From: Alphaproteobacteria bacterium
GTDB taxonomy: Bacteria; Pseudomonadota; Alphaproteobacteria; Rhizobiales; Beijerinckiaceae
Assembly (NCBI GenBank): GCA_016870035.1
Contig: VGCJ01000001.1
Coordinates: forward strand, 1-64,000
Length of the DNA: 64,000 nucleotides
Reading direction: 5' to 3'
Shown: in pieces, positions 1 through 64,000 of the stretch
Numbering within the stretch: position 1 is the stretch's first letter
Layout of the letters: each line of letters starts with the position of its first letter
The notes under the pieces: model-generated
The model's input: only the letters and a program-made list of their open reading frames with translations
Databases searched by the model: none
Told to the model about the DNA's origin: nothing
Made by a program: the position numbers and the translations under genes

Positions 1-1
1 G

Positions 2-307
2 TTCGGGCCTGATTGGCCGGGGCAAAGATGCGGGGCAAAAACGCGTCGAGGTACACCCTGCCTTAAACCGGCTTTAAAAGGCCGTACGAGGTGTCAACTT
101 CATGGGGGTAGGTCTACCGGCCCCAAAACGATCGAGGGCCGTCAGCGAGTCTCTGAAGCTCATTTGAAGCATGGTCGTAGGACTAATGCGCAAATTGCTG
201 CTGATCGTGAGAGGGCTCAATCCAATCGTGAGATATGGGCTGCGTTACGGGAGAGAGTCGCGTTAATGGTTGCCGATGGGACACTTCCACCAGACTACAA
301 GATCTAA
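2..307 (+). CDS. HGGxSTGP motif protein, 5' end outside window
   Basis: An open frame runs from the window edge to a TAA at 305-307 (101 residues visible) with no start codon inside the window. Residues 10-34 form a Cys/His pattern C-x9-C-x10-C-x2-H, followed at once by HGGRSTGPKT (34-43) and a basic helical segment with LKHGRRT. This matches the small HGGxSTGP proteins common in prophages and integrated elements of Proteobacteria, which look zinc-binding but have no established function. It converges on the replication gene that ends at 406. The absence of stops over 300 bases together with the family motif makes it a real gene rather than chance. Confidence 0.8.
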   Translation, partial: FGPDWPGQRCGAKTRRGTPCLKPALKGRTRCQLHGGRSTGPKTIEGRQRVSEAHLKHGRRTNAQIAADRERAQSNREIWAALRERVALMVADGTLPPDYKI

Positions 308-324
308 ACGCGGACAAACCAAAA

Positions 325-412
325 TTCCTGACATTCCTGATTGCGCGCACGAATAGAGAAAGAAATAAAAACACTTACTATCTTACGCACACGCAATCAG
401 GAATGTCAGGAA
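325..412. repeat. perfect 21-bp inverted repeat between convergent genes
   Basis: Arms at 325-345 and 392-412 are exact reverse complements of 21 bases, separated by 46 bases. Each arm contains CCTGA (or its complement) twice at a 9-base interval, so four half-sites are arranged symmetrically. The right arm overlaps the stop codon of the primase gene. There is no T-tract typical of an intrinsic terminator. It could be a recognition site for an element-encoded DNA-binding or replication protein, or a processed RNA hairpin; function is not known. Confidence 0.85.
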
Positions 413-2946
413 ATACCCCCCGCTCGGCCTAAAGAGCGTATCTGGTTGTGACAAAACTCCCTGCGAAGGCGCTCCTTCTCCGCACGATCCTTGTAGATTT
501 CATGAACGCGCGGATTGACTATCCAGCTCTTAGGTTTTGCGGCGGAGGCTTCCGGGAGGAGCCACCCATAGTTACAGAGGTTCTCAGCAACAGGCGTTAC
601 AATTTCAAGGGCTGTCCGATTATGGGGATCATTACGAAACTCACGCACATTTGCCGTCAGATCACTGGCCACCAACCGTTCGAGCTGCTTTGATATGATG
701 TAATCGGCAGCTGCCTGCTCACGGCGGAACAAAGTGCTATTTTCGGCACTAAAGAACTGCATGGCGTGCGGAACGACATAATTAAAGAAAATTGTTCGTG
801 CCGCAGCAACTGTATGATGGGGGATATCCGCTGACGGACTACGCAAAGCATGAAGGGCGATCAATATCCGACTAAAATGCGACAGCGACTTCATAGACCA
901 ACCAGCAAAATCAGAACCGGATTGTCCGCCACCTTCAGCGAGCATCAGGCCCGCTTCCTCGATTTCCGAGATAATTGCCTTTGACTCGTTAGATAGGGTC
1001 AACAACAAAGGGCCGCGAGCCGCTATCGTCCGAATATTTTTTTCGAATATCTCATCAGTTCTGCGCGTATCAATGTCTTGGCTCAATCGCCCGGGCTCAA
1101 GATTCACGTAGATAAACCGCTGAAGAAGCCCATCATTCACGCCACGGTGTTTCACGATGACGTCGGGTTGAATGCCTCCAATAACCCCGAATGAAAAATT
1201 TGGGACAGCAGTCATTCCGCTTGAAACGCGAAGTATATTTGCCGGTCCACCCTCATAGCCCGTCAAATAATAAGCTTTATCGCTGCTACTCTTTTTGTAT
1301 CGATCCATCGAATTAAACATTGTCTCAAGTTCGTCTACATGGATCGTCGTCCCGCTCTCTTGCTTCGATAGATGCTGCGCAAGAGCCTCAATCGTTGAGT
1401 CTTGAGCCATAAAAAGCTTACAAGTAGGGGGATCCTCAGTCTTCTTTTCTTGCATTGATTTGGCTTTATAACGATCCATCGCCTTCTTATACTTTAGGTT
1501 CTCTTCATTTTGAATTTTTTGAAGAGGCCCCCTTGTTTTGGCAAGAATGGGCGATTTTTTTGTCGCAGGGAGGCCGACCAGTGCGAACCAAAAATTTTTA
1601 CCGCCTGAAAAATTACTGTTTTCCCGAAACATGACTCGGGTTCTTGCATCGACAGCTGCGGATGTATTTGCGAGCATTGCAATCGCAACCGCCCCAGTGT
1701 CCACACCGAGGCTAGTGCTTACATTTGTTACATAGACCCTCTCTTCGTCGTTTAGGGCTTCCATGGGGAATAGAACGGTTGAGGTAGAAGAAAAAATATC
1801 TATAGGCTCTTTAAAATTGTCATTAGAGGAGCCAACCGTAGTTTTGTCCCCGTCACTTGAGTAATCGCCATCTGAGAGGCCATGCTCTTTCAATAAAGTC
1901 TTTAGCCCATCCTTATATGAGGCTTCTGCTCCCCATCTCTTCCCAATCTCCACATCAATGACGTCATGGTCTTTTCGACCAAACAATTGTTTTTCCGCGC
2001 TAAGAAGATCATTTGCATGAAAACAATAGAGTCTTTCGACCCCATCTTCACGCCGATTTATTAGGATACCCGCCGTCTCAGGATCGCCATCTTGGGGATA
2101 AAATCGATCTGACCTTTGATCATAGCGATAGCCATATTTTGAAAGGACGTCGCTCAACGTACCGAGTTTAGCTCGCAAAGCATCAAAGACTGAGTTGGGC
2201 TCCTCTTCAAAGTTGCGTTTGAAAACAGCATCAACAGACTTCGACGTTTTTTTGTTTCTTTCGGCTTCGATGATATCATATTCTTCAGTCGCCTCGGGAA
2301 CATAAGTATCATAGTCGACCAGATTGCCCGCAGTTTGGAAGGTTTCAGCGAACTGCATATTTTCTTTTGACACTCTTGGAGTGTAGAAGATCGCTTCAGC
2401 GCCCAATTTACTCAGGTCGATGCAGTCTGAGAGACCGAGATCCCGAGCAACCTTTTCAACAATAAGCTTATCGATTACGTATTTTCGATTATACTCGCCT
2501 ATTGTTTTATTTGGGTCTGGGAACTGTACAACTTTCGACAATGGAAGAACGATCCGAAAGCGCGTCTCCCCCGGGCAATGGGAATAAGTCGTATAACCGA
2601 TCGCTTGAATGCCCAATTCCTCAAGCCTTGTACGCATCTCAGACATTGACGGCGGTTTCGGGCCTAAACTCGCATCACCATCTTGCTGCTCGACGTCGAG
2701 AATTATACCCGTTCGGGTTTTAATCTCCGTCTTTTTTCTACTCCCTAAAAAGGTCGCTGGTGCGATTGCGCCGCCGTCCTTTTCACCCTCTAGATGTAGA
2801 GTAAAGACAAGCCCAGCCTTCTCTACTGTATAGTTTAGTACGTTTGTCGCCTCAGAATGAAACTTGTTCTGAAAGGAGGTCACCCGGAAGATTGGCTGAC
2901 CGTAGTCAGGTTGGCTCATCGACCTATTTTTTCGGGGACGGCTCAT
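406..2946 (-). CDS. primase/helicase-like replication protein of integrated element
   Basis: 846 residues. The N-terminal part resembles archaeo-eukaryotic-type primase domains of mobile elements: a D-x-E pair (LDVEQQDG, about residue 82) and a TTYSHCPGETRFR segment of the S-x-H type (about 118-130). The central part resembles DUF3987: a degenerate P-loop (VGLPATKKSP, about 455), an acidic IHVDELE strand, and a YLTGYEGG segment. Such proteins initiate replication of phage-like and plasmid-like elements; the exact activity here is inference. The start overlaps the AlpA stop by four bases (ATGA type), so the two are translationally coupled. The P-loop lacks the usual GxGK, so helicase activity is uncertain. 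Confidence 0.75.
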   Translation of the reverse strand: MSRPRKNRSMSQPDYGQPIFRVTSFQNKFHSEATNVLNYTVEKAGLVFTLHLEGEKDGGAIAPATFLGSRKKTEIKTRTGIILDVEQQDGDASLGPKPPSMSEMRTRLEELGIQAIGYTTYSHCPGETRFRIVLPLSKVVQFPDPNKTIGEYNRKYVIDKLIVEKVARDLGLSDCIDLSKLGAEAIFYTPRVSKENMQFAETFQTAGNLVDYDTYVPEATEEYDIIEAERNKKTSKSVDAVFKRNFEEEPNSVFDALRAKLGTLSDVLSKYGYRYDQRSDRFYPQDGDPETAGILINRREDGVERLYCFHANDLLSAEKQLFGRKDHDVIDVEIGKRWGAEASYKDGLKTLLKEHGLSDGDYSSDGDKTTVGSSNDNFKEPIDIFSSTSTVLFPMEALNDEERVYVTNVSTSLGVDTGAVAIAMLANTSAAVDARTRVMFRENSNFSGGKNFWFALVGLPATKKSPILAKTRGPLQKIQNEENLKYKKAMDRYKAKSMQEKKTEDPPTCKLFMAQDSTIEALAQHLSKQESGTTIHVDELETMFNSMDRYKKSSSDKAYYLTGYEGGPANILRVSSGMTAVPNFSFGVIGGIQPDVIVKHRGVNDGLLQRFIYVNLEPGRLSQDIDTRRTDEIFEKNIRTIAARGPLLLTLSNESKAIISEIEEAGLMLAEGGGQSGSDFAGWSMKSLSHFSRILIALHALRSPSADIPHHTVAAARTIFFNYVVPHAMQFFSAENSTLFRREQAAADYIISKQLERLVASDLTANVREFRNDPHNRTALEIVTPVAENLCNYGWLLPEASAAKPKSWIVNPRVHEIYKDRAEKERLRREFCHNQIRSLGRAGGIS

Positions 2947-3170
2947 TTTGAGTCTCCCTTCGCCACTGTATTGTTATGATTAGACGGGCTTGCTCGGCTG
3001 ATTCGATCTTGGATCCAATCGTCGAGATCACTCTCAACCCAGCCGACAGATCTCGTTGAGATCTTCACAGACTGAGGAAATTGGCCCTCTGCCATTTGAG
3101 CGTAGAGCGAACTACGGCTCAAGCCGCAGCGTTGAAGTACATCAGGAAGTCTCAGAATTTTCATAGCCAT
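2943..3170 (-). CDS. AlpA-family excisionase/transcriptional regulator
   Basis: 75 residues from the ATG at 3170, chosen because AGGACA lies just upstream; an in-frame start at 3209 would add a non-conserved tail. The body (ILRLPDVLQRCGLSRSSLYAQM, then FPQSVKISTRSVGWVESDLDDW) has the winged helix-turn-helix layout of AlpA/MerR-like excisionases: LPxV, SxSxLY, FPxxVxxxxRxVGW, exDlxxW. Members control integrase expression or excision of prophages and islands. It is coupled to the primase gene by a four-base overlap and forms a probable three-gene unit with the upstream unknown protein. Confidence 0.85.
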   Translation of the reverse strand: MAMKILRLPDVLQRCGLSRSSLYAQMAEGQFPQSVKISTRSVGWVESDLDDWIQDRISRASPSNHNNTVAKGDSK

Positions 3171-3249
3171 TGTCCTGTCCCCTCGGGGTTCGTTGACGAT
3201 GGCCAGCACATAGACCGGTTAGAATGGGTCTAAGCCAAGCTTCCAGCGA

Positions 3250-3771
3250 TTATAATTTGGGGCTACCTCGATTTTTTTGAGCCCCGCCCATCCGGCCGTT
3301 TTCGGCGCAAACTGCTGAACGGTTCTTTGCGGCTTCCCTGTATCGATTTAGTTCTTCAAGATCTTTTGCCCTCTGACGATCGGCTTGTTCTTTCCGCTGG
3401 GTCAAACTGAGCGCAAGTTCCTTCAATTCTAGAGGGTCGTCTGGTAAAGGGACCGCCGATGTTCCGTCCCCTACTTCAGCAATTGCCTGTAGACCGGTTA
3501 CGGTTACATTTGCCGAGAATGATAACCCTTTTATATTTTTCAGATATTGCCAGCACTCTTGGGTAACGGCCCATGCGAAGAACTTATGTGAGTCCATCCC
3601 ACGACTATTTGGCAAATACCCTTTCGCCTGAGCGTAACCGATTTTCGAATAATTTGAGTTGTAGGCTTTGGCCCGGTCGGTCCCGGGCGGGGCGTGTGCC
3701 GCGATAAACTTCGACGCCGCTGCTACGGTTATGAACGGATCGCCGACATGGTATTCATCGAGTAAGGGCAT
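3250..3771 (-). CDS. hypothetical protein of integrated element
   Basis: 173 residues, family not recognised. The N-terminal half is mixed alpha/beta with an aromatic middle (HKFFAWAVTQECWQYLKNIKG). Residues about 118-160 are strongly charged and probably helical or coiled-coil (KEQADRQRAKDLEELNRYREAAK). The tail is basic and glycine-rich (GRMGGAQKN). It is the first gene of the unit running away from tRNA-Glu and precedes alpA by about 80 bases, so it may be an early element protein. No ribosome site of note is seen before the ATG at 3771. Confidence 0.6.
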   Translation of the reverse strand: MPLLDEYHVGDPFITVAAASKFIAAHAPPGTDRAKAYNSNYSKIGYAQAKGYLPNSRGMDSHKFFAWAVTQECWQYLKNIKGLSFSANVTVTGLQAIAEVGDGTSAVPLPDDPLELKELALSLTQRKEQADRQRAKDLEELNRYREAAKNRSAVCAENGRMGGAQKNRGSPKL

Positions 3772-3935
3772 AAAATACTTCGACCAGTCCGTGATACATG
3801 GTTCCGCTACTTATACTTTATCTTGAGCCATACTCATACGAGAACGACCTGTGAGATGTGCCGTTTTCCCCAATGGTCTTATTTGACGAATATTTGATGT
3901 TTTCTTCGCGAAAAGGACTAAGTCTTTGAAATCAT

Positions 3936-4011
3936 TGGCGCGCCCTACGGGACTCGAACCCGTGTTTTCGCCGTGAAAGGGCGACGTCCTAGACCGCTAG
4001 ACGAAGGGCGC
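3936..4011 (-). tRNA. tRNA-Glu (UUC)
   Basis: On the minus strand the cloverleaf closes with a 7-bp acceptor stem GCGCCCT/AGGGCGC, an anticodon stem TCGCC/GGCGA with loop CTTTCAC (anticodon TTC at 3975-3977), and a T-loop TTCGAGT. The CCA end is encoded (3936-3938). Its 3' end faces the accessory genes at 1-3.9 kb, consistent with use as an integration target. Confidence 0.97.
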
Positions 4012-4150
4012 TTCTTTGCGAAGACGGGCGCTTATAGGCGATCATAACGCGCTAGACAAGCCGCCTGTGACACGGCAGAAGGGCATAAATTGATCAGCTC
4101 CCGCGTCAATTCTATCTAAGACATTCTCAAAAAGGCCGAAAACCCCAGAA

Positions 4151-5146
4151 ATGTCTCAAACACCCCCCTCCTCCTCGGACACAGCCCGTCCGCATACGCC
4201 GCTTCTAGAGCCCTCAAGCGGCACGGGAGAGGATCTCGGCGACAGTGCGCGGGACGAGGCGACTGAAGCACCACTTCATCAAAACATCCCGGCGGGCATC
4301 GGTTTGATGATTCTGGGCATATTTCTCTTTGTCGCCAATGATGTGATGGGGAAATGGCTTGTGGCGACTTACACGGTGGGTCAGGTCTTGTTGATCCGCA
4401 GCGCAGCCGGTCTTGTGATGCTCAGCCGCTCGCTTTGGAAGGCGGGCTTAAACACCATTCTGTTTCCGCCGTCGCCAAAACTCAATCTGCTGCGCATCTT
4501 TCTCACCACATGTGAGGTCGCGTGTTTTTACTGGGCGGTTTCTTATATTCCGCTCGCCGATATTGTGACACTTTATATGGCCGCCCCAATTTTTGTGACG
4601 GCGCTTGCCTATCCTTTGCTGGGTGAAAAAATTGATACACCGCGCGTGATCGCCATTATCATCGGCTTCATCGGCGTCATCATTGCGATGCGCCCTTCAA
4701 GCGCGAGTTTTTCACTGCCGGCGCTTGTGGCTCTCTCAGGCTGTCTCTTCTTCTCGTTGATGATGATCATCACACGTCACTTGCGTGGGACGAAAGGCAT
4801 CGTGCTTGTGACGTGGCAATCGATGGCCGCGCTTCTTCTCGGCGCCGTGATTTCACCCATCGGCTGGGTTACGCCCACACCACGTGATTTTGTTTTGTTG
4901 CTTATGCTCGGTGTTGTGGCAACGCTTGCCCATATCGCCGTGAATAAAGCGCTCAAACTCGCGCCTGCCGCCATAATCATGCCCTATCAATATACGCAGA
5001 TTATCTGGGCGGTGATTTTTGGCATTATCATCTTTGGAGATTGGCCAGATCAAATGATGATCATGGGCTCTGCATTGATTATCGCTGCTGGTCTCTTGAT
5101 TTTCTGGCGCGAGCAAAAAGTCGGGCGAAAAGAAAAAGACGCTTAA
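4151..5146 (+). CDS. DMT (EamA) family transporter
   Basis: 331 residues. About 45 hydrophilic residues rich in Ser, Pro and Glu precede ten predicted membrane helices arranged as two EamA repeats; the second begins near FSLPALVALSGCLF. The conserved end-of-repeat proline/glycine pattern (LLGEKIDTPRVIAIIIGFIGVIIAMRP) is present. Members of the drug/metabolite transporter superfamily export amino acids, nucleosides or small metabolites; the substrate cannot be read from sequence. It converges on recJ with a four-base overlap of the stop codons and no terminator between them. Confidence 0.9.
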   Translation: MSQTPPSSSDTARPHTPLLEPSSGTGEDLGDSARDEATEAPLHQNIPAGIGLMILGIFLFVANDVMGKWLVATYTVGQVLLIRSAAGLVMLSRSLWKAGLNTILFPPSPKLNLLRIFLTTCEVACFYWAVSYIPLADIVTLYMAAPIFVTALAYPLLGEKIDTPRVIAIIIGFIGVIIAMRPSSASFSLPALVALSGCLFFSLMMIITRHLRGTKGIVLVTWQSMAALLLGAVISPIGWVTPTPRDFVLLLMLGVVATLAHIAVNKALKLAPAAIIMPYQYTQIIWAVIFGIIIFGDWPDQMMIMGSALIIAAGLLIFWREQKVGRKEKDA

Positions 5147-6939
5147 TTGACGCGCGCGATATCAACAAGACGAAGTTGAACGCGCTCACCGCCGCCATAG
5201 CGATCAACGGTCAGCGTTCCTGCTAGATGAAACGATTCACCGCGTCCGGAGAGCAATGCTTTGCCCATCGGCGTGTCTTCACTTCGAAACGCGATGGCGC
5301 CGATCATAGAGCCATCACCTGATTTGAAGCGCGCGCGAACATGGCCTTGGCCAACAATACCGGAATCAACCAAACGATGATTTGAAAAGGCCATCATCGG
5401 TTCGGGATGTGAAGAACCAAAAGGGCCCGCCTTCTCAATCCGTTCCACAAGTTCGGCTGTAGCCCCCCCTGCAGTGAGTGTCGCATCAATTAACAAAGCC
5501 GTTTCAGCGCGTGAAGCTTTCACATCATTGTGAAGACGCGCCTCAAGAAATTCACGAAACGAGTCAATCCGCTCTGACTGAATCGTAACACCCGCCGCCA
5601 TGGCATGACCGCCACCTTTGATGATGATCCCCTCATTAACAGCAGCGCGAACCGTGCGGCCGAGATCAACGCCTGTCAATGATCGACCTGATCCCGTGCC
5701 CAGCCCCGATGCATCTAGCGCAATGGCAAATGAAGGACGCCGAAATCGTTCTTTCAAACGTGACGCGACAAGACCCACAACGCCCGGATGCCAAGATGGC
5801 GATGAAGTCACAATAACATTTCGATTTTCATCTTCATCAAGACCGATCATCGCGAGCGCTTCGGCTTCAGCCTCTTCAACCATGCGCTTCTCGATCTCGC
5901 GACGCTCTTTGTTTAATTGATCAAGACGCGAAGCAATCGCTGTGGCTTCCGCTTCATCTTGTGTGAGAAGAAGCCGCGCGCCGAGAGCCGCATCCCCAAT
6001 TCGCCCGCCTGCATTGATGCGCGGACCGATGAGAAACCCCAGATGAAACGGCGTAATCGGTCCGTCAAGACGCGCAACATCAGCCAAAGCACGTAACCCA
6101 ATGCGGGCACGCGAGCGCGCAATCGCAAGTCCTTGGCGCACAAAGGCGCGGTTTAATCCGTAAAGCGGCACAACATCGGCAATGGTTGCAAGCGCGACAA
6201 GATCAAGTGAAGAGAGAAGATCAGGCTCTTTGAGATGGGCATTAAAAAATTTCCGCTCCCGCAAAACTCTTGTTGCCGCAATGATCGTCATAAAGACAAC
6301 ACCGGCGGCACAAAGATGACCGAGGCCCGAAAGATCATCTTGTCTGTTGGGATTCACAAGCGCATCCACAAGCGGCAATTCAACGGGTGCTTGATGGTGA
6401 TCAAGCACAACAACATCCATGCCTAAACGTTTGGCTTCTTGTAGCGTGTCATGGCTTGTGGTGCCGCAATCAACCGTCACAAGAAGGCGCGCTCCCGATT
6501 GAGCGAGCGTTGTGATCGCTTCTTTGTTGGGGCCGTAACCTTCAACGAGACGATCAGGAATATGTATGGCGCGCTCTAAAGCGAAGTGATCTAACCATTC
6601 TGCAAGAAGCGCTGATGAACATGCACCATCGACATCATAATCACCAAAAATAGCAACAGACTCGCGCCGCATCACCGCATCGGCTAGCCGCGCGGCGGCT
6701 AGGTCCATGTCTTTTAAAAGAAGCGGATCCGGCATCAAATCGCGCAAACGCGGTTCAAGATAGGCCGGTAAATCGGATGAGCGAACATCACGCCCCGCAA
6801 GAATGAGTGCAAGCGCATCCGACAAACCATGCTCTTGTTGGATGGCGAGCGCCTGCGCTTCGCCTTGATCATCAAGACGGTATCGCCACACACGGTCAGA
6901 TACCGATCGTTCATGCGTGAAAACAGGACGCGTGATCAT
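5143..6939 (-). CDS. recJ: single-stranded-DNA-specific exonuclease RecJ
   Basis: 598 residues from the ATG at 6939. RecJ is a 5'-3' exonuclease acting in recombination and mismatch repair. The DHH phosphoesterase motifs are visible: DYDVDG at about 100-105, VTVDCG, VLDHHQ, and the DHHA1 motif GGHAMAAG in the C-terminal half, followed by an OB-fold-like tail. An upstream in-frame GTG at 6990 would lie inside the terminator hairpin of the preceding gene, and the family starts near TRPVFTHERS, so the later start is preferred. In many related genomes recJ sits next to hom-glpX; here it is about 5 kb away on the other strand. Confidence 0.93.
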   Translation of the reverse strand: MITRPVFTHERSVSDRVWRYRLDDQGEAQALAIQQEHGLSDALALILAGRDVRSSDLPAYLEPRLRDLMPDPLLLKDMDLAAARLADAVMRRESVAIFGDYDVDGACSSALLAEWLDHFALERAIHIPDRLVEGYGPNKEAITTLAQSGARLLVTVDCGTTSHDTLQEAKRLGMDVVVLDHHQAPVELPLVDALVNPNRQDDLSGLGHLCAAGVVFMTIIAATRVLRERKFFNAHLKEPDLLSSLDLVALATIADVVPLYGLNRAFVRQGLAIARSRARIGLRALADVARLDGPITPFHLGFLIGPRINAGGRIGDAALGARLLLTQDEAEATAIASRLDQLNKERREIEKRMVEEAEAEALAMIGLDEDENRNVIVTSSPSWHPGVVGLVASRLKERFRRPSFAIALDASGLGTGSGRSLTGVDLGRTVRAAVNEGIIIKGGGHAMAAGVTIQSERIDSFREFLEARLHNDVKASRAETALLIDATLTAGGATAELVERIEKAGPFGSSHPEPMMAFSNHRLVDSGIVGQGHVRARFKSGDGSMIGAIAFRSEDTPMGKALLSGRGESFHLAGTLTVDRYGGGERVQLRLVDIARVN

Positions 6940-6968
6940 GCCGCGATACGATCCTTGTTCAGGCAAGA

Positions 6969-6998
6969 TAAGAAAGGCGTCTGTTTTCACAGACGCCT
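6969..6998 (-). terminator. intrinsic terminator after FAH-family gene
   Basis: A 10-bp stem (6975-6984 with 6989-6998, four-base loop), followed on the minus strand by TTCTTATCTT. It lies between the stop of the FAH-family gene and the ATG of recJ, so recJ probably needs read-through or its own promoter. Confidence 0.7.
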
Positions 6999-7009
6999 CA
7001 TCTCAATTA

Positions 7010-7858
7010 TCAGCCTTCATAGGCTTCCACTTTTTGATACTGCTCGCCAAGACCAGCGATACCGACTTTCATCGTGTCGCCCGCTTTGAGATAGACCGGC
7101 GGCTTCATGCCCATGCCGACACCCGGAGGTGTACCGGTGGTGATCACATCACCCGGATCAAGCTGCATGAATTGCGAGATGTAAGCGACGAGATGCGCAA
7201 CACCGAAAACCATCGTCTTCGTTGAACCATTCTGCACGCGCTTGCCATTGAGATCGAGGAACATATCCAAATTCTGAACGTCCTTGATTTCATCTTTCGT
7301 GACAAGCCAGGGGCCAAGCGGACCGAAAGTCGGCGAGCCCTTGCCTTTCATCCATTGACCGCCACGCTCGGTCTGGAAAGCACGTTCGGAAATATCGTTA
7401 CACACGCAAAAGCCAGCGACATAATTAAGCGCGTTTTTCTCTTCGACATAAAGCGCGGTCTTGCCGATGACGATGGCGAGTTCCACTTCCCAATCAGTCT
7501 TATCTGAGCCTTTTGGGATCACGATCACATCATCAGGACCTTGCACGCAATTCGGCGCCTTGTTGAACAGGATCGGTTGCTCGGGCACCGGCATATTCGA
7601 CTCCGCCGCGTGGTCGGCATAGTTCAAACCCACGGCGATGAAATTGCCCGGACGCGCCACGCATGAGCCGAGCCGCGTGCCGGGGGGAACAGCGGGCAAA
7701 GTCGCCGGGTCAAGCGCCTTCAATTTTGCCAGTGAGTCGGACGACAGAACCGCACCATTCACATCGGCAATGTGCGAGGAAAGATCGCGGATCGCGCCTG
7801 AGGCATCGACCAGACCGGGCTTCTCATGGCCTTTGACACCAAAACGGACAAGTTTCAT
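7010..7858 (-). CDS. fumarylacetoacetate hydrolase family protein
   Basis: 282 residues from the ATG at 7858, which has AAGGAAA seven bases upstream; the open frame extends 25 codons further without support. The N-terminal cap (MKLVRFG...) is followed by the FAH catalytic fold: GLNYADHAAE, FNKAPNC, the metal-binding acidic set DWEVELAIVIGK (about 125-135), and a C-terminal TGTPPGVGMGMKPP. The family cleaves C-C bonds in acylpyruvates and related beta-diketo acids or acts on ureidoglycolate; the substrate here is not resolvable. It is followed by its own terminator and then recJ. Confidence 0.9.
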   Translation of the reverse strand: MKLVRFGVKGHEKPGLVDASGAIRDLSSHIADVNGAVLSSDSLAKLKALDPATLPAVPPGTRLGSCVARPGNFIAVGLNYADHAAESNMPVPEQPILFNKAPNCVQGPDDVIVIPKGSDKTDWEVELAIVIGKTALYVEEKNALNYVAGFCVCNDISERAFQTERGGQWMKGKGSPTFGPLGPWLVTKDEIKDVQNLDMFLDLNGKRVQNGSTKTMVFGVAHLVAYISQFMQLDPGDVITTGTPPGVGMGMKPPVYLKAGDTMKVGIAGLGEQYQKVEAYEG

Positions 7859-8006
7859 CGGAATTTCCTTAGTTTCATTCGAGAGCAAGTGGAGCTTGCC
7901 GCGCACCATGACGAAGGCAGCGGCCAGAGGCAAGCCCCGGCAAATTTAGGTCTGATTTGCATCGCGCTGAATGGAAAATCAGAACGCCAAGCGCGCGATC
8001 CCGCGA

Positions 8007-8567
8007 TCAAAGCGCAGCCAAAACCTCCGCCGTCGTCATCACGCGGGCGAATTCAACCCGCAACGTCGCGATATGTGCATCATGGATCGCACGCGCGGGG
8101 ATTGTGCCGCCTTTGCCATTGGGCAATTCAAAACAATCACTCGCGTCTTCAACCAGGATCATTTTGAAACCCATATTCGCGCGGACGCGTATGGTTGTGG
8201 ACACGCACATATCGGTAGAGATGCCGAATACGACGAGTGTATCAGCAACCAAGCGACGAAGGCGCAAATCGAGATCGGTTCCGATGAAGGCAGCGTTGAC
8301 GCTTTTTGTCATAAGCGCTTCACTCGGCAAAGGCACAAAGCCCGGACGATGCGCATTGCCTGGATGCTCGGGACGCAATGTCGAGCCTTCTTCAACACTG
8401 TCATGGCGCACATGAATCAAAGGGCGATTTTTTGCAAGCCATGCATCGAGCAAAGCCAAACCATTTTGATCGTATGCGGTGTTCCAACGCTTGGGCCAAG
8501 GTGCAAGATCAAATCCGCATTGCATATCAATGGGCAGCAAGACAGCATCAGACGGCAAGGATGTCAT
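8007..8567 (-). CDS. isochorismatase-family cysteine hydrolase
   Basis: 186 residues from the second of two adjacent ATGs, which has GGAG six bases upstream; the frame is open to 8579 with a TTG. The family catalytic residues are visible: Asp in LLPIDMQCGF and the nucleophile Cys in GISTDMCVSTTIR with the preceding cis-peptide region. Such enzymes hydrolyse amides (nicotinamidase, N-carbamoylsarcosine amidase, peroxyureidoacrylate hydrolase) or vinyl ethers. The substrate is unknown. It lies alone between the FAH-family gene and phaC, all on the minus strand. Confidence 0.85.
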   Translation of the reverse strand: MTSLPSDAVLLPIDMQCGFDLAPWPKRWNTAYDQNGLALLDAWLAKNRPLIHVRHDSVEEGSTLRPEHPGNAHRPGFVPLPSEALMTKSVNAAFIGTDLDLRLRRLVADTLVVFGISTDMCVSTTIRVRANMGFKMILVEDASDCFELPNGKGGTIPARAIHDAHIATLRVEFARVMTTAEVLAAL

Positions 8568-8641
8568 CATAGACTCCAAACATTATTGAACAAAAAAAGA
8601 AAATTAGGACGCATGACGCAACGAGACAACGCAACAATACT

Positions 8642-10486
8642 TTACGCGCGGACTTTCACAAACTCACCCGGCGCATCACCTAATGTACCGTGATCGCCAC
8701 CGGGAACTCGCGCATCCACTTTCTCAGGTGCTTGCTCTTCAATCCATTTGATCCAATGAAGCCACCATGTGCCGGGCGTTTCTTGGGCGGATGCCACCCA
8801 GTCATCATACTCACCTTTTGGCGCTCCACCGGTCCAATATTGATATTTTGGTTTCGTAGCCGGATTGATGACCCCCGCAATATGCCCTGAGCCAGCAAGC
8901 ACATAAGTGACATTGCCACCGAAATATTTTGATCCGACGAAAACAGATTTTGCTGGAGCGATATGGTCTTCCTTCGCAGCCAAATTATAAACGGGGATCG
9001 ATATGCGTTTCAAATCAAGCTTGACATTGCCGAGCGTGATTTTTCCTTTCGACAATTTATTGTCGAGATAGCAATTGCGCAGATAGAAGGAATGATTTGC
9101 ACGCGGCATACGCGTTGAATCGGAATTCCAGAACAAGAGATCGAAGGGGAAAGGATTTTCACCCTTTAAATAGACATTCACGACATAAGACCAGATCAAA
9201 TCATTGGGCCTGAGCATGTTGAAGGCCGCCGCCATACTCGTCCCTTCAAGATAGCCACGCACATCCATTTTCTCTTCGATGGATTTAACTTGCTCTTCAT
9301 CAACAAAAACTTTGAGATCACCGGCATTTTCAAAATCAACTTGAGTGGTCAGCAGCGTCGCACTCGCGATGCGTTTATCATTTGTTGCCGCCATATAAGC
9401 GAGCGCAACAGACAACAAAGTACCACCGACGCAATAACCCATCGCGGTCACTTGTTTTTCGCCTGTAATTTTTTCAATTGTCTCAAGAGCTGCAAAAATG
9501 CCCTCGCGCATATAATCTTCGTAACTCTTTTCAGCCTGCCGCTCATCGGGATTGACCCATGAAATCACAAAGATGGTCAGCCCTTGTGATACGGCCCAGC
9601 GGATAAAGCTCTTCTCGGGGTTGAGATCGAGAATATAAAATTTATTGATCCAAGGCGGCACAATCAGCAGAGGGCGTTTGAACACTGTCTCGGTGGTTGG
9701 CGTATATTGAATGAGTTCGATGAGATCATTGCGGAAAACAACTTTACCCCGCGTGGTCGCAAGATTGACACCAACTTGAAAATCACCAGGCACAGTTTGA
9801 CGGAGCTTCAAAGTGCCCTTACCGGCCTTGATATCCTCCACCATCATCTTCATGCCGCGTACGAGATTTTCGCCATTCTGCTCAAGCGTCGTGCGTAAGA
9901 GTTCCGGATTAGTGGCAACGAAATTCGTCGGCGCCAAAGCGCTTGATAATTGCTTCACATAGAATTGCGCTTTGTGTTTTGTATGCGGATCAATATCGTC
10001 AGCCTGTTGAACAAGATCATCCGCCCATTTTGTTGTGAGGAGATAGGCTTGTTTCACAAAATCAAAAACCGGATTGTCATTCCATTCAGGATCGCGAAAA
10101 CGTTTATCCGTGGGTTCCGGCTCAACAATGGGCGTTACCGCTTCGCCTTGCATTTTTTTTAAATTATTTGTCCAAAGATCGAGAAATCCCTTTGTGAGCG
10201 CGGTTTGCGCTATCACTAGACGTTGCGGATCGGACGCAACTTTCTCAATCACCTGCCCGAGTGTTTTGACAACATCACTCACTTCTTCTGACATGCCGGC
10301 TTTGGCACGCCCTTCTTCAACAGGCTTTAGTGAGGCGGTTGTTGCGTGACCAAGCTCTTCCATCAACCGAGCAGTATTGCTGGCGAGCGCCTGGTAATTC
10401 GGCACGGCGAAAGTTGAGGGGACGATGCCCGGAGTCGGTTTGGCCTTATCCGATGTCATTCCCTGATCCCCCGCGCTGTCACTCAC
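8642..10486 (-). CDS. phaC: class I poly(3-hydroxyalkanoate) synthase
   Basis: 614 residues, normal for class I PhaC, which polymerises (R)-3-hydroxyacyl-CoA at the granule surface. The lipase-like box GYCVGG puts the nucleophile at Cys352; Asp507 (EDHIAP) and His535 (GSGHIAG) complete the triad. The N-terminal PhaC domain spans about 100-270. A GTG at 10486 has AAGGA upstream; an ATG nine codons later is a possible alternative. No phaA/phaB or phasin gene is adjacent. It is divergent from a small lipoprotein gene, with about 80 bases for both promoters. Confidence 0.95.
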   Translation of the reverse strand: MSDSAGDQGMTSDKAKPTPGIVPSTFAVPNYQALASNTARLMEELGHATTASLKPVEEGRAKAGMSEEVSDVVKTLGQVIEKVASDPQRLVIAQTALTKGFLDLWTNNLKKMQGEAVTPIVEPEPTDKRFRDPEWNDNPVFDFVKQAYLLTTKWADDLVQQADDIDPHTKHKAQFYVKQLSSALAPTNFVATNPELLRTTLEQNGENLVRGMKMMVEDIKAGKGTLKLRQTVPGDFQVGVNLATTRGKVVFRNDLIELIQYTPTTETVFKRPLLIVPPWINKFYILDLNPEKSFIRWAVSQGLTIFVISWVNPDERQAEKSYEDYMREGIFAALETIEKITGEKQVTAMGYCVGGTLLSVALAYMAATNDKRIASATLLTTQVDFENAGDLKVFVDEEQVKSIEEKMDVRGYLEGTSMAAAFNMLRPNDLIWSYVVNVYLKGENPFPFDLLFWNSDSTRMPRANHSFYLRNCYLDNKLSKGKITLGNVKLDLKRISIPVYNLAAKEDHIAPAKSVFVGSKYFGGNVTYVLAGSGHIAGVINPATKPKYQYWTGGAPKGEYDDWVASAQETPGTWWLHWIKWIEEQAPEKVDARVPGGDHGTLGDAPGEFVKVRA

Positions 10487-10568
10487 GTTTTCCTTGCCGG
10501 ATTTACGACTTCACTGTAGCGCGGAAACAAGGCTCGTCGAGCCAGTAAATTGGTCGTATAAGGACGTT

Positions 10569-10913
10569 ATGACAAAATCTTGGCAGATCCGCAGCTTCTG
10601 CGCTGCCTCACTCTTCCTCGGCACAGCGCTGCTTCTTTCGGGCTGCGCCACCACGGCGAGCGAGCGAAAAAGCAGCGGGAACACTTTTAAAGACCTTGCG
10701 ATCTGGGCGGGATTTGCCACGAATGCCGAAGAACCGGCCGATTTCGTCAAAGAAACCCGTCCAACAGACTTGAAATATATGCCGGTGGGGGTCACGCCGG
10801 CTGGACCTAAGAAAAACGCGCGTAAACTAACGCCCGAAGAGTTAAAAGCGCTCGAGGATCGACTCGAAGCCGCGCGCCTTAAAAACGAAGCCGTAGGCGG
10901 ACAAACGCCTTAA
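10569..10913 (+). CDS. small putative lipoprotein
   Basis: 114 residues from the ATG at 10569, preceded by AAGGAC; the longer frame from 10494 lacks support. Residues 1-30 form a lipoprotein signal peptide with a hydrophobic core and the lipobox LLSGC, so the mature protein should begin with an acylated Cys. The rest is hydrophilic and Lys/Glu-rich, with a helical end (TPEELKALEDRLEAARLKNEA). Homologues are seen as conserved hypotheticals in Hyphomicrobiales. It is about 100 bases before the aminotransferase gene and may share its transcript. Confidence 0.8.
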   Translation: MTKSWQIRSFCAASLFLGTALLLSGCATTASERKSSGNTFKDLAIWAGFATNAEEPADFVKETRPTDLKYMPVGVTPAGPKKNARKLTPEELKALEDRLEAARLKNEAVGGQTP

Positions 10914-11020
10914 GCCATCTCATTTTCAGAAAAACTTTAGATTTTGCATCTAATTTTCTCATGAATTCGATACTGGCCCATGCTAGAGCCTGTCGTCCCC
11001 TCGCGTCTCTGAGCCCTCCG

Positions 11021-12241
11021 ATGAATGAATTTTATCGCATTCAGCGCCTTCCGCCCTATGTTTTCGAACAAGTAAACCGCATCAAGGCGGCGGCGCGTGC
11101 GCGAGGCGCGGATATTATCGATCTTGGCATGGGCAACCCCGATCTGCCTGCGCCCAAACATGTGATGGAAAAGCTTGTCGAAACCGTCGGCAAACCACGG
11201 ACGGACCGCTATTCATCCTCGCGCGGCATTCCGGGGTTGAGGCGCGCGCAAGCGGCCTATTATGAGCGGCGTTTTGGCGTAACGCTTAATCCTGACACAC
11301 AAGTCATCGCGACGCTCGGCTCGAAAGAAGGCTTCGCCAATATGGCGCAGGCGATCACCGCGCCGGGTGATGTCTTGCTTGTGCCGAACCCGTCCTACCC
11401 GATCCATGCGTTCGGCTTTCTGATGGCGGGCGGTGTGATCCGCTCGATACCCGCTGAACCGAATGAAGAGTTTTTCCGCGCGCTCACGCGTGCGGTGGTG
11501 CATTCAATTCCAAAACCGATTGCGCTTGTGACCTGTTATCCAGCCAACCCCACAGCCTATATCGCCTCACTTGATTTTTATCGCGAGCTTGTGGCGTTTG
11601 CGAAAAAGCATGAGCTTATTCTTCTGTCCGATTTGGCTTATGCAGAAGTCTATTTTGATGATCACGCGCCGCCGCCTTCCGTGCTTCAAGTGCCAGGCGC
11701 GATCGATGTCGCAGTCGAATTCACCTCGATGTCGAAAACCTTCTCAATGGCCGGATGGCGCATGGGCTTTGCGGTCGGCAATAACAAGCTTATCGCAGCT
11801 TTGGCACGCGTAAAATCTTACCTTGATTATGGCGCTTTCACGCCCATTCAAGTGGCAGCAACCGCCGCGCTCAATGGCCCTGAAGACTGCATTCATGAGA
11901 TGCGCGCCGTCTATCGCAATCGTCGCGATGCTTTAATTGAAAGTTTTGGCAATGCCGGATGGGAGATTGACCCACCCGGTGCTTCCATGTTTGCGTGGGT
12001 CAAAATTCCCGAACCGTTCACGAGCATGGGCAGTCTCGAATTTTCGAAACTTATGGTCGAGAAGGCCGATGTGGCGGTGGCACCCGGCATCGGTTTTGGT
12101 GAACATGGCGATGAATATGTACGCATCGCGATTGTTGAAAATGAGCAACGTCTAAGGCAAGCAGCGCGTAATGTCCGACGCTTCCTTGAAACTGCAGACA
12201 AAATATTTCACAACGTCGTCCCGATGGTGGCCAAAGGCTGA
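11021..12241 (+). CDS. AlaC/DapL-like class I aminotransferase
   Basis: 406 residues from the ATG at 11021, where family similarity begins (FYRIQRLPPYVFEQVN); the frame is open to 10961. PLP-binding features: DLGMGNPDLP near the start, the Schiff-base Lys in SMSKTFSMAGWR, and the terminal arginine in EYVRIAIVE. The sequence resembles E. coli AlaC (glutamate-pyruvate transaminase) and genes labelled LL-diaminopimelate aminotransferase in alphaproteobacteria. The position directly before hom is conserved and suggests a role in aspartate-family or alanine metabolism. The AlaC-like reaction is preferred; the dapL label would need assay. Confidence 0.88.
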   Translation: MNEFYRIQRLPPYVFEQVNRIKAAARARGADIIDLGMGNPDLPAPKHVMEKLVETVGKPRTDRYSSSRGIPGLRRAQAAYYERRFGVTLNPDTQVIATLGSKEGFANMAQAITAPGDVLLVPNPSYPIHAFGFLMAGGVIRSIPAEPNEEFFRALTRAVVHSIPKPIALVTCYPANPTAYIASLDFYRELVAFAKKHELILLSDLAYAEVYFDDHAPPPSVLQVPGAIDVAVEFTSMSKTFSMAGWRMGFAVGNNKLIAALARVKSYLDYGAFTPIQVAATAALNGPEDCIHEMRAVYRNRRDALIESFGNAGWEIDPPGASMFAWVKIPEPFTSMGSLEFSKLMVEKADVAVAPGIGFGEHGDEYVRIAIVENEQRLRQAARNVRRFLETADKIFHNVVPMVAKG

Positions 12242-12268
12242 TCACCCGTTTTAGTTTTGGAACTCTCA

Positions 12269-13591
12269 ATGACATCCCCTCTTTGTATTGGTATTATCGG
12301 TCTTGGCACTGTGGGCGCAGCGCTTGTCAGCTCGCTTCAAAAAAACGCAAATTTCATCGCGAGCCGCACGGGCCGCCCGCTTGTTGTTGTCGCCGTTTCT
12401 GCGCGTGACAAATCACGCGATCGCGGGTTCGATGTTAAAGACCTTGAATGGTTTGACGATCCAGTGGCGCTTGCGCGTTCCAACCGCGTTGACGTTGTTG
12501 TTGAATTGATTGGTGGCGCGGATGGTACGGCGAAAGAGGCCGTTGAAGCGGCTCTTGCCAGCGGCAAATCAGTGGTAACCGCCAATAAAGCGTTACTGGC
12601 GAAACACGGCAGCCCCCTTGTTGCGCTGGCAGAAAAAAACAATGTCGCTTTGAATTTTGAAGCCTCTGTTGCGGGCGGTATTCCGATTGTGAAAACATTG
12701 CGCGAGTCAATTGCGGGCAATCACGTTACGCGCGTGTCGGGTATTTTGAACGGCACCTGTAATTATATTCTCTCGCGCATGGAGCTTGAGGGTCTCACTT
12801 TCGAGGATTGCCTCAAAGACGCGCAGCGTTTAGGTTATGCGGAAGCTGATCCGACTTTTGATGTCGGCGGTTTTGACACCGCGCATAAGCTTTCCATTCT
12901 CACCTCACTTGCCTTTGGCACCGAGATTGATTCTGAAGCGGTTTACGTTGAAGGCATCGCGTCGATCAAGCCGCTCGATCTTGTGATGGCGGATGAACTC
13001 GGCTATCGCATCAAATTGCTTGGCGTGGCCGAGCGCACATCAACCGGCATTGAACAACGCGTGCATCCCACCATGGTGCCGAAGCATTGGGCGATTGCGC
13101 AAGTGATGGGTGTTACGAATGCAGTGAATGTGATGGCCGATATTGTCGGCGAGATAACGCTTGTGGGCCCCGGTGCGGGGGGGAATGCCACCGCATCCTC
13201 GGTGCTTTCCGATCTTGTTGATATCGCGCGCGGCCTTCATGTGCCACCTTTGGGTGTAAGCTCAAAAGCTTTGACTCAAACCGACCAGGCGCCGATGCAA
13301 CGCCATGAAGGCGGCTATTATATTCGACTCACAGTGCGCGACAAACCGGGTGCAGCGGCAGGCATTGCCACACGCATGGCTGAACAACAGATTTCGCTTG
13401 AAAGCATTGTGCAAAAGCGCCCACCCGCTTCGCGTGCCGCTGATCCTGCAGGAAAAGCGGGCACACCTGTGCCCGTTGTTCTTATTACCTATGCCACAAC
13501 CGAAGAAGCGATCCGCCGAGCGCTTGACGCGGTGATGGCCGATGGTCATATCGCGGAACCGCCTCAACTCATCCGCATAGAGCGGGGATGA
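12269..13591 (+). CDS. hom: homoserine dehydrogenase
   Basis: 440 residues. It reduces aspartate semialdehyde to homoserine, the branch point to threonine and methionine. The N-terminal Rossmann motif GIIGLGTVGAAL (about 6-17), the catalytic domain with GILNGTCNYIL and AEADPTFDVGG, and a C-terminal ACT domain (about 350-430, YIRLTVRDKPGAAAGIA) for allosteric control are all present. The ATG at 12269 is chosen over an in-frame start four codons earlier. It lies between the aminotransferase and glpX on one strand, as in many Hyphomicrobiales. Confidence 0.95.
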   Translation: MTSPLCIGIIGLGTVGAALVSSLQKNANFIASRTGRPLVVVAVSARDKSRDRGFDVKDLEWFDDPVALARSNRVDVVVELIGGADGTAKEAVEAALASGKSVVTANKALLAKHGSPLVALAEKNNVALNFEASVAGGIPIVKTLRESIAGNHVTRVSGILNGTCNYILSRMELEGLTFEDCLKDAQRLGYAEADPTFDVGGFDTAHKLSILTSLAFGTEIDSEAVYVEGIASIKPLDLVMADELGYRIKLLGVAERTSTGIEQRVHPTMVPKHWAIAQVMGVTNAVNVMADIVGEITLVGPGAGGNATASSVLSDLVDIARGLHVPPLGVSSKALTQTDQAPMQRHEGGYYIRLTVRDKPGAAAGIATRMAEQQISLESIVQKRPPASRAADPAGKAGTPVPVVLITYATTEEAIRRALDAVMADGHIAEPPQLIRIERG

Positions 13592-13624
13592 GTCGCCCAA
13601 AAAAATAAGGGTTAGGAGTGCTTG

Positions 13625-14629
13625 ATGACCCAGAACACCGAGATCCACGTTCCGCAGAAAGAGGTCATTGAGCGCATTTTGTCGATGGAATTGGTGCGCG
13701 TCACCGAACGCGCTGCGGTTTCAGCCGCGCGTTTACGCGGGCGCGGTGATGAGAAAGCGGCCGACCAAGCGGCGGTGGACGCGATGCGGCGCGAACTCAA
13801 TAAGCTGCCGATTGATGGCACAATCGTGATTGGCGAAGGCGAGCGCGATGAAGCGCCGATGCTTTTCATCGGCGAAAAAGTTGGCAATGGCACGGGCCCG
13901 AAAGTCGATATCGCGGTTGACCCTTTAGAAGGCACGACGCTCTGCGCCAAAGACATGCCCGGCGCGATTGCGGTGATGGCAATGGCGCAAGCGGGCTCGC
14001 TTCTCTATGCGCCTGACGTTTACATGGACAAGATCGCGATTGGCCCAGGTTATAAAAAAGGCATCGTCGATCTTGATGCTTCGCCTGAAGACAATATCCA
14101 CGCGCTTGCCAAAGCCAAAGGCGTGAAGCCGCATGAAATCAACGCGCTGATCATGGATCGCCCGCGCCACGCGGATTTGATCGCAGCGGTAAGAAAGACT
14201 GGCGCGAGCATTCGCCTCATCACCGACGGCGATGTTGCTGGCGTGATCTTCACAGCGATGCAACAAGAAACCGGCATTGATATTTATCTCGGCATTGGGG
14301 GCGCGCCCGAAGGTGTTCTTGCCGCGGCCGCACTTCGTTGCGTTGGCGGCCAGATGCAAGGTCGTCTTATTCTTGACACGCCCGCAAAAATTGAACGCGC
14401 GCGCGGCATGGGTGTGAAAGATCCCAAACGTAAATATGATATGGCGGAACTCGCAGCCGACGACGTGATTGTATCAGCCACTGGTGTGACCGATGGCGCG
14501 CTCATGCATGGCGTGCGCTTAAAGAATGATGTGATCGAAACGGAAACGATTGTCTATCGTTCAATCACAGGCACTGTCCGCCGCATTCATGGCGAGCATC
14601 GGGAGTTGGCGAAGTTTTTGTTGGATTAG
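13625..14629 (+). CDS. glpX: class II fructose-1,6-bisphosphatase
   Basis: 334 residues. It dephosphorylates fructose 1,6-bisphosphate (and often sedoheptulose 1,7-bisphosphate) in gluconeogenesis. GlpX signatures: GEGERDEAPMLFIGEKVG, the metal site DPLEGTTLCAK, IMDRPRHADLI, and GIGGAPEGVLAAAAL. GTTAGGAG stands about eight bases before the ATG at 13625; the TTG just before it is not needed. It probably shares a transcript with hom (about 30 bases apart). It converges on argC, only about a dozen bases away, without a visible terminator. Confidence 0.96.
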   Translation: MTQNTEIHVPQKEVIERILSMELVRVTERAAVSAARLRGRGDEKAADQAAVDAMRRELNKLPIDGTIVIGEGERDEAPMLFIGEKVGNGTGPKVDIAVDPLEGTTLCAKDMPGAIAVMAMAQAGSLLYAPDVYMDKIAIGPGYKKGIVDLDASPEDNIHALAKAKGVKPHEINALIMDRPRHADLIAAVRKTGASIRLITDGDVAGVIFTAMQQETGIDIYLGIGGAPEGVLAAAALRCVGGQMQGRLILDTPAKIERARGMGVKDPKRKYDMAELAADDVIVSATGVTDGALMHGVRLKNDVIETETIVYRSITGTVRRIHGEHRELAKFLLD

Positions 14630-14641
14630 GCGGTAGGCAAA

Positions 14642-15568
14642 CTACAACCCTAACATCAACTTCAAATTCTGCACCGCGGCCCCCGACGCCCCTTTGCCGA
14701 GATTATCGAGCTTGGCAACAAGTACCGCTTGACGTGCACTCTCATTAGCATAGATGCGCAATTCCAAAAGATCGGTGTTGTTGAGCGACTCCGCTTCCAG
14801 CCGACCTGATGTCATTGAGGCATCTGTCATGGTTACAACGCGCACATACTCGCAACCTTTATAACGTTCAACGTAAGCGTCATGAAGATCTTTGGCTTTT
14901 GGTTTGCCCTCAAGATGATCAAGATAAAGCGGCACGCTTACCAACATGCCTTGTTTGAGATTGCCGACAGACGGCACAAAAATGGGACGTTGATCGAGAT
15001 TAGAATAGTTTTGCAATTCAGGCAGATGTTTATGCCCAAGACCCAAACCATAAAGTTCAAAATGCGGCGCGATGCCTGCTTCATAAGATTCAATCATGGA
15101 TTTGCCGCCGCCCGAATAGCCTGAGACGGCATTCACAGTAATTGGATAAGACGGGAGGATGAAACCCGCATCGACAAGCGGACGAATGAGCGCAATCGCG
15201 CCGGTCGGATAGCAACCCGGATTTGCAACACGATGCGCCCCTTCAATCATATTGCGTTGGGTCGGATGCAATTCGGCAAAGCCATAAACCCATCCATGCA
15301 CGACACGATGCGCGGTTGAGGCATCAAGAATGCGCGGCGCATTCGCGCCCAAGTCATCAGCGAGCTTCACAGCCTCAATCGCCGCATCATCAGGCAAACA
15401 CAGAATGACTGCATCGACTTCCGCCATCAAAGCCTGACGCGCTTTCGGATCTTTGCGCTTGTCAGCATCGATACTCTTGATCTCGATGCCTTTGACATGC
15501 GCGAGACGCTCGCGGATTCCAAGACCCGTTGTGCCCGCTTCGCCGTCAATGAAAACCGTTGCTGTCAT
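14642..15568 (-). CDS. argC: N-acetyl-gamma-glutamyl-phosphate reductase (short type)
   Basis: 308 residues, the shorter type-2 ArgC. It catalyses the NADPH-dependent third step of arginine synthesis. Nucleotide-binding start VFIDGEAGTTGLGI, catalytic Cys in NPGCYPTG (about 117-124), and the GYSGGGKS loop (about 148-155) are visible. The C-terminal end LDNLGKGASGAAVQNL is typical. It is a single gene; the usual rplM-rpsI neighbours are not next to it. A short AT-rich interval upstream probably holds its promoter. Confidence 0.95.
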   Translation of the reverse strand: MTATVFIDGEAGTTGLGIRERLAHVKGIEIKSIDADKRKDPKARQALMAEVDAVILCLPDDAAIEAVKLADDLGANAPRILDASTAHRVVHGWVYGFAELHPTQRNMIEGAHRVANPGCYPTGAIALIRPLVDAGFILPSYPITVNAVSGYSGGGKSMIESYEAGIAPHFELYGLGLGHKHLPELQNYSNLDQRPIFVPSVGNLKQGMLVSVPLYLDHLEGKPKAKDLHDAYVERYKGCEYVRVVTMTDASMTSGRLEAESLNNTDLLELRIYANESARQAVLVAKLDNLGKGASGAAVQNLKLMLGL

Positions 15569-15696
15569 AATCTCTGCTCCGCGCTATTCAGACCCTACTG
15601 CAACCGTTAAATAATAACATGATCCAATTCTTTTAGTGGTCGCATGCTCTTAGCTAAAAGCCGGAAACCACCTTTTCGCCGCATGCTCCACCGCGC

Positions 15697-17121
15697 TCAT
15701 TTATACCCAATCAGACATTTCGTCTCGAGATAATCATGCAGACCAAATGCGCCATATTCGCGGCCATTGCCTGATTGCTTATAGCCGCCAAAGGCCGAGA
15801 AAGGATCAAAGGCCGGGTAATTAATCTGCACGGCGCCATTACGCAAACGGCGCGCCACCGCCCTCGCCTTCTCTATGTCAGCTGATTGCACATAGCCCGC
15901 AAGTCCATATTCGGTATCATGCGCAATCTCGAGCGCCTCATCAATCGAGCCATAGCCCATGATCATCAAAGTCATGCCGAAGATTTCATTCTTCGCAATG
16001 CGCATATCACGCGTGACATTGCCGAATATTGTGGGCTTGGCGAAATAGCCGCGCGTCAATCCATCGGGCAGACCGAGACCACCGGTCACGAGTGTGGCGC
16101 CATCTTCAATGCCCATTTTGATGAGGCCTTGCACCTTCTCCCAATGCGCTTTTGAAATCAGCGGACCCAATGTTGTTTTGGGATCATTCGGATCGCCAAG
16201 CACGTATGATTCAGCGGCACGTTTCGCAATCGCCATCACCTCATTCATACGATGATGGGGCACCAACATACGCTGTGGCGAGTCACAACTTTCGCCCGAA
16301 TTGATATAGCACCCTGCAACGCCATTGGTGACAGCCGATTCAAAATCGACATCATCAAGCACGATATTGGCCGAATTGCCGCCGAGCTCTTGCGCGACAC
16401 GTTTCACGGTGTCGGCCGCAGCTTTGGCAACCGCAATACCGCCGCGTGTTGAGCCGGTGAAGGACACCATATCGATATCGGGATGCGCGGCAATCGCCGC
16501 ACCCACTGTGGGCCCATCACCTTGCACAAGATTGAACACGCCTTGCGGCACGCCTGCTTCATGCAAGATTTCAGCAAAGACGATCGCCGAGAGCGGCGCG
16601 ATCTCTGAAGGCTTCAACACCATGGTGCAGCCGGCGGCGAGTGCGGGGGCTACCTTGCAGACGATTTGGTTGATCGGCCAATTCCACGGCGTGATCATGC
16701 CCACAACGCCGATGCCTTCATGCATAATCAAAGTTGTGCCTTGCAACCGTTCAAACTCATAAGTTTTGAGAACTTCAATCGTTGACTCAAAATGCGGGGT
16801 GCCCGAGCCCGCTTGCCATTCCATTGCGAAACCGCGCGGCGCGCCCATCTCGAGTGTCATTGCGTCAGCCACATCTTGGATGCGGCGTTGATAGACCTCA
16901 AGCACACGCGACAAAAGCGTAAGCCGCTCCTCACGCGTTGTTTGGGAGAAGGTCTGGAAGGCTTTACGCGCAGCCGCTACCGCGCGATCGACATCTTTCG
17001 TAGACCCAAGCGCGATCCGCGCGCAGACTTCTTCATTCGCCGGATTGATGACGTCGAAAGGATGAAGCGACACCGGATCGACCCATTGTCCATCGATATA
17101 GAATTTGAAATAATCGGTCAT
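15697..17121 (-). CDS. NAD(P)-dependent aldehyde dehydrogenase
   Basis: 474 residues. Aldehyde dehydrogenase superfamily: the oxyanion Asn segment TPWNWPINQI, the cofactor site FTGSTRGG, the general base Glu in ELGGNSANIVLDD, and the catalytic Cys in NSGESCDSPQRML. The last motif (more often GQ.C) is slightly unusual but keeps the Cys. The C-terminal FGGYKQSGNGREYG is normal. Substrate specificity cannot be deduced. It is downstream of the broken KirBac gene on the same strand with about 30 bases between them. Confidence 0.92.
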   Translation of the reverse strand: MTDYFKFYIDGQWVDPVSLHPFDVINPANEEVCARIALGSTKDVDRAVAAARKAFQTFSQTTREERLTLLSRVLEVYQRRIQDVADAMTLEMGAPRGFAMEWQAGSGTPHFESTIEVLKTYEFERLQGTTLIMHEGIGVVGMITPWNWPINQIVCKVAPALAAGCTMVLKPSEIAPLSAIVFAEILHEAGVPQGVFNLVQGDGPTVGAAIAAHPDIDMVSFTGSTRGGIAVAKAAADTVKRVAQELGGNSANIVLDDVDFESAVTNGVAGCYINSGESCDSPQRMLVPHHRMNEVMAIAKRAAESYVLGDPNDPKTTLGPLISKAHWEKVQGLIKMGIEDGATLVTGGLGLPDGLTRGYFAKPTIFGNVTRDMRIAKNEIFGMTLMIMGYGSIDEALEIAHDTEYGLAGYVQSADIEKARAVARRLRNGAVQINYPAFDPFSAFGGYKQSGNGREYGAFGLHDYLETKCLIGYK

Positions 17122-17152
17122 CTCGTTAAGCCTTTCTTCTCACCCCGTGCCG

Positions 17153-18039
17153 TCAATTTGTGGCGGCGTGCCCATCGGGCTTAAGATCATGGAATCGATC
17201 ATAATTCAGCATGGTCGAACCGTCCGAATGCGACTCAATAGAGTCGGCATAACGATGATCGCAACGAATGTCCTTCACATCATACCAGTGCCGCGCCCTC
17301 ACCTCTTGCGCCATATTCTCGTCATAACCCGCAATTGTGAGGATCAAAGTCGAGAGCGATGCGTCTCGGCCTTGACGTAACTCATACAAGGGCGATGCCT
17401 CGTCAATCACATGGAAGATCGACCATGACAAAAAAAGACGAGATTTTCAACGCGCTCCAATTTCAATTCGACGAAGCGACGAAAGCGATGGCCTTCTTTT
17501 GATTTACCTTCGGCCAAAATCCACAAACGCGCGGAGGCGTCCAAGACCGCATTATGCCACTCATTGGCGACACCAATCATCAGCGTGGGTTTGCCGTCCA
17601 TCATCGTCACCACCGGATGACGCGCAAACATAAAACGAGCCTGAGGACGTGCAAAGCGCGTGATCATCAAACCGGTCGTTACCGCGACAAACAACAAACA
17701 AAAGAAGTTCTCAATCGAAGCCACGAGATGGCCATAGGTGGTGGCCGGATGCATATCGCCAAAGCCAACCGTTGAAAGCGCTTCAACGGAAAAGAAAAAC
17801 AACATCGCAAGCGAACCGCCTTGCGTATTCGCGATCACATCGCCGCCGAGCCAATAGATGAAAGCAAACAAAAAATTCGTAGCGATAAAAATTGAGGCAA
17901 CGGTCAGAAAGAATTTCGGCCAGCTCATCGCCAGGCTTTCATGATAAAGATCACGAAAAGTCCGCCGCTTACCGCCCAAAATGGTAAAAGAGCGCCGCCC
18001 GATCCAGACCTGGCACGGCTTTTTATTCGAAGAGGCCAT
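17153..18039 (-). pseudogene. KirBac inward-rectifier K+ channel, frameshifted
   Basis: Two frames together make one KirBac channel. Frame one (18039 to 17407) has the slide helix, two membrane helices, the filter TVGFGD and the FARPQARFMFARHPVV junction into the cytoplasmic domain. It derails after ENLVFF. Frame two (from about 17430 to 17153) continues with LSWSIFHVIDEASPLYEL and the immunoglobulin-like domain ending RFHDLKPDG. The join falls on a run of seven T on the minus strand (7 A at 17430-17436); one extra T, or a -1 slip, restores VFFLSWS. It may be a homopolymer sequencing error, a true mutation or slippage. Intact length would be about 295 residues, normal for KirBac. Confidence 0.85.
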
Positions 18040-18194
18040 GAGACATCCAATATCTGTCGTTTGGGAAACACCCTAATAGCCGGTTCGGCCTCTGGAAAGC
18101 CCGTCAAAACCCCCTCCTGCTCCTCGCAAAAGGAATGGCTTGGCTTTTGCTCTCAAGATTGAAAGAATGAATTTATTAGGTCTAACCGGACGAA

Positions 18195-19658
18195 ATGATG
18201 AAATTTCATGCATTCAATGATCAAAGCGGCGGCACAACGCGTCCCTCCGCCGGATTCGATGAGATGGTCCGCCCTGATGGCAGCATTCGTCCCGCCTATC
18301 AAAAGCTTGCCGATTGGCTCTCTCAACAATCGCGCGGGCTTATGGCCAAAAAGCAGGAAGAGGCCGAGGCCATTTTCCGACGCCTCGGGATCACCTTCGC
18401 GGTCTATGGTGACAGCGCGTCGAATGAACGGCTCATCCCCTTCGATCTCATTCCGCGCATTATTTCTGCGAAAGAATGGCGTTTTCTCGAGCGTGGTATC
18501 GAGCAGCGCGTGCGTGCGCTCAATGCTTTTCTTTATGATATCTATCACCGTCAGGAGATCATCCGCGCGGGCCGCATTCCTGCTGAATTGATCACCAACA
18601 ATGAAGCCTTTTTACCCGAGATGATCGGCTTTGATCCGCCGCGGAAAATCTACTCGCATATCATAGGCACCGATATTGTGCGCACGGGTGAAAATGATTT
18701 CTTCGTGTTGGAAGATAATCTGCGCATCCCTTCGGGTGTGTCTTATATGCTCGAAGACCGCGAAGCGATGATGCATCTCTTCCCTGAACTCTTTGCCGCC
18801 CATCGCGTGGCACCGGTTGAACGTTATCCGGAATTGCTGCGACAAACTTTAGAAAGCGTGGCACCCGCGGGCTGCAAAGGCGATCCCACCATCGCGGTGC
18901 TTACACCGGGCATTTATAATTCTGCTTTTTTCGAGCACTCCTTCTTGGCCGATCAGATGGGCGTCGAATTGGTGCAGGGCTCCGATCTCTTTGTCGAAGA
19001 TGGCGCGCTTTATATGCGCACCATAGCGGGCAAAGAAAAAGTGGATGTGCTTTATCGCCGCGTTGATGATGCCTATCTTGATCCGCTGACTTTTAGACCC
19101 GATTCATCGCTCGGCGTGCCAGGCCTCTTTGATCTTTATCGCGCGGGACATGTTACAATCGTTAATGCACCCGGCACCGGCATTGCCGATGATAAAGCCG
19201 TTTACGCCTATGTGCCCGACATCACTGAATTCTACACCGGTCAAAAGCCGATCTTACAAAATGTGCCGACATGGCGCTGTGCGATCAAAGACGAATGTGC
19301 GCATGTTGTTCAAAACCTCGATACGCTCGTTGTGAAAGAAGTTCATGGATCAGGCGGTTACGGCATGTTGATTGGACCGCATGCAACAAAGGCGGAACGC
19401 GCGTCGTTCGCTAAAAAAATTGCAGCGAAGCCTTCAAACTACATTGCGCAACCAACATTGAGTCTTTCGACCTGCCCTTCCAATGTCGGCAAAGGCCCTT
19501 CACCGCGCCATGTGGATTTACGCCCCTTTGTGCTTGTCGGTGATCGCGTGCGCATTACACCCGGCGGCCTCACGCGCGTGGCGCTGAAAAAAGGCTCTTT
19601 GGTGGTGAATTCCTCGCAAGGGGGTGGCACCAAGGACACATGGGTTTTGGAGGACTGA
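18195..19658 (+). CDS. circularly permuted type 2 ATP-grasp protein
   Basis: 487 residues. Matches the circularly permuted ATP-grasp family (DUF404/DUF407): AFNDQSGGTTRPSAGFDEMV near the start, GITFAVYGD, FDLIPRIIS, and the nucleotide-binding part with VLTPGIYNSAFFEH, VVKEVHGSGGYGML and a terminal VVNSSQGGGTKDTWVL. ATP-grasp enzymes ligate carboxylates to amines or thiols. This family is predicted to make or attach a peptide or amide whose product is unknown. It is first in a tightly packed set with alpha-E, transglutaminase-like and proteasome-type genes. The ATG at 18195 is preferred; 18040-18194 holds the divergent promoters shared with the channel gene. Confidence 0.92.
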   Translation: MMKFHAFNDQSGGTTRPSAGFDEMVRPDGSIRPAYQKLADWLSQQSRGLMAKKQEEAEAIFRRLGITFAVYGDSASNERLIPFDLIPRIISAKEWRFLERGIEQRVRALNAFLYDIYHRQEIIRAGRIPAELITNNEAFLPEMIGFDPPRKIYSHIIGTDIVRTGENDFFVLEDNLRIPSGVSYMLEDREAMMHLFPELFAAHRVAPVERYPELLRQTLESVAPAGCKGDPTIAVLTPGIYNSAFFEHSFLADQMGVELVQGSDLFVEDGALYMRTIAGKEKVDVLYRRVDDAYLDPLTFRPDSSLGVPGLFDLYRAGHVTIVNAPGTGIADDKAVYAYVPDITEFYTGQKPILQNVPTWRCAIKDECAHVVQNLDTLVVKEVHGSGGYGMLIGPHATKAERASFAKKIAAKPSNYIAQPTLSLSTCPSNVGKGPSPRHVDLRPFVLVGDRVRITPGGLTRVALKKGSLVVNSSQGGGTKDTWVLED

Positions 19659-19660
19659 CG

Positions 19661-20605
19661 ATGCTCGGACGCACCGCTGCCAGTCTCTTTTGGATGTCGC
19701 GCTATATTGAGCGCGCCGAAAACATCGCGCGATTGACGGAAGTCGGCTATCGCATCGCACTCACACCCGATATTGGTTCAGGCCATCGCGAAGACTGGCA
19801 ATCGACTTTGATTGCGGCGGCGGGGTTAAACACTTATCTCGAACGCCATTCCGCGATCACGCCTGAAAAAGTGCAGCATTTTTTGCTGTTTGACCGCGAC
19901 AACCCCTCTTCTGTGCGCTCTTGTCTTGAAACCGCGCGCAACAATGCCCGCGCCGTGCGCACCGCGCTTACTCGCGAAATGTGGGAAGCGTTGAACTCAA
20001 CCTATATTGATTTCACCGCCGTGAAAGCGAGCGATCTACGCTCTGGCAAATTGCCGGAATTTCTTGATTGGGTGCGCCAACGCTCGGCACTTTTTCGCGG
20101 CTCAATGCTTGGCACTTTGCTGCGCGACGAAGGGTTTCACTTCGGCCAACTCGGTGCTTTCATTGAACGCGTCGACAATACCGCGCGCATTTTGGACGTA
20201 AAATATTATGTGCTTCTGCCAACGAATGAATCGGTCGGTGGTGATCTTGATGCGTTTCAATGGGAGACGATTCTGCGCTCGGTTTCCGCACATCGCTCTT
20301 ACCGACATGTTTACAAAGATCGTTATCGGCCGTGGAACATCGCCGAGTTTCTAATTTTGCGTCAGGAGATGCCCCGCTCCTTCCGCTTCTGTTATGGGTG
20401 GATCGAACGATCACTCGAAGGGCTTTTGGAAATTCTTGGACAATCGCCGCAAAGCCGCCATGACGCCTTAGCCATTTTAAGCGATCTCAAGAGCGCGTCC
20501 ATGGATGAAATTTTCCAATCAGGCCTTCACGAATTCCTCTCGAATTTTATCAAGCGCAATAATGATCTCTCTAGCCGCATCGCGCATGACTTCCATTTCT
20601 TATGA
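19661..20605 (+). CDS. alpha-E domain protein (DUF403)
   Basis: 314 residues, nearly all helical, starting at the ATG at 19661 two bases after the ATP-grasp stop, with GGAGG upstream. The family opening MLGRTAASLFWMSRYIERAENIARL-type segment (WMSRYIERAEN) is clear, as are DNPSSVRSCLETARNNARAVR and HRSYRHVYKDRYRP. Alpha-E proteins always travel with circularly permuted ATP-grasp proteins and are thought to be their partner. The biochemical role is unknown. Coupling to the ATP-grasp gene suggests stoichiometric expression. Confidence 0.92.
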   Translation: MLGRTAASLFWMSRYIERAENIARLTEVGYRIALTPDIGSGHREDWQSTLIAAAGLNTYLERHSAITPEKVQHFLLFDRDNPSSVRSCLETARNNARAVRTALTREMWEALNSTYIDFTAVKASDLRSGKLPEFLDWVRQRSALFRGSMLGTLLRDEGFHFGQLGAFIERVDNTARILDVKYYVLLPTNESVGGDLDAFQWETILRSVSAHRSYRHVYKDRYRPWNIAEFLILRQEMPRSFRFCYGWIERSLEGLLEILGQSPQSRHDALAILSDLKSASMDEIFQSGLHEFLSNFIKRNNDLSSRIAHDFHFL

Positions 20606-20626
20606 GTGAGAAAGTCTGATATCCCC

Positions 20627-21430
20627 ATGTTGATCTCGATCCATCATCGCACGTCCTATCGCTATGATCGGCCCTTCAATCATGCGATCCAGGCCTTGCG
20701 CTTGACGCCCCCCACTGACGAGAGCCAGATCATTCGTTCATGGAGCATCACATGCCCTGGCATTGAATACGCGGCAGAGTATCAAGATGCTTTCGGAAAT
20801 GTCGTTCATCTCGTCACACCGCCGGGCGAAACAGATGGACTCGAGATTGAAGCCTCAGGCGTGATTGAAACAAATGATCGCGCGGGCGTTATTGGTTCAA
20901 CGCATAAAATCGTTCCGCCTGCAATTTTTCTGCGTCCCACAGCAAAAACAATCGAGTCTCCAGCGATTGCAGCCTTAGCCTTGCAATGCTGCCGCGCAAC
21001 ACGGCTCGACACGCTTCACGCACTCTTGTCATCAATTCATGAAACCGTGACTTATGACACAGATGCGACGCATGCGCTGACTACGGCGGCGGAAGCCTTT
21101 CGCGCCAAGCGCGGTGTTTGTCAGGATCACGCTCATATTTTTATAGCCGCTGCACACGTGTTAGGGATCCCCGCTCGTTATGTCACGGGCTATCTCTTGA
21201 TCGAAGGCGATACAGCCGCCTTTGCTCATCATGCATGGGCCGAGGCCTATACCGACGATCTCGGCTGGATCGGCTTTGATGCCGCCAATGGTGTTTGCCC
21301 GACCAATCATTATGCGCGCCTTGCCATCGGCTTTGATGCGCCCACCGCCGCACCGGTTCGGGGCACAATGCGAGGCGCGGGAAGCGAAGATCTTTCCGTA
21401 GAGGTTGTCGTGCGGGCAGGAGACCAGTAA
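20627..21430 (+). CDS. transglutaminase-like cysteine peptidase/ligase
   Basis: 267 residues from the ATG at 20627, where family similarity begins (ISIHHRTSYRYDRP); a GTG at 20606 abutting the previous stop is an alternative. The N-terminal bacterial transglutaminase-like beta domain is followed by the catalytic core with Cys in AKRGVCQDHAH, His in AHHAWAEAY and Asp in WIGFDAANG, a complete triad. Members cleave or form isopeptide/peptide bonds. In this cluster they are predicted to process the product of the ATP-grasp enzyme; that is inference from genome context. Confidence 0.92.
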   Translation: MLISIHHRTSYRYDRPFNHAIQALRLTPPTDESQIIRSWSITCPGIEYAAEYQDAFGNVVHLVTPPGETDGLEIEASGVIETNDRAGVIGSTHKIVPPAIFLRPTAKTIESPAIAALALQCCRATRLDTLHALLSSIHETVTYDTDATHALTTAAEAFRAKRGVCQDHAHIFIAAAHVLGIPARYVTGYLLIEGDTAAFAHHAWAEAYTDDLGWIGFDAANGVCPTNHYARLAIGFDAPTAAPVRGTMRGAGSEDLSVEVVVRAGDQ

Positions 21431-21475
21431 AAGCTCTCCTTTAAGTTTCGCTGCCGCGATCCGAAGGAGCCCGTT

Positions 21476-22264
21476 ATGACCTATTGCGTTGGTTTGCGCC
21501 TTGATGATGGCATTGTCTTCGCCTCAGACACACGCACCAATGCGGGTTTCGACAACATCGCCGTCTTCCGCAAAATGCATGTCTGGGAGAAAAAGGGCGA
21601 TCGCGTTTTGGTTCTGTTGTCGGCGGGCAATCTCGCGGTCACGCAAGCGGTGATCTCCAATCTCAATGAGCAGATCGACGCGGCTGAAGAAAATGGCGGT
21701 GCTTCGCTTGTCAATGTCACCACTTTGTTTCAAGCCGCTCGCCTGATTGGCGATGCGGTACGCGATGTTCGGCGTGTTGATGGTCCGGCGCTTGAAGCCA
21801 ATAATGGTGTCTTTGCGTGTTCCTTTATTTTGGGCGGACAAATTCATGGTGAGCCACCGCGCATGTTTCAAATCTATAGTGAAGGCAATTTTATCGAAGC
21901 AACCAAAGACACGCCCTTTTTCCAGATTGGTGAGCACAAATATGGAAAGCCCATTCTCGATCGCGTGGCGCGTCCTGAAATGACCATGGGCGAAGGCGCG
22001 AAAGTCATTCTGATTTCTTTTGACTCCACCTTGCGCTCTAATCTTTCGGTCGGCATGCCGATTGATCTTTTAATGTATGAACGTGACTCGCTTGAAATTT
22101 CCTATCAGCGCCGCATCTCCCAAAATGACCCCTATTTCGAAAAACTCTCGAAGGGCTGGTCGGGCGCGTTGCGTGAGGCGTTTAAGAATATCGATAATTA
22201 TCGTGATCCGTCCTCGACTGTTGAAACTGTGTCCATCACAACGCGCGATCTCTCTGCAAAATGA
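21476..22264 (+). CDS. proteasome-type protease (Ntn hydrolase)
   Basis: 262 residues. Proteasome beta-subunit fold: it starts MTYCVGLRLDDGIVFASDTR, so removal of Met exposes Thr2 as the N-terminal nucleophile. The conserved SDTRTNAG and an AGNLAVTQ strand are present. This family (peptidase, proteasome type, sometimes called anbu-related) is distinct from HslV, forms open rings in studied relatives, and accompanies the ATP-grasp/alpha-E/transglutaminase set. CCGAAGGAG precedes the ATG. It overlaps the start of the kinase gene by four bases. Confidence 0.92.
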   Translation: MTYCVGLRLDDGIVFASDTRTNAGFDNIAVFRKMHVWEKKGDRVLVLLSAGNLAVTQAVISNLNEQIDAAEENGGASLVNVTTLFQAARLIGDAVRDVRRVDGPALEANNGVFACSFILGGQIHGEPPRMFQIYSEGNFIEATKDTPFFQIGEHKYGKPILDRVARPEMTMGEGAKVILISFDSTLRSNLSVGMPIDLLMYERDSLEISYQRRISQNDPYFEKLSKGWSGALREAFKNIDNYRDPSSTVETVSITTRDLSAK

Positions 22265-23139
22265 ACGATCAAAAGACAGCGTTGTTCATTGGTGTTGATG
22301 GCGGCGGCACAAAATGCCGAATCCGCATCCGCAATCAGAACGGAGTGATCTGCTCTGATGCCGATGGCGGGCCGGCGAATATCTATTCCGATTCTGATGC
22401 CGCGATTGCTGAAATAAAGAAAACGCTTGATCGCGCCCTGGCAAAGCTCAATCGAAATAACGTTTCAAAAAATTATATCGCGCTCGGTCTCGGCTTGGCA
22501 GGTATCATCATGCTTGATGATCCCGTGCGTGTGGCAAAAACATTCTCAGAATTCAAAGCGATTCATGTTGACAGCGACGCAATGATTGCTTGCCTTGGTG
22601 CCCATGCCGGCAAGGACGGTGCGATTGTGATAGCCGGCACAGGATCGGCAGGTCTTTATCGCACCGAGACAAAAATCTATCACATAGGCAGGCGCGGTTT
22701 TCGGTTGGGTGATGAAGGTTCGGCTGCACGCATCGGTAGCGAAGCCTTGCGGCAAACGCTTCTCGCCGCTGATGATCTAAAGCCCGAAACACCTCTCACC
22801 AAATATCTTTTGAAAAAATTTGATCAGGATCCTGCCGTCATCACGCGGTTTTCGATTGATGCGAAAGGTGGCGATTACGGCGCGCTCGCTCCGCTTGTTT
22901 TTGAGTATGCCTTGAAAGGCGATGAAGTCGGGTTGCCCATTGTGAAACACGCTGCACGCGCGCTTCTCGATTTGGCTCATGCACTGCAAAAGCAAGGTGC
23001 GGAACGCGTGGCGCTTACCGGCGGGCTTTCAAAAGTCATGCGGCCTTGGATTGCGCTTGAAGGCGAAGACCCCTTCTCTGATCCGCTTTATGATCCAGTT
23101 GACGGGGCCATTCTTCTTGCGGGAGGATCCCTCGCATGA
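22261..23139 (+). CDS. nagK: N-acetylglucosamine kinase (BadF/BadG family)
   Basis: 292 residues. ASKHA-fold sugar kinase: phosphate-1 motif GVDGGGTKCRIRI (about 11-23), phosphate-2/adenosine motif VIAGTGSAGL (about 121-130) and C-terminal VALTGGLSKVM. The BadF/BadG/BcrA/BcrD ATPase family includes GlcNAc kinases. Coupling to nagA by a four-base overlap supports the assignment: kinase makes GlcNAc-6-P and NagA deacetylates it. It also overlaps the proteasome-type gene by four bases (ATGA), so the whole run from 18.2 to 24.3 kb may be one transcript. Confidence 0.85.
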   Translation: MNDQKTALFIGVDGGGTKCRIRIRNQNGVICSDADGGPANIYSDSDAAIAEIKKTLDRALAKLNRNNVSKNYIALGLGLAGIIMLDDPVRVAKTFSEFKAIHVDSDAMIACLGAHAGKDGAIVIAGTGSAGLYRTETKIYHIGRRGFRLGDEGSAARIGSEALRQTLLAADDLKPETPLTKYLLKKFDQDPAVITRFSIDAKGGDYGALAPLVFEYALKGDEVGLPIVKHAARALLDLAHALQKQGAERVALTGGLSKVMRPWIALEGEDPFSDPLYDPVDGAILLAGGSLA

Positions 23140-24269
23140 AACAGATTTTCTTAGGAGCTGATCTTTTTGACGGCGAGCGGATTATCAAAGATCACGCGCT
23201 TGTGCTCGAAGACGGCTTGATCAAAGCGCTGGTACCGTTCAGCGAAAGACCACATGACAGTGAGATCATTGATTTGGCAGGTGGAATTTTATCGCCGGGC
23301 TTTATTGATATTCAGGTCAATGGCGGCGGCGGTACACTCTTCAATGAAGATCCGACGCTTGAAGGCATCGCCGCAATTGCTGATGCGCATCGTCGTTTTG
23401 GAACAACCGCCCTTTTGCCGACCGTGATCACTGATCACCAAAAGATAATCGACGACGCATTGCGCGCCACACAGAGTGCGCGCGAAATACGACGCGATAT
23501 TGCAGGTATCCATGTCGAAGGTCCCTTCATCGATGTCGTGAGAAAAGGCGCGCATCCGGCAAATTATATTCGCGCACTGACACAAGCGGACATTGATCAT
23601 TTTGCAGAAGCGCGTTCGGGCGTTCTTCTTCTAACCGTTGCACCGAATAAAGTGACGGCTGATCAGATCACTGCACTCACGCGCGCGGGGATCCATGTAA
23701 GCCTCGGTCATTCCGACGCGACCGATCTCGAAGCAAAAGCGGCGATCGATGCCGGTGCGCGTGCGGTGACCCATCTTTTTAACGCGATGAGCCAATGTGA
23801 AGGCAGAGCCCCGGGTCTTGTCGGCTCAGCGCTTGCCGATCCACGCGTGATCTGTGGTTTGATCGCCGATGGTCATCATGTGGCCCCTACAGCTATTATC
23901 GCTGCGCTGGCTGCCAAAGGCGCGGAAGGGATTGCACTGATTTCCGATGCAATGCCTTCAGCTGCGGGGGGCCCAGTCCACTTCACGCTTCAAAGCCGTC
24001 TTGTGCGGCGGCAAAATAAGAAACTGACGCTTGATGATGGTACGCTCGCGGGTGCCGACATCACGATGTTCGATGCGGTCAACTATATGCTCTCGCTCGG
24101 GATCCCGCTCGCATACGTATTGCAGATGGCCACAAGGACCCCTGCCCGCCTTATTGGTCTTGAGGGACAGATCGGTGCCCTTCGCCCCGGCTATCCGGCT
24201 GATATCGTACATCTCGGGCCTGATCATCGGCTTTTGGGTGTCTTTTACGGCGGAAAGCGCCTCGATTGA
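23136..24269 (+). CDS. nagA: N-acetylglucosamine-6-phosphate deacetylase
   Basis: 377 residues. Amidohydrolase fold: GFIDIQVNGGGG, HVEGPF with the metal-binding Glu, SLGHSDA and VTHLFNAMSQ with metal-binding His, IADGHHV, and the catalytic Asp in ISDAMPSAAG. It converts GlcNAc-6-P to glucosamine-6-P in chitin/peptidoglycan sugar recycling. Upstream nagK overlaps by four bases. No nagB or GlcNAc transporter lies in the window. Confidence 0.94.
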   Translation: MKQIFLGADLFDGERIIKDHALVLEDGLIKALVPFSERPHDSEIIDLAGGILSPGFIDIQVNGGGGTLFNEDPTLEGIAAIADAHRRFGTTALLPTVITDHQKIIDDALRATQSAREIRRDIAGIHVEGPFIDVVRKGAHPANYIRALTQADIDHFAEARSGVLLLTVAPNKVTADQITALTRAGIHVSLGHSDATDLEAKAAIDAGARAVTHLFNAMSQCEGRAPGLVGSALADPRVICGLIADGHHVAPTAIIAALAAKGAEGIALISDAMPSAAGGPVHFTLQSRLVRRQNKKLTLDDGTLAGADITMFDAVNYMLSLGIPLAYVLQMATRTPARLIGLEGQIGALRPGYPADIVHLGPDHRLLGVFYGGKRLD

Positions 24270-24417
24270 TCCAAAAAGGGGGAGTGAGCCGTAAGAACGG
24301 CGGTCAATGGTATATGTTGCACCGCAGCATAAATCTGATATGTTTATTTTTCTGCGAAATCGGCGATAATCGCATCTGATCCCAGTAGAATAAGTCTCTC
24401 TTTGAAAGGTCGCGGCG

Positions 24418-24711
24418 ATGAGTGCCGTCTGGAAAACCAAGCAGGGCTATAGAAAAGTCAAACAATCGCCTCCCAATATCAAGGAAGCGATCGAAGCCGC
24501 GCGCGATATCAGTGATGACCCTGCAGCGCAGGCTGAAATTGCCGCCGCTTTGATGGGCATGCCGGTCGAGGATGTGAAGCGTGAGGTGATGCGCGCAGTC
24601 GCCCACCGCAAAATGACAGAACGTGTGGCAACCATTGCCCGTGGCGGTTCAAAGCCCGCCGTCGTTGTCGAGCGCAACACAAGACGCCGCGTTCGCGTTT
24701 TCGACGTTTAG
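24418..24711 (+). CDS. conserved small basic protein, function unknown
   Basis: 97 residues, family not recognised. A GAAAGG ribosome site precedes the ATG by about eight bases. The middle is helical (DPAAQAEIAAALMGMPVEDVKREVMRAV-like) and the C-terminus is strongly basic (RNTRRRVRVFDV). No membrane segment or signal. It lies between nagA and terC in the same direction. The 148 bases before it contain TTGCAC and TATGTT spaced by 16, a plausible sigma-70 promoter, and nothing else notable. Confidence 0.7.
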   Translation: MSAVWKTKQGYRKVKQSPPNIKEAIEAARDISDDPAAQAEIAAALMGMPVEDVKREVMRAVAHRKMTERVATIARGGSKPAVVVERNTRRRVRVFDV

Positions 24712-24783
24712 TCGATAAACAAGATCTGACATTTCCGATTCTCTTGACTGAACCAAACGGTCGCGTTCCGAAAGCCAAGTACA

Positions 24784-25521
24784 ATGGATTATCTTTATTC
24801 GCTGCTTATTGATCCCCATGCATGGATAGCGCTTGCCGCTTTGGTGACCATGGAAGTCGTGCTCGGCATCGACAATCTGATCTTCATTTCAATTCTCTCA
24901 AATAAGCTACCGCCCGAGCAGCAGAAGATTGCGCGACGGATCGGCCTACTCGCCGCCCTAGGCCTGCGCATTGTTCTTTTGGGCGCATTGACCTTCATCA
25001 TTCATCTTGTCGAACCTCTGTTCTCGATCATGGGAAAGAGTTTCTCTGGGCGCGATTTGATTTTGATTTCCGGTGGTTTGTTTCTGGTCTGGAAAGCGAC
25101 GCGTGAAATTCATCACGTGCTCGATCCCGAAGAGGACTCTAATCTATTCTCTTCTGCCACCAGAAGTGGTCTTTCGACTACCATAGTGCAAATACTTTTC
25201 CTCGATTTTGTCTTTTCAATCGATAGCATTATCACTGCTGTTGGGATGACCGAGCATTTACCTATCATGATCATTGCGGTTATTGCTGCTGTTTTGTCGA
25301 TGATCTTAGCTGCGGACACCTTATCGAAATTTATCAAAAATAACCCGACAATCGTGATGTTGGTGCTTGGCTTTTTGTTAATGATCGGTATGACCTTGCT
25401 CGCCGAAGGTTTCGGTGCAAATGTACCAAAAGGCTATATCTATTCGGCCATGGCATTTGCAGCGGGCGTCGAAGGTTTGAACATACTTTCTCGTCGGTCA
25501 GCTAGAAAGCAGCGTGGTTAA
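24784..25521 (+). CDS. TerC-family integral membrane protein
   Basis: 245 residues with seven predicted membrane helices. The conserved acidic membrane motifs are present: [15 protein letters not shown] (about 22-36) and [16 protein letters not shown] (about 140-155), both carrying the Asp residues thought to bind metal ions. TerC-like proteins take part in tellurite resistance and, in related members, manganese export during exoprotein metalation. No other ter genes are near. It is followed after six bases by a DMT transporter gene. Confidence 0.92.
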
Positions 25522-25527
25522 GCCTTC

Positions 25528-26451
25528 ATGGCTGAGACTCCGGCGGCAGTTGGTCCGTCCGCATCACGCGTTGGATTGATCCCAAATCTTTTGGGTCTCG
25601 GGCTTTTCTGGGGTTTGTCACCCGTAATGACAAAGGCGCTCGCGCAAGTGGGCGTCACTCCGTTGCAAACGATTACCTATTCAAGCCTCGCAGTTGGTGT
25701 TGTTCTCTTCGTAATTTGGCGTGCCTTCGGACCTGTGCGTTTATGGGATACACACTTATGGTTCTTTGGACTCGGCTGCGCCATTATGCTCAATCTTCCT
25801 TTTGGCTTGAGCTTGATAATTGTCGCGCATGTTCCAGTTTCAACATTCTCGATTGTAACATCAACAACGCCACTCTTCGGTTATCTTTTGGCTTTGATGG
25901 TCGGCATGGAAAAACCGAACCGCATGCGCATTCTCGCGATTATCGCTGGATTTTTGGGCGCCGCCTTTTTGATCATCGATGCTAAAATGATCGCTCGTGG
26001 TATTGTGATTGATCCTTGGCTCGCCGCCGCTTTTGGTCTTCCTTTTTTCTACGCAATTTATCATCTCTTCGCTGCAAAATTTTGGCCGAAAGATCGCGAG
26101 ACCAGCGCCGTGGGGATTGCCGAGAGCCTCGCCGCAGGCCTCGCCTTTTTACCGCTTTTGCTCGTGAGCCAAGGCCGCGAGTCAGCGGATATCACGACGA
26201 ATGGTCTCTATCTCCTCGCAGCGGTGAGCGTGTTGTGGGTAATAGAACGCATCGCCTTTTTCAATCTGGTCCGGCATTTTGGTCCTGTTTCAACCGTTCA
26301 AGCTGTCAATCTGGCAACCGTCAGTACCGTGATTATGGGTGCGATGATTTATGGCGAAGAGATTGATGCGCGCATCATTGTGAGCGCGGCCCTCGTCATC
26401 ATCGCGCTCTGGTTAAATGCCAAAGCCGAGCGACAAAGACAATTTGCCTAA
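25528..26451 (+). CDS. DMT (EamA) family transporter
   Basis: 307 residues, ten predicted membrane helices in two EamA repeats. The motif ATVSTVIMGAMIYGEEIDARIIVSAALVI near the C-terminus is characteristic of the family. Substrate unknown. It starts six bases after terC and is probably cotranscribed with it. It is unrelated in detail to the DMT gene at 4.1 kb, sharing only the fold. Confidence 0.9.
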   Translation: MAETPAAVGPSASRVGLIPNLLGLGLFWGLSPVMTKALAQVGVTPLQTITYSSLAVGVVLFVIWRAFGPVRLWDTHLWFFGLGCAIMLNLPFGLSLIIVAHVPVSTFSIVTSTTPLFGYLLALMVGMEKPNRMRILAIIAGFLGAAFLIIDAKMIARGIVIDPWLAAAFGLPFFYAIYHLFAAKFWPKDRETSAVGIAESLAAGLAFLPLLLVSQGRESADITTNGLYLLAAVSVLWVIERIAFFNLVRHFGPVSTVQAVNLATVSTVIMGAMIYGEEIDARIIVSAALVIIALWLNAKAERQRQFA

Positions 26452-26497
26452 CGCCTAAGGATTGCCCGAAAGCCAAGCATTCGCTAGGGATCGGTTT

Positions 26498-27493
26498 ATG
26501 AACACGCCTCATACTCTCCCTCTGGCCATCACGATGGGCGATCCGAACGGGATTGGCCCGGAACTCTGCGTGAAACTCTTTGCCGAGGGCGTAACTCACC
26601 CCGCTTTTGTGATTGGCGATATTGGTGTGCTCACACGCGAAATCAAAACTCTTGGCGCTTCATTGAACCTGCGCGCGATCCATAACGCACATGAATGTTC
26701 TCTCAAGCGTGGGACAATGGATGTGATGGCGGCAAGCAATTTACCACCATCATTGCAAGCGGGCGCGATTGACGCGCACGCAGGACAAGCGGCCTATGAT
26801 TATGTCATCAAAGCGATTGACCTCACCAAAACCAAAGCGATTGCTGGCATTGTCACAGCGCCGCTTGCAAAAGAGTCTATCAAGCAAGCAGGGATACCCT
26901 ATCCAGGCCATACGGAAATTCTTGCTGACAAGACGCGAACGAATGATTATGCGATGATGCTCGCAAATGACGAGCTTCGTGTCATCCTTGTTACCATTCA
27001 TATTGCGTTGAAGGACGTAGCGCCCCTCATCACAAAGGCGCGTGTCCTAAAAACCATCCATCTTGCTGCGACGGCGTGCGCGTCTTATGGCATAATAAAG
27101 CCACGCATTGCGGTTTCAGGTTTAAATCCGCATGCAGGCGAAAATGGCATGTTTGGTCAAGAAGAGATTGACCACATCATCCCCGCAATCACTGAAGCGC
27201 GCACAGAAGGATTAGATGTCTCTGGCCCCTATGCGGGTGACACGATATTCATGCGCGCGCGTAAAGGCGAGTTTGATATTGTTGTTGCGCAATATCATGA
27301 TCAAGGACTGATCCCCGTAAAATACCTCGGCATCGAACAAGGTGTGAATGTCACAGTTGGCCTACCCTTCATCCGTACAAGCGTTGATCACGGCACGGCG
27401 TTCGACATTGCAGGTCAAGGCATCGCCGATCATTCCTCATTGCGTTATGCGTTTAACCAAGCTTTGCGCATGGTGAAAGCAGCCGCGTCATGA
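26498..27493 (+). CDS. pdxA: 4-hydroxythreonine-4-phosphate dehydrogenase
   Basis: 331 residues from the ATG at 26498 (AGGGATC upstream), where the family motif ITMGDPNGIGPEL follows closely; the frame is open from 26462. PdxA oxidises 4-phosphohydroxy-threonine in pyridoxal phosphate synthesis. Metal-binding residues lie in YPGHTEIL and YHDQGLIPVKYLG; the C-terminus has GTAFDIAGQGIAD. Usually pdxA neighbours surA and ksgA; here it is coupled to an rRNA/tRNA methyltransferase gene by a four-base overlap. A pyridoxal kinase gene (pdxY) is at 34.3 kb. Confidence 0.95.
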   Translation: MNTPHTLPLAITMGDPNGIGPELCVKLFAEGVTHPAFVIGDIGVLTREIKTLGASLNLRAIHNAHECSLKRGTMDVMAASNLPPSLQAGAIDAHAGQAAYDYVIKAIDLTKTKAIAGIVTAPLAKESIKQAGIPYPGHTEILADKTRTNDYAMMLANDELRVILVTIHIALKDVAPLITKARVLKTIHLAATACASYGIIKPRIAVSGLNPHAGENGMFGQEEIDHIIPAITEARTEGLDVSGPYAGDTIFMRARKGEFDIVVAQYHDQGLIPVKYLGIEQGVNVTVGLPFIRTSVDHGTAFDIAGQGIADHSSLRYAFNQALRMVKAAAS

Positions 27494-28293
27494 GTGATAC
27501 CCCGATCATCATTCTTGTCGAACCGCAGCTTGGAGAAAATATCGGAATGACCGCGCGCGCCATGGCGAATTTCGGTTTGCATAACATGCGCCTTGTCAAT
27601 CCGCGCGAGAATTGGCTCAATCAAAAGACAATCGCGGCGGCTGCGGGCGCAGGCTTTGTAATCGAGAAAGCCACTCTTTTCAGCAGCGTGCGCGAAGCCG
27701 TTGCCGATCTTCATTATCTTTACGCAACGACTGCACGTGAACGCGGGCAAGGCAAACCGGTGCATGGTCCTGACGAGGCCTCACGCCGCCTCTCCGATCA
27801 CGTCAAAAAAGATCATAAAGTCGGCATACTTTTTGGCCGTGAAAGAACAGGTCTTGAAAATGAAGACATCGCGCTCGCTGATGCGATCTGTACCTTTCCC
27901 GTTGATCCGGAGTTTGTATCTTTAAATCTCTCGCAAGCGGTTTTATTGATGAGCTATGCGTGGCGCTCCGCGCAAGAAGAAGGGAAAGCTCTGCCCTTCA
28001 CGCATAAAATAAAATGGCCGCCCGCATCGCGTGAAGCGCTTCTGAATTTTTTTGAATATCTCGATGAGAAACTGGACGAGCGCGGATTTTATCGCCCCGC
28101 GAGCAAGAAGCCCCGCATGAGCATGAATCTGCATAACATCTTCATGCGTATCGGCATGGATGAACAGGATCTACGAACCCTGCGCGGCGTGATTGTACGG
28201 CTCGTCGATGGTCCGCGAAAACCCTATTCGAAAAAGGCGCGTCGCGAAGCTGAAGCGGCGCTTAAGGCCGCAAAAGAGATCGAAGAGACATGA
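27490..28293 (+). CDS. trmJ: TrmJ-like tRNA (Cm/Um32) 2'-O-methyltransferase
   Basis: 267 residues. SPOUT (TrmH-family group 1) fold: start IILVEPQLGENIGMTARAM-type motif (PQLGENIGMTARAM), LFGRERTGLENEDI (about 115-128) and the knot motif LNLSQAVLLMSY. A C-terminal extension with KPRMSMNLHNIFMRIGM matches TrmJ/LasT proteins that methylate position 32 of tRNAs using SAM. It overlaps both neighbours (pdxA and murI) by four bases, giving a coupled three-gene unit. Confidence 0.9.
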   Translation: MSDTPIIILVEPQLGENIGMTARAMANFGLHNMRLVNPRENWLNQKTIAAAAGAGFVIEKATLFSSVREAVADLHYLYATTARERGQGKPVHGPDEASRRLSDHVKKDHKVGILFGRERTGLENEDIALADAICTFPVDPEFVSLNLSQAVLLMSYAWRSAQEEGKALPFTHKIKWPPASREALLNFFEYLDEKLDERGFYRPASKKPRMSMNLHNIFMRIGMDEQDLRTLRGVIVRLVDGPRKPYSKKARREAEAALKAAKEIEET

Positions 28294-29090
28294 GTGCAGC
28301 GCGGCCAACGATTTTGATTTTTGACTCAGGTGTTGGCGGCCTCACTGTGCTTGATCCTATTCGGACAGCACGTCCCGACGCGCATTTCGTTTATGTTGGC
28401 GATACCGCATTTTTTCCTTATGGCGAACGCGAAGAGGAAGACTTGATCGCGCGGGTTGTGAACGTGATCGATCGCGCAGTCGCGCGCTTCACACCCGATC
28501 TCATTGTGATTGCCTGCCACACCGCCTCAACGCTTGTGCTTCCAGCACTTCGCGCACGCTTTACCATCCCGATTGTCGGCACTGTGCCCGCAATCAAACC
28601 CGCGGCAGAAAGTTCTCAAAGCCGTTTGATCTCAGTGCTCGCCACCAAGGGGACTGTGAAGCGCGATTACACAAGCGCGCTTATCCGTGATTTTGCCGGT
28701 GATTGTTGCGTCACACTTGTGAGTGCTTCGCGTCTTGCAGGTTATGCGGAAGATGCACTTCATGGTTGTCCCGTTTCTGACAATGACATCCGCGCGGAAA
28801 TCGCTCCCGCCTTTGTCGAAAGGGACGGCCGCCGGACGGATCGGGTCGTGCTCGCTTGCACCCATTACCCCTTGCTCCTCGAGCGCCTTGAGCGTGAGGC
28901 ACCTTGGCAAGTAACCTGGATCGACCCCGCGCCAGCGATTGCCCGTCGGGTGGTTCAGCTCTTGGGGGATGCGCCGACTGGCGCGATCGAGAGCGGTGAC
29001 GGCGTTGTGGATCTGACCGCGGCCAATGATTGGACGGAGACCTTGCGCTCGGCCTTCGCCACACGCGGTCTGACCCCCACCGTGAATTGA
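28290..29090 (+). CDS. murI: glutamate racemase
   Basis: 266 residues. It makes D-glutamate for peptidoglycan. Motifs: FDSGVGGLTVL with the catalytic-region Asp, YVGDTAFFPYGE, the first catalytic Cys in ACHTAST (about 73-79), and the second in ACTHYPLL (about 188-195). The usual family motif is C-N-T; here Asn is replaced by His, though both cysteines are kept. It is the last gene of the pdxA-trmJ-murI unit. Confidence 0.93.
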   Translation: MSAARPTILIFDSGVGGLTVLDPIRTARPDAHFVYVGDTAFFPYGEREEEDLIARVVNVIDRAVARFTPDLIVIACHTASTLVLPALRARFTIPIVGTVPAIKPAAESSQSRLISVLATKGTVKRDYTSALIRDFAGDCCVTLVSASRLAGYAEDALHGCPVSDNDIRAEIAPAFVERDGRRTDRVVLACTHYPLLLERLEREAPWQVTWIDPAPAIARRVVQLLGDAPTGAIESGDGVVDLTAANDWTETLRSAFATRGLTPTVN

Positions 29091-29109
29091 CATCAAGAGC
29101 GACTGTGAG

Positions 29110-29140
29110 TATGGACCCGTGAACGTCTGACGGGTCCATA
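29110..29140 (+). promoter_or_regulatory. 10-bp hairpin in leader between murI and rpsD
   Basis: A perfect 10-bp stem (29110-29119 with 29131-29140) and an 11-base loop, not followed by a T-run. It may end murI transcription poorly, or be part of the rpsD leader, where S4 autoregulates in other bacteria. No homology to known S4 leaders was recognised. Confidence 0.4.
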
Positions 29141-29267
29141 TGGGTCCGCTTGTCGTTTAAACGCTCCCGTGACCCTTTTTCATAGAAAATTGGTCTGTCG
29201 GCCTGAGAGATTGGGCAGAGGATGGGCGCGTTCCTCGAAACTTCGCTTAAACTTATGAGGAACAGCG

Positions 29268-29885
29268 ATGACAAAGCGTATTGACGCAAAGCATAAAATT
29301 GATCGCCGCCTTGGCGAGAATATCTGGGGCCGTCCGAAGAGCCCCGTAAACCGCCGCGAATATGGTCCGGGCCAGCATGGTCAGCGCCGCAAAGGCAAAT
29401 TGTCCGACTTCGGCACGCAGCTACGCGCCAAGCAGAAGGTCAAGGGCTATTACGGCAATATTTCGGAAAAGCAGTTCCGCCGCTATTATCACGAAGCGCT
29501 TCGCCTAAAGGGTGACTCGGGCGAAAATCTGATCGGCCTTCTCGAGCGTCGTCTCGATGCGGTTGTCTATCGTGCAAAATTCGTTGCGACCGTTTTCGCT
29601 GCGCGCCAATTCATCAATCACGGCCACGTGAAAGTGAATGGTCGCCGCGTGAATATCGGCTCCTACCAGCTCAAAGTGGGCGATGTGGTCGAAGTGAAGG
29701 AATCATCACGTGAACTCGCGGTGGTTCTCGAAGCGACACAGCTTCCTGAGCGCGACACACCCGATTATATCGAAGTTGATCACAAGAAGATGACCGCGAA
29801 ATTTGTTCGCCTTCCCGCGCTCTCGGATGTTCCCTATCCGGTGCAGATGGAACCATCGCTTGTTATCGAATTCTATTCACGCTGA
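29268..29885 (+). CDS. rpsD: 30S ribosomal protein S4
   Basis: 205 residues, normal for alphaproteobacterial S4, a primary 16S rRNA binder and assembly nucleator. The N-terminal domain ([17 protein letters not shown]) lacks the zinc cysteines seen in some bacteria. The S4 RNA-binding domain (about 94-155) contains [25 protein letters not shown] and the end IEFYSR. GAGGAAC precedes the ATG. It stands alone, not in the alpha operon, as usual in this order, and ends in a strong terminator. Confidence 0.98.
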
Positions 29886-29910
29886 TCTTTTAAAAATCAG
29901 TTCGAAATAC

Positions 29911-29938
29911 AAAACCCGCCAGAAACGGCGGGTTTTTT
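29911..29938 (+). terminator. rho-independent terminator of rpsD
   Basis: Stem AAACCCGCC/GGCGGGTTT with a six-base loop, followed by TTTTTT, about 25 bases after the S4 stop codon. Confidence 0.93.
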
Positions 29939-30036
29939 GTTACTTTTGTTTTAAAGCGTTAAGAAAAATAACCGTCTCCCATTTGCGGAACGCAGCATGA
30001 AGACCATCACAACTCATCGAGGAAGTTTAGTTTTGA

Positions 30037-30112
<76 letters not shown>

Positions 30113-30335
30113 ATCAAAACAAAGGCGCGGAAAATGGCCGCGCTTAAGTCGCTCCTTAGCAAGCAGCGGATTGGGATGCAAGCATAAATGGAAAAATCAA
30201 GCCGCTCTCACCCGTAGAATCTTGCGCTTCGCACAAGTTTTTCCGCATGGTATGGCATATGCAATATCTGCTGCTGAACGAGTGCTCGCCGTCAGCCTGT
30301 TGACAGCGAGTGCATGAAGCAACGCAAAGGAGACC

Positions 30336-30707
30336 ATGGATCGGCCGCATCACGCCGCGCTCTCCGATCAGGAAATCGAGGCCTTTCAAAACGCCCTCGA
30401 GTCTATCCCTCCCCCGCACGCACTACAGCCACGCTTCAGATTGAAAGACCTCTTCAAACTCGGTGCCTTCGTTGCGGCATTTCATCTTCTTTCTTTCAGC
30501 ACAATCGAACCGAATGACCCGCCCCTTGTCATGACAATTCTTGTGTGGAACGATGGGCCGAAATGGAGCTCTTTTGAAAGCTTTCCGCTCGTTATAAAAA
30601 ATGAAGCGCCGTGGCCGTGGCCTTGGCCTGTGCCTGATCTTGAAATGCCGCCTTTGGCCTTTGAAAGCTCTGGTGCCCCGCAACGAGCGCAAACCACGTA
30701 CCGATGA
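30336..30707 (+). CDS. hypothetical protein with one membrane helix
   Basis: 123 residues, not recognised. An N-terminal acidic part is followed by one hydrophobic helix (LFKLGAFVAAFHLLSF, about 40-56) and a Trp-Pro run (PWPWPWPVP). GGAGACC precedes the ATG. The frame stops at 30705, but another frame immediately continues for about 100 codons without stops and with Ala/Pro/Ser/Thr-rich content, so the gene may really be longer and interrupted by a one-base shift near 30690-30710. Either form is a bitopic membrane protein of unknown role. Confidence 0.5.
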   Translation: MDRPHHAALSDQEIEAFQNALESIPPPHALQPRFRLKDLFKLGAFVAAFHLLSFSTIEPNDPPLVMTILVWNDGPKWSSFESFPLVIKNEAPWPWPWPVPDLEMPPLAFESSGAPQRAQTTYR

Positions 30708-31017
30708 CATCGCAAATATTCGCGTGAGCGAGGGCGCGGCCCCGCGTGAAGCCCCATCCTCGCCAAATCAAATTTCAAAGGCAGTAGCACCAGCACCAAA
30801 AACAACCGCGCATAAGCCGCCATCCGGATCAACGACACAAACGCCACGTCCGGTTTCATTTACAAATTTTTTTTCAGGTTTAAGTGCGGCGTTGAAAACG
30901 CAAAGCCAGACACTCAGCAATGCTCCGTCACGCACAATCACAGCACCATCGCGTGACAATTTCGCGCCAAACAAAAGCACACCTCCCCGTCACCATCCTC
31001 AATCGGCGGATTGCTGA
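30708..31017 (+). other. possible frameshifted C-terminal half of preceding gene
   Basis: In the frame offset by one base from the preceding gene, codons run to a TGA at 31015-31017 and encode DDIANIRVSEGAAPREAPSS followed by a disordered Pro/Ala/Thr/Ser/Gln-rich stretch. Such a composition fits the periplasmic tail of a one-helix protein. There is no good start codon or ribosome site of its own near the join. The alternative is that this is non-coding and the open frame is chance. Confidence 0.35.
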
Positions 31018-31035
31018 GCGGTCTTCGAAAAGGAT

Positions 31036-31075
31036 AAGGGCGCGCTCTCTATCAAGAACACGCCCTTTAATCATT
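31036..31075. terminator. terminator-like hairpin between convergent genes
   Basis: AAGGGCG (31036-31042) pairs with CGCCCTT (31061-31067) around an 18-base loop; T-rich sequence follows on the plus strand and ATCCTTTT on the minus strand. It lies just past the leuA stop and can serve both directions. Confidence 0.55.
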
Positions 31076-31090
31076 TTAAGAAAAATGAAA

Positions 31091-32647
31091 TCAGCTTGCC
31101 ATGGCTTGCGCGTTCGGTCCGCGTGTGCGCTTCACCATTAAACGGTTAAGCGCGGCGAGATAGGCGCGGGTTGAGGCCACAAGCGTATCGGGATCAGCCG
31201 CTTTCGCCGTCACCGAGCGGCCATTCTCACCCAAACGCACCGAGACTTCCGCTTGCGCGTCTGTGCCCTCTGTCACCGCATGAACCTGATAGAGTTCGAG
31301 CTGCGCTTCATTGGGAACAAGTTCTTTGATCGCGTTGAAACACGCATCCACCGGGCCATTGCCGCGCGCCTGCACCGTCTTATGCGTGCCGCCGATGTTC
31401 AAAGTGAGTGTTGCGAGTTGCGGGCCTTGTGTGCCGGCAATCACAGTCAAGCTTTCAACCTTGATCGGATCGGCACCCGAATTCATCTCGTCGCCCACAA
31501 GCGCTTCGATATCTTCGTCGTAAACATGCTTTTTACGGTCGGCCAAATCCTTCATGCGGTTGAAGGCTTCCTCAAACGCATTCTCGCCGAGTTCATAGCC
31601 CAATTCCTTGAGCTTATCGCGGAAGGCCGCGCGGCCTGAATGTTTGCCCATCACGAGCGATGTTTTTGAAACGCCGACGGATGCAGGGGTCATGATTTCA
31701 TAGGTCTGCTGGTTCTTCAGCATCCCGTCTTGATGGATGCCGCTTTCATGCGCAAACGCATTCCGGCCGACAATCGCTTTGTTGTATTGCACAGGGAACG
31801 ACGTGACCGCCGCGACAAGCTTTGAAGCCCGCGTCAACATTGTCGCGTCAATGCCCGTGACATAAGGCAATTTATCGCTGCGTGTCTTGATCGCCATAAC
31901 GACTTCTTCAAGCGCGGCATTGCCCGCACGTTCTCCAAGGCCATTGATCGTGCATTCGATCTGCCGCGCACCGCCTTCAAGAGCCGCGAGCGAATTTGCC
32001 GCCGCCAAACCCAAATCATCATGGCAGTGAGAGGAGAAAATCGCTTTGTCAGAATTGGCAACACGTTCGCGTACTTGTTTGAACATATCGCGATATTCAT
32101 CCGGCGTCGCATAACCAACTGTATCGGGCAAATTGATCGTTGTTGCACCGGCTTTGATTGCGGCATCGACACAACGGCAGAGATAGTCAATCGAGGTGCG
32201 GGTGGCATCCATCGCCGACCATTCGACATCTTCGACGAGATTGCGCGCGCGTGTGACGGTGGCGGTGATGATATCGAGCACTTCCGCCTCGCTCTTCTTC
32301 ATCTGGAATTCGAGATGAATGGGCGAGGTTGAAACGAAAGTGTGAATGCGCGGCTTTTGCGCAAACTTCACGGCTTCACCGGCGCGGTCAATATCAGCAT
32401 TGATCGCGCGCGCGAGACCGGCAACCGTTGCGCGTTTGATGCGCTTGGCAATTTCCGCGACCGCTTCAAAATCGCCATTCGACGCAATCGGGAAACCGGC
32501 TTCAATGATATCAACGCCCATCGCGTCCAAGAGATCGGCGACTTCGAGCTTTTCTTCGAGCGTCATGGACGCGCCCGGCGATTGCTCGCCATCGCGCAAG
32601 GTGGTGTCGAAAATGATGACGCGGTCTTTATCAGATGTGGTGGCCAT
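31091..32647 (-). CDS. leuA: 2-isopropylmalate synthase
   Basis: 518 residues. First step of leucine synthesis: acetyl-CoA plus 2-oxoisovalerate. The TIM-barrel part has FDTTLRDGEQSPGASM (about 10-25) with the metal-binding Asp, SSHCHDDLGLA with metal His residues, and ECTINGLGERAGN. The C-terminal regulatory domain (about 390-510) binds leucine for feedback inhibition. GAAGGA lies before the ATG. A leader peptide with four successive Leu codons lies 116 bases upstream, so expression is probably also attenuated by charged tRNA-Leu. Confidence 0.97.
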   Translation of the reverse strand: MATTSDKDRVIIFDTTLRDGEQSPGASMTLEEKLEVADLLDAMGVDIIEAGFPIASNGDFEAVAEIAKRIKRATVAGLARAINADIDRAGEAVKFAQKPRIHTFVSTSPIHLEFQMKKSEAEVLDIITATVTRARNLVEDVEWSAMDATRTSIDYLCRCVDAAIKAGATTINLPDTVGYATPDEYRDMFKQVRERVANSDKAIFSSHCHDDLGLAAANSLAALEGGARQIECTINGLGERAGNAALEEVVMAIKTRSDKLPYVTGIDATMLTRASKLVAAVTSFPVQYNKAIVGRNAFAHESGIHQDGMLKNQQTYEIMTPASVGVSKTSLVMGKHSGRAAFRDKLKELGYELGENAFEEAFNRMKDLADRKKHVYDEDIEALVGDEMNSGADPIKVESLTVIAGTQGPQLATLTLNIGGTHKTVQARGNGPVDACFNAIKELVPNEAQLELYQVHAVTEGTDAQAEVSVRLGENGRSVTAKAADPDTLVASTRAYLAALNRLMVKRTRGPNAQAMAS

Positions 32648-32728
32648 GATCTTTGGTCCTTCGTCTTGCCCGGGACACGGCTTTCATAGGGTCGCGCAGG
32701 CCGTTGGAGCGGCTGGTCTTGTCATGCT

Positions 32729-32769
32729 CCCCTGAGCGCCCAGGCTGATGCCCGGCCGGCCCTCAGGGG
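32729..32769 (-). promoter_or_regulatory. leuA leader hairpin (putative attenuator element)
   Basis: CCCCTGAG (32762-32769, minus sense) pairs perfectly with CTCAGGGG (32729-32736), with a 25-base G+C-rich loop that can fold further. The 5' arm overlaps the last codons and stop of the leuL leader peptide, so a ribosome ending translation would block it and a ribosome stalled at the Leu codons would leave it free. No T-tract follows, so any termination would be Rho-dependent or the control acts on leuA translation. Mechanism is inference. Confidence 0.6.
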
Positions 32770-32822
32770 CGGCTAAGAAGAAGGAGGCCGGAAAGCGGAC
32801 GCGCAAAAAAAGCACGACGCAT
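32763..32822 (-). CDS. leuL: leuA leader peptide
   Basis: Nineteen codons: MRRAFFARPLSGLLLLSRP then TGA. Four consecutive Leu codons (CTC CTT CTT CTT) sit near the end, immediately before a hairpin and 116 bases before leuA, exactly the layout of amino-acid biosynthetic attenuators. GAAGG stands a few bases upstream of the ATG. Another Leu codon (CTT) lies at position 10. Leader-peptide control of leuA is known in proteobacteria; identity of this peptide is by position and codon content. Confidence 0.8.
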   Translation of the reverse strand: MRRAFFARPLSGLLLLSRP

Positions 32823-33099
32823 TGCCTTCGCCGCCAAAGCGGCGGTCGCGAAAAACGCGATGATAGGCAGGGTCGAAGCCACAACAAAGTCCTTTCCGGT
32901 CTAACCTTACGCGGAATCATGCTCACGCGCCGGTTAAGACTTCGCTATCAATACAAGAAAAGCCACCTCGGGCGCAAGAGCCGCTAAAATCCCCTCCTTG
33001 AATACGGGATCTCCGTCTTGAATTTGAGCTCACATGGGCGCATATTTTTCTCGTGTCGCGTTGCGTATCGGACACTTGGATTCTGGGATGATTAGATCC

Positions 33100-33405
33100 A
33101 TGACAGCACTCGCCTTTGATACGCTAAAATTTGCGCAGACTTAGCGCGACAAAGCTAATTTTACGCAGGAACAGTCGGAGGGGCTGGCATCCGCCATCGC
33201 TGATGCGACGTCAGATCAATTGGCGACAAAAGCTGATATTCGCGAATTAAAACAGGAAATGCGCGAAATGGAATTGCGCATCGAGGCAAAAATTGATTCT
33301 CTGCGGATTGAAATGCTGAAATGGATCATCGGGGCGATTGGGGTTCAAACTGTCGTGATGTAAGGCGCAATGATCTCATTGATCTGCCTCGCGGGTCACA
33401 ATTAA
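33100..33405 (+). pseudogene. DUF1640-like coiled-coil membrane protein, two nonsense codons
   Basis: Reading from the ATG at 33100 gives TALAFDTLKFAQT, a TAG at 33142, then RDKANFTQEQSEGLASAIAD, a heptad-like coiled coil (KADIRELKQEMREMELRIEAKIDSLRIEM), a membrane helix start (LKWIIGAIGVQTVVM), a TAA at 33361, and GAMISLICLARGSQLS-like residues before the final TAA. The frame is otherwise intact. The family pattern has Leu at both interrupted places (FAxxLRxxGF and VxxLGAxxxL), so single T-to-A changes in TTG/TTA explain both stops. The intact family comprises small coiled-coil proteins anchored by one C-terminal helix, often multicopy in Hyphomicrobiales. Confidence 0.75.
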
Positions 33406-33412
33406 GTTCCGA

Positions 33413-34312
33413 TCAAACCCTTAGCGTTCCCTCACTCACAATTACCGCTGACCCGCCAATACGCGCGGCAACGAGCGCGCCTTTTGCAATATCCATCTCA
33501 AGCGCGATTTGCGACGGTCTGCCCATCGCATAGCCTTGCTCAATGACAATGCGATGCGTGCCGTCTTCAGGTTTTTCAAAATCAACAAAGGCTCGCGCAA
33601 AGGCTGCAACCGCGCTGCCTGTCGCCGGATCCTCACTAATCCCCAAATGCGGCGCGAACATGCGCGCATGAAAATGATGACCTGCTTCCACCGCCTCGCT
33701 CGTGTAGATAAACGCATTCGGACGCCCCGCCGCTTTGAAGGCTTCCGTCCAATTCGCACCTTTAATGGATGCGCGTGTCACAGCGTCTTTGGATTTCAAC
33801 GGTACAAAATTAAAGCCAACGCCTGCAGATGCGATGAGTGGACGATGATCATCAAACCCGATCTCATCAACGGCTACACCCAACGCTTCGGCAATGATGG
33901 GTGACGGCGCTGGTTCGGCAATGCGTTCAGGTAAATGCGGCAAAGTGAAAATCGCCTCACCCTCGCGAACACTAATGCGTGACGCCGTGCAAGCAACCGG
34001 ACCAACTTTCTCTTCTAATCCAAAAGATGACGATGCATATCCATCAAGCAAAACCATCAGCACCGCCGTGCCGACTGTCGGATGTCCAGCAAAAGGCAAT
34101 TCGGCTGCGGGTGTAAAGATGCGTAACGCCGCACGATTGGCTTGATCCTCCGGTGGAAACACAAACACGGTTTCAGAGAGGTTGAATTCTTTTGCAATGG
34201 ATTGCATCGCTTGATCACTCAACCCGTTACTATCGAGAACAACAGCGAGTGGATTTCCGGCTAGTGCCGTCTTCGTAAAAACATCAAGCGTAAAAAATTT
34301 ACGTGATATCAA
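33413..34312 (-). CDS. PhzF-family isomerase-like protein
   Basis: 299 residues. PhzF fold, two diaminopimelate-epimerase-like halves: FTLDVFTKTALAGNPLAVVLD at the start, the catalytic-position Glu in FNLSETVFV (about 43-51), FAGHPTVGTA, and DPATGSAVAAFARA in the second half. The family includes phenazine-pathway isomerases and many uncharacterised epimerases. The start is a TTG overlapping the pdxY stop, with GGAAG six bases before it, so translation is coupled to pdxY. No other phenazine genes are present, so a phenazine role is not implied. Confidence 0.87.
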   Translation of the reverse strand: MISRKFFTLDVFTKTALAGNPLAVVLDSNGLSDQAMQSIAKEFNLSETVFVFPPEDQANRAALRIFTPAAELPFAGHPTVGTAVLMVLLDGYASSSFGLEEKVGPVACTASRISVREGEAIFTLPHLPERIAEPAPSPIIAEALGVAVDEIGFDDHRPLIASAGVGFNFVPLKSKDAVTRASIKGANWTEAFKAAGRPNAFIYTSEAVEAGHHFHARMFAPHLGISEDPATGSAVAAFARAFVDFEKPEDGTHRIVIEQGYAMGRPSQIALEMDIAKGALVAARIGGSAVIVSEGTLRV

Positions 34313-35157
34313 AGGACTTCCGACAAAAAAATCTGCGAGGGAGAATTAAACTCATTTTGAGCGGCTATAAGCGCAAGCTCAGGAGCGTTTAAAGATTTGG
34401 TTTTCTTCAACACACCATAAACAGATGATGCGGCGTGCGATAACGCATTGGCCACATCATGATCAACCAAATAGCGCCCCAAAAACAAAGACGCCGTGAG
34501 ATCCCCCGCTCCATTCGGGACGATATCAAGACGCGGTGTTCGGAGCCGATGAAATAAATGACCATCCGATACGATCATATCCAAAGATCCGCGCGGCGTA
34601 TCATCCGTGATTGCGGATGTGACAAGCACGATACGCGGACCCATCGCGTGAATTTTTTGAATTGCTGTTTTGATTTCGTTGTGCGAGCGCACGTTTAAAC
34701 CCGTCAACGCTTCAAGCTCGAAAAGATTGGGCGTTAACACATCCGCGCGCGGTACGATATGTTCGCGGATAAAATCAGGCATATCGGGCTTCACATAAAA
34801 CCCTTTGCCTTCATCGCCTATCACGGGATCGCAACAATAAAGCGCTTTGGAATTGGCGTGTTTGACACGTTCAACGGAGCGAAATACCGCTCTGGCGCTT
34901 TCAACCGATCCGAGATATCCTGATAGCATAGCCTTGCATGTCGAAAAATCCGGTCGCGCCGCAAGCCCCTCCATCACTTCGTCGATCATCGCCGCATCGA
35001 AGACGCGCCCCTTCGGTGGGCCGTAACCGGTATGCGCGGCAAACTGCACGGTATGCAAAGGCCAAACCTCAAACCCCATGCGCTGCAATGGAAACACCGC
35101 CGCAGCATTGCCGACATGGCCGTAAACAACATGGGATTGGATGGAGAGAATGGGCAT
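34309..35157 (-). CDS. pdxY: pyridoxal kinase
   Basis: 282 residues. Ribokinase-like salvage enzyme that phosphorylates pyridoxal. The N-terminal ISIQSHVVYGHVGNAAAVFPLQRMG is diagnostic (QSHVVYGHVGNAAA), with CDPVIGDEGKGFYV (about 110-123) and the anion-hole/catalytic motif PNGAGDLTASLF. It leads a two-gene unit with the phzF-like gene. pdxA lies at 26.5 kb but is not linked to it transcriptionally. Confidence 0.94.
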   Translation of the reverse strand: MPILSIQSHVVYGHVGNAAAVFPLQRMGFEVWPLHTVQFAAHTGYGPPKGRVFDAAMIDEVMEGLAARPDFSTCKAMLSGYLGSVESARAVFRSVERVKHANSKALYCCDPVIGDEGKGFYVKPDMPDFIREHIVPRADVLTPNLFELEALTGLNVRSHNEIKTAIQKIHAMGPRIVLVTSAITDDTPRGSLDMIVSDGHLFHRLRTPRLDIVPNGAGDLTASLFLGRYLVDHDVANALSHAASSVYGVLKKTKSLNAPELALIAAQNEFNSPSQIFLSEVL

Positions 35158-35248
35158 TAAACAAGATTAGACGGCTTGACGGTGACGATCAAGAATTCCT
35201 GCCATTGCCTGACGTCTCCAAAATCCCGGTCAACCTCTTAGCCTCAAC

Positions 35249-35431
35249 CTACGCGTCCTCGAGTAATGAACAAAAAAGAAAAGCTGCCTGAATTACCGCT
35301 TGATCAGGCTCTTCGCGAAAAGACACTTCATCACGCAAGGCCACCATAACGAACGCCAAGGAAAGCGTGAAAGTCTCGAGCGCATTTTGAAATGTCATGG
35401 GTTTAGAAAAATCGATCTTTGGCGTTTCCAA
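35249..35431 (-). CDS. possible small hypothetical protein
   Basis: Sixty codons from a TTG with GACGGGGA upstream, or 49 from the ATG at 35398. The residues are plausible for a small helical protein (MTFQNALETFTLSLAFVMVA, then acidic). No family recognised. It may be a chance frame in an otherwise empty interval. Confidence 0.25.
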   Translation of the reverse strand: METPKIDFSKPMTFQNALETFTLSLAFVMVALRDEVSFREEPDQAVIQAAFLFCSLLEDA

Positions 35432-35493
35432 TCCCCGTCACTCCCCGAAAGAGGGACCGGCTCCGGCGCAGGACTCGCGCTGGAGCAAATCCC

Positions 35494-35531
35494 CGAAACG
35501 AAAACGACCCCAACACGAATGCGTTGGAGTC
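35494..35531 (-). terminator. minus-strand intrinsic terminator, no gene upstream
   Basis: GACTCCAAC (complement of 35523-35531) pairs with GTTGGGGTC (complement of 35506-35514), including a G-U pair, followed on the minus strand by GTTTTCGTTTCG. There is no recognised gene directly upstream on that strand, which suggests a small RNA. Confidence 0.55.
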
Positions 35532-35847
35532 GGGGTGTTAGAACAGCCACAACACCTTGGCCACGACGCTTTTAGTCTCGCGACCTAGACATAACGCCGC
35601 CGCCCCGAAGTGAACGCGTCAGGGCAGTTTGGTGTCGGCAGATGCACTGCCGGTTATTGTGAGGAGTTCTACGTCCCCGAGTCATAATGCACTTGACCTT
35701 AGGAAAATATTATCAGCCTCGCACCAAAATACAAACCCTCACGCGTTCAACGCGAAGGGGTTAGGTAGCTGATACGCGGTGGATACAGCTTTAAGTTGAA
35801 AGATAGGATTTTAGGGAGTGAGACGTGTTTCTTTCGAATCAAGAATG

Positions 35848-35868
35848 AAAAGCGCCAGTGACGCTTTT
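35848..35868. terminator. terminator-like hairpin
   Basis: AAAAGCG (35848-35854) and CGCTTTT (35862-35868) form a symmetric 7-bp stem with a seven-base loop; it could terminate transcription in either direction. Confidence 0.45.
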
Positions 35869-35898
35869 CGAACATCGAACGCCCGTAGCGGAAGCGGA

Positions 35899-35972
35899 GG
35901 GCAAAGCGACGTTGCAATCCAGACCTTTCTTAAGCCATCAACTGGATTGCTTCGTTCACGCTCGCAATGAAG
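35899..35972. repeat. degenerate interspersed palindromic element
   Basis: The halves share GCAATCCAG (35914-35922) and CTGGATTGC (35942-35950), flanked by GCGAAGCGACGAAGC-like and TTCGTTCACGCTCGCAATGA-like sequence. This resembles the short palindromes of the type 'cattgcgag...gaagcaatccag' dispersed between genes in many alphaproteobacteria. Only one copy is seen in this window. Confidence 0.6.
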
Positions 35973-35998
35973 GATAACAAGCTCTTATACACAAACAG

Positions 35999-36023
35999 AA
36001 AGCCCCGCTTTCGCGGGGCTTTT
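35999..36023. terminator. strong hairpin terminator downstream of ilvC
   Basis: AAAGCCCCGC (35999-36008) and GCGGGGCTTT (36013-36022) with a TTTC loop. It sits about 40 bases past the ilvC stop; T-runs flank it on both strands, so it can be bidirectional. Confidence 0.85.
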
Positions 36024-36063
36024 GAATTTCATCCTACCAAAGCGAGGATTAGTTCTTCACCTT

Positions 36064-37113
<1,050 letters not shown>

Positions 37114-37190
37114 TTAAGGGTCAATTCTGTCGGCGACACCGCTTAAGGGGATGGGTCGGTTTGGTCAAGCGGGCGCGCGCTGTGCGCCCC

Positions 37191-37787
37191 TCACCTGAGC
37201 GCATAAGGAACGGTTGAGCCTACCAGAATAAGCGCCATCACGATGTTAAAAGCCCGCAAACGGGCGGGAACCGACAGAAATCCGCGCAAAGCCACACCAA
37301 ATCCGGCCCAAACAAACATGCAAGGCAGGCCCACGGCTTCAAAAATGAGTTCGACCATAAAGACACTCATCATATGATTTTCGGGCGATGTGTAGATCGC
37401 CATTGCGGTCAAAGCCATTGCCCGGGCTTTCCGGTTGATCCATTGAAAGAGGCTCGCGGCGATAAAGCCCATGGGCTTAGCGTCCCCATCGACCGCGCTT
37501 AATGAGCCGCTCGTTGCCAAACGCCAAGCCAACCAAACGAGATAGATGAGCGAGAGGATCCGCAAAGCAATTGAGAACCCTGGTAGAAGCTGCTCGATCA
37601 CACCCATACCCAGACCCACGAGGATCGTCATGACAACAAAGCCAAAGCCGATCCCAAACGCGTGCGGGATCGTGCGCTTCATGCAGAAATTTGTGCCTGA
37701 TGCCAGAAGCATCAGATTGTTCGGACCCGGTTTGATGGATATGGCAAAAAAATAGAGGATCAATGCCAAAAGCGTGTCAGAGGTCAT
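37191..37787 (-). CDS. LysE-family amino-acid exporter
   Basis: 198 residues with six predicted membrane helices. The family opening ISIKPGPNNLMLLASGTNFC matches the LysE/RhtB signature (PGPN), with a long central loop and LVWLAWRLATSG. The substrate is unknown; lying between mazF and ilvC in a branched-chain amino-acid region is suggestive but not proof of Ile/Val/Leu export. A GC-rich hairpin (37171-37189) separates it from ilvC. Confidence 0.88.
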   Translation of the reverse strand: MTSDTLLALILYFFAISIKPGPNNLMLLASGTNFCMKRTIPHAFGIGFGFVVMTILVGLGMGVIEQLLPGFSIALRILSLIYLVWLAWRLATSGSLSAVDGDAKPMGFIAASLFQWINRKARAMALTAMAIYTSPENHMMSVFMVELIFEAVGLPCMFVWAGFGVALRGFLSVPARLRAFNIVMALILVGSTVPYALR

Positions 37788-37827
37788 AAGTGTTTATCAA
37801 TTTTCTTTTGAAGGTGATGGAGTTCTT

Positions 37828-38202
37828 TCACGCGTTTGGAACACTACGCAGACTCACCAAGACACCAAGCCGCTCGCGACAGACGAGCAAAACATCACGC
37901 GGAACGCGATCAATCAAACGCAACACACGACGACGCCGATCAATCGATCTGATTTGATCGAGCATCACGTAACCTTGCACTTTTAATCCCTTTGGCAAAG
38001 CCATTTTAAACGGCCATGGCCTTGTGTTTGACGTGATTGGACAAACAATCAAATAAGACGACGCAGAATTATAGGAGTGATCCGTCATCACAAGCGCAGA
38101 GCGCATACCGTCTTGCTCATGACCGCGCACCGGACTGAAATCGACAAGGACAATATCGCCCGCGGCAAAATCCTCGTCACTGTCTATCATGAGAGCCGTC
38201 AT
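37828..38202 (-). CDS. mazF: MazF/PemK-type toxin endoribonuclease
   Basis: 124 residues from an ATG (38202) inside the end of the antitoxin gene; another ATG four codons later is possible. PemK/MazF fold: GDIVLVDFSPVRGHEQDG with the active-site loop, RSALVMTDHSYN, VCPITSN and GYVMLDQIRSID. MazF cleaves mRNA at short sequences when antitoxin is lost. The overlap with the upstream antitoxin frame gives translational coupling. It is intact by motif, so the module may be active. Confidence 0.9.
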   Translation of the reverse strand: MTALMIDSDEDFAAGDIVLVDFSPVRGHEQDGMRSALVMTDHSYNSASSYLIVCPITSNTRPWPFKMALPKGLKVQGYVMLDQIRSIDRRRRVLRLIDRVPRDVLLVCRERLGVLVSLRSVPNA

Positions 38203-38458
38203 AATCGCCGATTTCGGTTGGTAGAGCGTTCCACTCCTCCGCACCAAAATCATAATCGGCACCGCCAAGCTGCTTCATCTGAGCAACGAGAGCTTCAAGA
38301 GACGGACTTGAACCAGAGCGAACTGCCACGCCGCGCAATTCACCCTCCACCAAACTCAAATCGAGTTCAGCGCCCTCCCCAAGCTTTAAACCGTCCGTCA
38401 CCGCCTTAGGCAGGCGGATGGCGGCTGAATTGCCCCATTTAGCGATTTTGACCCGCAT
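38177..38458 (-). CDS. mazE: MazE-type AbrB/SpoVT antitoxin
   Basis: 93 residues. The N-terminal swapped-hairpin DNA-binding domain is clear (MRVKIAKWGNSAAIRLPKAV, then LKLGEGAELDLSL). The C-terminal part is acidic and would wrap the toxin. It is first in the unit; a symmetrical operator-like palindrome stands 30-50 bases upstream, as expected for autorepression by the MazE-MazF complex. Confidence 0.9.
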   Translation of the reverse strand: MRVKIAKWGNSAAIRLPKAVTDGLKLGEGAELDLSLVEGELRGVAVRSGSSPSLEALVAQMKQLGGADYDFGAEEWNALPTEIGDYDGSHDRQ

Positions 38459-38483
38459 GGGCCTGACCCTTTTGGTCTGAGAA

Positions 38484-38509
38484 CAATGTATCTACAATGT
38501 AGATCATTG
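38484..38509 (-). promoter_or_regulatory. putative MazE operator palindrome
   Basis: ATCTACAATGTAGAT (38490-38504) is a perfect palindrome around three bases; outer CAATG/CATTG arms (38484-38488, 38505-38509) extend it with a one-base offset. It lies in the promoter region of mazE, between mazE and ilvH. Autoregulatory operators of this kind are usual for such modules. Confidence 0.65.
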
Positions 38510-38527
38510 ATCCTTTGCCGGCAGGGT

Positions 38528-39061
38528 TCAAAGCGCCTCGGCACCCCGGCTCATTGCGGCAATGCCGGTGCGGGACACCTCCGAGAGACCAAGGCCCGCC
38601 ATCACGCGAATGAAACGCTCGATTTCCTCGCTGTCGCCGGTAAGCTCGAACACGAAGGAGTTGAGTGTTGCATCAAGCGAACGTGCGCCAAAAGCCGCCG
38701 CAATGCGCAACGCCTCACTCCGACTATCACCTTTGCCGATCACTTTGACGAGCGCCAATTCACGCTCAACCGCATCGCCTTTTGCCGTAAGATCAACAAC
38801 GCGATGAACGGGCACCAGCCGATCAAGCTGGTGTTTGATCTGTTCAATCACCATCGCGGTGCCAGTTGTCACAATGGTGATGCGCGAGACATGTTTTTCA
38901 TGCTCGGTCTCGGACACTGTGAGGCTTTCGATATTATAACCGCGCCCGGAAAAAAGGCCCGCGATACGCGCGAGAACACCGGGCTCATTGTCAACGAGAA
39001 CCGAGAGTGTGCGGCGTTGCGGCGGCGTATCAATCGGGGCATCGGAATAGTGGCTTTTCAT
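38528..39061 (-). CDS. ilvH: acetolactate synthase small regulatory subunit
   Basis: 177 residues. The ACT domain (RTLSVLVDNEPGVLARIAGLFSGRGYNIESLTV-type; key GVLARIAGLFSGRGYNI) binds valine, and the C-terminal half activates the catalytic subunit. IlvH controls the enzyme made by ilvB, about 0.75 kb upstream on the same strand; a glutathione S-transferase gene is inserted between the two. Length and motifs are normal. Confidence 0.95.
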   Translation of the reverse strand: MKSHYSDAPIDTPPQRRTLSVLVDNEPGVLARIAGLFSGRGYNIESLTVSETEHEKHVSRITIVTTGTAMVIEQIKHQLDRLVPVHRVVDLTAKGDAVERELALVKVIGKGDSRSEALRIAAAFGARSLDATLNSFVFELTGDSEEIERFIRVMAGLGLSEVSRTGIAAMSRGAEAL

Positions 39062-39089
39062 CTGATTAAACTTTCAACGCGATTATTTT

Positions 39090-39770
39090 CTACCGGAACG
39101 CACCGATCGAAGGCTCATCGACTTCGTCATGCGGAACAATTTGTGTGTTTTCCATCGCCGCCTTATGCCATTCGACAAAAGCGGGATGATTGAAGATTGC
39201 ATCCATATAGGCGCGAATCACCGGATCGACTTTGATGGAATAAGTCTGGAAGCGCGAAACAAGCGGCGCATACATCGCATCCGCTGCGGTGAATGCACCA
39301 AACAAGAACGGACCCTCACCTGACGGTTTACCGAAACGCTCGATGGCTTGCTTTAAAATGCTCGTTGAACGCGCAACATCTTTTGCGACAAGTTCACCAC
39401 GATCCATCTTAGCATAGCGTTTGCGCAAATTCATTGGGCATGCGGCACGAAGACCACGAAAACCCGCATGCATTTCATTCGCAATGACCCGCGCGAACGC
39501 ACGCGCTTTGATGTGTTTCGGCCAAATCGCTTTTTCAGGAAAGCGATCGGCCACATATTCCATGATCGCAAGCGACTCCCACACCGTCACATCACCATCA
39601 ACAAGGATTGGCACAGTTGAGCCTGCCTGATAGACATTCACACGAGGACGGAATTCAGGCGTATGGAGAGGAATGAGATCCTCTTCAAACGCGATATGAT
39701 GCACCTTCAACAAAATCCATGGCCGAAGCGACCATGACGAATAGGCTTTTGTGCCAATGGCGAGTTTCAT
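39090..39770 (-). CDS. glutathione S-transferase family protein
   Basis: 226 residues. N-terminal thioredoxin-like domain beginning MKLAIGTKAYSSWSLRPWIL, with STVPILVDGDVTVWESLAIMEY (the Pro-x-Leu and Glu-Ser glutathione-binding positions), and a C-terminal helical domain. The SSWS loop provides a serine at the usual catalytic position. Substrate is unknown. It sits between ilvB and ilvH and is probably cotranscribed with them, which is curious for a detoxification enzyme. Confidence 0.88.
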   Translation of the reverse strand: MKLAIGTKAYSSWSLRPWILLKVHHIAFEEDLIPLHTPEFRPRVNVYQAGSTVPILVDGDVTVWESLAIMEYVADRFPEKAIWPKHIKARAFARVIANEMHAGFRGLRAACPMNLRKRYAKMDRGELVAKDVARSTSILKQAIERFGKPSGEGPFLFGAFTAADAMYAPLVSRFQTYSIKVDPVIRAYMDAIFNHPAFVEWHKAAMENTQIVPHDEVDEPSIGAFR

Positions 39771-39811
39771 TTGTTAGTCTTTCTGATCAGAAGAATTCGC
39801 GAAAAACACAC

Positions 39812-41584
39812 TCACACAAGCGCTTTGCCCTTGACGTCGATTACATTGCCTATATCCACCCCAGCATCGTCGCTAAGGTCATTGAGCAACATTTCATTAT
39901 GGGCCTTGCCCGACGGAATCATCGGGAAACAATTTTCCATCTTCTCCACATGGCAGTCGAAAATCACAGGCTTTGGTGAAGCGATCATTTCGCGGATCGC
40001 GTCATCAAGCTTTGCAGGATCATTGCAGCGAATGCCACGCGCACCATAGGCTTCGGCGAGTTTCACGAAATCGGGCAATGAGTCTGAATAGCTTTCCGCA
40101 TAACGCGAGCCGTGCAGCAATTCCTGCCATTGGCGCACCATTCCCATATATTCATTGTTCAGAATAAAAATCTTCACTGGCAACCGATATTGAACCGCTG
40201 TAGACATTTCCTGAATATTCATGAGGATCGAAGCTTCACCCGCAATATCAATCACGAGTTTACCGGGATGTGCCATCTGCGTTCCAATCGCAGCAGGCAA
40301 ACCATAACCCATTGTTCCCAAACCGCCCGATGTCATCCAACGATTGGGGCTTTCAAAACGGAAATATTGAGCGGCCCACATTTGATGCTGGCCAACTTCG
40401 GTTGTGATATAGGGATCCATATCTTTGGTGAGCGCATAAAGACGCTCAACCGCATATTGCGGTTTGATCACCTTGTCAGAACCACGATAAGCCAAACACT
40501 TGCGCGCTTGCCAAGTTTTGATTTCACTCCACCATGGATCAAGGCGCTTACAATCCGGCGCTTTATCGAGCACCTTCCATTCTGCAAGCATGCTTTTGAG
40601 TATATGACCGCAATCGCCGACAATCCCGATATCCGCCTTCACATTTTTATTGATCGATGACGGATCAATATCGACATGAATCTTTTTGGAATTCGGCGAG
40701 AACGCATGTAAACGACCGGTGATGCGGTCATCAAAACGCGCGCCAATGCAGATCATCACATCGCAATCATGCATCGCGAGATTGGCTTCATAAGTGCCGT
40801 GCATGCCGAGCATGCCAAGCCATTGCGGATCGGCCGCCGGATAAGCACCAAGCCCCATCAAAGTTGATGTAATCGGATAGCCCGTCAAACGAACAAGCTC
40901 ACGCAAAGTGGCTGAAGCTTCGGTGCCCGCATTGATCACGCCGCCGCCCGTATAAAACACAGGCTTCTTTGCACCCGCCATCAACTTCACAGCGGCGCGA
41001 ATTTTCTCGATGTCGCCTTCCACTTGCGGGCGATAGGTCTTGTGCTGATTGTCCTTCGGACGATCATATTTGCCCATCGCGAATTGCACGTCTTTCGGAA
41101 TATCAACCACAACCGGACCCGGACGTCCGTTCGACGCGACATAGAAAGCTTCGTGCAGAATGCGCGGCAAATCCTCAACAGAGCGCACGAGATAATTATG
41201 CTTCGTGCAATGTCGCGTGATGCCGACCGTGTCGCATTCTTGGAAGGCGTCGGAGCCGATGAGATGGGTCGGCACCTGACCGGTGATGCACACAAGCGGA
41301 ATGGAATCGAGCATCGCATCCGTCAACCCAGTCACGGCATTGGTCGCACCAGGGCCGGAGGTTACGAGCACGCAGCCGACTTTGCCAGATGAGCGCGCAT
41401 AGCCTTCAGCGGCGTGAACTGCGCCCTGCTCATGGCGGACAAGGACGTGTTTCACTTTGTCCTGATGAAACATCGCGTCATAAATTGGCAGAACCGCCCC
41501 GCCGGGATAGCCGAAAATATGCTCGACCCCCTGATCCTGCAGGGCTTTGATCACCATTTCCGCACCGCTCATCGTCTCTGTCAT
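39812..41584 (-). CDS. ilvB: acetolactate synthase large catalytic subunit
   Basis: 590 residues. ThDP enzyme condensing pyruvate units to acetolactate or acetohydroxybutyrate. Catalytic Glu region YPGGAVLPIYD and HEQGAVHAAEGYARSSG at the N-terminus; FAD/central domain with FDDRITG; ThDP-Mg motif AGEASILMNIQEM ... ILNNEYMGMVRQW. The Mg-binding position usually Asp in GD(G/A) reads Glu here. A GTG-started leader peptide with Ile-Leu-Val-Val and a terminator precede the gene, so attenuation is likely. Confidence 0.96.
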   Translation of the reverse strand: MTETMSGAEMVIKALQDQGVEHIFGYPGGAVLPIYDAMFHQDKVKHVLVRHEQGAVHAAEGYARSSGKVGCVLVTSGPGATNAVTGLTDAMLDSIPLVCITGQVPTHLIGSDAFQECDTVGITRHCTKHNYLVRSVEDLPRILHEAFYVASNGRPGPVVVDIPKDVQFAMGKYDRPKDNQHKTYRPQVEGDIEKIRAAVKLMAGAKKPVFYTGGGVINAGTEASATLRELVRLTGYPITSTLMGLGAYPAADPQWLGMLGMHGTYEANLAMHDCDVMICIGARFDDRITGRLHAFSPNSKKIHVDIDPSSINKNVKADIGIVGDCGHILKSMLAEWKVLDKAPDCKRLDPWWSEIKTWQARKCLAYRGSDKVIKPQYAVERLYALTKDMDPYITTEVGQHQMWAAQYFRFESPNRWMTSGGLGTMGYGLPAAIGTQMAHPGKLVIDIAGEASILMNIQEMSTAVQYRLPVKIFILNNEYMGMVRQWQELLHGSRYAESYSDSLPDFVKLAEAYGARGIRCNDPAKLDDAIREMIASPKPVIFDCHVEKMENCFPMIPSGKAHNEMLLNDLSDDAGVDIGNVIDVKGKALV

Positions 41585-41639
41585 CGTCGTCTCTCCGTGC
41601 CGGCCCGTTTGGGAAGTCTGGGGTTCGGCTTTAAGGCAA

Positions 41640-41665
41640 TAAAAAACCCCCTGTCCGGAGGGGGT
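41640..41665 (-). terminator. attenuator terminator in ilvB leader
   Basis: On the minus strand, ACCCCCT/AGGGGGT stems around a six-base loop and is followed by TTTTTTAT, about 55 bases before the ilvB ATG. Its 5' arm CCCCCTCC (complement of 41657-41664) can instead pair with GGAGCGGGG (complement of 41706-41714) inside the leader peptide, giving an antiterminator. Confidence 0.88.
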
Positions 41666-41695
41666 CGGTTAAGCGCCAGTCTCGGGATTAACGGA

Positions 41696-41749
41696 TCAAA
41701 ATCCGCCCCGCTCCTGACGCCCCATAACTACAAGAATGGTCGTGCGCAC
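41696..41749 (-). CDS. ilvL: ilvB leader peptide
   Basis: Seventeen codons starting with GTG and preceded by AGGAG: (M)RTTILVVMGRQERGGF, then TGA. Codons 5-8 are Ile-Leu-Val-Val, the three end products of the pathway. A ribosome stalled there leaves codons 12-15 (GGAGCGGGG) free to pair with the terminator's 5' arm; normal translation frees the terminator. This is the classical ilv attenuation layout. The lack of an ATG explains why gene finders miss it. Confidence 0.85.
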   Translation of the reverse strand: MRTTILVVMGRQERGGF

Positions 41750-41833
41750 CGCGCCTCTCCTATTAATTTCGCGCGGGAACGTAAGCCGGAAGACGCGGAT
41801 CGTCAAGGGGGTAACAGATCACCGCCATCAGCG

Positions 41834-42097
41834 CTATCGACCATGTGATTGCATATCAAGATGCGCACGCAACACCTCATTAATGCGCGTCTGCCAGCCT
41901 GGGCCCTCTGAACGAAAAGCAGACAGAACATCGGCATCGAGCCGTATGGTCGTTGAAACCTTGGGTTCATCCAAAGGCGGCCGCCCGCGTCGAACAGGGA
42001 CTTTTGCAAAAATCGCCTGCCATTCCGGCGTGGAAAGGTCGGGCGCATCATCAGGATCTTGCCAGTCGCTTTCCAAATTTTTCTTGTTCACGCTCAT
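41834..42097 (-). CDS. brnA: BrnA-type antitoxin
   Basis: 87 residues. Acidic linker (DWQDPDDAPDLSTPEWQAIF) followed by a ribbon-helix-helix DNA-binding end: KVSTTIRLDADVLSAFRSEGPGWQTRINEVLR, typical of BrnA, with the conserved GxGWQTRIN core. BrnA neutralises BrnT and represses the operon. Its start lies within the 3' end of brnT (about 47-base overlap), the common brnT-brnA order. Confidence 0.9.
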   Translation of the reverse strand: MSVNKKNLESDWQDPDDAPDLSTPEWQAIFAKVPVRRGRPPLDEPKVSTTIRLDADVLSAFRSEGPGWQTRINEVLRAHLDMQSHGR

Positions 42098-42329
42098 TAG
42101 CCTTCCTCAAGCTGATAATGCGACGCGCTCCCGCGCGCAAACTCCAAACCACGACAACCATACGATTATTCAAATATCCAACCGTTATGAAACGTGTTTC
42201 ATCATAAATAACGCGATCATCTTCGGCTGTTGTGTGTACAGTTTCGAAGACCCGAAAAGCGTGAGCCATATCCAAACCACGATCTGCGAGAGTGCGTCGG
42301 CGCTTTTCAGGATTAAATTCAATTTTCAT
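42051..42329 (-). CDS. brnT: BrnT-type toxin
   Basis: 92 residues from the ATG at 42329. BrnT is a small RelE-fold ribonuclease. The family patterns are present: EFNPEKRRRTLADRGLDMAHA at the start, VIYDETRFITVGYLNNRMVVVVW, and RIISLRKANEREQEKF. TTGACA stands about 27 bases before the ATG, suggesting a very short or absent 5' leader. The module lies between miaA and the ilvB leader and is intact by motif. Confidence 0.9.
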   Translation of the reverse strand: MKIEFNPEKRRRTLADRGLDMAHAFRVFETVHTTAEDDRVIYDETRFITVGYLNNRMVVVVWSLRAGARRIISLRKANEREQEKFGKRLARS

Positions 42330-42431
42330 TTTTTGTAGTAACAATAATTGGAAATGTCAAGGATCTTGTTGATCCAAGAAAAGCCTGATCGCACCAAAGC
42401 GTCCAGAAAGCGACGGATGCAAAGCGCTTAA

Positions 42432-43358
42432 CTACAACCCAATTCGCTCCCCCACCCACACCTCCGCCTCCTCCGGCCTCACCCAGATGAAATCGGGCGC
42501 TTGGTGGCGGAACCAAGTGTGTTGGCGTTTGGCATAAGCGCGCGTGTCGGCTTTGCCTTTCTCGATCGCCTCTTCCATCGAGATGTCGCCATGAAGCGCG
42601 CGAGTGATGCCCGGCACGCCATGGGCCCGCATGGCCGGTAAAGCAGGGTCGAGCTTGCGTTCCGCCAGTCGTGTGACTTCTTGAACCGCACCCGCAGCGA
42701 TCATGCCGTCGAAGCGGGTATCAATACGGGCGCGCAAGAGCTCACGATCCGGAGCGAGGAAAAGCGAAAGCACCTCACCTGAGTTGAGCGCCGCGCCGCG
42801 CCGCTCTTCATGGAAGGAGCGCAAAGAGCGGCCCGTCGCCTCGAAGACTTCGAGCGCGCGCAGGATCCGTTGCGGATCTGTGGGGCGCAGATGCGCCGCC
42901 GTTTTGGGGTCGCGCTCGGTAAGCCGCGCATGGAGCGCTGCCGGATCGCGGCCCTCGGCCCAGGCGCGCAGTTCCGCGCGAACCGCTTCAGGCACGGGCG
43001 GAATAGCGGAGAGCCCCTCGGTCAGCGCGCGGAAATAGAGCCCCGTCCCGCCAACAAAGATGGGCAGGAGGCCTTGGGACTCAGCAGCCTCAAACGCGAA
43101 CGTCACATCCGAGAGCCATCGCGCGACCGAGTAATTCAGCGCGGCGTCCACAGTTCCGAAGAGGAAATGCAGCGCGCGCGCCATTTCTTCCTCAGTTGGC
43201 CGTGCGGTTATGATAGAAAGATCACGATAGACCTGCATTGAGTCGGTGTTGATGATTGCGCCGCCGAACCGGTCCGCGAGGGAAAGCGCAAGCGCTGTCT
43301 TGCCGCTGGCCGTCGGCCCGGCAATCAGGAGCGCGCGATATGGTTTCGACTGACCCAT
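42432..43358 (-). CDS. miaA: tRNA dimethylallyltransferase
   Basis: 308 residues from the ATG at 43358; the longer frame to 43454 would overlap serB. MiaA prenylates A37 of tRNAs reading UNN codons. P-loop GPTASGKTALAL near the start, IINTDSMQVYRDL (about 40), then the DMAPP/tRNA-binding region GGTGLYFRALTEG and the C-terminal RAYAKRQHTWFRHQ. Its start is only 15 bases from that of serB on the other strand, so promoters must overlap the neighbouring coding regions or lie inside them. Confidence 0.94.
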   Translation of the reverse strand: MGQSKPYRALLIAGPTASGKTALALSLADRFGGAIINTDSMQVYRDLSIITARPTEEEMARALHFLFGTVDAALNYSVARWLSDVTFAFEAAESQGLLPIFVGGTGLYFRALTEGLSAIPPVPEAVRAELRAWAEGRDPAALHARLTERDPKTAAHLRPTDPQRILRALEVFEATGRSLRSFHEERRGAALNSGEVLSLFLAPDRELLRARIDTRFDGMIAAGAVQEVTRLAERKLDPALPAMRAHGVPGITRALHGDISMEEAIEKGKADTRAYAKRQHTWFRHQAPDFIWVRPEEAEVWVGERIGL

Positions 43359-43373
43359 GAGGACCAATTTCAG

Positions 43374-44273
43374 ATGAGTGATTTCGTTGCGACCCTTGTC
43401 TCTCATCCCGAAAAGGCCGCCCTGTTCGATGCGCTGCTTTCGAAACTTGCGCAAGCCCTTCCTGAAAATGCGAAAGTGATCCGGCTTGATGGCGCGATCG
43501 CCATCGACATCGTGTTCGCGGCCGAGACCGCCAAAGCGGCAGAAGCCGCCCTCGCACCCGTCGAGAAAGTTTTAACCAGCAAACCGATTGATGTGATCCT
43601 GCAGCCACTCGCGGGACGTCGTAAAAAACTCTTCATCGCCGATATGGATTCCACCATGATCGAGCAGGAATGTATCGACGAACTTGCCGCCGAATTACGC
43701 CTGAAACAGAAGGTTGCCAAAATCACCGAACGCGCGATGAAAGGAGAACTCGATTTCGAACCGGCACTCAGAGAGCGTGTAGCGCTATTGAAGGGGCTTG
43801 ATGCGGGCGTTATTCCGAAAGTCATTTCAAACCGCATCACTCATACATCGGGCGCACGCACCTTAATTTCAACGCTGCGTGGTCATGGCGTTTATACGGC
43901 GCTGGTCTCCGGTGGATTTACCTTGTTCACCGAACCGGTGTCACTTGCCATTGGTTTTGACGAGCATCGCGCCAATCGTCTTGAAATTGAAAATGGTAAA
44001 TTGACGGGCGAGGTCGTGGATCCCATTCTCGGCCGTGAAGCCAAGAAATCAGCACTCATCGAATTGCGCGAGCTTTTCTCATTGCAAGATCATGAAACAC
44101 TTGCTATTGGCGACGGCGCCAATGATCTTGATATGATCAAGGAAGCGGGCTTGGGCGTCGCGTTTCACGCAAAGCCTGCTGTTGCAGAAGCGGCGCATGC
44201 GCGCATTAATCATGCCGATCTCACAGCGCTTTTATACGCGCAAGGCTATTTGCGTTCTAGCTGGATTGAGTGA
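43374..44273 (+). CDS. serB: phosphoserine phosphatase
   Basis: 299 residues. Last step of serine synthesis. HAD fold: nucleophile motif IADMDSTMIEQECIDE (about 87-102), motif II SGGFT (about 181), and motif III/IV AIGDGANDLDMIKEAGLGVAFHAKPA. The N-terminal 80 residues form an ACT-like regulatory domain, common in alphaproteobacterial SerB. It converges with degP, four bases apart, without a terminator. Confidence 0.95.
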   Translation: MSDFVATLVSHPEKAALFDALLSKLAQALPENAKVIRLDGAIAIDIVFAAETAKAAEAALAPVEKVLTSKPIDVILQPLAGRRKKLFIADMDSTMIEQECIDELAAELRLKQKVAKITERAMKGELDFEPALRERVALLKGLDAGVIPKVISNRITHTSGARTLISTLRGHGVYTALVSGGFTLFTEPVSLAIGFDEHRANRLEIENGKLTGEVVDPILGREAKKSALIELRELFSLQDHETLAIGDGANDLDMIKEAGLGVAFHAKPAVAEAAHARINHADLTALLYAQGYLRSSWIE

Positions 44274-44277
44274 CCCT

Positions 44278-45768
44278 TCACTCCAAAGGCAGCGCGACGA
44301 AGCGGACATCGCCTTGATTATTCGCAATCAAGAACAAGGCTGATTTCTTGCCTTCCTTCTTTAAGGCGTCAACGCGTTTCAAAAGATCGTCCGGTGCAGA
44401 AACAGTATCTTGCTGCACTTCAACAATCACATCGCCGGCAGTCACGCGCTTCTCCGCAGCCGCCGCTGAGGGATCGACTTTCACAATCAACACGCCCTTG
44501 ACGCCGTCTTTGATTTGAAAGCGCTTGCGCAATTCATCCGTGATGCTTGAGACTTCAAGACCCAAAGTCTTTTTCACAACAGGTTCGGCTGATTTTGGCG
44601 TCTCACCTTTCGCGAGTTTTTCACCCTCCTCCAAACGTCCCAATGTCACGCTAATGGTTTTTTCTTTACCCTTGCGCATCACGATAACATCAACCGCTTT
44701 GCCCACAGCGGTTTGACCTACAATGCGCGGCAGATCGCGCGATTCTTTGATCGCCTTGCCGTCGAAAGTGACGATCACATCACCCGGCTCAATGCCTGCG
44801 GCTTTTGACGGGCCTTTATCATCAACACCCGCAACAAGCGCGCCGCGTGCCGAACCCAATCCCAAGCTCTCAGCAATCGTGTCATCAACACTTTGAATGC
44901 GAACACCGAGCCAACCGCGACGTGTTTCACCAAACGCCAATAATTGTTCGACAATCGGTTGAGCAAGGCTTGAGGGAATTGCAAAACCGATGCCGATTGA
45001 ACCGCCCGATGGTGACAGGATGGCCGTGTTAATGCCGATCACTTCGCCTTCCATATTGAAGAGCGGTCCACCCGAATTACCTTTGTTAATTGCCGCATCA
45101 GTTTGCAAATATTGACCATAGGATTGATCGGAGATATCGCGATTGCGTGCGGAGATAATGCCCGCTGATACCGAACCGCCAAGGCCAAACGGATTTCCGA
45201 TCGCCATGACCCAATCGCCGATTTTCTCATCATCGGAATTACCGAATTTGACCGCCACAAGCGGCTTTTCCGGTTTCACACGCAAAACAGCCAGATCGAC
45301 TTTTGGATCTTTGCCGACAACTTCGGCTTTGAGTTTTTTACCATCATTGAAAATGACGGTGATTTCATCGGCATCGCCAATCACATGATTATTGGTGACA
45401 ACGATACCAGATGAATCAATCACAAAACCAGAACCAAGTGATGACGATTTGCGCTGCGGGATCTTTCCGCCATTGCCGCCATTCGGACCATTCGGTCCCA
45501 AAAACTCATCAAAGAATTCTTGAAAGGGAGAGCCCGGCGGAAATTGCGGCATCGGCACGCCACGTTGCGTATCAGCGGGCGCTGACGTTGCGGCTGAAAT
45601 ATTCACCACCGCATCCATCACTTTTTCAGCAAGACCTGAAAGAGACTCAGGCCCGCGCGCTTCTGCGCGTTGACCCATTGCGAGCACAAGCAATGTAACG
45701 AAAACAATTGTCCGCGCCGCATAACCCATACACGCAACTCTTCGTATAAACGCTATCATCACGGTCAC
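44278..45768 (-). CDS. degP: periplasmic Do-family serine protease/chaperone
   Basis: 496 residues. Signal peptide (about 1-35, hydrophobic core then QRAEA), followed by a trypsin-like domain with His in VTNNHVIG, Asp in KVDLAVLRV and Ser in NKGNSGGPLF. Two PDZ domains follow (about 270-360 and 390-490). A glycine/asparagine-rich loop (GPNGPNGGNGG) lies between the signal and protease. It degrades or refolds misfolded periplasmic proteins. It follows hflKC on the same strand, a conserved arrangement, separated by a strong hairpin. Confidence 0.95.
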   Translation of the reverse strand: MTVMIAFIRRVACMGYAARTIVFVTLLVLAMGQRAEARGPESLSGLAEKVMDAVVNISAATSAPADTQRGVPMPQFPPGSPFQEFFDEFLGPNGPNGGNGGKIPQRKSSSLGSGFVIDSSGIVVTNNHVIGDADEITVIFNDGKKLKAEVVGKDPKVDLAVLRVKPEKPLVAVKFGNSDDEKIGDWVMAIGNPFGLGGSVSAGIISARNRDISDQSYGQYLQTDAAINKGNSGGPLFNMEGEVIGINTAILSPSGGSIGIGFAIPSSLAQPIVEQLLAFGETRRGWLGVRIQSVDDTIAESLGLGSARGALVAGVDDKGPSKAAGIEPGDVIVTFDGKAIKESRDLPRIVGQTAVGKAVDVIVMRKGKEKTISVTLGRLEEGEKLAKGETPKSAEPVVKKTLGLEVSSITDELRKRFQIKDGVKGVLIVKVDPSAAAAEKRVTAGDVIVEVQQDTVSAPDDLLKRVDALKKEGKKSALFLIANNQGDVRFVALPLE

Positions 45769-45785
45769 TCCGTCAAACTCAAAGA

Positions 45786-45812
45786 GAACCGGCGGCTTTT
45801 TGCCGCCGGTTC
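45786..45812 (-). terminator. 11-bp hairpin between hflC and degP
   Basis: GAACCGGCGGC (45786-45796) and GCCGCCGGTTC (45802-45812) pair perfectly around a five-base loop. On the minus (transcribed) strand it is followed by TCTTTGAG, so termination would be partial; it may instead protect the hflC mRNA end. Confidence 0.6.
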
Positions 45813-45820
45813 ATTTTGTC

Positions 45821-46714
45821 TCATTCAAAGCCGCCCGAAGGGGCGCTCGCAAAGGGCATCTTGAAGAAGCGCATAAACTCCGATTCAGGACTCAACACCA
45901 TTCGTGTTTCGCCGGAACGGAAGGATTGCTCATAGGCCAAAAGTGAACGGTAAAAGGCGAAGAATTCCGGATCCTTGCCATAGGCTTCTGCAAGGATCTT
46001 GTTCTTCTGCGCGTCACCCTCACCGCGCACTTGCTCGGAATTCTTCGTCGCTTCTGCACGCAACACGACCACATCACGATCCGCTTTCGCTTTGATCGTT
46101 TGCGAGAATTGTGAACCTTGCGCACGAATATCCGCCGCTTCACGCTGACGCTCAGTCTGCATACGTTGGAAGACAGCCTGAGAGTTCTGCTCAGGCAAAT
46201 CCGCACGGCGCAATCTTAAATCGACGATCTGCATGCCGAGACCTTTAGCCTGTTGATTTACATCGTCGCGAATACGTTGCATTAAACCTGAACGATCCGT
46301 TCGCACAACTGTCGCAAGGGGCGCTTCAGCGAGAATTGTACGGACCGTCGAATTGACGATGGAAGTCAAACGGATATTCGCCCCCGCGACACTGTTCACA
46401 CTTTGATAAAAGCGCAACGGATCGGTGATGCGATAGCGCGTAAACGCATCAACAACCAGACGCTTCTGGTCTGAAGCAATCACTTCTTGCTGCGGCAGTT
46501 CAAGATCGAGAATGCGCTTATCAAGCGTAATCACATTTTCGACGAATGGCAGCTTGAAATAAAGGCCAGGCGTTGTGATCGGTGCGCGCGAGATACTGCC
46601 GAAACGAAACACCAGCGCCTGTTGTGTTTGTTGAACGATAAAGGTCGACGACAAGACGACAACAAGAACCACAAGGAGAAGGATGCCTCCTACAAATCGA
46701 AGAGTCGAACTCAT
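45821..46714 (-). CDS. hflC: FtsH modulator HflC
   Basis: 297 residues. One N-terminal membrane helix (LLVVLVVVLSSTFIVQQ), then an SPFH/band-7 domain (about 20-200) and a coiled-coil Ala/Glu-rich part (ADIRAQGSQFSQTIKAKADRD). HflC with HflK forms a large membrane-anchored cage around FtsH. It overlaps hflK by four bases, so the two are coupled. Ends ASAPSGGFE. Confidence 0.95.
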   Translation of the reverse strand: MSSTLRFVGGILLLVVLVVVLSSTFIVQQTQQALVFRFGSISRAPITTPGLYFKLPFVENVITLDKRILDLELPQQEVIASDQKRLVVDAFTRYRITDPLRFYQSVNSVAGANIRLTSIVNSTVRTILAEAPLATVVRTDRSGLMQRIRDDVNQQAKGLGMQIVDLRLRRADLPEQNSQAVFQRMQTERQREAADIRAQGSQFSQTIKAKADRDVVVLRAEATKNSEQVRGEGDAQKNKILAEAYGKDPEFFAFYRSLLAYEQSFRSGETRMVLSPESEFMRFFKMPFASAPSGGFE

Positions 46715-47826
46715 TTGGGCGCTCCTACTTTTTTCTGGAATTCACCGAGCGGCAAATAAGGCACAACGCCTTGCTGGCTTGCACCATTCTGATCGATGAC
46801 GGTCTTTTCAGAGCCCGCCAAGATCCGTTCCATCGTCTCAAGATACATACGCTCGCGTGTCACTTCGGGCGCCTTTTTATATTCAGTATAAATTTGATCG
46901 AAGCGGCTTGCCTGACCACTCGCTTCCGCAATCACGCGTTCGCGATAGGCTTCAGCTTCCTGCTGAATACGTGCGGCTTCACCGCGCGCTTCCGGAACAA
47001 CTTTCGAGGCATAGGTTTCGGCTTCGTTGCGTGCACGATCCTGGTCTTGACGCGCTGCTTGCACATCACGGAACGCATCAATGACTTGCGCGGGCGGATC
47101 AACCTTCTGCAATTGCACAAGACGGACAACGACACCTGCACCATAGGTATCGAGCACTTCTTGCATCAATTGCTTGACGTCCGTCTCAACAGCGCCGCGT
47201 TCAGTGGTCAGAATGGCTTGAATGTTGCGCTTGCCGATGACTTCTCGCATCGCGCTTTCGGCAACTGCCTTAATTGAAGTAATCGGCTCTTGAATGTTAA
47301 ACACATAATCAGATGCGCGCGCGGGGTTAATCTGCCATTGAACGGCGAAATCAATATCAACGATGTTTTCGTCACCCGTCAGCATCAAGCTTTCTTCATT
47401 TACGTCGCTTTGGCCCGTGCGGGTGCGGCTCTCACCAGAACGAAAACCCACTTCCGTTGTGTTGACGGTTGTCACGCTTGGACGGATCACGGAGCCAATC
47501 GGGTAAGGCAGATTGTAATTCAATCCCGGCTGGGTGGTGCCGACATAGCGGCCAAAAATCAGATTGAGGCCCACTTCGTCGGGGCGAACAGTGTAAAGAC
47601 CGCTCGCAAGCCAAAGAATGATGGCACTGAGCCCAATCACAACAATTCCACGCCCGCCAAATTGGCCACCGGGCACAAAGGACGACAGACGGTCCTGCAC
47701 TTTTGCGATCAGATCCTCAAAGTCGGGGGTGTGTCCGCCGCCAGAACCGCCATTTTGAGGGCCCGAACCCCATGGATTTTGGCGTTTCGGACCCCAGGGG
47801 CCGCCACCTTGATTGTTCCAATTCAT
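46711..47826 (-). CDS. hflK: FtsH modulator HflK
   Basis: 371 residues. A glycine/asparagine/tryptophan-rich cytoplasmic tail (MNWNNQGGGPWGPKRQNPWG) precedes a membrane helix (GIVVIGLSAIILWLASGLYTV) and the SPFH domain with a coiled coil after it. Partner of HflC. The order thyA-folA-hflK-hflC-degP is conserved in Hyphomicrobiales. Confidence 0.95.
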   Translation of the reverse strand: MNWNNQGGGPWGPKRQNPWGSGPQNGGSGGGHTPDFEDLIAKVQDRLSSFVPGGQFGGRGIVVIGLSAIILWLASGLYTVRPDEVGLNLIFGRYVGTTQPGLNYNLPYPIGSVIRPSVTTVNTTEVGFRSGESRTRTGQSDVNEESLMLTGDENIVDIDFAVQWQINPARASDYVFNIQEPITSIKAVAESAMREVIGKRNIQAILTTERGAVETDVKQLMQEVLDTYGAGVVVRLVQLQKVDPPAQVIDAFRDVQAARQDQDRARNEAETYASKVVPEARGEAARIQQEAEAYRERVIAEASGQASRFDQIYTEYKKAPEVTRERMYLETMERILAGSEKTVIDQNGASQQGVVPYLPLGEFQKKVGAPK

Positions 47827-47929
47827 TTAATATTCCTTTTTTTCAGAATCTTGATGCATTTCAATTACCGCTGACGCCTATTAGATGGCCATCGCTTCTC
47901 AATCCGTCAACTGCCAAGGTTTTGCGACC

Positions 47930-48463
47930 TCATGTCCCAGAGCGCCGCCTTTCATAGGTCACAATCGTGAAAGCGTGATCGTCCCGCGGGCCTGCTTCAT
48001 GCGCTTCGCGCGCCGTTTCATAAAAACACAACTGTTCGAAGGCTGGAAAAAACGCGTCACCTTCAGGCGCTGCATTAACATAGGTCATGATGATGCGATC
48101 ACAACGATCCATCATTTGCTGATAGACATCACCGCCACCTGCCACCGTGATCTCATCGACACCAAGCGATGACGCCAACCCATCCGCTTTTATCAACGCC
48201 TCATCAATAGAAGACACGATATGAACACCTTCAACCGCGAATGACTTATCGCGTGTCAGAACAATCGTCTCACGCCCTGGCAAAGGTTTGCCGATCGACA
48301 AAAATGTTTTGCGCCCCATGATCATGGGTTTGCCGAGTGTCGCGGCTTTGAAGCGTGTGAGATCAGAGCTTATATGCCACGCCAAACCATTATCGCGTCC
48401 GATGACGCGATTCTCCGCCATCGCGACGACAAAAGTTACGCGTGCTTTTGGATGAAAGCTCAT
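47930..48463 (-). CDS. folA: dihydrofolate reductase
   Basis: 177 residues. It regenerates tetrahydrofolate used by thymidylate synthase, whose gene overlaps it by four bases upstream. Motifs: [29 protein letters not shown] with catalytic acid Asp, [27 protein letters not shown]. Length normal. Coupling to thyA fits the shared folate cycle. Confidence 0.95.
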
Positions 48464-49254
48464 ACCGCCACCGGCGCTTTGATCGCCGGATGCGGATCAT
48501 AGCCTTCAATTTTAATGTCATCATAAGTGAAATCGAAAAGAGATTTCACTTCCGGATTGAGCTTCAATACCGGCAAGGGCCTTGGCTCGCGCGTCAATTG
48601 CAGCGTCGCTTGTTCAACATGGTTGGAATAAAGATGCGCATCACCGAAACTGTGCACGAAATCGCCGGGCTTCAATCCGGTCACTTGCGCCATCATAGCG
48701 GTCAATAAGGCATAGCTTGCAATGTTGAAGGGCACGCCCAAGAAAATATCCGCCGAGCGTTGATAGAGCTGACAAGACAATTTCCCATCAGCAACATAAA
48801 ATTGAAAAAGACAATGGCAAGGCGGCAGCGCCATCTTATCGAGATCGGCCGGATTCCATGCCGACACCAAGAGACGCCGCGAGTCGAGATTACGTTTGAT
48901 CTCGTTAATGACCCATTGGATTTGATCAACCGTGCCGCCATCAGGTTTCGCCCATGAGCGCCATTGTTTACCATAAACAGGACCAAGCTCACCGCTCTCA
49001 TCCGCCCATTCGTCCCAAATCGTTACGGCATTTTTGCGCAGATAATCGATATTGGTCTCACCCGCGATGAACCACAAAAGCTCATGGATGATCGAGCGCA
49101 GATGCAATTTCTTTGTGGTCACCAAAGGAAAACCCTTCGAGAGATCAAAGCGCATCTGATGGCCAAAAACCGAGCGCGTGCCGGTGCCGGTGCGGTCGCC
49201 CTTCACAACGCCTTCCGCCATCACGCGGCGCAATAGATCAAGATAGGCCTTCAT
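48460..49254 (-). CDS. thyA: thymidylate synthase
   Basis: 264 residues, the usual short ThyA. It methylates dUMP with methylene-THF. Catalytic Cys in [12 protein letters not shown] (about 146), substrate-binding [21 protein letters not shown], and the C-terminal [24 protein letters not shown]-type tail ending in Val. Its start is followed upstream by the ssrA region on the other strand. Confidence 0.97.
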
Positions 49255-49649
49255 CGCGTTTGTCGATTCGCCCAGGAATGAGGGGGGACCTTAGCTTGTC
49301 TTTCCCTGAAAAGGCAGATCGGAACCGGGCTCGTAAGCGCAGCTGTCCCCAATCGAATGCGAAAAGGGGCACGAAAAAGGCGGGCGAACCTCATGGTTTT
49401 GCCCTGCTCTTCCGTTTCTCGACCAGACACCTTATATTGCGACTGTTCTCGTAAGAGGACTATGACGATAAACTGTCATCAAAATAAACCTTTCGGACCC
49501 GGGGGCAGTACCCGGCGCCTCCACCAGAACCCATTGCGGCCTAAGCCGAAAAGACGGGCTCTGGCGGGGGCGAACTAGGATCGACGAGGGTGTAAAGGGT
49601 GGTCTTTCGTCCGGCATTGTACCACCGTTATCGGGCTAAACTTATAGTT

Positions 49650-49688
49650 GCCAATGACAACTATGCTCCGGTTGCCGTCGCTGCGTAA
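49650..49688 (+). CDS. tmRNA proteolysis tag reading frame
   Basis: GCC AAT GAC AAC ... GCG TAA encodes ANDNYAPVAVAA, the degradation tag added to stalled proteins. AND-N at the start is the SspB-binding part and the terminal VAA is recognised by ClpX. Translation resumes on this frame; there is no start codon. Confidence 0.93.
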   Translation, partial: ANDNYAPVAVAA

Positions 49689-49744
49689 TGCAGTGCCAAG
49701 ACCGAAATCAAAGCCCTTGCGCTTAGCCGCGTAAGGCGGGGCCC

Positions 49745-49782
49745 GGAGGCGCCTGGCAACAGAAGCCTCCACTTTTGTTTTT
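49745..49782 (+). terminator. terminator of ssrA
   Basis: GGAGGC (49745-49750) pairs with GCCTCC (49765-49770), followed by ACTTTTGTTTTT, just before the sspB gene. Confidence 0.8.
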
Positions 49783-49815
49783 GAGGGGGAACGCCGACGT
49801 CTTCGGCGGGCAGTG

Positions 49816-50361
49816 ATGGGCGAAGATCTGATCCGTTACGATCTGATGGTGCAAGACGCATTGCGTGGTGTGGTGCGCAAAGTGTTGCTCGATGCGGCGG
49901 AAAAAGGTCTCCCGGGCGAGCATCATTTTTTCGTGTCTTTCCGCACAAAAGCGCCGGGCGTTAAAGTCTCGTCTCGTTTGGTGGAACGCCACCCCGAAGA
50001 AATGACTATCGTTCTTCAACATCAATTCTGGGATTTGAATGTCACGACCACTCATCTTGAAGTTGGGCTTTCTTTTGGCGGCATTCCGGAAAAATTGGTA
50101 ATCCCTTTCGAAGCCATCACGAGTTTCTGGGATCCTTCTGTCGATTTCGGTTTGAAATTTGAATTGGCTACAGCGGATGCGGCTGACAATGACGCGACAA
50201 ACGAAGCCACACAGTCTATTGAAAATGTAGAACCAGTTATGAAGCTTCCCGCCTCGGTTGAGACAAAAGACAATTCAGCCGAACCAATAGCCACAAACAC
50301 ATCCGAACCGCAAAGCGGTGCTGAAATTGTAAGTCTAAGCGCATTTCGTAAAAAACCATAG
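49816..50361 (+). CDS. sspB: SspB-alpha family ClpXP adaptor
   Basis: 181 residues from the ATG at 49816 (a GTG is one codon earlier). The SspB fold occupies about 1-120 (IRYDLMVQDALRGVVRKVL, FFVSFRTKAPGVKVSSRL, LSFGGIPEKLVIPFEAITSFWDPSVDFGL). A long acidic disordered linker leads to a C-terminal VSLSAFRKKP, the ClpX-docking tail. The adaptor delivers ssrA-tagged proteins to ClpXP. It lies directly downstream of ssrA, so tag and adaptor are adjacent. Confidence 0.93.
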   Translation: MGEDLIRYDLMVQDALRGVVRKVLLDAAEKGLPGEHHFFVSFRTKAPGVKVSSRLVERHPEEMTIVLQHQFWDLNVTTTHLEVGLSFGGIPEKLVIPFEAITSFWDPSVDFGLKFELATADAADNDATNEATQSIENVEPVMKLPASVETKDNSAEPIATNTSEPQSGAEIVSLSAFRKKP

Positions 50362-50377
50362 ATAAGATCGCATCGCG

Positions 50378-50566
50378 GTGGTTGATATCATTTCGTTTCG
50401 AAAAGCCAAAAAATTGCTTTCACGCAAAGCGCATGATCAGGAAGTTATTGAAAACCGAATTCGCTTCGGTCGCACAAAAGCACAAAAAGAAAATGATCGT
50501 CGCTCAGAAGAAAAGCGAGCAGCTCTTCTTGATGGCGCTAAGCGCCATAATCCAAAGAGCGAATGA
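50378..50566 (+). CDS. DUF4169 family protein
   Basis: 62 residues from a GTG (VDIISFRKAKKLLSRKAHDQ). Small, very basic and helical, with NRIRFGRTKAQKENDRR, matching the DUF4169 family that follows sspB in Hyphomicrobiales. Function unknown. Coupled by a four-base overlap to the next gene. Confidence 0.85.
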   Translation: MVDIISFRKAKKLLSRKAHDQEVIENRIRFGRTKAQKENDRRSEEKRAALLDGAKRHNPKSE

Positions 50567-50787
50567 CAAGCGGTCTCGTCAAACATTCAGTGACGATTGC
50601 CGGCCATCGGACGAGCATTTCATTAGAACCTGAATTTTGGAGTGCGTTACGCGAGATAGCCAAACGTAACAACAGAAGTCTTGGTTCGGAAATTGCGGTT
50701 ATTGACGCGGAACGCAGCACACGCAATCTCTCCTCGGCGATCCGAGTGCATGTGTTGAAAGACGCTTTGGCGCACATCAAAGATTAA
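50563..50787 (+). CDS. ribbon-helix-helix domain protein
   Basis: 74 residues. The body VKHSVTIAGHRTSISLEPEFWSALREIA, then a helix and SSAIRVHVLKDAL matches the short RHH_4-type proteins found after sspB and DUF4169. It is a probable DNA-binding regulator with unknown targets. The start overlaps the DUF4169 stop (ATGA), and its end overlaps the convergent asmA-like gene by four bases. Confidence 0.85.
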   Translation: MTSGLVKHSVTIAGHRTSISLEPEFWSALREIAKRNNRSLGSEIAVIDAERSTRNLSSAIRVHVLKDALAHIKD

Positions 50788-53700
50788 GGCGCAGGTGTAG
50801 CGGCAGGCACCGTCTGATCCGGCATTGTTTGTTGGGGATTTGATTTCTGCGCTTCAAGCTCTTTAGCTTTTAACTCGTCAAGTATGCGTTTGGTTTCCGC
50901 TTCTTCTTGCGCTTTCCGCGCTTCTTCAGCCAAGCGCGCCTCTTCCGCTTCACGCTTGGCGCGCTCTGCAAGGTCGCGCTCTACTTTGATCCGGCGGGCA
51001 AAAAAGGCGCGCTCACGTAAATCCGATTCTTGCGCTTCAATCCGTGCTAATTCTCGCGCGACTGCGCGTGTCGTCAAAATATTGGTGAGATTGGTCACAT
51101 CGATATCGCGCGATACCGTTCCGGTTGTTTGACCTTTAAGAGTCACAATCGCTTGCGGCGATGGTGCCGTCCAATCATTCGGCACTTCTTTCGTATCGAT
51201 CACAACGCGGCCATCAAATTTCAAATTGCGCATATCCAGGGCAACATTGCCTTGAAGCGATTGCCTATCTTGATGCGCATCTAAGGGACCATAGCGAATG
51301 ACGCCCGAAGATGCGGTAAGCGGCGCGGAAAGTTCCGGCACCTGCAACGCCCCACGCAATAATCCTATTGTCACCATATCGGTCACGCGTTTCAGCTCCG
51401 GTGGATCACGCTCGACATCAAGAGCGCGCGTTGTATTCGCGAGCGCAGATAAATCAAAACCCGGAACCGTAAGACCCGATATTTTGAGCTGCCCGCCACC
51501 CGAAAGCGATGCGGTAAAGGCGGAGATACTTTCTCCCGAACCGCCCCCATCAAATTGAATATCAGCACTGCCTCCCAGGCCCGCACGCGGGAAGAGATCA
51601 GAAAGCGCTACACCTTTAATGGATATTTTTCCAAGATAGGTCGCAAGACTTCCCTGCCGGCGCAGTGTCAATGAGCCCGCGAAAGGCACATCAAAAACGC
51701 GTGCATCAATTGATCTGAATTCAAGCGCGTCCGGCTGCCAAAGAATCTCAGTTTTGACCTTCGAAAATTTTGCACCGAAAGCGGTATCAAGACGATCAAT
51801 CTGGAGTGTGATCAAAGCATCGAGAGGCGGCGGGCCCATTTCCGAGAAGCGACTCGAGGACCAGACGGAACCAGACACAGGCTCAGCTACCGGGCCCGTA
51901 ATGAGGGTGGTGATCGCGGTCAACGACAAGGCTTCGGCCTTAAGATCGCCTTCAATCTTTGCGACGGAAGCTTTGTAAGCCAGTGAACCCTTGATCTTTT
52001 GACCAAGAACGGATGCCTCAACTGTATTCACGGCTAAAATGTCATTCTTGTAATCCAACGACGCCGTCGCAGAGACCGGTAACTTCATGGTTGCATCAGG
52101 GAGAGGCATGCCAAAAGAGAGCAAAAGCGGTGCAGCATCCCTTGTATCGAATTTGATCGGACCACTTACATGGGTTGACGAGGGATCAATGGTTAAATTC
52201 GCTATTCCATTGATACTTGCCACTTGTCCCTCAAGCATGAGGCCCGTTGAGGTTTGCGGATCACTCTTTGCATGAAGATCGAGACGCGCGCCGCCTTCAA
52301 GCGGCACAGGCAAGAGAGTGACTCCCGCTTGTCGCAAAAGGCTTGCCGCATCCGTTGATGTGATTTTTGCGGTGATATCAAAATTTGATCCGGCATCCGC
52401 AAAGCCAATACGGCCATTACCATTGATTGTTGTGGACGAAAGCGTTCCATCAAAGCCAATGCGCACAGTATGCGCCGCATTCGTCAATCGTTCCGCACTC
52501 ACCGTTACATGCGCGGGGCTAATAGATCGAGCGCGTTCCGTAATAATGTTTGTCACATGACCCGGAAACAATTTCTCAAAAAGAATCGAGAGCGGCGCCA
52601 TGTCAGGCGCATCAATCATCGCTTCTACTTTTTCACCGGCAGCGGTCAAACGACCGCTCGCTTTCACCGTCGCGCCTCCAAGGTCTGCGATCTCAAGCGT
52701 ATCGATCACAAGACCTTCGTCGGACGCTCGCGCCTTCATTTGAACGCGACCAGCATGCGCATCTTTCACACGCGCCGTGCGCACATTGCGCGCATCGATC
52801 AAAAGCGATGCATCGATCGCGCCCAAGCGTGCGGCCATCATCGGAAAATCAGGCAGTTGATCGATATCGAATCCATCGGACGCCAATTGCGCATCAAGCC
52901 GCTCCCGCGCGCCCTCCTCCGGCATCGCATAACGAACGAGACCAGTGAGGTTGGATTTATCAAGACGGACTTTCAGATTGCTGGCGCCAATCAAGGTTGA
53001 AGAGAGAGCTAAATCGCCTTCAATCGCGATGTCGCGCGCTTCACCAAAACGCACAGATCGCCCCGAGGTTTCGCCATCAACCCAAGCCCCAAAACGTGGG
53101 AAATCTTTTGCCGTAAAAGTCGCTTTGCCAAAGAAGGCACCGCCATCCGTTAAGCCAATATCGCCTTTCGCGACCAAGCGTGCGCCACCGGGCAGATCCG
53201 CTTCACCTTGTTTGAGTTTCATACCCTCGATATCAAGATGCGTATCGAGTTTCAGGTTCTTGATTGTATCGCCGCCTGCAAGAACGCTCTCAATCGACAG
53301 CTTGACATCAACCGGTATTGACGGAGTCAAATCCTGATCGGACGCAAGCAAAATGCCACGCCATGTGGACAATACGTCGAGCAAAGGTGGGAAATTTCTG
53401 TTCTGTACGGGCAATGTGCGATCAAGATCAATTTGCCGCGCATCAAGAAACAAAATCATACCGCCCTTTTGTCCGAGCGTACCATTGCCAGAGCCTGTGA
53501 GCTTAAAACCGCTTTCATCACCACCGGCTTGAATTTCGGCCGATGAAATATCAAAGCCACGACCTGCAAGACGCAATGACGAGGACACTGTTACAGGACG
53601 AATGCCGATATCATTATCTTCCGGCCAGGCCATATCGCCTTCAAGTTTGAGCTTGCCGTCAAAACCTGTTTCACCGAGTGTTGAAATGATTCCATCAAGT

Positions 53701-54389
53701 TCAGCGCGAAAGCCGCCACCTTTGCGATCAATCCCCGCACGCGTGCGCAACAAGCCTGCTTCATCAAGAGCACCGGTTGTGAGACGAACATTGACAGAAC
53801 GTCCATGCCATTGACCCGTGCCCTCAACATACCAAGGACCTGATAAAGCCGCAGCCTCAACATCGAGTTCCAATTTCGAGAGACGCATGGGAGGCGCGTC
53901 TGCGGTTGGAATAACAGCCAATTCACCATTACGCAGAGCTAGCGTTTCAATACGGATTGCCCAACCCGAAGACGCATCGCCTGTATTATTATTCGATAAA
54001 GCTGGAAATTTCGGTACGCGACCATCGGCTGAAATTGCGAGCGTGACGACCGGCTTTTCAACGATCGCCTCCATCACATGGATCTCGCCTTTGAGAAGCG
54101 GCATCGTGCCAATATCGAGCGAGACGCGATCAGCCTTCACTTCGATACCCGCCGCCTTGCTGCCGATCGTGACACCCACAAGCTTCACGACAGGAAATGG
54201 CAGGAAGCGAACCGAAATCGCACCCTCGACCGCAATGCGGGTTCCGGCAGCGCGCGACAGCGTCTCTTCGACAAAGGCGCGACGCTCGTTAAAATCAACG
54301 AAAAGCGGAGCGAGCAGTGCCATAAAGAGCACGCCGATAATCAGAATCGCCAGTCCGGTCAGAAACTCGCGCACGAAACGCCTACCCAT
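50784..54389 (-). CDS. AsmA-like inner-membrane/periplasmic protein
   Basis: 1201 residues from the ATG at 54389 (GRRFVREFLTGLAIL); the frame is open to 54437. One N-terminal membrane helix (about 10-32) with the AsmA start signature LFVDFNERRAFVEETLSRAAGTRIAVEG, then a long repetitive beta-rich periplasmic region, and an AsmA C-terminal domain near FKVSGGGQLKISGLTVPGFDLSALANTTRAL-type sequence. The end is a Glu/Ala/Lys coiled coil (KREAEEARLAEEARKAQEEAETK) with a Pro/Gln tail. The family bridges the envelope and is linked to phospholipid transport and outer-membrane biogenesis. Confidence 0.88.
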   Translation of the reverse strand: MGRRFVREFLTGLAILIIGVLFMALLAPLFVDFNERRAFVEETLSRAAGTRIAVEGAISVRFLPFPVVKLVGVTIGSKAAGIEVKADRVSLDIGTMPLLKGEIHVMEAIVEKPVVTLAISADGRVPKFPALSNNNTGDASSGWAIRIETLALRNGELAVIPTADAPPMRLSKLELDVEAAALSGPWYVEGTGQWHGRSVNVRLTTGALDEAGLLRTRAGIDRKGGGFRAELDGIISTLGETGFDGKLKLEGDMAWPEDNDIGIRPVTVSSSLRLAGRGFDISSAEIQAGGDESGFKLTGSGNGTLGQKGGMILFLDARQIDLDRTLPVQNRNFPPLLDVLSTWRGILLASDQDLTPSIPVDVKLSIESVLAGGDTIKNLKLDTHLDIEGMKLKQGEADLPGGARLVAKGDIGLTDGGAFFGKATFTAKDFPRFGAWVDGETSGRSVRFGEARDIAIEGDLALSSTLIGASNLKVRLDKSNLTGLVRYAMPEEGARERLDAQLASDGFDIDQLPDFPMMAARLGAIDASLLIDARNVRTARVKDAHAGRVQMKARASDEGLVIDTLEIADLGGATVKASGRLTAAGEKVEAMIDAPDMAPLSILFEKLFPGHVTNIITERARSISPAHVTVSAERLTNAAHTVRIGFDGTLSSTTINGNGRIGFADAGSNFDITAKITSTDAASLLRQAGVTLLPVPLEGGARLDLHAKSDPQTSTGLMLEGQVASINGIANLTIDPSSTHVSGPIKFDTRDAAPLLLSFGMPLPDATMKLPVSATASLDYKNDILAVNTVEASVLGQKIKGSLAYKASVAKIEGDLKAEALSLTAITTLITGPVAEPVSGSVWSSSRFSEMGPPPLDALITLQIDRLDTAFGAKFSKVKTEILWQPDALEFRSIDARVFDVPFAGSLTLRRQGSLATYLGKISIKGVALSDLFPRAGLGGSADIQFDGGGSGESISAFTASLSGGGQLKISGLTVPGFDLSALANTTRALDVERDPPELKRVTDMVTIGLLRGALQVPELSAPLTASSGVIRYGPLDAHQDRQSLQGNVALDMRNLKFDGRVVIDTKEVPNDWTAPSPQAIVTLKGQTTGTVSRDIDVTNLTNILTTRAVARELARIEAQESDLRERAFFARRIKVERDLAERAKREAEEARLAEEARKAQEEAETKRILDELKAKELEAQKSNPQQTMPDQTVPAATPAP

Positions 54390-54635
54390 TTTTGTTGTTG
54401 AGGCCGAAGACCCCGGCCGCCGCGGCGCACCATACAAGGGGAAAGAGCCCTGCGCGACGGTTTTTCAAAGTCAGACGGCAAAAGAAAGGCAATAGGATTA
54501 AGAAATTTCACGCCTTGCCAGCCGCTTCCCGATCCCGATAATGAGAACAAATCAAATCCCTCGCGCGATCGAGCCCCAACGTCCGCCAAACCGAAGATCA
54601 ATCCGCTCTTTTTTGCGCCTTTTGTCTCCTCCGTC

Positions 54636-55127
54636 ATGCGGCCTGAACCGGCATGGATTGATGACAATAACTATATGAATATGGCTTATTATCACGTCAT
54701 GTTCGACCGAACGCTCGATGAGGCGCTCGATCTCGTCGGGCTAGATGAGGACTATTATCGCGAGGGGCCTAGCACCATTTTCGTGGCCGAAGCGCATCTC
54801 TCTTATCGGCGCGAAGTTCTTGCCGATATGCCCGTGCGGGTAACGCTTCAACTCATCGACTATGATGTGAAACGCATGCATCTCGCGCTGGAGATGCGCC
54901 ACGCGCAAGAAGGATGGCTGGCTGCGACCGCGGAAGTCATGCTGCTCCATATTCTCCATGAGGGGCGAAAAGTTGGGCCCTTCCCGCCCGAAATTCTCGA
55001 AGCCATTGCGGTGATGAAATCGGCCCATGCCGCTTTGCCCCGCCCCGACCACATCGGCCGCGTGATCACCATCCCCAATACAGGCCGCGCGGGTAAAGTT
55101 GGCCGCCATCAGACGCCGCGCTTTTGA
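54636..55127 (+). CDS. thioesterase-family (hotdog fold) protein
   Basis: 163 residues. 4HBT-like hotdog domain: IDDNNYMNMAYYHVMFDRTLDEAL with the usual N/H-M-N pattern near the active site, then VAEAHLSYRREVLADMPVRVTLQLIDYD. The family hydrolyses acyl-CoAs; in Hyphomicrobiales similar proteins lie near carnitine or 3-hydroxyacyl genes. Substrate unknown. Its promoter region is shared with the divergent asmA-like gene (about 250 bases, otherwise featureless). Confidence 0.85.
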   Translation: MRPEPAWIDDNNYMNMAYYHVMFDRTLDEALDLVGLDEDYYREGPSTIFVAEAHLSYRREVLADMPVRVTLQLIDYDVKRMHLALEMRHAQEGWLAATAEVMLLHILHEGRKVGPFPPEILEAIAVMKSAHAALPRPDHIGRVITIPNTGRAGKVGRHQTPRF

Positions 55128-55199
55128 TCGACATCGCGGGTCAGCTCGTTCATTCTCCCGCTCTGATTCGTGCTTTGTTCGTCTCTTTCGAGGTTTCGA

Positions 55200-57680
55200 G
55201 TGAGTGATCCCTTCCCCTCCGATGATGATCTCGCCTATCGGCCGAAAGCCGGAGGGTTGGCGCAGCGCGCGCAAACCGCTGCGCGCGGCAATGGCGTCTA
55301 TCTTGAAGGATTAAACCCCGAGCAACGTCGCGCCGTCGAAGCCATCGAAGGTCCAGTGCTTGTGCTTGCCGGTGCAGGCACAGGTAAGACGCGTGTGCTC
55401 ACCACCCGCATTGCCCATATCATTGCAACCGGCAGCGCTTATCCATCACAAATTCTCGCGGTGACCTTCACAAACAAAGCGGCGCGCGAAATGAAAGAGC
55501 GCATCGCGCATCTCGTTGGTGAAGTTGCCGAAGGCATGCCTTGGCTTGGAACATTCCACGCGATTGGTACAAAAATTTTACGCCGTCATGCTGAACTTGT
55601 CGGGTTGAAATCAGATTTCACCATTCTGGATTCGGATGATCAGATCCGTCTGATGCGGCAGGTCATCCGCGCCGAAGACATTGATGAGAAACGCTGGCCT
55701 GCGCGCGCGCTCTCTTCATTTATCGATGGCTGGAAAAATCGCGGACTCAAGCCCGACAAGGTGCCTTCAGGCGAAGCAGCCGCTTTTGCCAATGGCAAAG
55801 GCGCGAAACTTTATGCACTCTATCAAGAGCGCTTGAAACAATTAAACGCGGCCGATTTTGGTGATCTGCTGCTTGAGAATTTGCGTCTCTTCCGTGAACA
55901 ACCCGATATATTGAGTGCTTATCAAGAGCGTTTCAAATTCATGCTCGTTGACGAGTATCAAGACACCAATATCGCACAATATTTATGGCTGCGTCTTTTG
56001 GCGCAAGGCCGCCGTAATGTCTGTTGCGTGGGTGACGATGATCAATCGATCTATGGGTGGCGCGGCGCGGAAGTTGATAACATACTGCGTTTCGAGAAAG
56101 ATTTTCCCGGCTCGGTCGTCATTCGCCTCGAGCGCAATTATCGTTCGACCGGGCATATTCTGAATGCTGCCGGAAAACTGATCGCGCATAATCAGGGTCG
56201 CCTCGGCAAAACGCTTTTCACCGATGATGAAGAAGGCGAGAAACCGACGCTCACTGGCGCTTGGGACTCGGAAGAAGAAGCGCGTTTGATCGGTGAAGAA
56301 ATCGAAGCGCTTCAACATAAGGGTCATGCGCTTGCCGATATCGCGATTCTTGTTCGTATCTCAGCGCAAATGCGCGAGATTGAAGATCGCTTTGTTACAT
56401 TGGGTCTGCCTTATCGCGTCATCGGCGGTCCGCGCTTTTATGAACGCGCCGAAATTCGTGATGCGATGGCCTATCTGCGTGTCGTCGCGAACCCTGCTGA
56501 CGATCTTGCTTTTGAGCGCATCGTCAATACACCGAAGCGAGGCTTAGGTGATGCAACAATAGAGCAAGTGCATTTATACGCGCGCAAGAATGGCGTCGCG
56601 ATGCTTGAAGCTGTGCGCCGCTTGATCGAAACCGATGAATTGAAACCACGCCCGCGCTCGACTTTGCGCGAGCTTGCTAAAAGTTTTGAACGCTGGTCTT
56701 CACTCATCGAAACCATGAAACATTCGGAACTCGCCGAACAGATTTTGGAAGAATCCGGCTACACCGATATGTGGCAAAAGGAACGTACTGCCGACAGCGC
56801 CGGTCGTCTCGAGAACTTGAAAGAGCTTGTGCGGTCTATGGAAGAATTTCCAGACCTCGCAGGGTTCCTTGAACATGTCTCACTTGTCATGGAAATGAGC
56901 GACAATGATTCGAGCGATCGCGTATCGATCATGACCCTGCATGGCGCGAAAGGTCTGGAATTCGAAACGGTATTCTTGCCTGGTTGGGAAGAAGGCCTTT
57001 TTCCAAATCAACGCGCATTGGACGAAAATGGGCGTGCGGGTTTGGAGGAAGAACGTCGCCTCGCTTATGTCGGCCTCACCCGCGCAAGACGACGCTCGAA
57101 ACTTTATTTCGCAAGCAATCGTCGCATTCATGGTTTGTGGAGCGCGACTGTCCCCTCACGCTTCATTGATGAATTGCCGCCCGAACATATTGAAGTGATG
57201 GACGCGCCTGCAGGATTTGCGAGTGGTCAAGGCGGTTATGGTCGCTCGCGTTTTGATCAACAAAGTTTCGGTGGATCATCCTATCAAACGCCGGGCTGGC
57301 AACGCGCACAACAGCGTGGCGGGAGTACCGATCGTGGCCCGGGTGGACGCGGACGCGTCGCCGGTGGATATGATGAAGATGATGATCGCAGTGAACGCCG
57401 CGATGACCCGCAAAGAGTATGCCGTTTCAGCACTGACGGATTTTCAGAACGCGCGGAACCCTATCGCGCACCGCCCGCACGTCGCAGCACAATGCTGATC
57501 GAAGGCGAACTTGTTGCAAAATCGACGGGCTCACCTTCACGATTTAGCGAAGGGGATCGTGTGTTTCACATCAAATTCGGCAATGGTTCAGTGGCGAGTA
57601 TTGATGGCAACAAACTCACAATCGATTTCGACAAAGCTGGCCGCAAAATGGTGCTGGATAGTTTTATTGAGAAGGTGTGA
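55200..57680 (+). CDS. uvrD: UvrD/PcrA superfamily I DNA helicase
   Basis: 826 residues from a GTG at 55200 preceded by GAGG; a GTG ten codons earlier is possible. Superfamily I motifs: Q-motif LNPEQRRAV, Walker A GAGTGKTR, DEYQDTN, QSIYGWRGA, LERNYRS, LMTLHGAKGLEF-type (MTLHGAKGLEFETVFLPGWEEGLFPN), and YVGLTRARR. The C-terminus is a Gly/Arg-rich disordered linker and an SH3-like end (GDRVFHIKFGNGSVASIDGNKLTIDF) that in PcrA/UvrD contacts RNA polymerase. 3'-5' helicase in excision and mismatch repair. Confidence 0.95.
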   Translation: MSDPFPSDDDLAYRPKAGGLAQRAQTAARGNGVYLEGLNPEQRRAVEAIEGPVLVLAGAGTGKTRVLTTRIAHIIATGSAYPSQILAVTFTNKAAREMKERIAHLVGEVAEGMPWLGTFHAIGTKILRRHAELVGLKSDFTILDSDDQIRLMRQVIRAEDIDEKRWPARALSSFIDGWKNRGLKPDKVPSGEAAAFANGKGAKLYALYQERLKQLNAADFGDLLLENLRLFREQPDILSAYQERFKFMLVDEYQDTNIAQYLWLRLLAQGRRNVCCVGDDDQSIYGWRGAEVDNILRFEKDFPGSVVIRLERNYRSTGHILNAAGKLIAHNQGRLGKTLFTDDEEGEKPTLTGAWDSEEEARLIGEEIEALQHKGHALADIAILVRISAQMREIEDRFVTLGLPYRVIGGPRFYERAEIRDAMAYLRVVANPADDLAFERIVNTPKRGLGDATIEQVHLYARKNGVAMLEAVRRLIETDELKPRPRSTLRELAKSFERWSSLIETMKHSELAEQILEESGYTDMWQKERTADSAGRLENLKELVRSMEEFPDLAGFLEHVSLVMEMSDNDSSDRVSIMTLHGAKGLEFETVFLPGWEEGLFPNQRALDENGRAGLEEERRLAYVGLTRARRRSKLYFASNRRIHGLWSATVPSRFIDELPPEHIEVMDAPAGFASGQGGYGRSRFDQQSFGGSSYQTPGWQRAQQRGGSTDRGPGGRGRVAGGYDEDDDRSERRDDPQRVCRFSTDGFSERAEPYRAPPARRSTMLIEGELVAKSTGSPSRFSEGDRVFHIKFGNGSVASIDGNKLTIDFDKAGRKMVLDSFIEKV

Positions 57681-57699
57681 GTTCAGCGCTTAGATAATT

Positions 57700-58767
57700 T
57701 TACCGCGGCAGTAATTTCCGCACGCGTTCGATCAGGAGATCCCAGACCTCAGGGTCACCGCCCGGAATGCCGAAGCGTAACCAATTCGGCTTGTCTTTGA
57801 AGGCCCGCACAAGAATGCCTGATTGCGCAAGACGTTGAAAAACCTCTTGCGCCTGATCGCCTTCCGCCAAACGATAAAGCGATGTGCCGCCAATCACTTT
57901 CAACCCAAGCTTTTCGATGACCGCATCAAGCTCTTCGCAATCTTCTTCGAGCCGCGCCATGGTATTGGTAAGCCAGCCTGTGTCGCTATAGGCGCGCAGA
58001 CCAATTTCAATCGAAGCGCCCGAGATCGGCCATGAGCCAAGTGCCGCGCGGATTTTTTCTCCATCAAGCGACCCCGCAAGCGCAAAGCCCAAGCGCAATC
58101 CGGCAAGGCCAAAAGTTTTGCCGAAAGACCGCAGGATTACCGCGCCTTCATTCGGAAGACGATGAACAAAACTCGCCGCGTCTTCCATCAGGTCCATGAA
58201 AGCTTCATCGACAATCAAACGACCACCTTTACGAGCAAGTTTGCTTGCAAGTGCCGTGAGATGTTTCGGATCGACAAGCCGCCCGCAGGGATTATTCGGG
58301 TTCACCACAACGATCGTGTCGAAATCATCAGTTGTGAGAAGCTCGTCAATCGAACTCACAATATTGACCACAGCGCCAGCCGTTTCCCACGCAATCTGAT
58401 GTTCTGAATAAGTGAAGCCCAAAATTGCGACATGATGGGCGGGAAAAAGACGCGGCAAAAGATGGATCAGCGTTTCCGTGCCGGGTGCGGCAATCACAAA
58501 GGACTCAAACCGCGCCCCAAATGTGTGGGCGGCAGCGGCCTCGAGCGCGCGGATTTCATTTTCCTCTGGCAATCGTGTCCATGATGCCTCAGAAACCTCC
58601 CCCACCGGATAGGACGCGGGATTGATCCCGGTTGAGAGATCAATCCAGGGTTCGGGCGCTTTCGGAAAGGCGTGACGGGCGTCGAACAGGCGTCCGCCAT
58701 GAACCACAAGGCTTTCAAGGGCCCGTTGCGGGTCAAGGGGATCAATGGTTACGGGTTCGCTTTTCAT
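57700..58767 (-). CDS. cobC: threonine-phosphate decarboxylase (CobC)
   Basis: 355 residues. PLP aminotransferase-fold enzyme making aminopropanol-phosphate for the cobalamin lower loop. VHGGRLFDARHAFPKAP and WIDLSTGINP at the start, VVNPNNPCGRL, DEAFMDL, and the PLP-lysine in LRSFGKTFGLAGLRLG. The ATG at 58767 lies 23 bases inside the start of cbiB on the other strand; a GTG at VVHGG would avoid this but leaves a shorter N-terminus. Confidence 0.92.
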   Translation of the reverse strand: MKSEPVTIDPLDPQRALESLVVHGGRLFDARHAFPKAPEPWIDLSTGINPASYPVGEVSEASWTRLPEENEIRALEAAAAHTFGARFESFVIAAPGTETLIHLLPRLFPAHHVAILGFTYSEHQIAWETAGAVVNIVSSIDELLTTDDFDTIVVVNPNNPCGRLVDPKHLTALASKLARKGGRLIVDEAFMDLMEDAASFVHRLPNEGAVILRSFGKTFGLAGLRLGFALAGSLDGEKIRAALGSWPISGASIEIGLRAYSDTGWLTNTMARLEEDCEELDAVIEKLGLKVIGGTSLYRLAEGDQAQEVFQRLAQSGILVRAFKDKPNWLRFGIPGGDPEVWDLLIERVRKLLPR

Positions 58768-59722
58768 TGCGGCTACTCAACTCCTGCTCGAAGGGCTCCT
58801 TGGGTATCCGCAAGCACTCTTCCGCGCAATCGGCCATCCGGTCACCTGGATCGGCCGGTTGATAGCCCGCCTTGACCGCAGTCTCAACCGTGAAAACTGG
58901 CCTTTTTTTATGCGCCGGATCACGGGCGTCTTTGCGCTCGTCATCCTCATCCTCGTCACAGGAGGCATCGCTTATCTGATTGAGCGCGGGCTTGGGCATT
59001 ATGCCCTAGGGCTTATTTCGGTTATATTTCTGGCCGCCACTCTGCCCGCGCAACGAAGCCTTGATGAACATGTCAGAGCGATTGCCGATGCGCTTCAAAA
59101 TGAGGGGCTTGAAGGCGGTCGCAAAGCGGTCTCGATGATTGTCGGTCGTAAAACCGATGCGCTTGATGAAGCGGGTGTAAGCCGCGCGGCGATTGAAAGT
59201 CTCGCTGAAAATTTTTCCGATGGTGTTGTTGCACCCATTTTCTGGACCGCGTGTTTCGGCCTAACCGGTGGCGTTCTTTATAAAGCCATCAACACCGCCG
59301 ACAGTATGATTGGCCATAAATCAGAAAGATATCATGCGTTCGGTTGGGCCTCGGCGCGTCTTGATGATCTTGTCAATCTCCCCTGTTCTCGTCTCACGGC
59401 ACTATTGATTATTCTCGGTTCGCTTTTTGTGCGCGATGCGTCTCCCTTTGATGCGGTGAAATGCGTTTTCCGTGATGCACACAAGCATCGTTCACCCAAT
59501 GCCGGATGGCCAGAATCAGCGCTTGCGGGCGCACTCGGTTATGCACTCGCTGGTCCGCGTATCTATGGCGATACGCTTGTTGAAGATGTTTATATGGGTA
59601 ATGGCCGCCGTGAATTAAATGCGGCCGATATTCGCCGCGCCCTTTATCTCTATCGCATCGCTTGCGTGATTCAGGGCATTGTGATTGTGGGGTTAGCGCT
59701 TTTTTTCACCGCGCAAGCTTAA
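58745..59722 (+). CDS. cbiB: adenosylcobinamide-phosphate synthase (CbiB)
   Basis: 325 residues. Membrane protein that attaches aminopropanol(-phosphate) to cobyric acid. Signatures: [14 protein letters not shown]-type opening (HPVTWIGRL), [32 protein letters not shown], and [23 protein letters not shown] precedes the ATG, a strong start, so the overlap with cobC seems real at this end. In the older Pseudomonas nomenclature this is CobD. Its end overlaps cobQ by 17 bases, convergently. Confidence 0.93.
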
Positions 59723-61166
59723 GCAATCCGTCGCAATCGACATACTTTTCGAGATGATCGGCCAAGGCATCAAGTGTGGCGTCGATCATGGTTTCAAACG
59801 CAAGCGAAGATGATTCAGCACTAATCCATTCAAGCCATGCGGCGCGTTGCTGATCATCGGCAAAAATTCCATGCACATAAATGCCGCGCACGAGATGCGT
59901 TTTTGACGTCGCACCATCAACACGTCCATCATCAAAGTGCAAAAGCGGCCTCTCGCAATCAGCGCCATTTGTGACTCCGATATGCATTTCATAACCATGA
60001 AAGCGCGATTGGTTTTCAATCAAATGACCGGTGACAGAGAGCAGTGTTTTTTTCGGCGCCATCACAGTTTCAACATCAAGAAGGCCGAGCCCTTCAACGC
60101 GTGATGCAGGCCCTTCAATGCCATGCGGATCATCAATCATTGTGCCAAGCATTTGATAGCCACCGCAAAGGCCCAGCACTTTCCCGCCGCGCCTCACATG
60201 CGATTGCAAATCAATATCCCATCCCGCTTCCCGAAGCGCGGCGAGATCCGCAATTGTGGCTTTCGAACCGGGGATGATCACCAAAGACGCTTCGGCGGGA
60301 ATCGCTTCGCCGCGTTTTACCATCACCAATTTTACCGAAGGCTCCGCGGCGAGCGGATCAAAATCATCAAAATTCGAAATGCGCGGCAGTTGTAATACCG
60401 CAATCGTGATCGGTGCATCGCTTGATGCGCGACGTCGATCAAGCGCCACAGCATCTTCCGCGGGCAAGCGAAACGCGTCACGAAAATGAGGGATCAACCC
60501 ATAAGACGGCCAACCGGATTTCTCAGCGATGATCCGCATCCCCTCTTCAAACAAAGACGCATCACCGCGAAAGCGATTGACCAGAAACCCTTTGATCATC
60601 GCCGCATCCGCTTCATCAATCACCGCGCGCGTACCGACAATTTGCGCAATCACGCCGCCGCGATCAATATCGCCCAAAAGAACAACAGGTACATCAGCCG
60701 CGCGTGCAAAACCCATATTGGCAATATCATTGCCGCGGAGATTGACTTCCGCCGCGCTGCCCGCGCCTTCAATCAAAACGAGATCCGCATCACGCTTGAT
60801 CAGCGCAAAACTCTCAAGCACCGCCTCAAGCAATTTCGGTTTCAACGCCTGATAGTCTCGTGCTTTGGCCGTGCCCTGCACTTTGCCTTGCACCACAATT
60901 TGCGAACCGATTTCGCTTTGCGGTTTGAGCAAGACCGGATTCATATAAACGCTTGAGGCAACACCCGCGGCACGCGCTTGCAACGCTTGCGCACGACCAA
61001 TCTCGCCGCCATCCGCAGTTACCGCCGCATTGTTTGACATGTTTTGCGGTTTAAACGGCATCACTTTAATACCGCGCCGCGCGAAGACGCGACAAAGCCC
61101 CGCAACAATCAGCGATTTGCCGACATCCGATCCCGTGCCTTGAATCATTAATGCGCGCGCGGTCAT
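59706..61166 (-). CDS. cobQ: cobyric acid synthase
   Basis: 486 residues. ATP-dependent amidation of adenosylcobyrinic a,c-diamide. N-terminal P-loop-like domain [17 protein letters not shown] (about 11-27) and [12 protein letters not shown]; type-1 glutamine amidotransferase domain with nucleophile Cys in [12 protein letters not shown] and the terminal YVHGIF. It follows cobO on the same strand with a one-base overlap, so the two form an operon. Confidence 0.95.
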
Positions 61167-61780
61167 TAAAATTCAATTCCCTCTTGCGCTTTCACGCCCG
61201 CGGCGAAGTGGTGTTTGACAAGCTTCATCTCGGTCACAAGATCGGCCGCCTCGATAAGCTCCGCTTTCGCATTGCGTCCCGTCACAACGACATGAAGATC
61301 TGCGCGTTTGTTTTTGAGCGTGTCCACCACCGCCGCAAGCGAAAGATAATCGTAACGCAAAGCGATGTTGAGTTCATCGAGCACCAAAAGCCGGATCGCG
61401 GGATCAGCCATCAGCTCCTTTGCTTTCGCCCAAGCGGCTTCGGCCGCCGCTATGTCGCGCGCGCGGTCTTGTGTTTCCCAAGTAAAGCCCTCGCCCATCG
61501 AATGCCAGCGAACGAGATCGGGGAAGCGCTCAAGCGCCTTGCGCTCGCCGGTAGACCACGCGCCCTTGATGAATTGCACAACGCCAATCGGCCATTCATG
61601 GCCGAGCGCACGCATGATGAGGCCGAAAGCTGCGGTCGATTTGCCTTTGCCGGGGCCTGTATGGACGATGAGCAAGCCTTTTTCCCGAATCGTCTTCGAG
61701 GCCACTTCGGCGTCTTGCACTTGTTTGCGCTTCGCCATTTTCTCTTTATAGCGGCGTTCGGCCTCACTCGCGGCGGACAT
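61166..61780 (-). CDS. cobO: cob(I)yrinic acid a,c-diamide adenosyltransferase
   Basis: 204 residues. P-loop CobO/BtuR type: [23 protein letters not shown] (about 39-61, key GPGKGKST), [25 protein letters not shown] and [19 protein letters not shown]. It adds the 5'-deoxyadenosyl group to the corrin cobalt. It is divergent from the riboswitch-controlled cobW unit; no riboswitch is visible on its own side. Confidence 0.95.
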
Positions 61781-61859
61781 TTTATCGCTCCTGAAACGAA
61801 ATCAGAGCCGCTCATACGAAATTCAGCGCTTAAAGACCACTCTAGGGCGCGGTTTGGGT

Positions 61860-61888
61860 TTGACAGAAAGTCGCAGCGGGGCCAGTGT
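61860..61888 (+). promoter_or_regulatory. putative promoter of the riboswitch transcript
   Basis: TTGACA (61860-61865) and CAGTGT (61883-61888) separated by 17 bases, a few bases before the cobalamin riboswitch. The -10 match is weak. Confidence 0.4.
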
Positions 61889-61899
61889 CCGTGTCTGTC

Positions 61900-62097
61900 G
61901 AGGTCCCTCCATCTGGGGGGTGAAAAGGGAACAAGGTGGTGCCCGTGAAAAGGAGCCAAGCCTTGGCTGCCCCCGCAACTGTAAGCGGCAAGTCTCGCGC
62001 CTCTAAGCCACTGGAATGTCTTTGAAAAAAGGACAACCCGGGAAGGCGGTGCGACACGCTAAAGCCGCGAGCCAGGAGACCTGCCTTGGCGTGACAC
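61900..62097 (+). promoter_or_regulatory. cobalamin riboswitch
   Basis: Conserved aptamer blocks are present in order: GGTGAAAAGGGAAC (from 61918), the core GCCCCCGCAACTGTAAGCGG (61969-61988), and the B12 box AGCCAGGAGACCTGCC (62070-62085). Distal arms include AAGCCTTGGCT and a GGAAGGCGGT segment. It lies upstream of DUF1636-cobW-cobN and should lower their expression when adenosylcobalamin is abundant. The rest of the 61.8-62.2 kb interval is the expression platform and leader. Confidence 0.95.
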
Positions 62098-62226
62098 GAA
62101 CGCATGTGCCCGGGCGGGGTGCCCCGGTCCTGTTCGCGGGATGAGTCCACAAAGGAACCATCCCCGACGTGGCGTATCGCCACTGCGCGCATCCCCGGGT
62201 CATCGCCCGCCTTTTACGATGAAGGG

Positions 62227-62628
62227 ATGAAAGCGCCACGGATGCCAATAAGAATTTACGTCTGCACCACCTGCAAAACGCCGGATGATCCTTCACCCGA
62301 ACGCGCTGGCGCGCGGCTCTTCAAATCTCTGCACGAGGTGACGCAAACACATCAAAGCGATGTCATCATTGAAGGCGTTGAATGTTTGAGCGTGTGCAAA
62401 CGCCCCTGCACCATTGCCTTCGCGGATCAAAACAAATGGACTTATATCTATGGCGATTTCACCGCCGATGACTCCGCCGAACAAATTCTCGCCTGCGCGT
62501 CGCTTTATGCGCACGCCGCTGATGGCCTCATCCCGTGGAAAGAGCGCCCCGACGCTTTGAAAAAAGGCGTCATCGCGCGCCTGCCCGCATCCCTTAACTC
62601 ATCTCGCTTGCCGGAGGCGCAACAATGA
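62227..62628 (+). CDS. DUF1636 putative metal-binding protein
   Basis: 133 residues from the ATG at 62227; another ATG five codons later (PIRIYVCTTC) is equally possible, while the open frame from 62104 runs into the riboswitch and is rejected. Thioredoxin-like ferredoxin layout: CTTCKTPD near the start, then CLSVCKRPC with four cysteines in all, suggesting a 2Fe-2S cluster or metal. DUF1636 genes regularly stand before cobW under B12 control. Four-base overlap with cobW. Confidence 0.88.
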   Translation: MKAPRMPIRIYVCTTCKTPDDPSPERAGARLFKSLHEVTQTHQSDVIIEGVECLSVCKRPCTIAFADQNKWTYIYGDFTADDSAEQILACASLYAHAADGLIPWKERPDALKKGVIARLPASLNSSRLPEAQQ

Positions 62629-63671
62629 CCAGCCCGACATCATTACAAAAAACACCTGTGACGATTATCACCGGCTTTCTCGGCGCGGGAAAAACGTCAC
62701 TCATTCGTCACGTGCTTGAAAACGCAAAAGGCCGTCGCTTGGCGCTTATCGTCAATGAATTTGGCGATGTCGGTGTGGATGGAGACATTCTTAAATCATG
62801 CGGCGTTGAAAATTGCCCTGAAGACAACATCATCGAACTCGCCAATGGCTGCATCTGTTGCACGGTCGCCGATGATTTTGTTCCCGCAATCGAAAAACTC
62901 TTGGCGCTGCCGCAAAAGCCAGATCACATCATTGTTGAGACGTCAGGCTTGGCTCTGCCGAAATCGCTCGTAAAAGCGTTTAATTGGCCGCCGATCCGCG
63001 CCAAGCTCACTGTTGGAGGTGTTGTGACCGTTGTTGATGGCGCAGCGGTGGCTGCAGGCCGTTTTGCCGATGATCCCAAAGCGCTAAGCGCGCAACGCGA
63101 AGACGATCAATCGATCAATCACGATAATCCGCTTGAAGAGGTCTATAAAGACCAGTTGCTCTGCGCCGATCTTGTGATTTTGAATAAAGCCGATCTTATG
63201 TCGAAAGACGAGATCGGATCAGTGACCGATCAAATCAACACAACCGTGCCGCGCGCGGTGCGTGTCGTTGAAACACATGAAGGCAAAGTGGCGAGCGAAA
63301 TTCTGCTCGGCCTGTCTGCAGCGGCTGAAGATGATCTCGCTTCACGACCCTCCCATCATGATCATGAAGAAGACCATGACCACGAAGATTTTGACAGTTT
63401 CGCTTTGCCCATTGGTGAAGTTGCCGATATTGACGCTTTCATCGCGCGCTTGAAAAAAATTGCGGATCAATTCGATGTTTTGCGCATCAAAGGATTTCTC
63501 GATGTCGCAGGCAAACCGATGCGACTCTTGGTGCAGGGTGTGGGCACGCGCTTCCGTCATCAATTTGATCGGCCATGGATGGAAGATGAGAAGCGGAATG
63601 GTGCACTCGTCTTTATCGCCGAGAAAGGCATTGACCGTGCCGCAATCGAGCGCGCGCTTCACACTCACTAA
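62625..63671 (+). CDS. cobW: CobW family GTPase, cobalamin cobalt chaperone
   Basis: 348 residues. GTPase motifs: Walker A GFLGAGKTSLI (about 18-28), NEFGDVGVDG, the metal-binding CxCC in GCICCTV (about 83-89), and NKADL. A His/Asp/Glu-rich loop (HHDHEEDHDHEDF, about 244-257) probably binds metal. The C-terminal domain has RIKGFLDVAGKPMRLLVQGVG. It is thought to deliver cobalt to the CobNST chelatase; cobN follows after 18 bases. Confidence 0.94.
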   Translation: MTSPTSLQKTPVTIITGFLGAGKTSLIRHVLENAKGRRLALIVNEFGDVGVDGDILKSCGVENCPEDNIIELANGCICCTVADDFVPAIEKLLALPQKPDHIIVETSGLALPKSLVKAFNWPPIRAKLTVGGVVTVVDGAAVAAGRFADDPKALSAQREDDQSINHDNPLEEVYKDQLLCADLVILNKADLMSKDEIGSVTDQINTTVPRAVRVVETHEGKVASEILLGLSAAAEDDLASRPSHHDHEEDHDHEDFDSFALPIGEVADIDAFIARLKKIADQFDVLRIKGFLDVAGKPMRLLVQGVGTRFRHQFDRPWMEDEKRNGALVFIAEKGIDRAAIERALHTH

Positions 63672-63689
63672 AAACGAATATTCTTAAAA

Positions 63690-64000
63690 ATGCATCTCCT
63701 GCGCACAGAGACAATTTCATTAGATCAGACGGCGGAAGCCGTCGATCTTGATCTGTCACCCGCAGAGATTCTGTTTCTATCTTTTACCGATAGCGATCTT
63801 TCCGGCCTTGTTGCAGCGTGGGATCAACGCAAGAGTGAATTACCCTCTCTGTGTGTCGCTTCGCTTAAAGATTTGCAGCACCCTTATTCGGTTGATCTTT
63901 TTATTGAAAAGACAGCCGCGCATGCGAAATTTATCCTGATCAGACTTCTGGGCGGCAAAGATTATTGGGCCTATGGTGTCGATGAAATGGCGCGTTTGGC
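63690..64000 (+). CDS. cobN: cobaltochelatase subunit CobN, cut by window end
   Basis: The ATG at 63690 opens a frame that runs to the window end (103 codons, no stop). The residues MHLLRTETISLDQTAEAVDL, SPAEILFLSFTDSDL, and HPYSVDLFIEKTAAHAKFILIRLLGG-type sequence (VDLFIEKTAAHAKFILIRL) match the CobN N-terminus. CobN is the large catalytic subunit (usually about 1250 residues) inserting cobalt into hydrogenobyrinic diamide. Most of the gene is outside. Confidence 0.92.
   Translation, partial: MHLLRTETISLDQTAEAVDLDLSPAEILFLSFTDSDLSGLVAAWDQRKSELPSLCVASLKDLQHPYSVDLFIEKTAAHAKFILIRLLGGKDYWAYGVDEMARL

Follow-up and report, generated by a model that had tools for sequence, protein, structure and literature searches.

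Attenuators in front of ilvIH and ilvB were reportedly predicted for Alphaproteobacteria by Vitreschak in 2004, and these share both their genes and their bacterial class with the locus described here. In Caulobacter crescentus, attenuation of ilvIH/ilvBN is described as working through a leader coding sequence (ilvL) that carries isoleucine and valine codons in tandem; the rho-independent terminator between it and ilvBN is blocked by stalled ribosomes (PMC4117421, citing Tarleton 1994). With reference to Vitreschak 2004, Corbino 2005 calls an alphaproteobacterial ilvB leader peptide previously described (PMC1273637), and a further paper lists an ilvIH cis-regulatory element of S. meliloti (PMC2573895). 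Besides these three sources, the titles listed in our literature search included none on alphaproteobacterial ilv attenuators.

The window, that is, the whole 64,000-nt stretch of a Beijerinckiaceae genome that was analysed (contig VGCJ01000001.1), carries a new and well-conserved instance of this already known attenuator type. It resembles the Caulobacter system in its run of branched-chain codons and its rho-independent terminator before ilvB, and stalled ribosomes may be expected to block that terminator here as well. The leader peptide with control codons, the overlapping hairpin and the terminator also have their counterparts in the trp attenuator of E. coli. A sequence-only reading of the locus had proposed that a GTG-started leader forms part of an ilv attenuator before ilvB, which the conservation of codons and terminator in relatives supports; it had borrowed the mechanism from enteric ilv operons, whereas Caulobacter ilvBN/ilvIH and the predictions for other Alphaproteobacteria offer a closer precedent. 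Our additions to the described systems are covariation, a codon bias and a link between ilvB leaders and the Rfam family Atu_C8, the last of which may already be known.

Leader, presumed promoter and terminator upstream of ilvB

All elements of the leader lie on the minus strand. The putative leader peptide ORF (41696-41749) opens with GTG at 41749-41747, comprises 17 codons and closes with a TGA stop at 41698-41696, giving the peptide VRTTILVVMGRQERGGF; the Shine-Dalgarno motif AGGAG (41757-41761) is placed 7 nt ahead of the GTG. Within the ORF, the control codons ATT CTT GTA GTT (41737-41726) specify Ile-Leu-Val-Val. Both the GTG-started 17-codon peptide behind AGGAG and its Ile-Leu-Val-Val run are thus present exactly as originally reported. 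The GTG is not an unusual start, since among 168 distinct leaders of the family, with starts chosen by a script, ATG was assigned 121 times, GTG 34 times and TTG 13 times. The three nearest genomes, whose IlvB proteins are 97-100% identical to that of the window over the available parts, keep the GTG and encode the peptide VRKILVVVMGRQERGG with a final L or F (the third was read by eye).

A presumed leader promoter consists of the -35 element TTGACG (41801-41806) and the -10 element TACGTT (41778-41783), separated by a 17-nt spacer and ending 28 nt upstream of the leader GTG. Because only three of its six letters match TATAAT, TACGTT was not listed by a consensus scan, and both elements are backed by their recurrence in relatives. 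Sufficient upstream sequence was present for 93 of 168 leaders. Of these 93 loci, 81 had TTGAC within the 80 nt preceding the leader start and 44 had the full TTGAC-N-TANNNT pattern, whereas a control stretch gave 7 and 1 of 93, respectively.

Downstream of the ORF, an intrinsic terminator hairpin (41645-41666) with the stem GACCCCCT-loop-AGGGGGTT (-13.0 kcal/mol) runs into a T6 run (41641-41646), and 56 nt separate the T-run from the ilvB ATG. The segment CCCCCTCC (41664-41657) makes up the 5' strand of this hairpin and reaches into its loop. The claimed T6 terminator was accordingly found, as a GC-rich hairpin that is conserved and covaries in relatives. Between the control codons and the terminator lies a long hairpin (about 41671-41722) of the 1:2 or "pause" type, which overlaps the end of the leader ORF: it starts 3 nt past the last control codon, has a 9-bp outer stem and contains the leader stop codon. 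Its stability exceeded that of shuffled sequences with a z of -4.2 in the window and a median z of -4.3 across 165 leaders, 98.8% of which scored below -1 (3 of 168 leaders were dropped for want of a single-hairpin terminator). The attenuator had been called complete, with all parts visible; the parts then described are there, yet this wording was too strong because the large conserved hairpin at about 41722-41671 had been overlooked.

When the 250 nt upstream were subjected to dinucleotide shuffling, a Shine-Dalgarno motif with an ORF of 10-30 codons containing four consecutive Ile, Leu or Val codons arose in 8 of 3000 sequences, and the same with a terminator downstream of the ORF in 0 of 3000. 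A plain terminator next to a chance ORF was ruled out by these shuffles and by conservation. Riboswitch and T-box models gave no match at the locus at gathering score.

Gene neighbourhood

The order of genes is miaA, a BrnT/BrnA toxin-antitoxin pair, the leader, ilvB, a GST-like gene and ilvN. The presumed controlled gene, ilvB (39812-41584, minus strand; Pfam TPP_enzyme_N/M/C), encodes the large subunit of acetolactate synthase, and ilvN/ilvH (38528-39061, minus strand; Pfam ALS_ss_C and ACT_AHAS_ss) its small subunit. The two are possibly on the same transcript. Usually ilvB and ilvN adjoin; here the GST-like gene (39090-39770) stands between them. The BrnT/BrnA pair (41834-42344) shares the strand of the ilvB leader and lies between it and miaA, with the end of BrnA 84 nt from the leader start, and a similar frame end ahead of the leader is seen in one of the nearest relatives (L240). 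Elsewhere, the window holds an alphaproteobacterial (permuted) tmRNA at 49406-49773 (301.7 bits) and a cobalamin riboswitch at 61884-62103 (114.9 bits).

Conservation across the order

Thirty IlvB loci, the window's included, were chosen by the IlvB protein alone. An ORF scan wrote out leaders for 24 of them, again counting the window, with the same order of parts; MRTALIVVRRRQERAER, VRNILIVSGAPETGRS and MRVILIVTEAPLTGRP are examples from relatives. The leaders of the window and 22 relatives (23 in total; L017, whose terminator had been truncated, was left out of the 24) served to build a covariance model, which matched 202 of 297 genomes of the order, the source genome among them; the other 95 gave no match under strict filters. 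In a class-wide draw only 6 of 289 genomes matched, 4 of them in the window's family (including the window's own genome). The source genome contains one strong match (81.6 bits), the next having E = 4. The model also recognised 63 of the best 80 named IlvB loci, with Bosea, Methylobacterium, Agrobacterium, Rhizobium, Ochrobactrum, Caulobacter and Phenylobacterium among the matching ones; the nearest named IlvB found, 89% identical, belongs to a Hyphomicrobiales metagenome-assembled genome (L139). Caulobacter, whose locus L206 is thus matched by a model made from the window and its relatives, belongs to another order than the window's organism.

Every one of the 168 distinct leaders contained an ORF rich in Ile, Leu and Val codons, with at least three of these within five codons (at least four in 153, three in the other 15), and ilvB lay directly downstream in 166. 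These ORFs were read with added upstream sequence; in the model span alone 49 leaders had no ORF and 19 a poor one, because the start lies upstream of the model. Two genomes, G282 (L106) and G245 (L229), each carry two leaders about 2.7 kb apart, with an ilvB-like frame after both leaders in the former and after the one checked in the latter, which suggests tandem ilvB units.

Both the long hairpin and the terminator covary across relatives. When the structure of the window was counted on 95 aligned leaders, paired cells made up 87.2% in the outer helix of the long hairpin, 74.1% in its middle helix and 84.1% in the terminator helix, counts that lean towards the structure because the model to which the alignments were fitted has a similar one. 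In relatives, the innermost helix of the long hairpin formed in only 50.5% of cells. All 8 pairs of the outer helix show double changes, and the covariation score over the 95 leaders was 0.317, compared with 0.142 for shuffled and 0.040-0.091 for slid alignments. In another set, of 74 distinct leaders, the model's structure scored 0.422 compared with 0.151 after shuffling.

Choice of control codons

The control codons are conserved rare codons. Counted in 134 non-redundant leaders and in the first part of 132 downstream ilvB genes, valine was encoded by GTA in 165 of 226 leader positions, as against 2% in ilvB, and leucine by CTT or CTC in 161 of 173 leader positions, as against 39%; the leader figures may be inflated, as a sequence model had served to find the leaders. 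Without the model, 24 leaders were located from the position of IlvB by an ORF scan that itself sought runs of Ile, Leu and Val; these likewise used GTA for 30 of 38 valines and CTT or CTC for 21 of 24 leucines. GTA and GTG are read by one shared tRNA, and so are CTT and CTC. Biased control codons are attributed in the literature to the selective charging of isoacceptors (PMC1183508).

The candidate antiterminator

In the sequence-only reading, GGAGCGGGG inside the leader ORF pairs with CCCCCTCC as an antiterminator. Both segments have the sequences and positions claimed for them (GGAGCGGGG at 41714-41706 on the minus strand). The candidate strand GGAGCGGGG is part of the leader coding region and of the 5' side of the long hairpin, unlike in E. 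coli trpL, where the pairing strand is found after the leader's stop codon. With the terminator arm, GGAGCGGGG forms a duplex of -13.9 to -15.6 kcal/mol, and only four terminator arms from other leaders pair better with it.

In an equilibrium fold of the full leader, the terminator remained at 0.95 even with a stalled ribosome, and near 0.95 in most leaders, among which L010 and L017 had been given a wrong terminator by automatic selection. Full-leader folding does not discriminate here, because the terminator of E. coli trpL also stays at 0.92, and only the fold of a truncated transcript, lacking the last terminator arm, was retained, since equilibrium folding failed to separate stalled from free states. 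In this truncated fold of the window, 7 of 8 bases of the terminator 5' arm were paired when a ribosome was stalled on the last Val codon, 3 of 8 when it stood at the stop codon and none in the ribosome-free transcript, and a longer arm gave 9 of 10 in the stalled state against 6 of 10 at the stop codon. E. coli trpL, our control, behaved similarly (5 of 8 arm bases when stalled, none in the other two states). Across 132 leaders, at least five arm bases were paired in 58 in the stalled state, against 73.6 expected from shuffles, and in 63 in the stop-codon state (2 of 134 leaders were dropped).

In the 95 aligned leaders the eight pairs of the GGAGCGGGG:CCCCCTCC helix were formed in 45.9% of cases, compared with 45.8% after shuffling. 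Among 134 leaders (2 of 165 were dropped, then 29 of 163 for redundancy), a leader's own partners for the GGAGCGGGG pairing showed no excess over swapped ones (p 0.36), and such an excess was absent for all five segments tested, in a test that is weak because GGG and CCC motifs are conserved. A classical 2:3 antiterminator, with the hairpin's 3' arm as one partner, gained no support, its own pairing being worse than swapped (p 1.0). Family-wide, the G-rich/C-rich complementarity of the GGAGCGGGG segment to the arm was slightly greater than that of shuffled segments (mean z -0.40), and the whole region past the stalled ribosome was slightly less complementary to the terminator arm than shuffles (mean z +0.32). 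Of the features proposed to be shared by relatives, then, the control codons and the terminator pairing are conserved, and the antiterminator pairing does not covary. The GGAGCGGGG:CCCCCTCC pairing is energetically plausible in the window and is the best antiterminator candidate there, without covariation or own-over-swapped excess in relatives.

Relation to the Atu_C8 family

Among 20 named loci chosen from the 80, the Rfam family RF02502 (Atu_C8) lies on the ilvB leader in 11, including L200:1301-1420; the leaders covered come from Agrobacterium, Rhizobium, Sinorhizobium, Ochrobactrum and others. The family was found on the leader in 1 of 20 nearer loci (L020). In the window, Atu_C8 aligns to the leader over its full length and on the same strand with 18.5 bits, below Rfam's cut-off of 50, so that the window does not count as a member, although it is likely to be related to the family. 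It was the sole match in an Rfam search of 41560-41840 with E up to 10; sub-threshold matches to ASpks and PVX_3, obtained with 181 bases, were taken as chance. Rfam files Atu_C8 as a "Rhizobiales sRNA" gene, which differs from a cis-regulatory leader. Our literature search brought up one unrelated paper for Atu_C8 and nothing in print on its link with ilvB. The link may nevertheless already be known, because three sRNAs from the work of Wilms et al. have been noted to be leaders in 5' UTRs (PMC3738593).

Proposed mechanism and alternative explanations

Taken together, the locus is very probably an attenuator of the ilv type, in which ribosomes translating the leader govern transcription of the branched-chain amino acid gene ilvB and perhaps of ilvN. 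The leader, its codons, the hairpin, the terminator and the promoter-like elements were observed in the window, as were their positions and conservation, and established attenuators suggest how they may work together. A short transcript would start at the promoter at about 41806-41778, and the 17-codon leader would be translated at once. With charged Ile, Leu and Val tRNAs plentiful, the ribosome would move on to the stop codon within the long hairpin, the terminator (41666-41641) would form, and transcription would end prematurely with release of a short RNA of roughly 130 nt. With these tRNAs scarce, the ribosome is predicted to stall on ATT-CTT-GTA-GTT and to cover the 5' arm of the long hairpin; the downstream RNA, including a putative antiterminator stretch, would then be free, the terminator would not form in time, and ilvB would be transcribed.

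The same short RNA could instead act mainly in trans, as an sRNA or through its leader peptide, with cis attenuation being secondary. The filing of RF02502 as an sRNA gene that covers the leader in 11 of 20 named loci and in L020 fits such a role, as does the trans activity of a trp attenuator RNA and its peptide in the same order (rnTrpL and peTrpL of Sinorhizobium meliloti; PMC7298713). However, 166 of 168 leaders stand directly before ilvB and the two exceptions precede another gene, as a cis element should, and a purely structural sRNA would not need the conserved codons and reading frame; we consider this explanation improbable. It is very improbable that the terminator merely ends brnTA transcripts arriving from upstream and that the leader-like ORF arose by chance. 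The BrnA frame does end at 41834 on the same strand, 84 nt ahead of the leader start, and from there to the leader the consensus scan shows no further terminator on the minus strand, but the full combination of elements appeared in none of the 3000 shuffles, promoter-like elements that recur in relatives lie between brnA and the leader, and a like leader is present in the other 167 sequences.

For the identity of the antiterminator the balance is even. A different or lineage-specific structure would be a variant of the ilv attenuator favoured here and not exclusive of it, and it finds support in the GGAGCGGGG:CCCCCTCC pairing being without covariation, in the missing own-over-swapped excess for all five segments and in the conserved parts being the long hairpin and the terminator. 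Against it stand the strength of the pairing in the window (-13.9 kcal/mol), its formation in the truncated stalled fold, the slight family-wide excess in GGAGCGGGG complementarity (mean z -0.40) and the weakness of the swap test. We therefore retain the attenuator and leave its antiterminator unassigned, as GGAGCGGGG:CCCCCTCC does not covary and the truncated folds of the family do not exceed shuffles.

Leader copies before efflux genes

The two leaders that are not followed by ilvB (L089:121-235 and L134:121-235) precede transporters of the Bcr/CflA family of MFS proteins, both above the cut-off of TIGR00710. In the family concerned (f6), a close homologue of this MFS gene occurs in 15 of 81 genomes, and 9 of the 15 homologues (68-100% identity) have an ilv-type leader upstream on the same strand. 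These second leader copies before Bcr/CflA-type genes are at L089, L134, L302, L304, L305, L306, L308, L309 and L320. The other 6 homologues, at most 61% identical, have no leader on their own strand, and L322 shows a weak leader match on the strand opposite to the efflux homologue. Among the 10 genomes of f6 with extra model matches, G638 (L301) and G649 (L303) have no efflux gene there, and no clear leader was found at the extra matches L307, L310 and L311. In the f6 copies, for example MMIENGMVVVGARMGTAA, the control run is reduced largely to valine codons. A second family (f24) carries the leaders MKIAMVLIVVIERMGGMA and MKIAMVLVVVIKRMGRMV before an MFS gene in L223 and L224; TIGR00710 is the best NCBIfam match of these transporters, with scores of 162.5 and 173.2, below the cut-off of 200.9. 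On attenuation of Bcr efflux by a leader peptide, our literature search listed a single paper, apparently about Salmonella yqiC.

Tentatively, and with somewhat less than even confidence, we suggest that the ilv attenuator is a portable, codon-tuned module, built on rare isoacceptor-specific codons and copied before Bcr/CflA efflux genes in two other families of the order, in one of them with mainly valine codons left in the run, so that export may be switched on by a shortage of valyl-tRNA or by other causes of ribosome stalling, including translation-inhibiting drugs. A trans link of the trp leader with efflux has been published for Sinorhizobium meliloti (PMC7298713); if our suggestion is true, the copies would be its counterpart in cis.

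Implications

The covariation supports a single ilv attenuator architecture through much of the order. The occurrence of the Atu_C8 "sRNA" on an attenuator leader is useful for re-annotation, and the 168 distinct leaders form a set on which isoacceptor-tuned control codons and the antiterminator can be tested. The efflux-gene copies point to a possible recruitment of attenuators for functions other than amino acid synthesis. For the bacterium itself, the switch probably makes it possible to raise the synthesis of branched-chain amino acids solely when they are in short supply.
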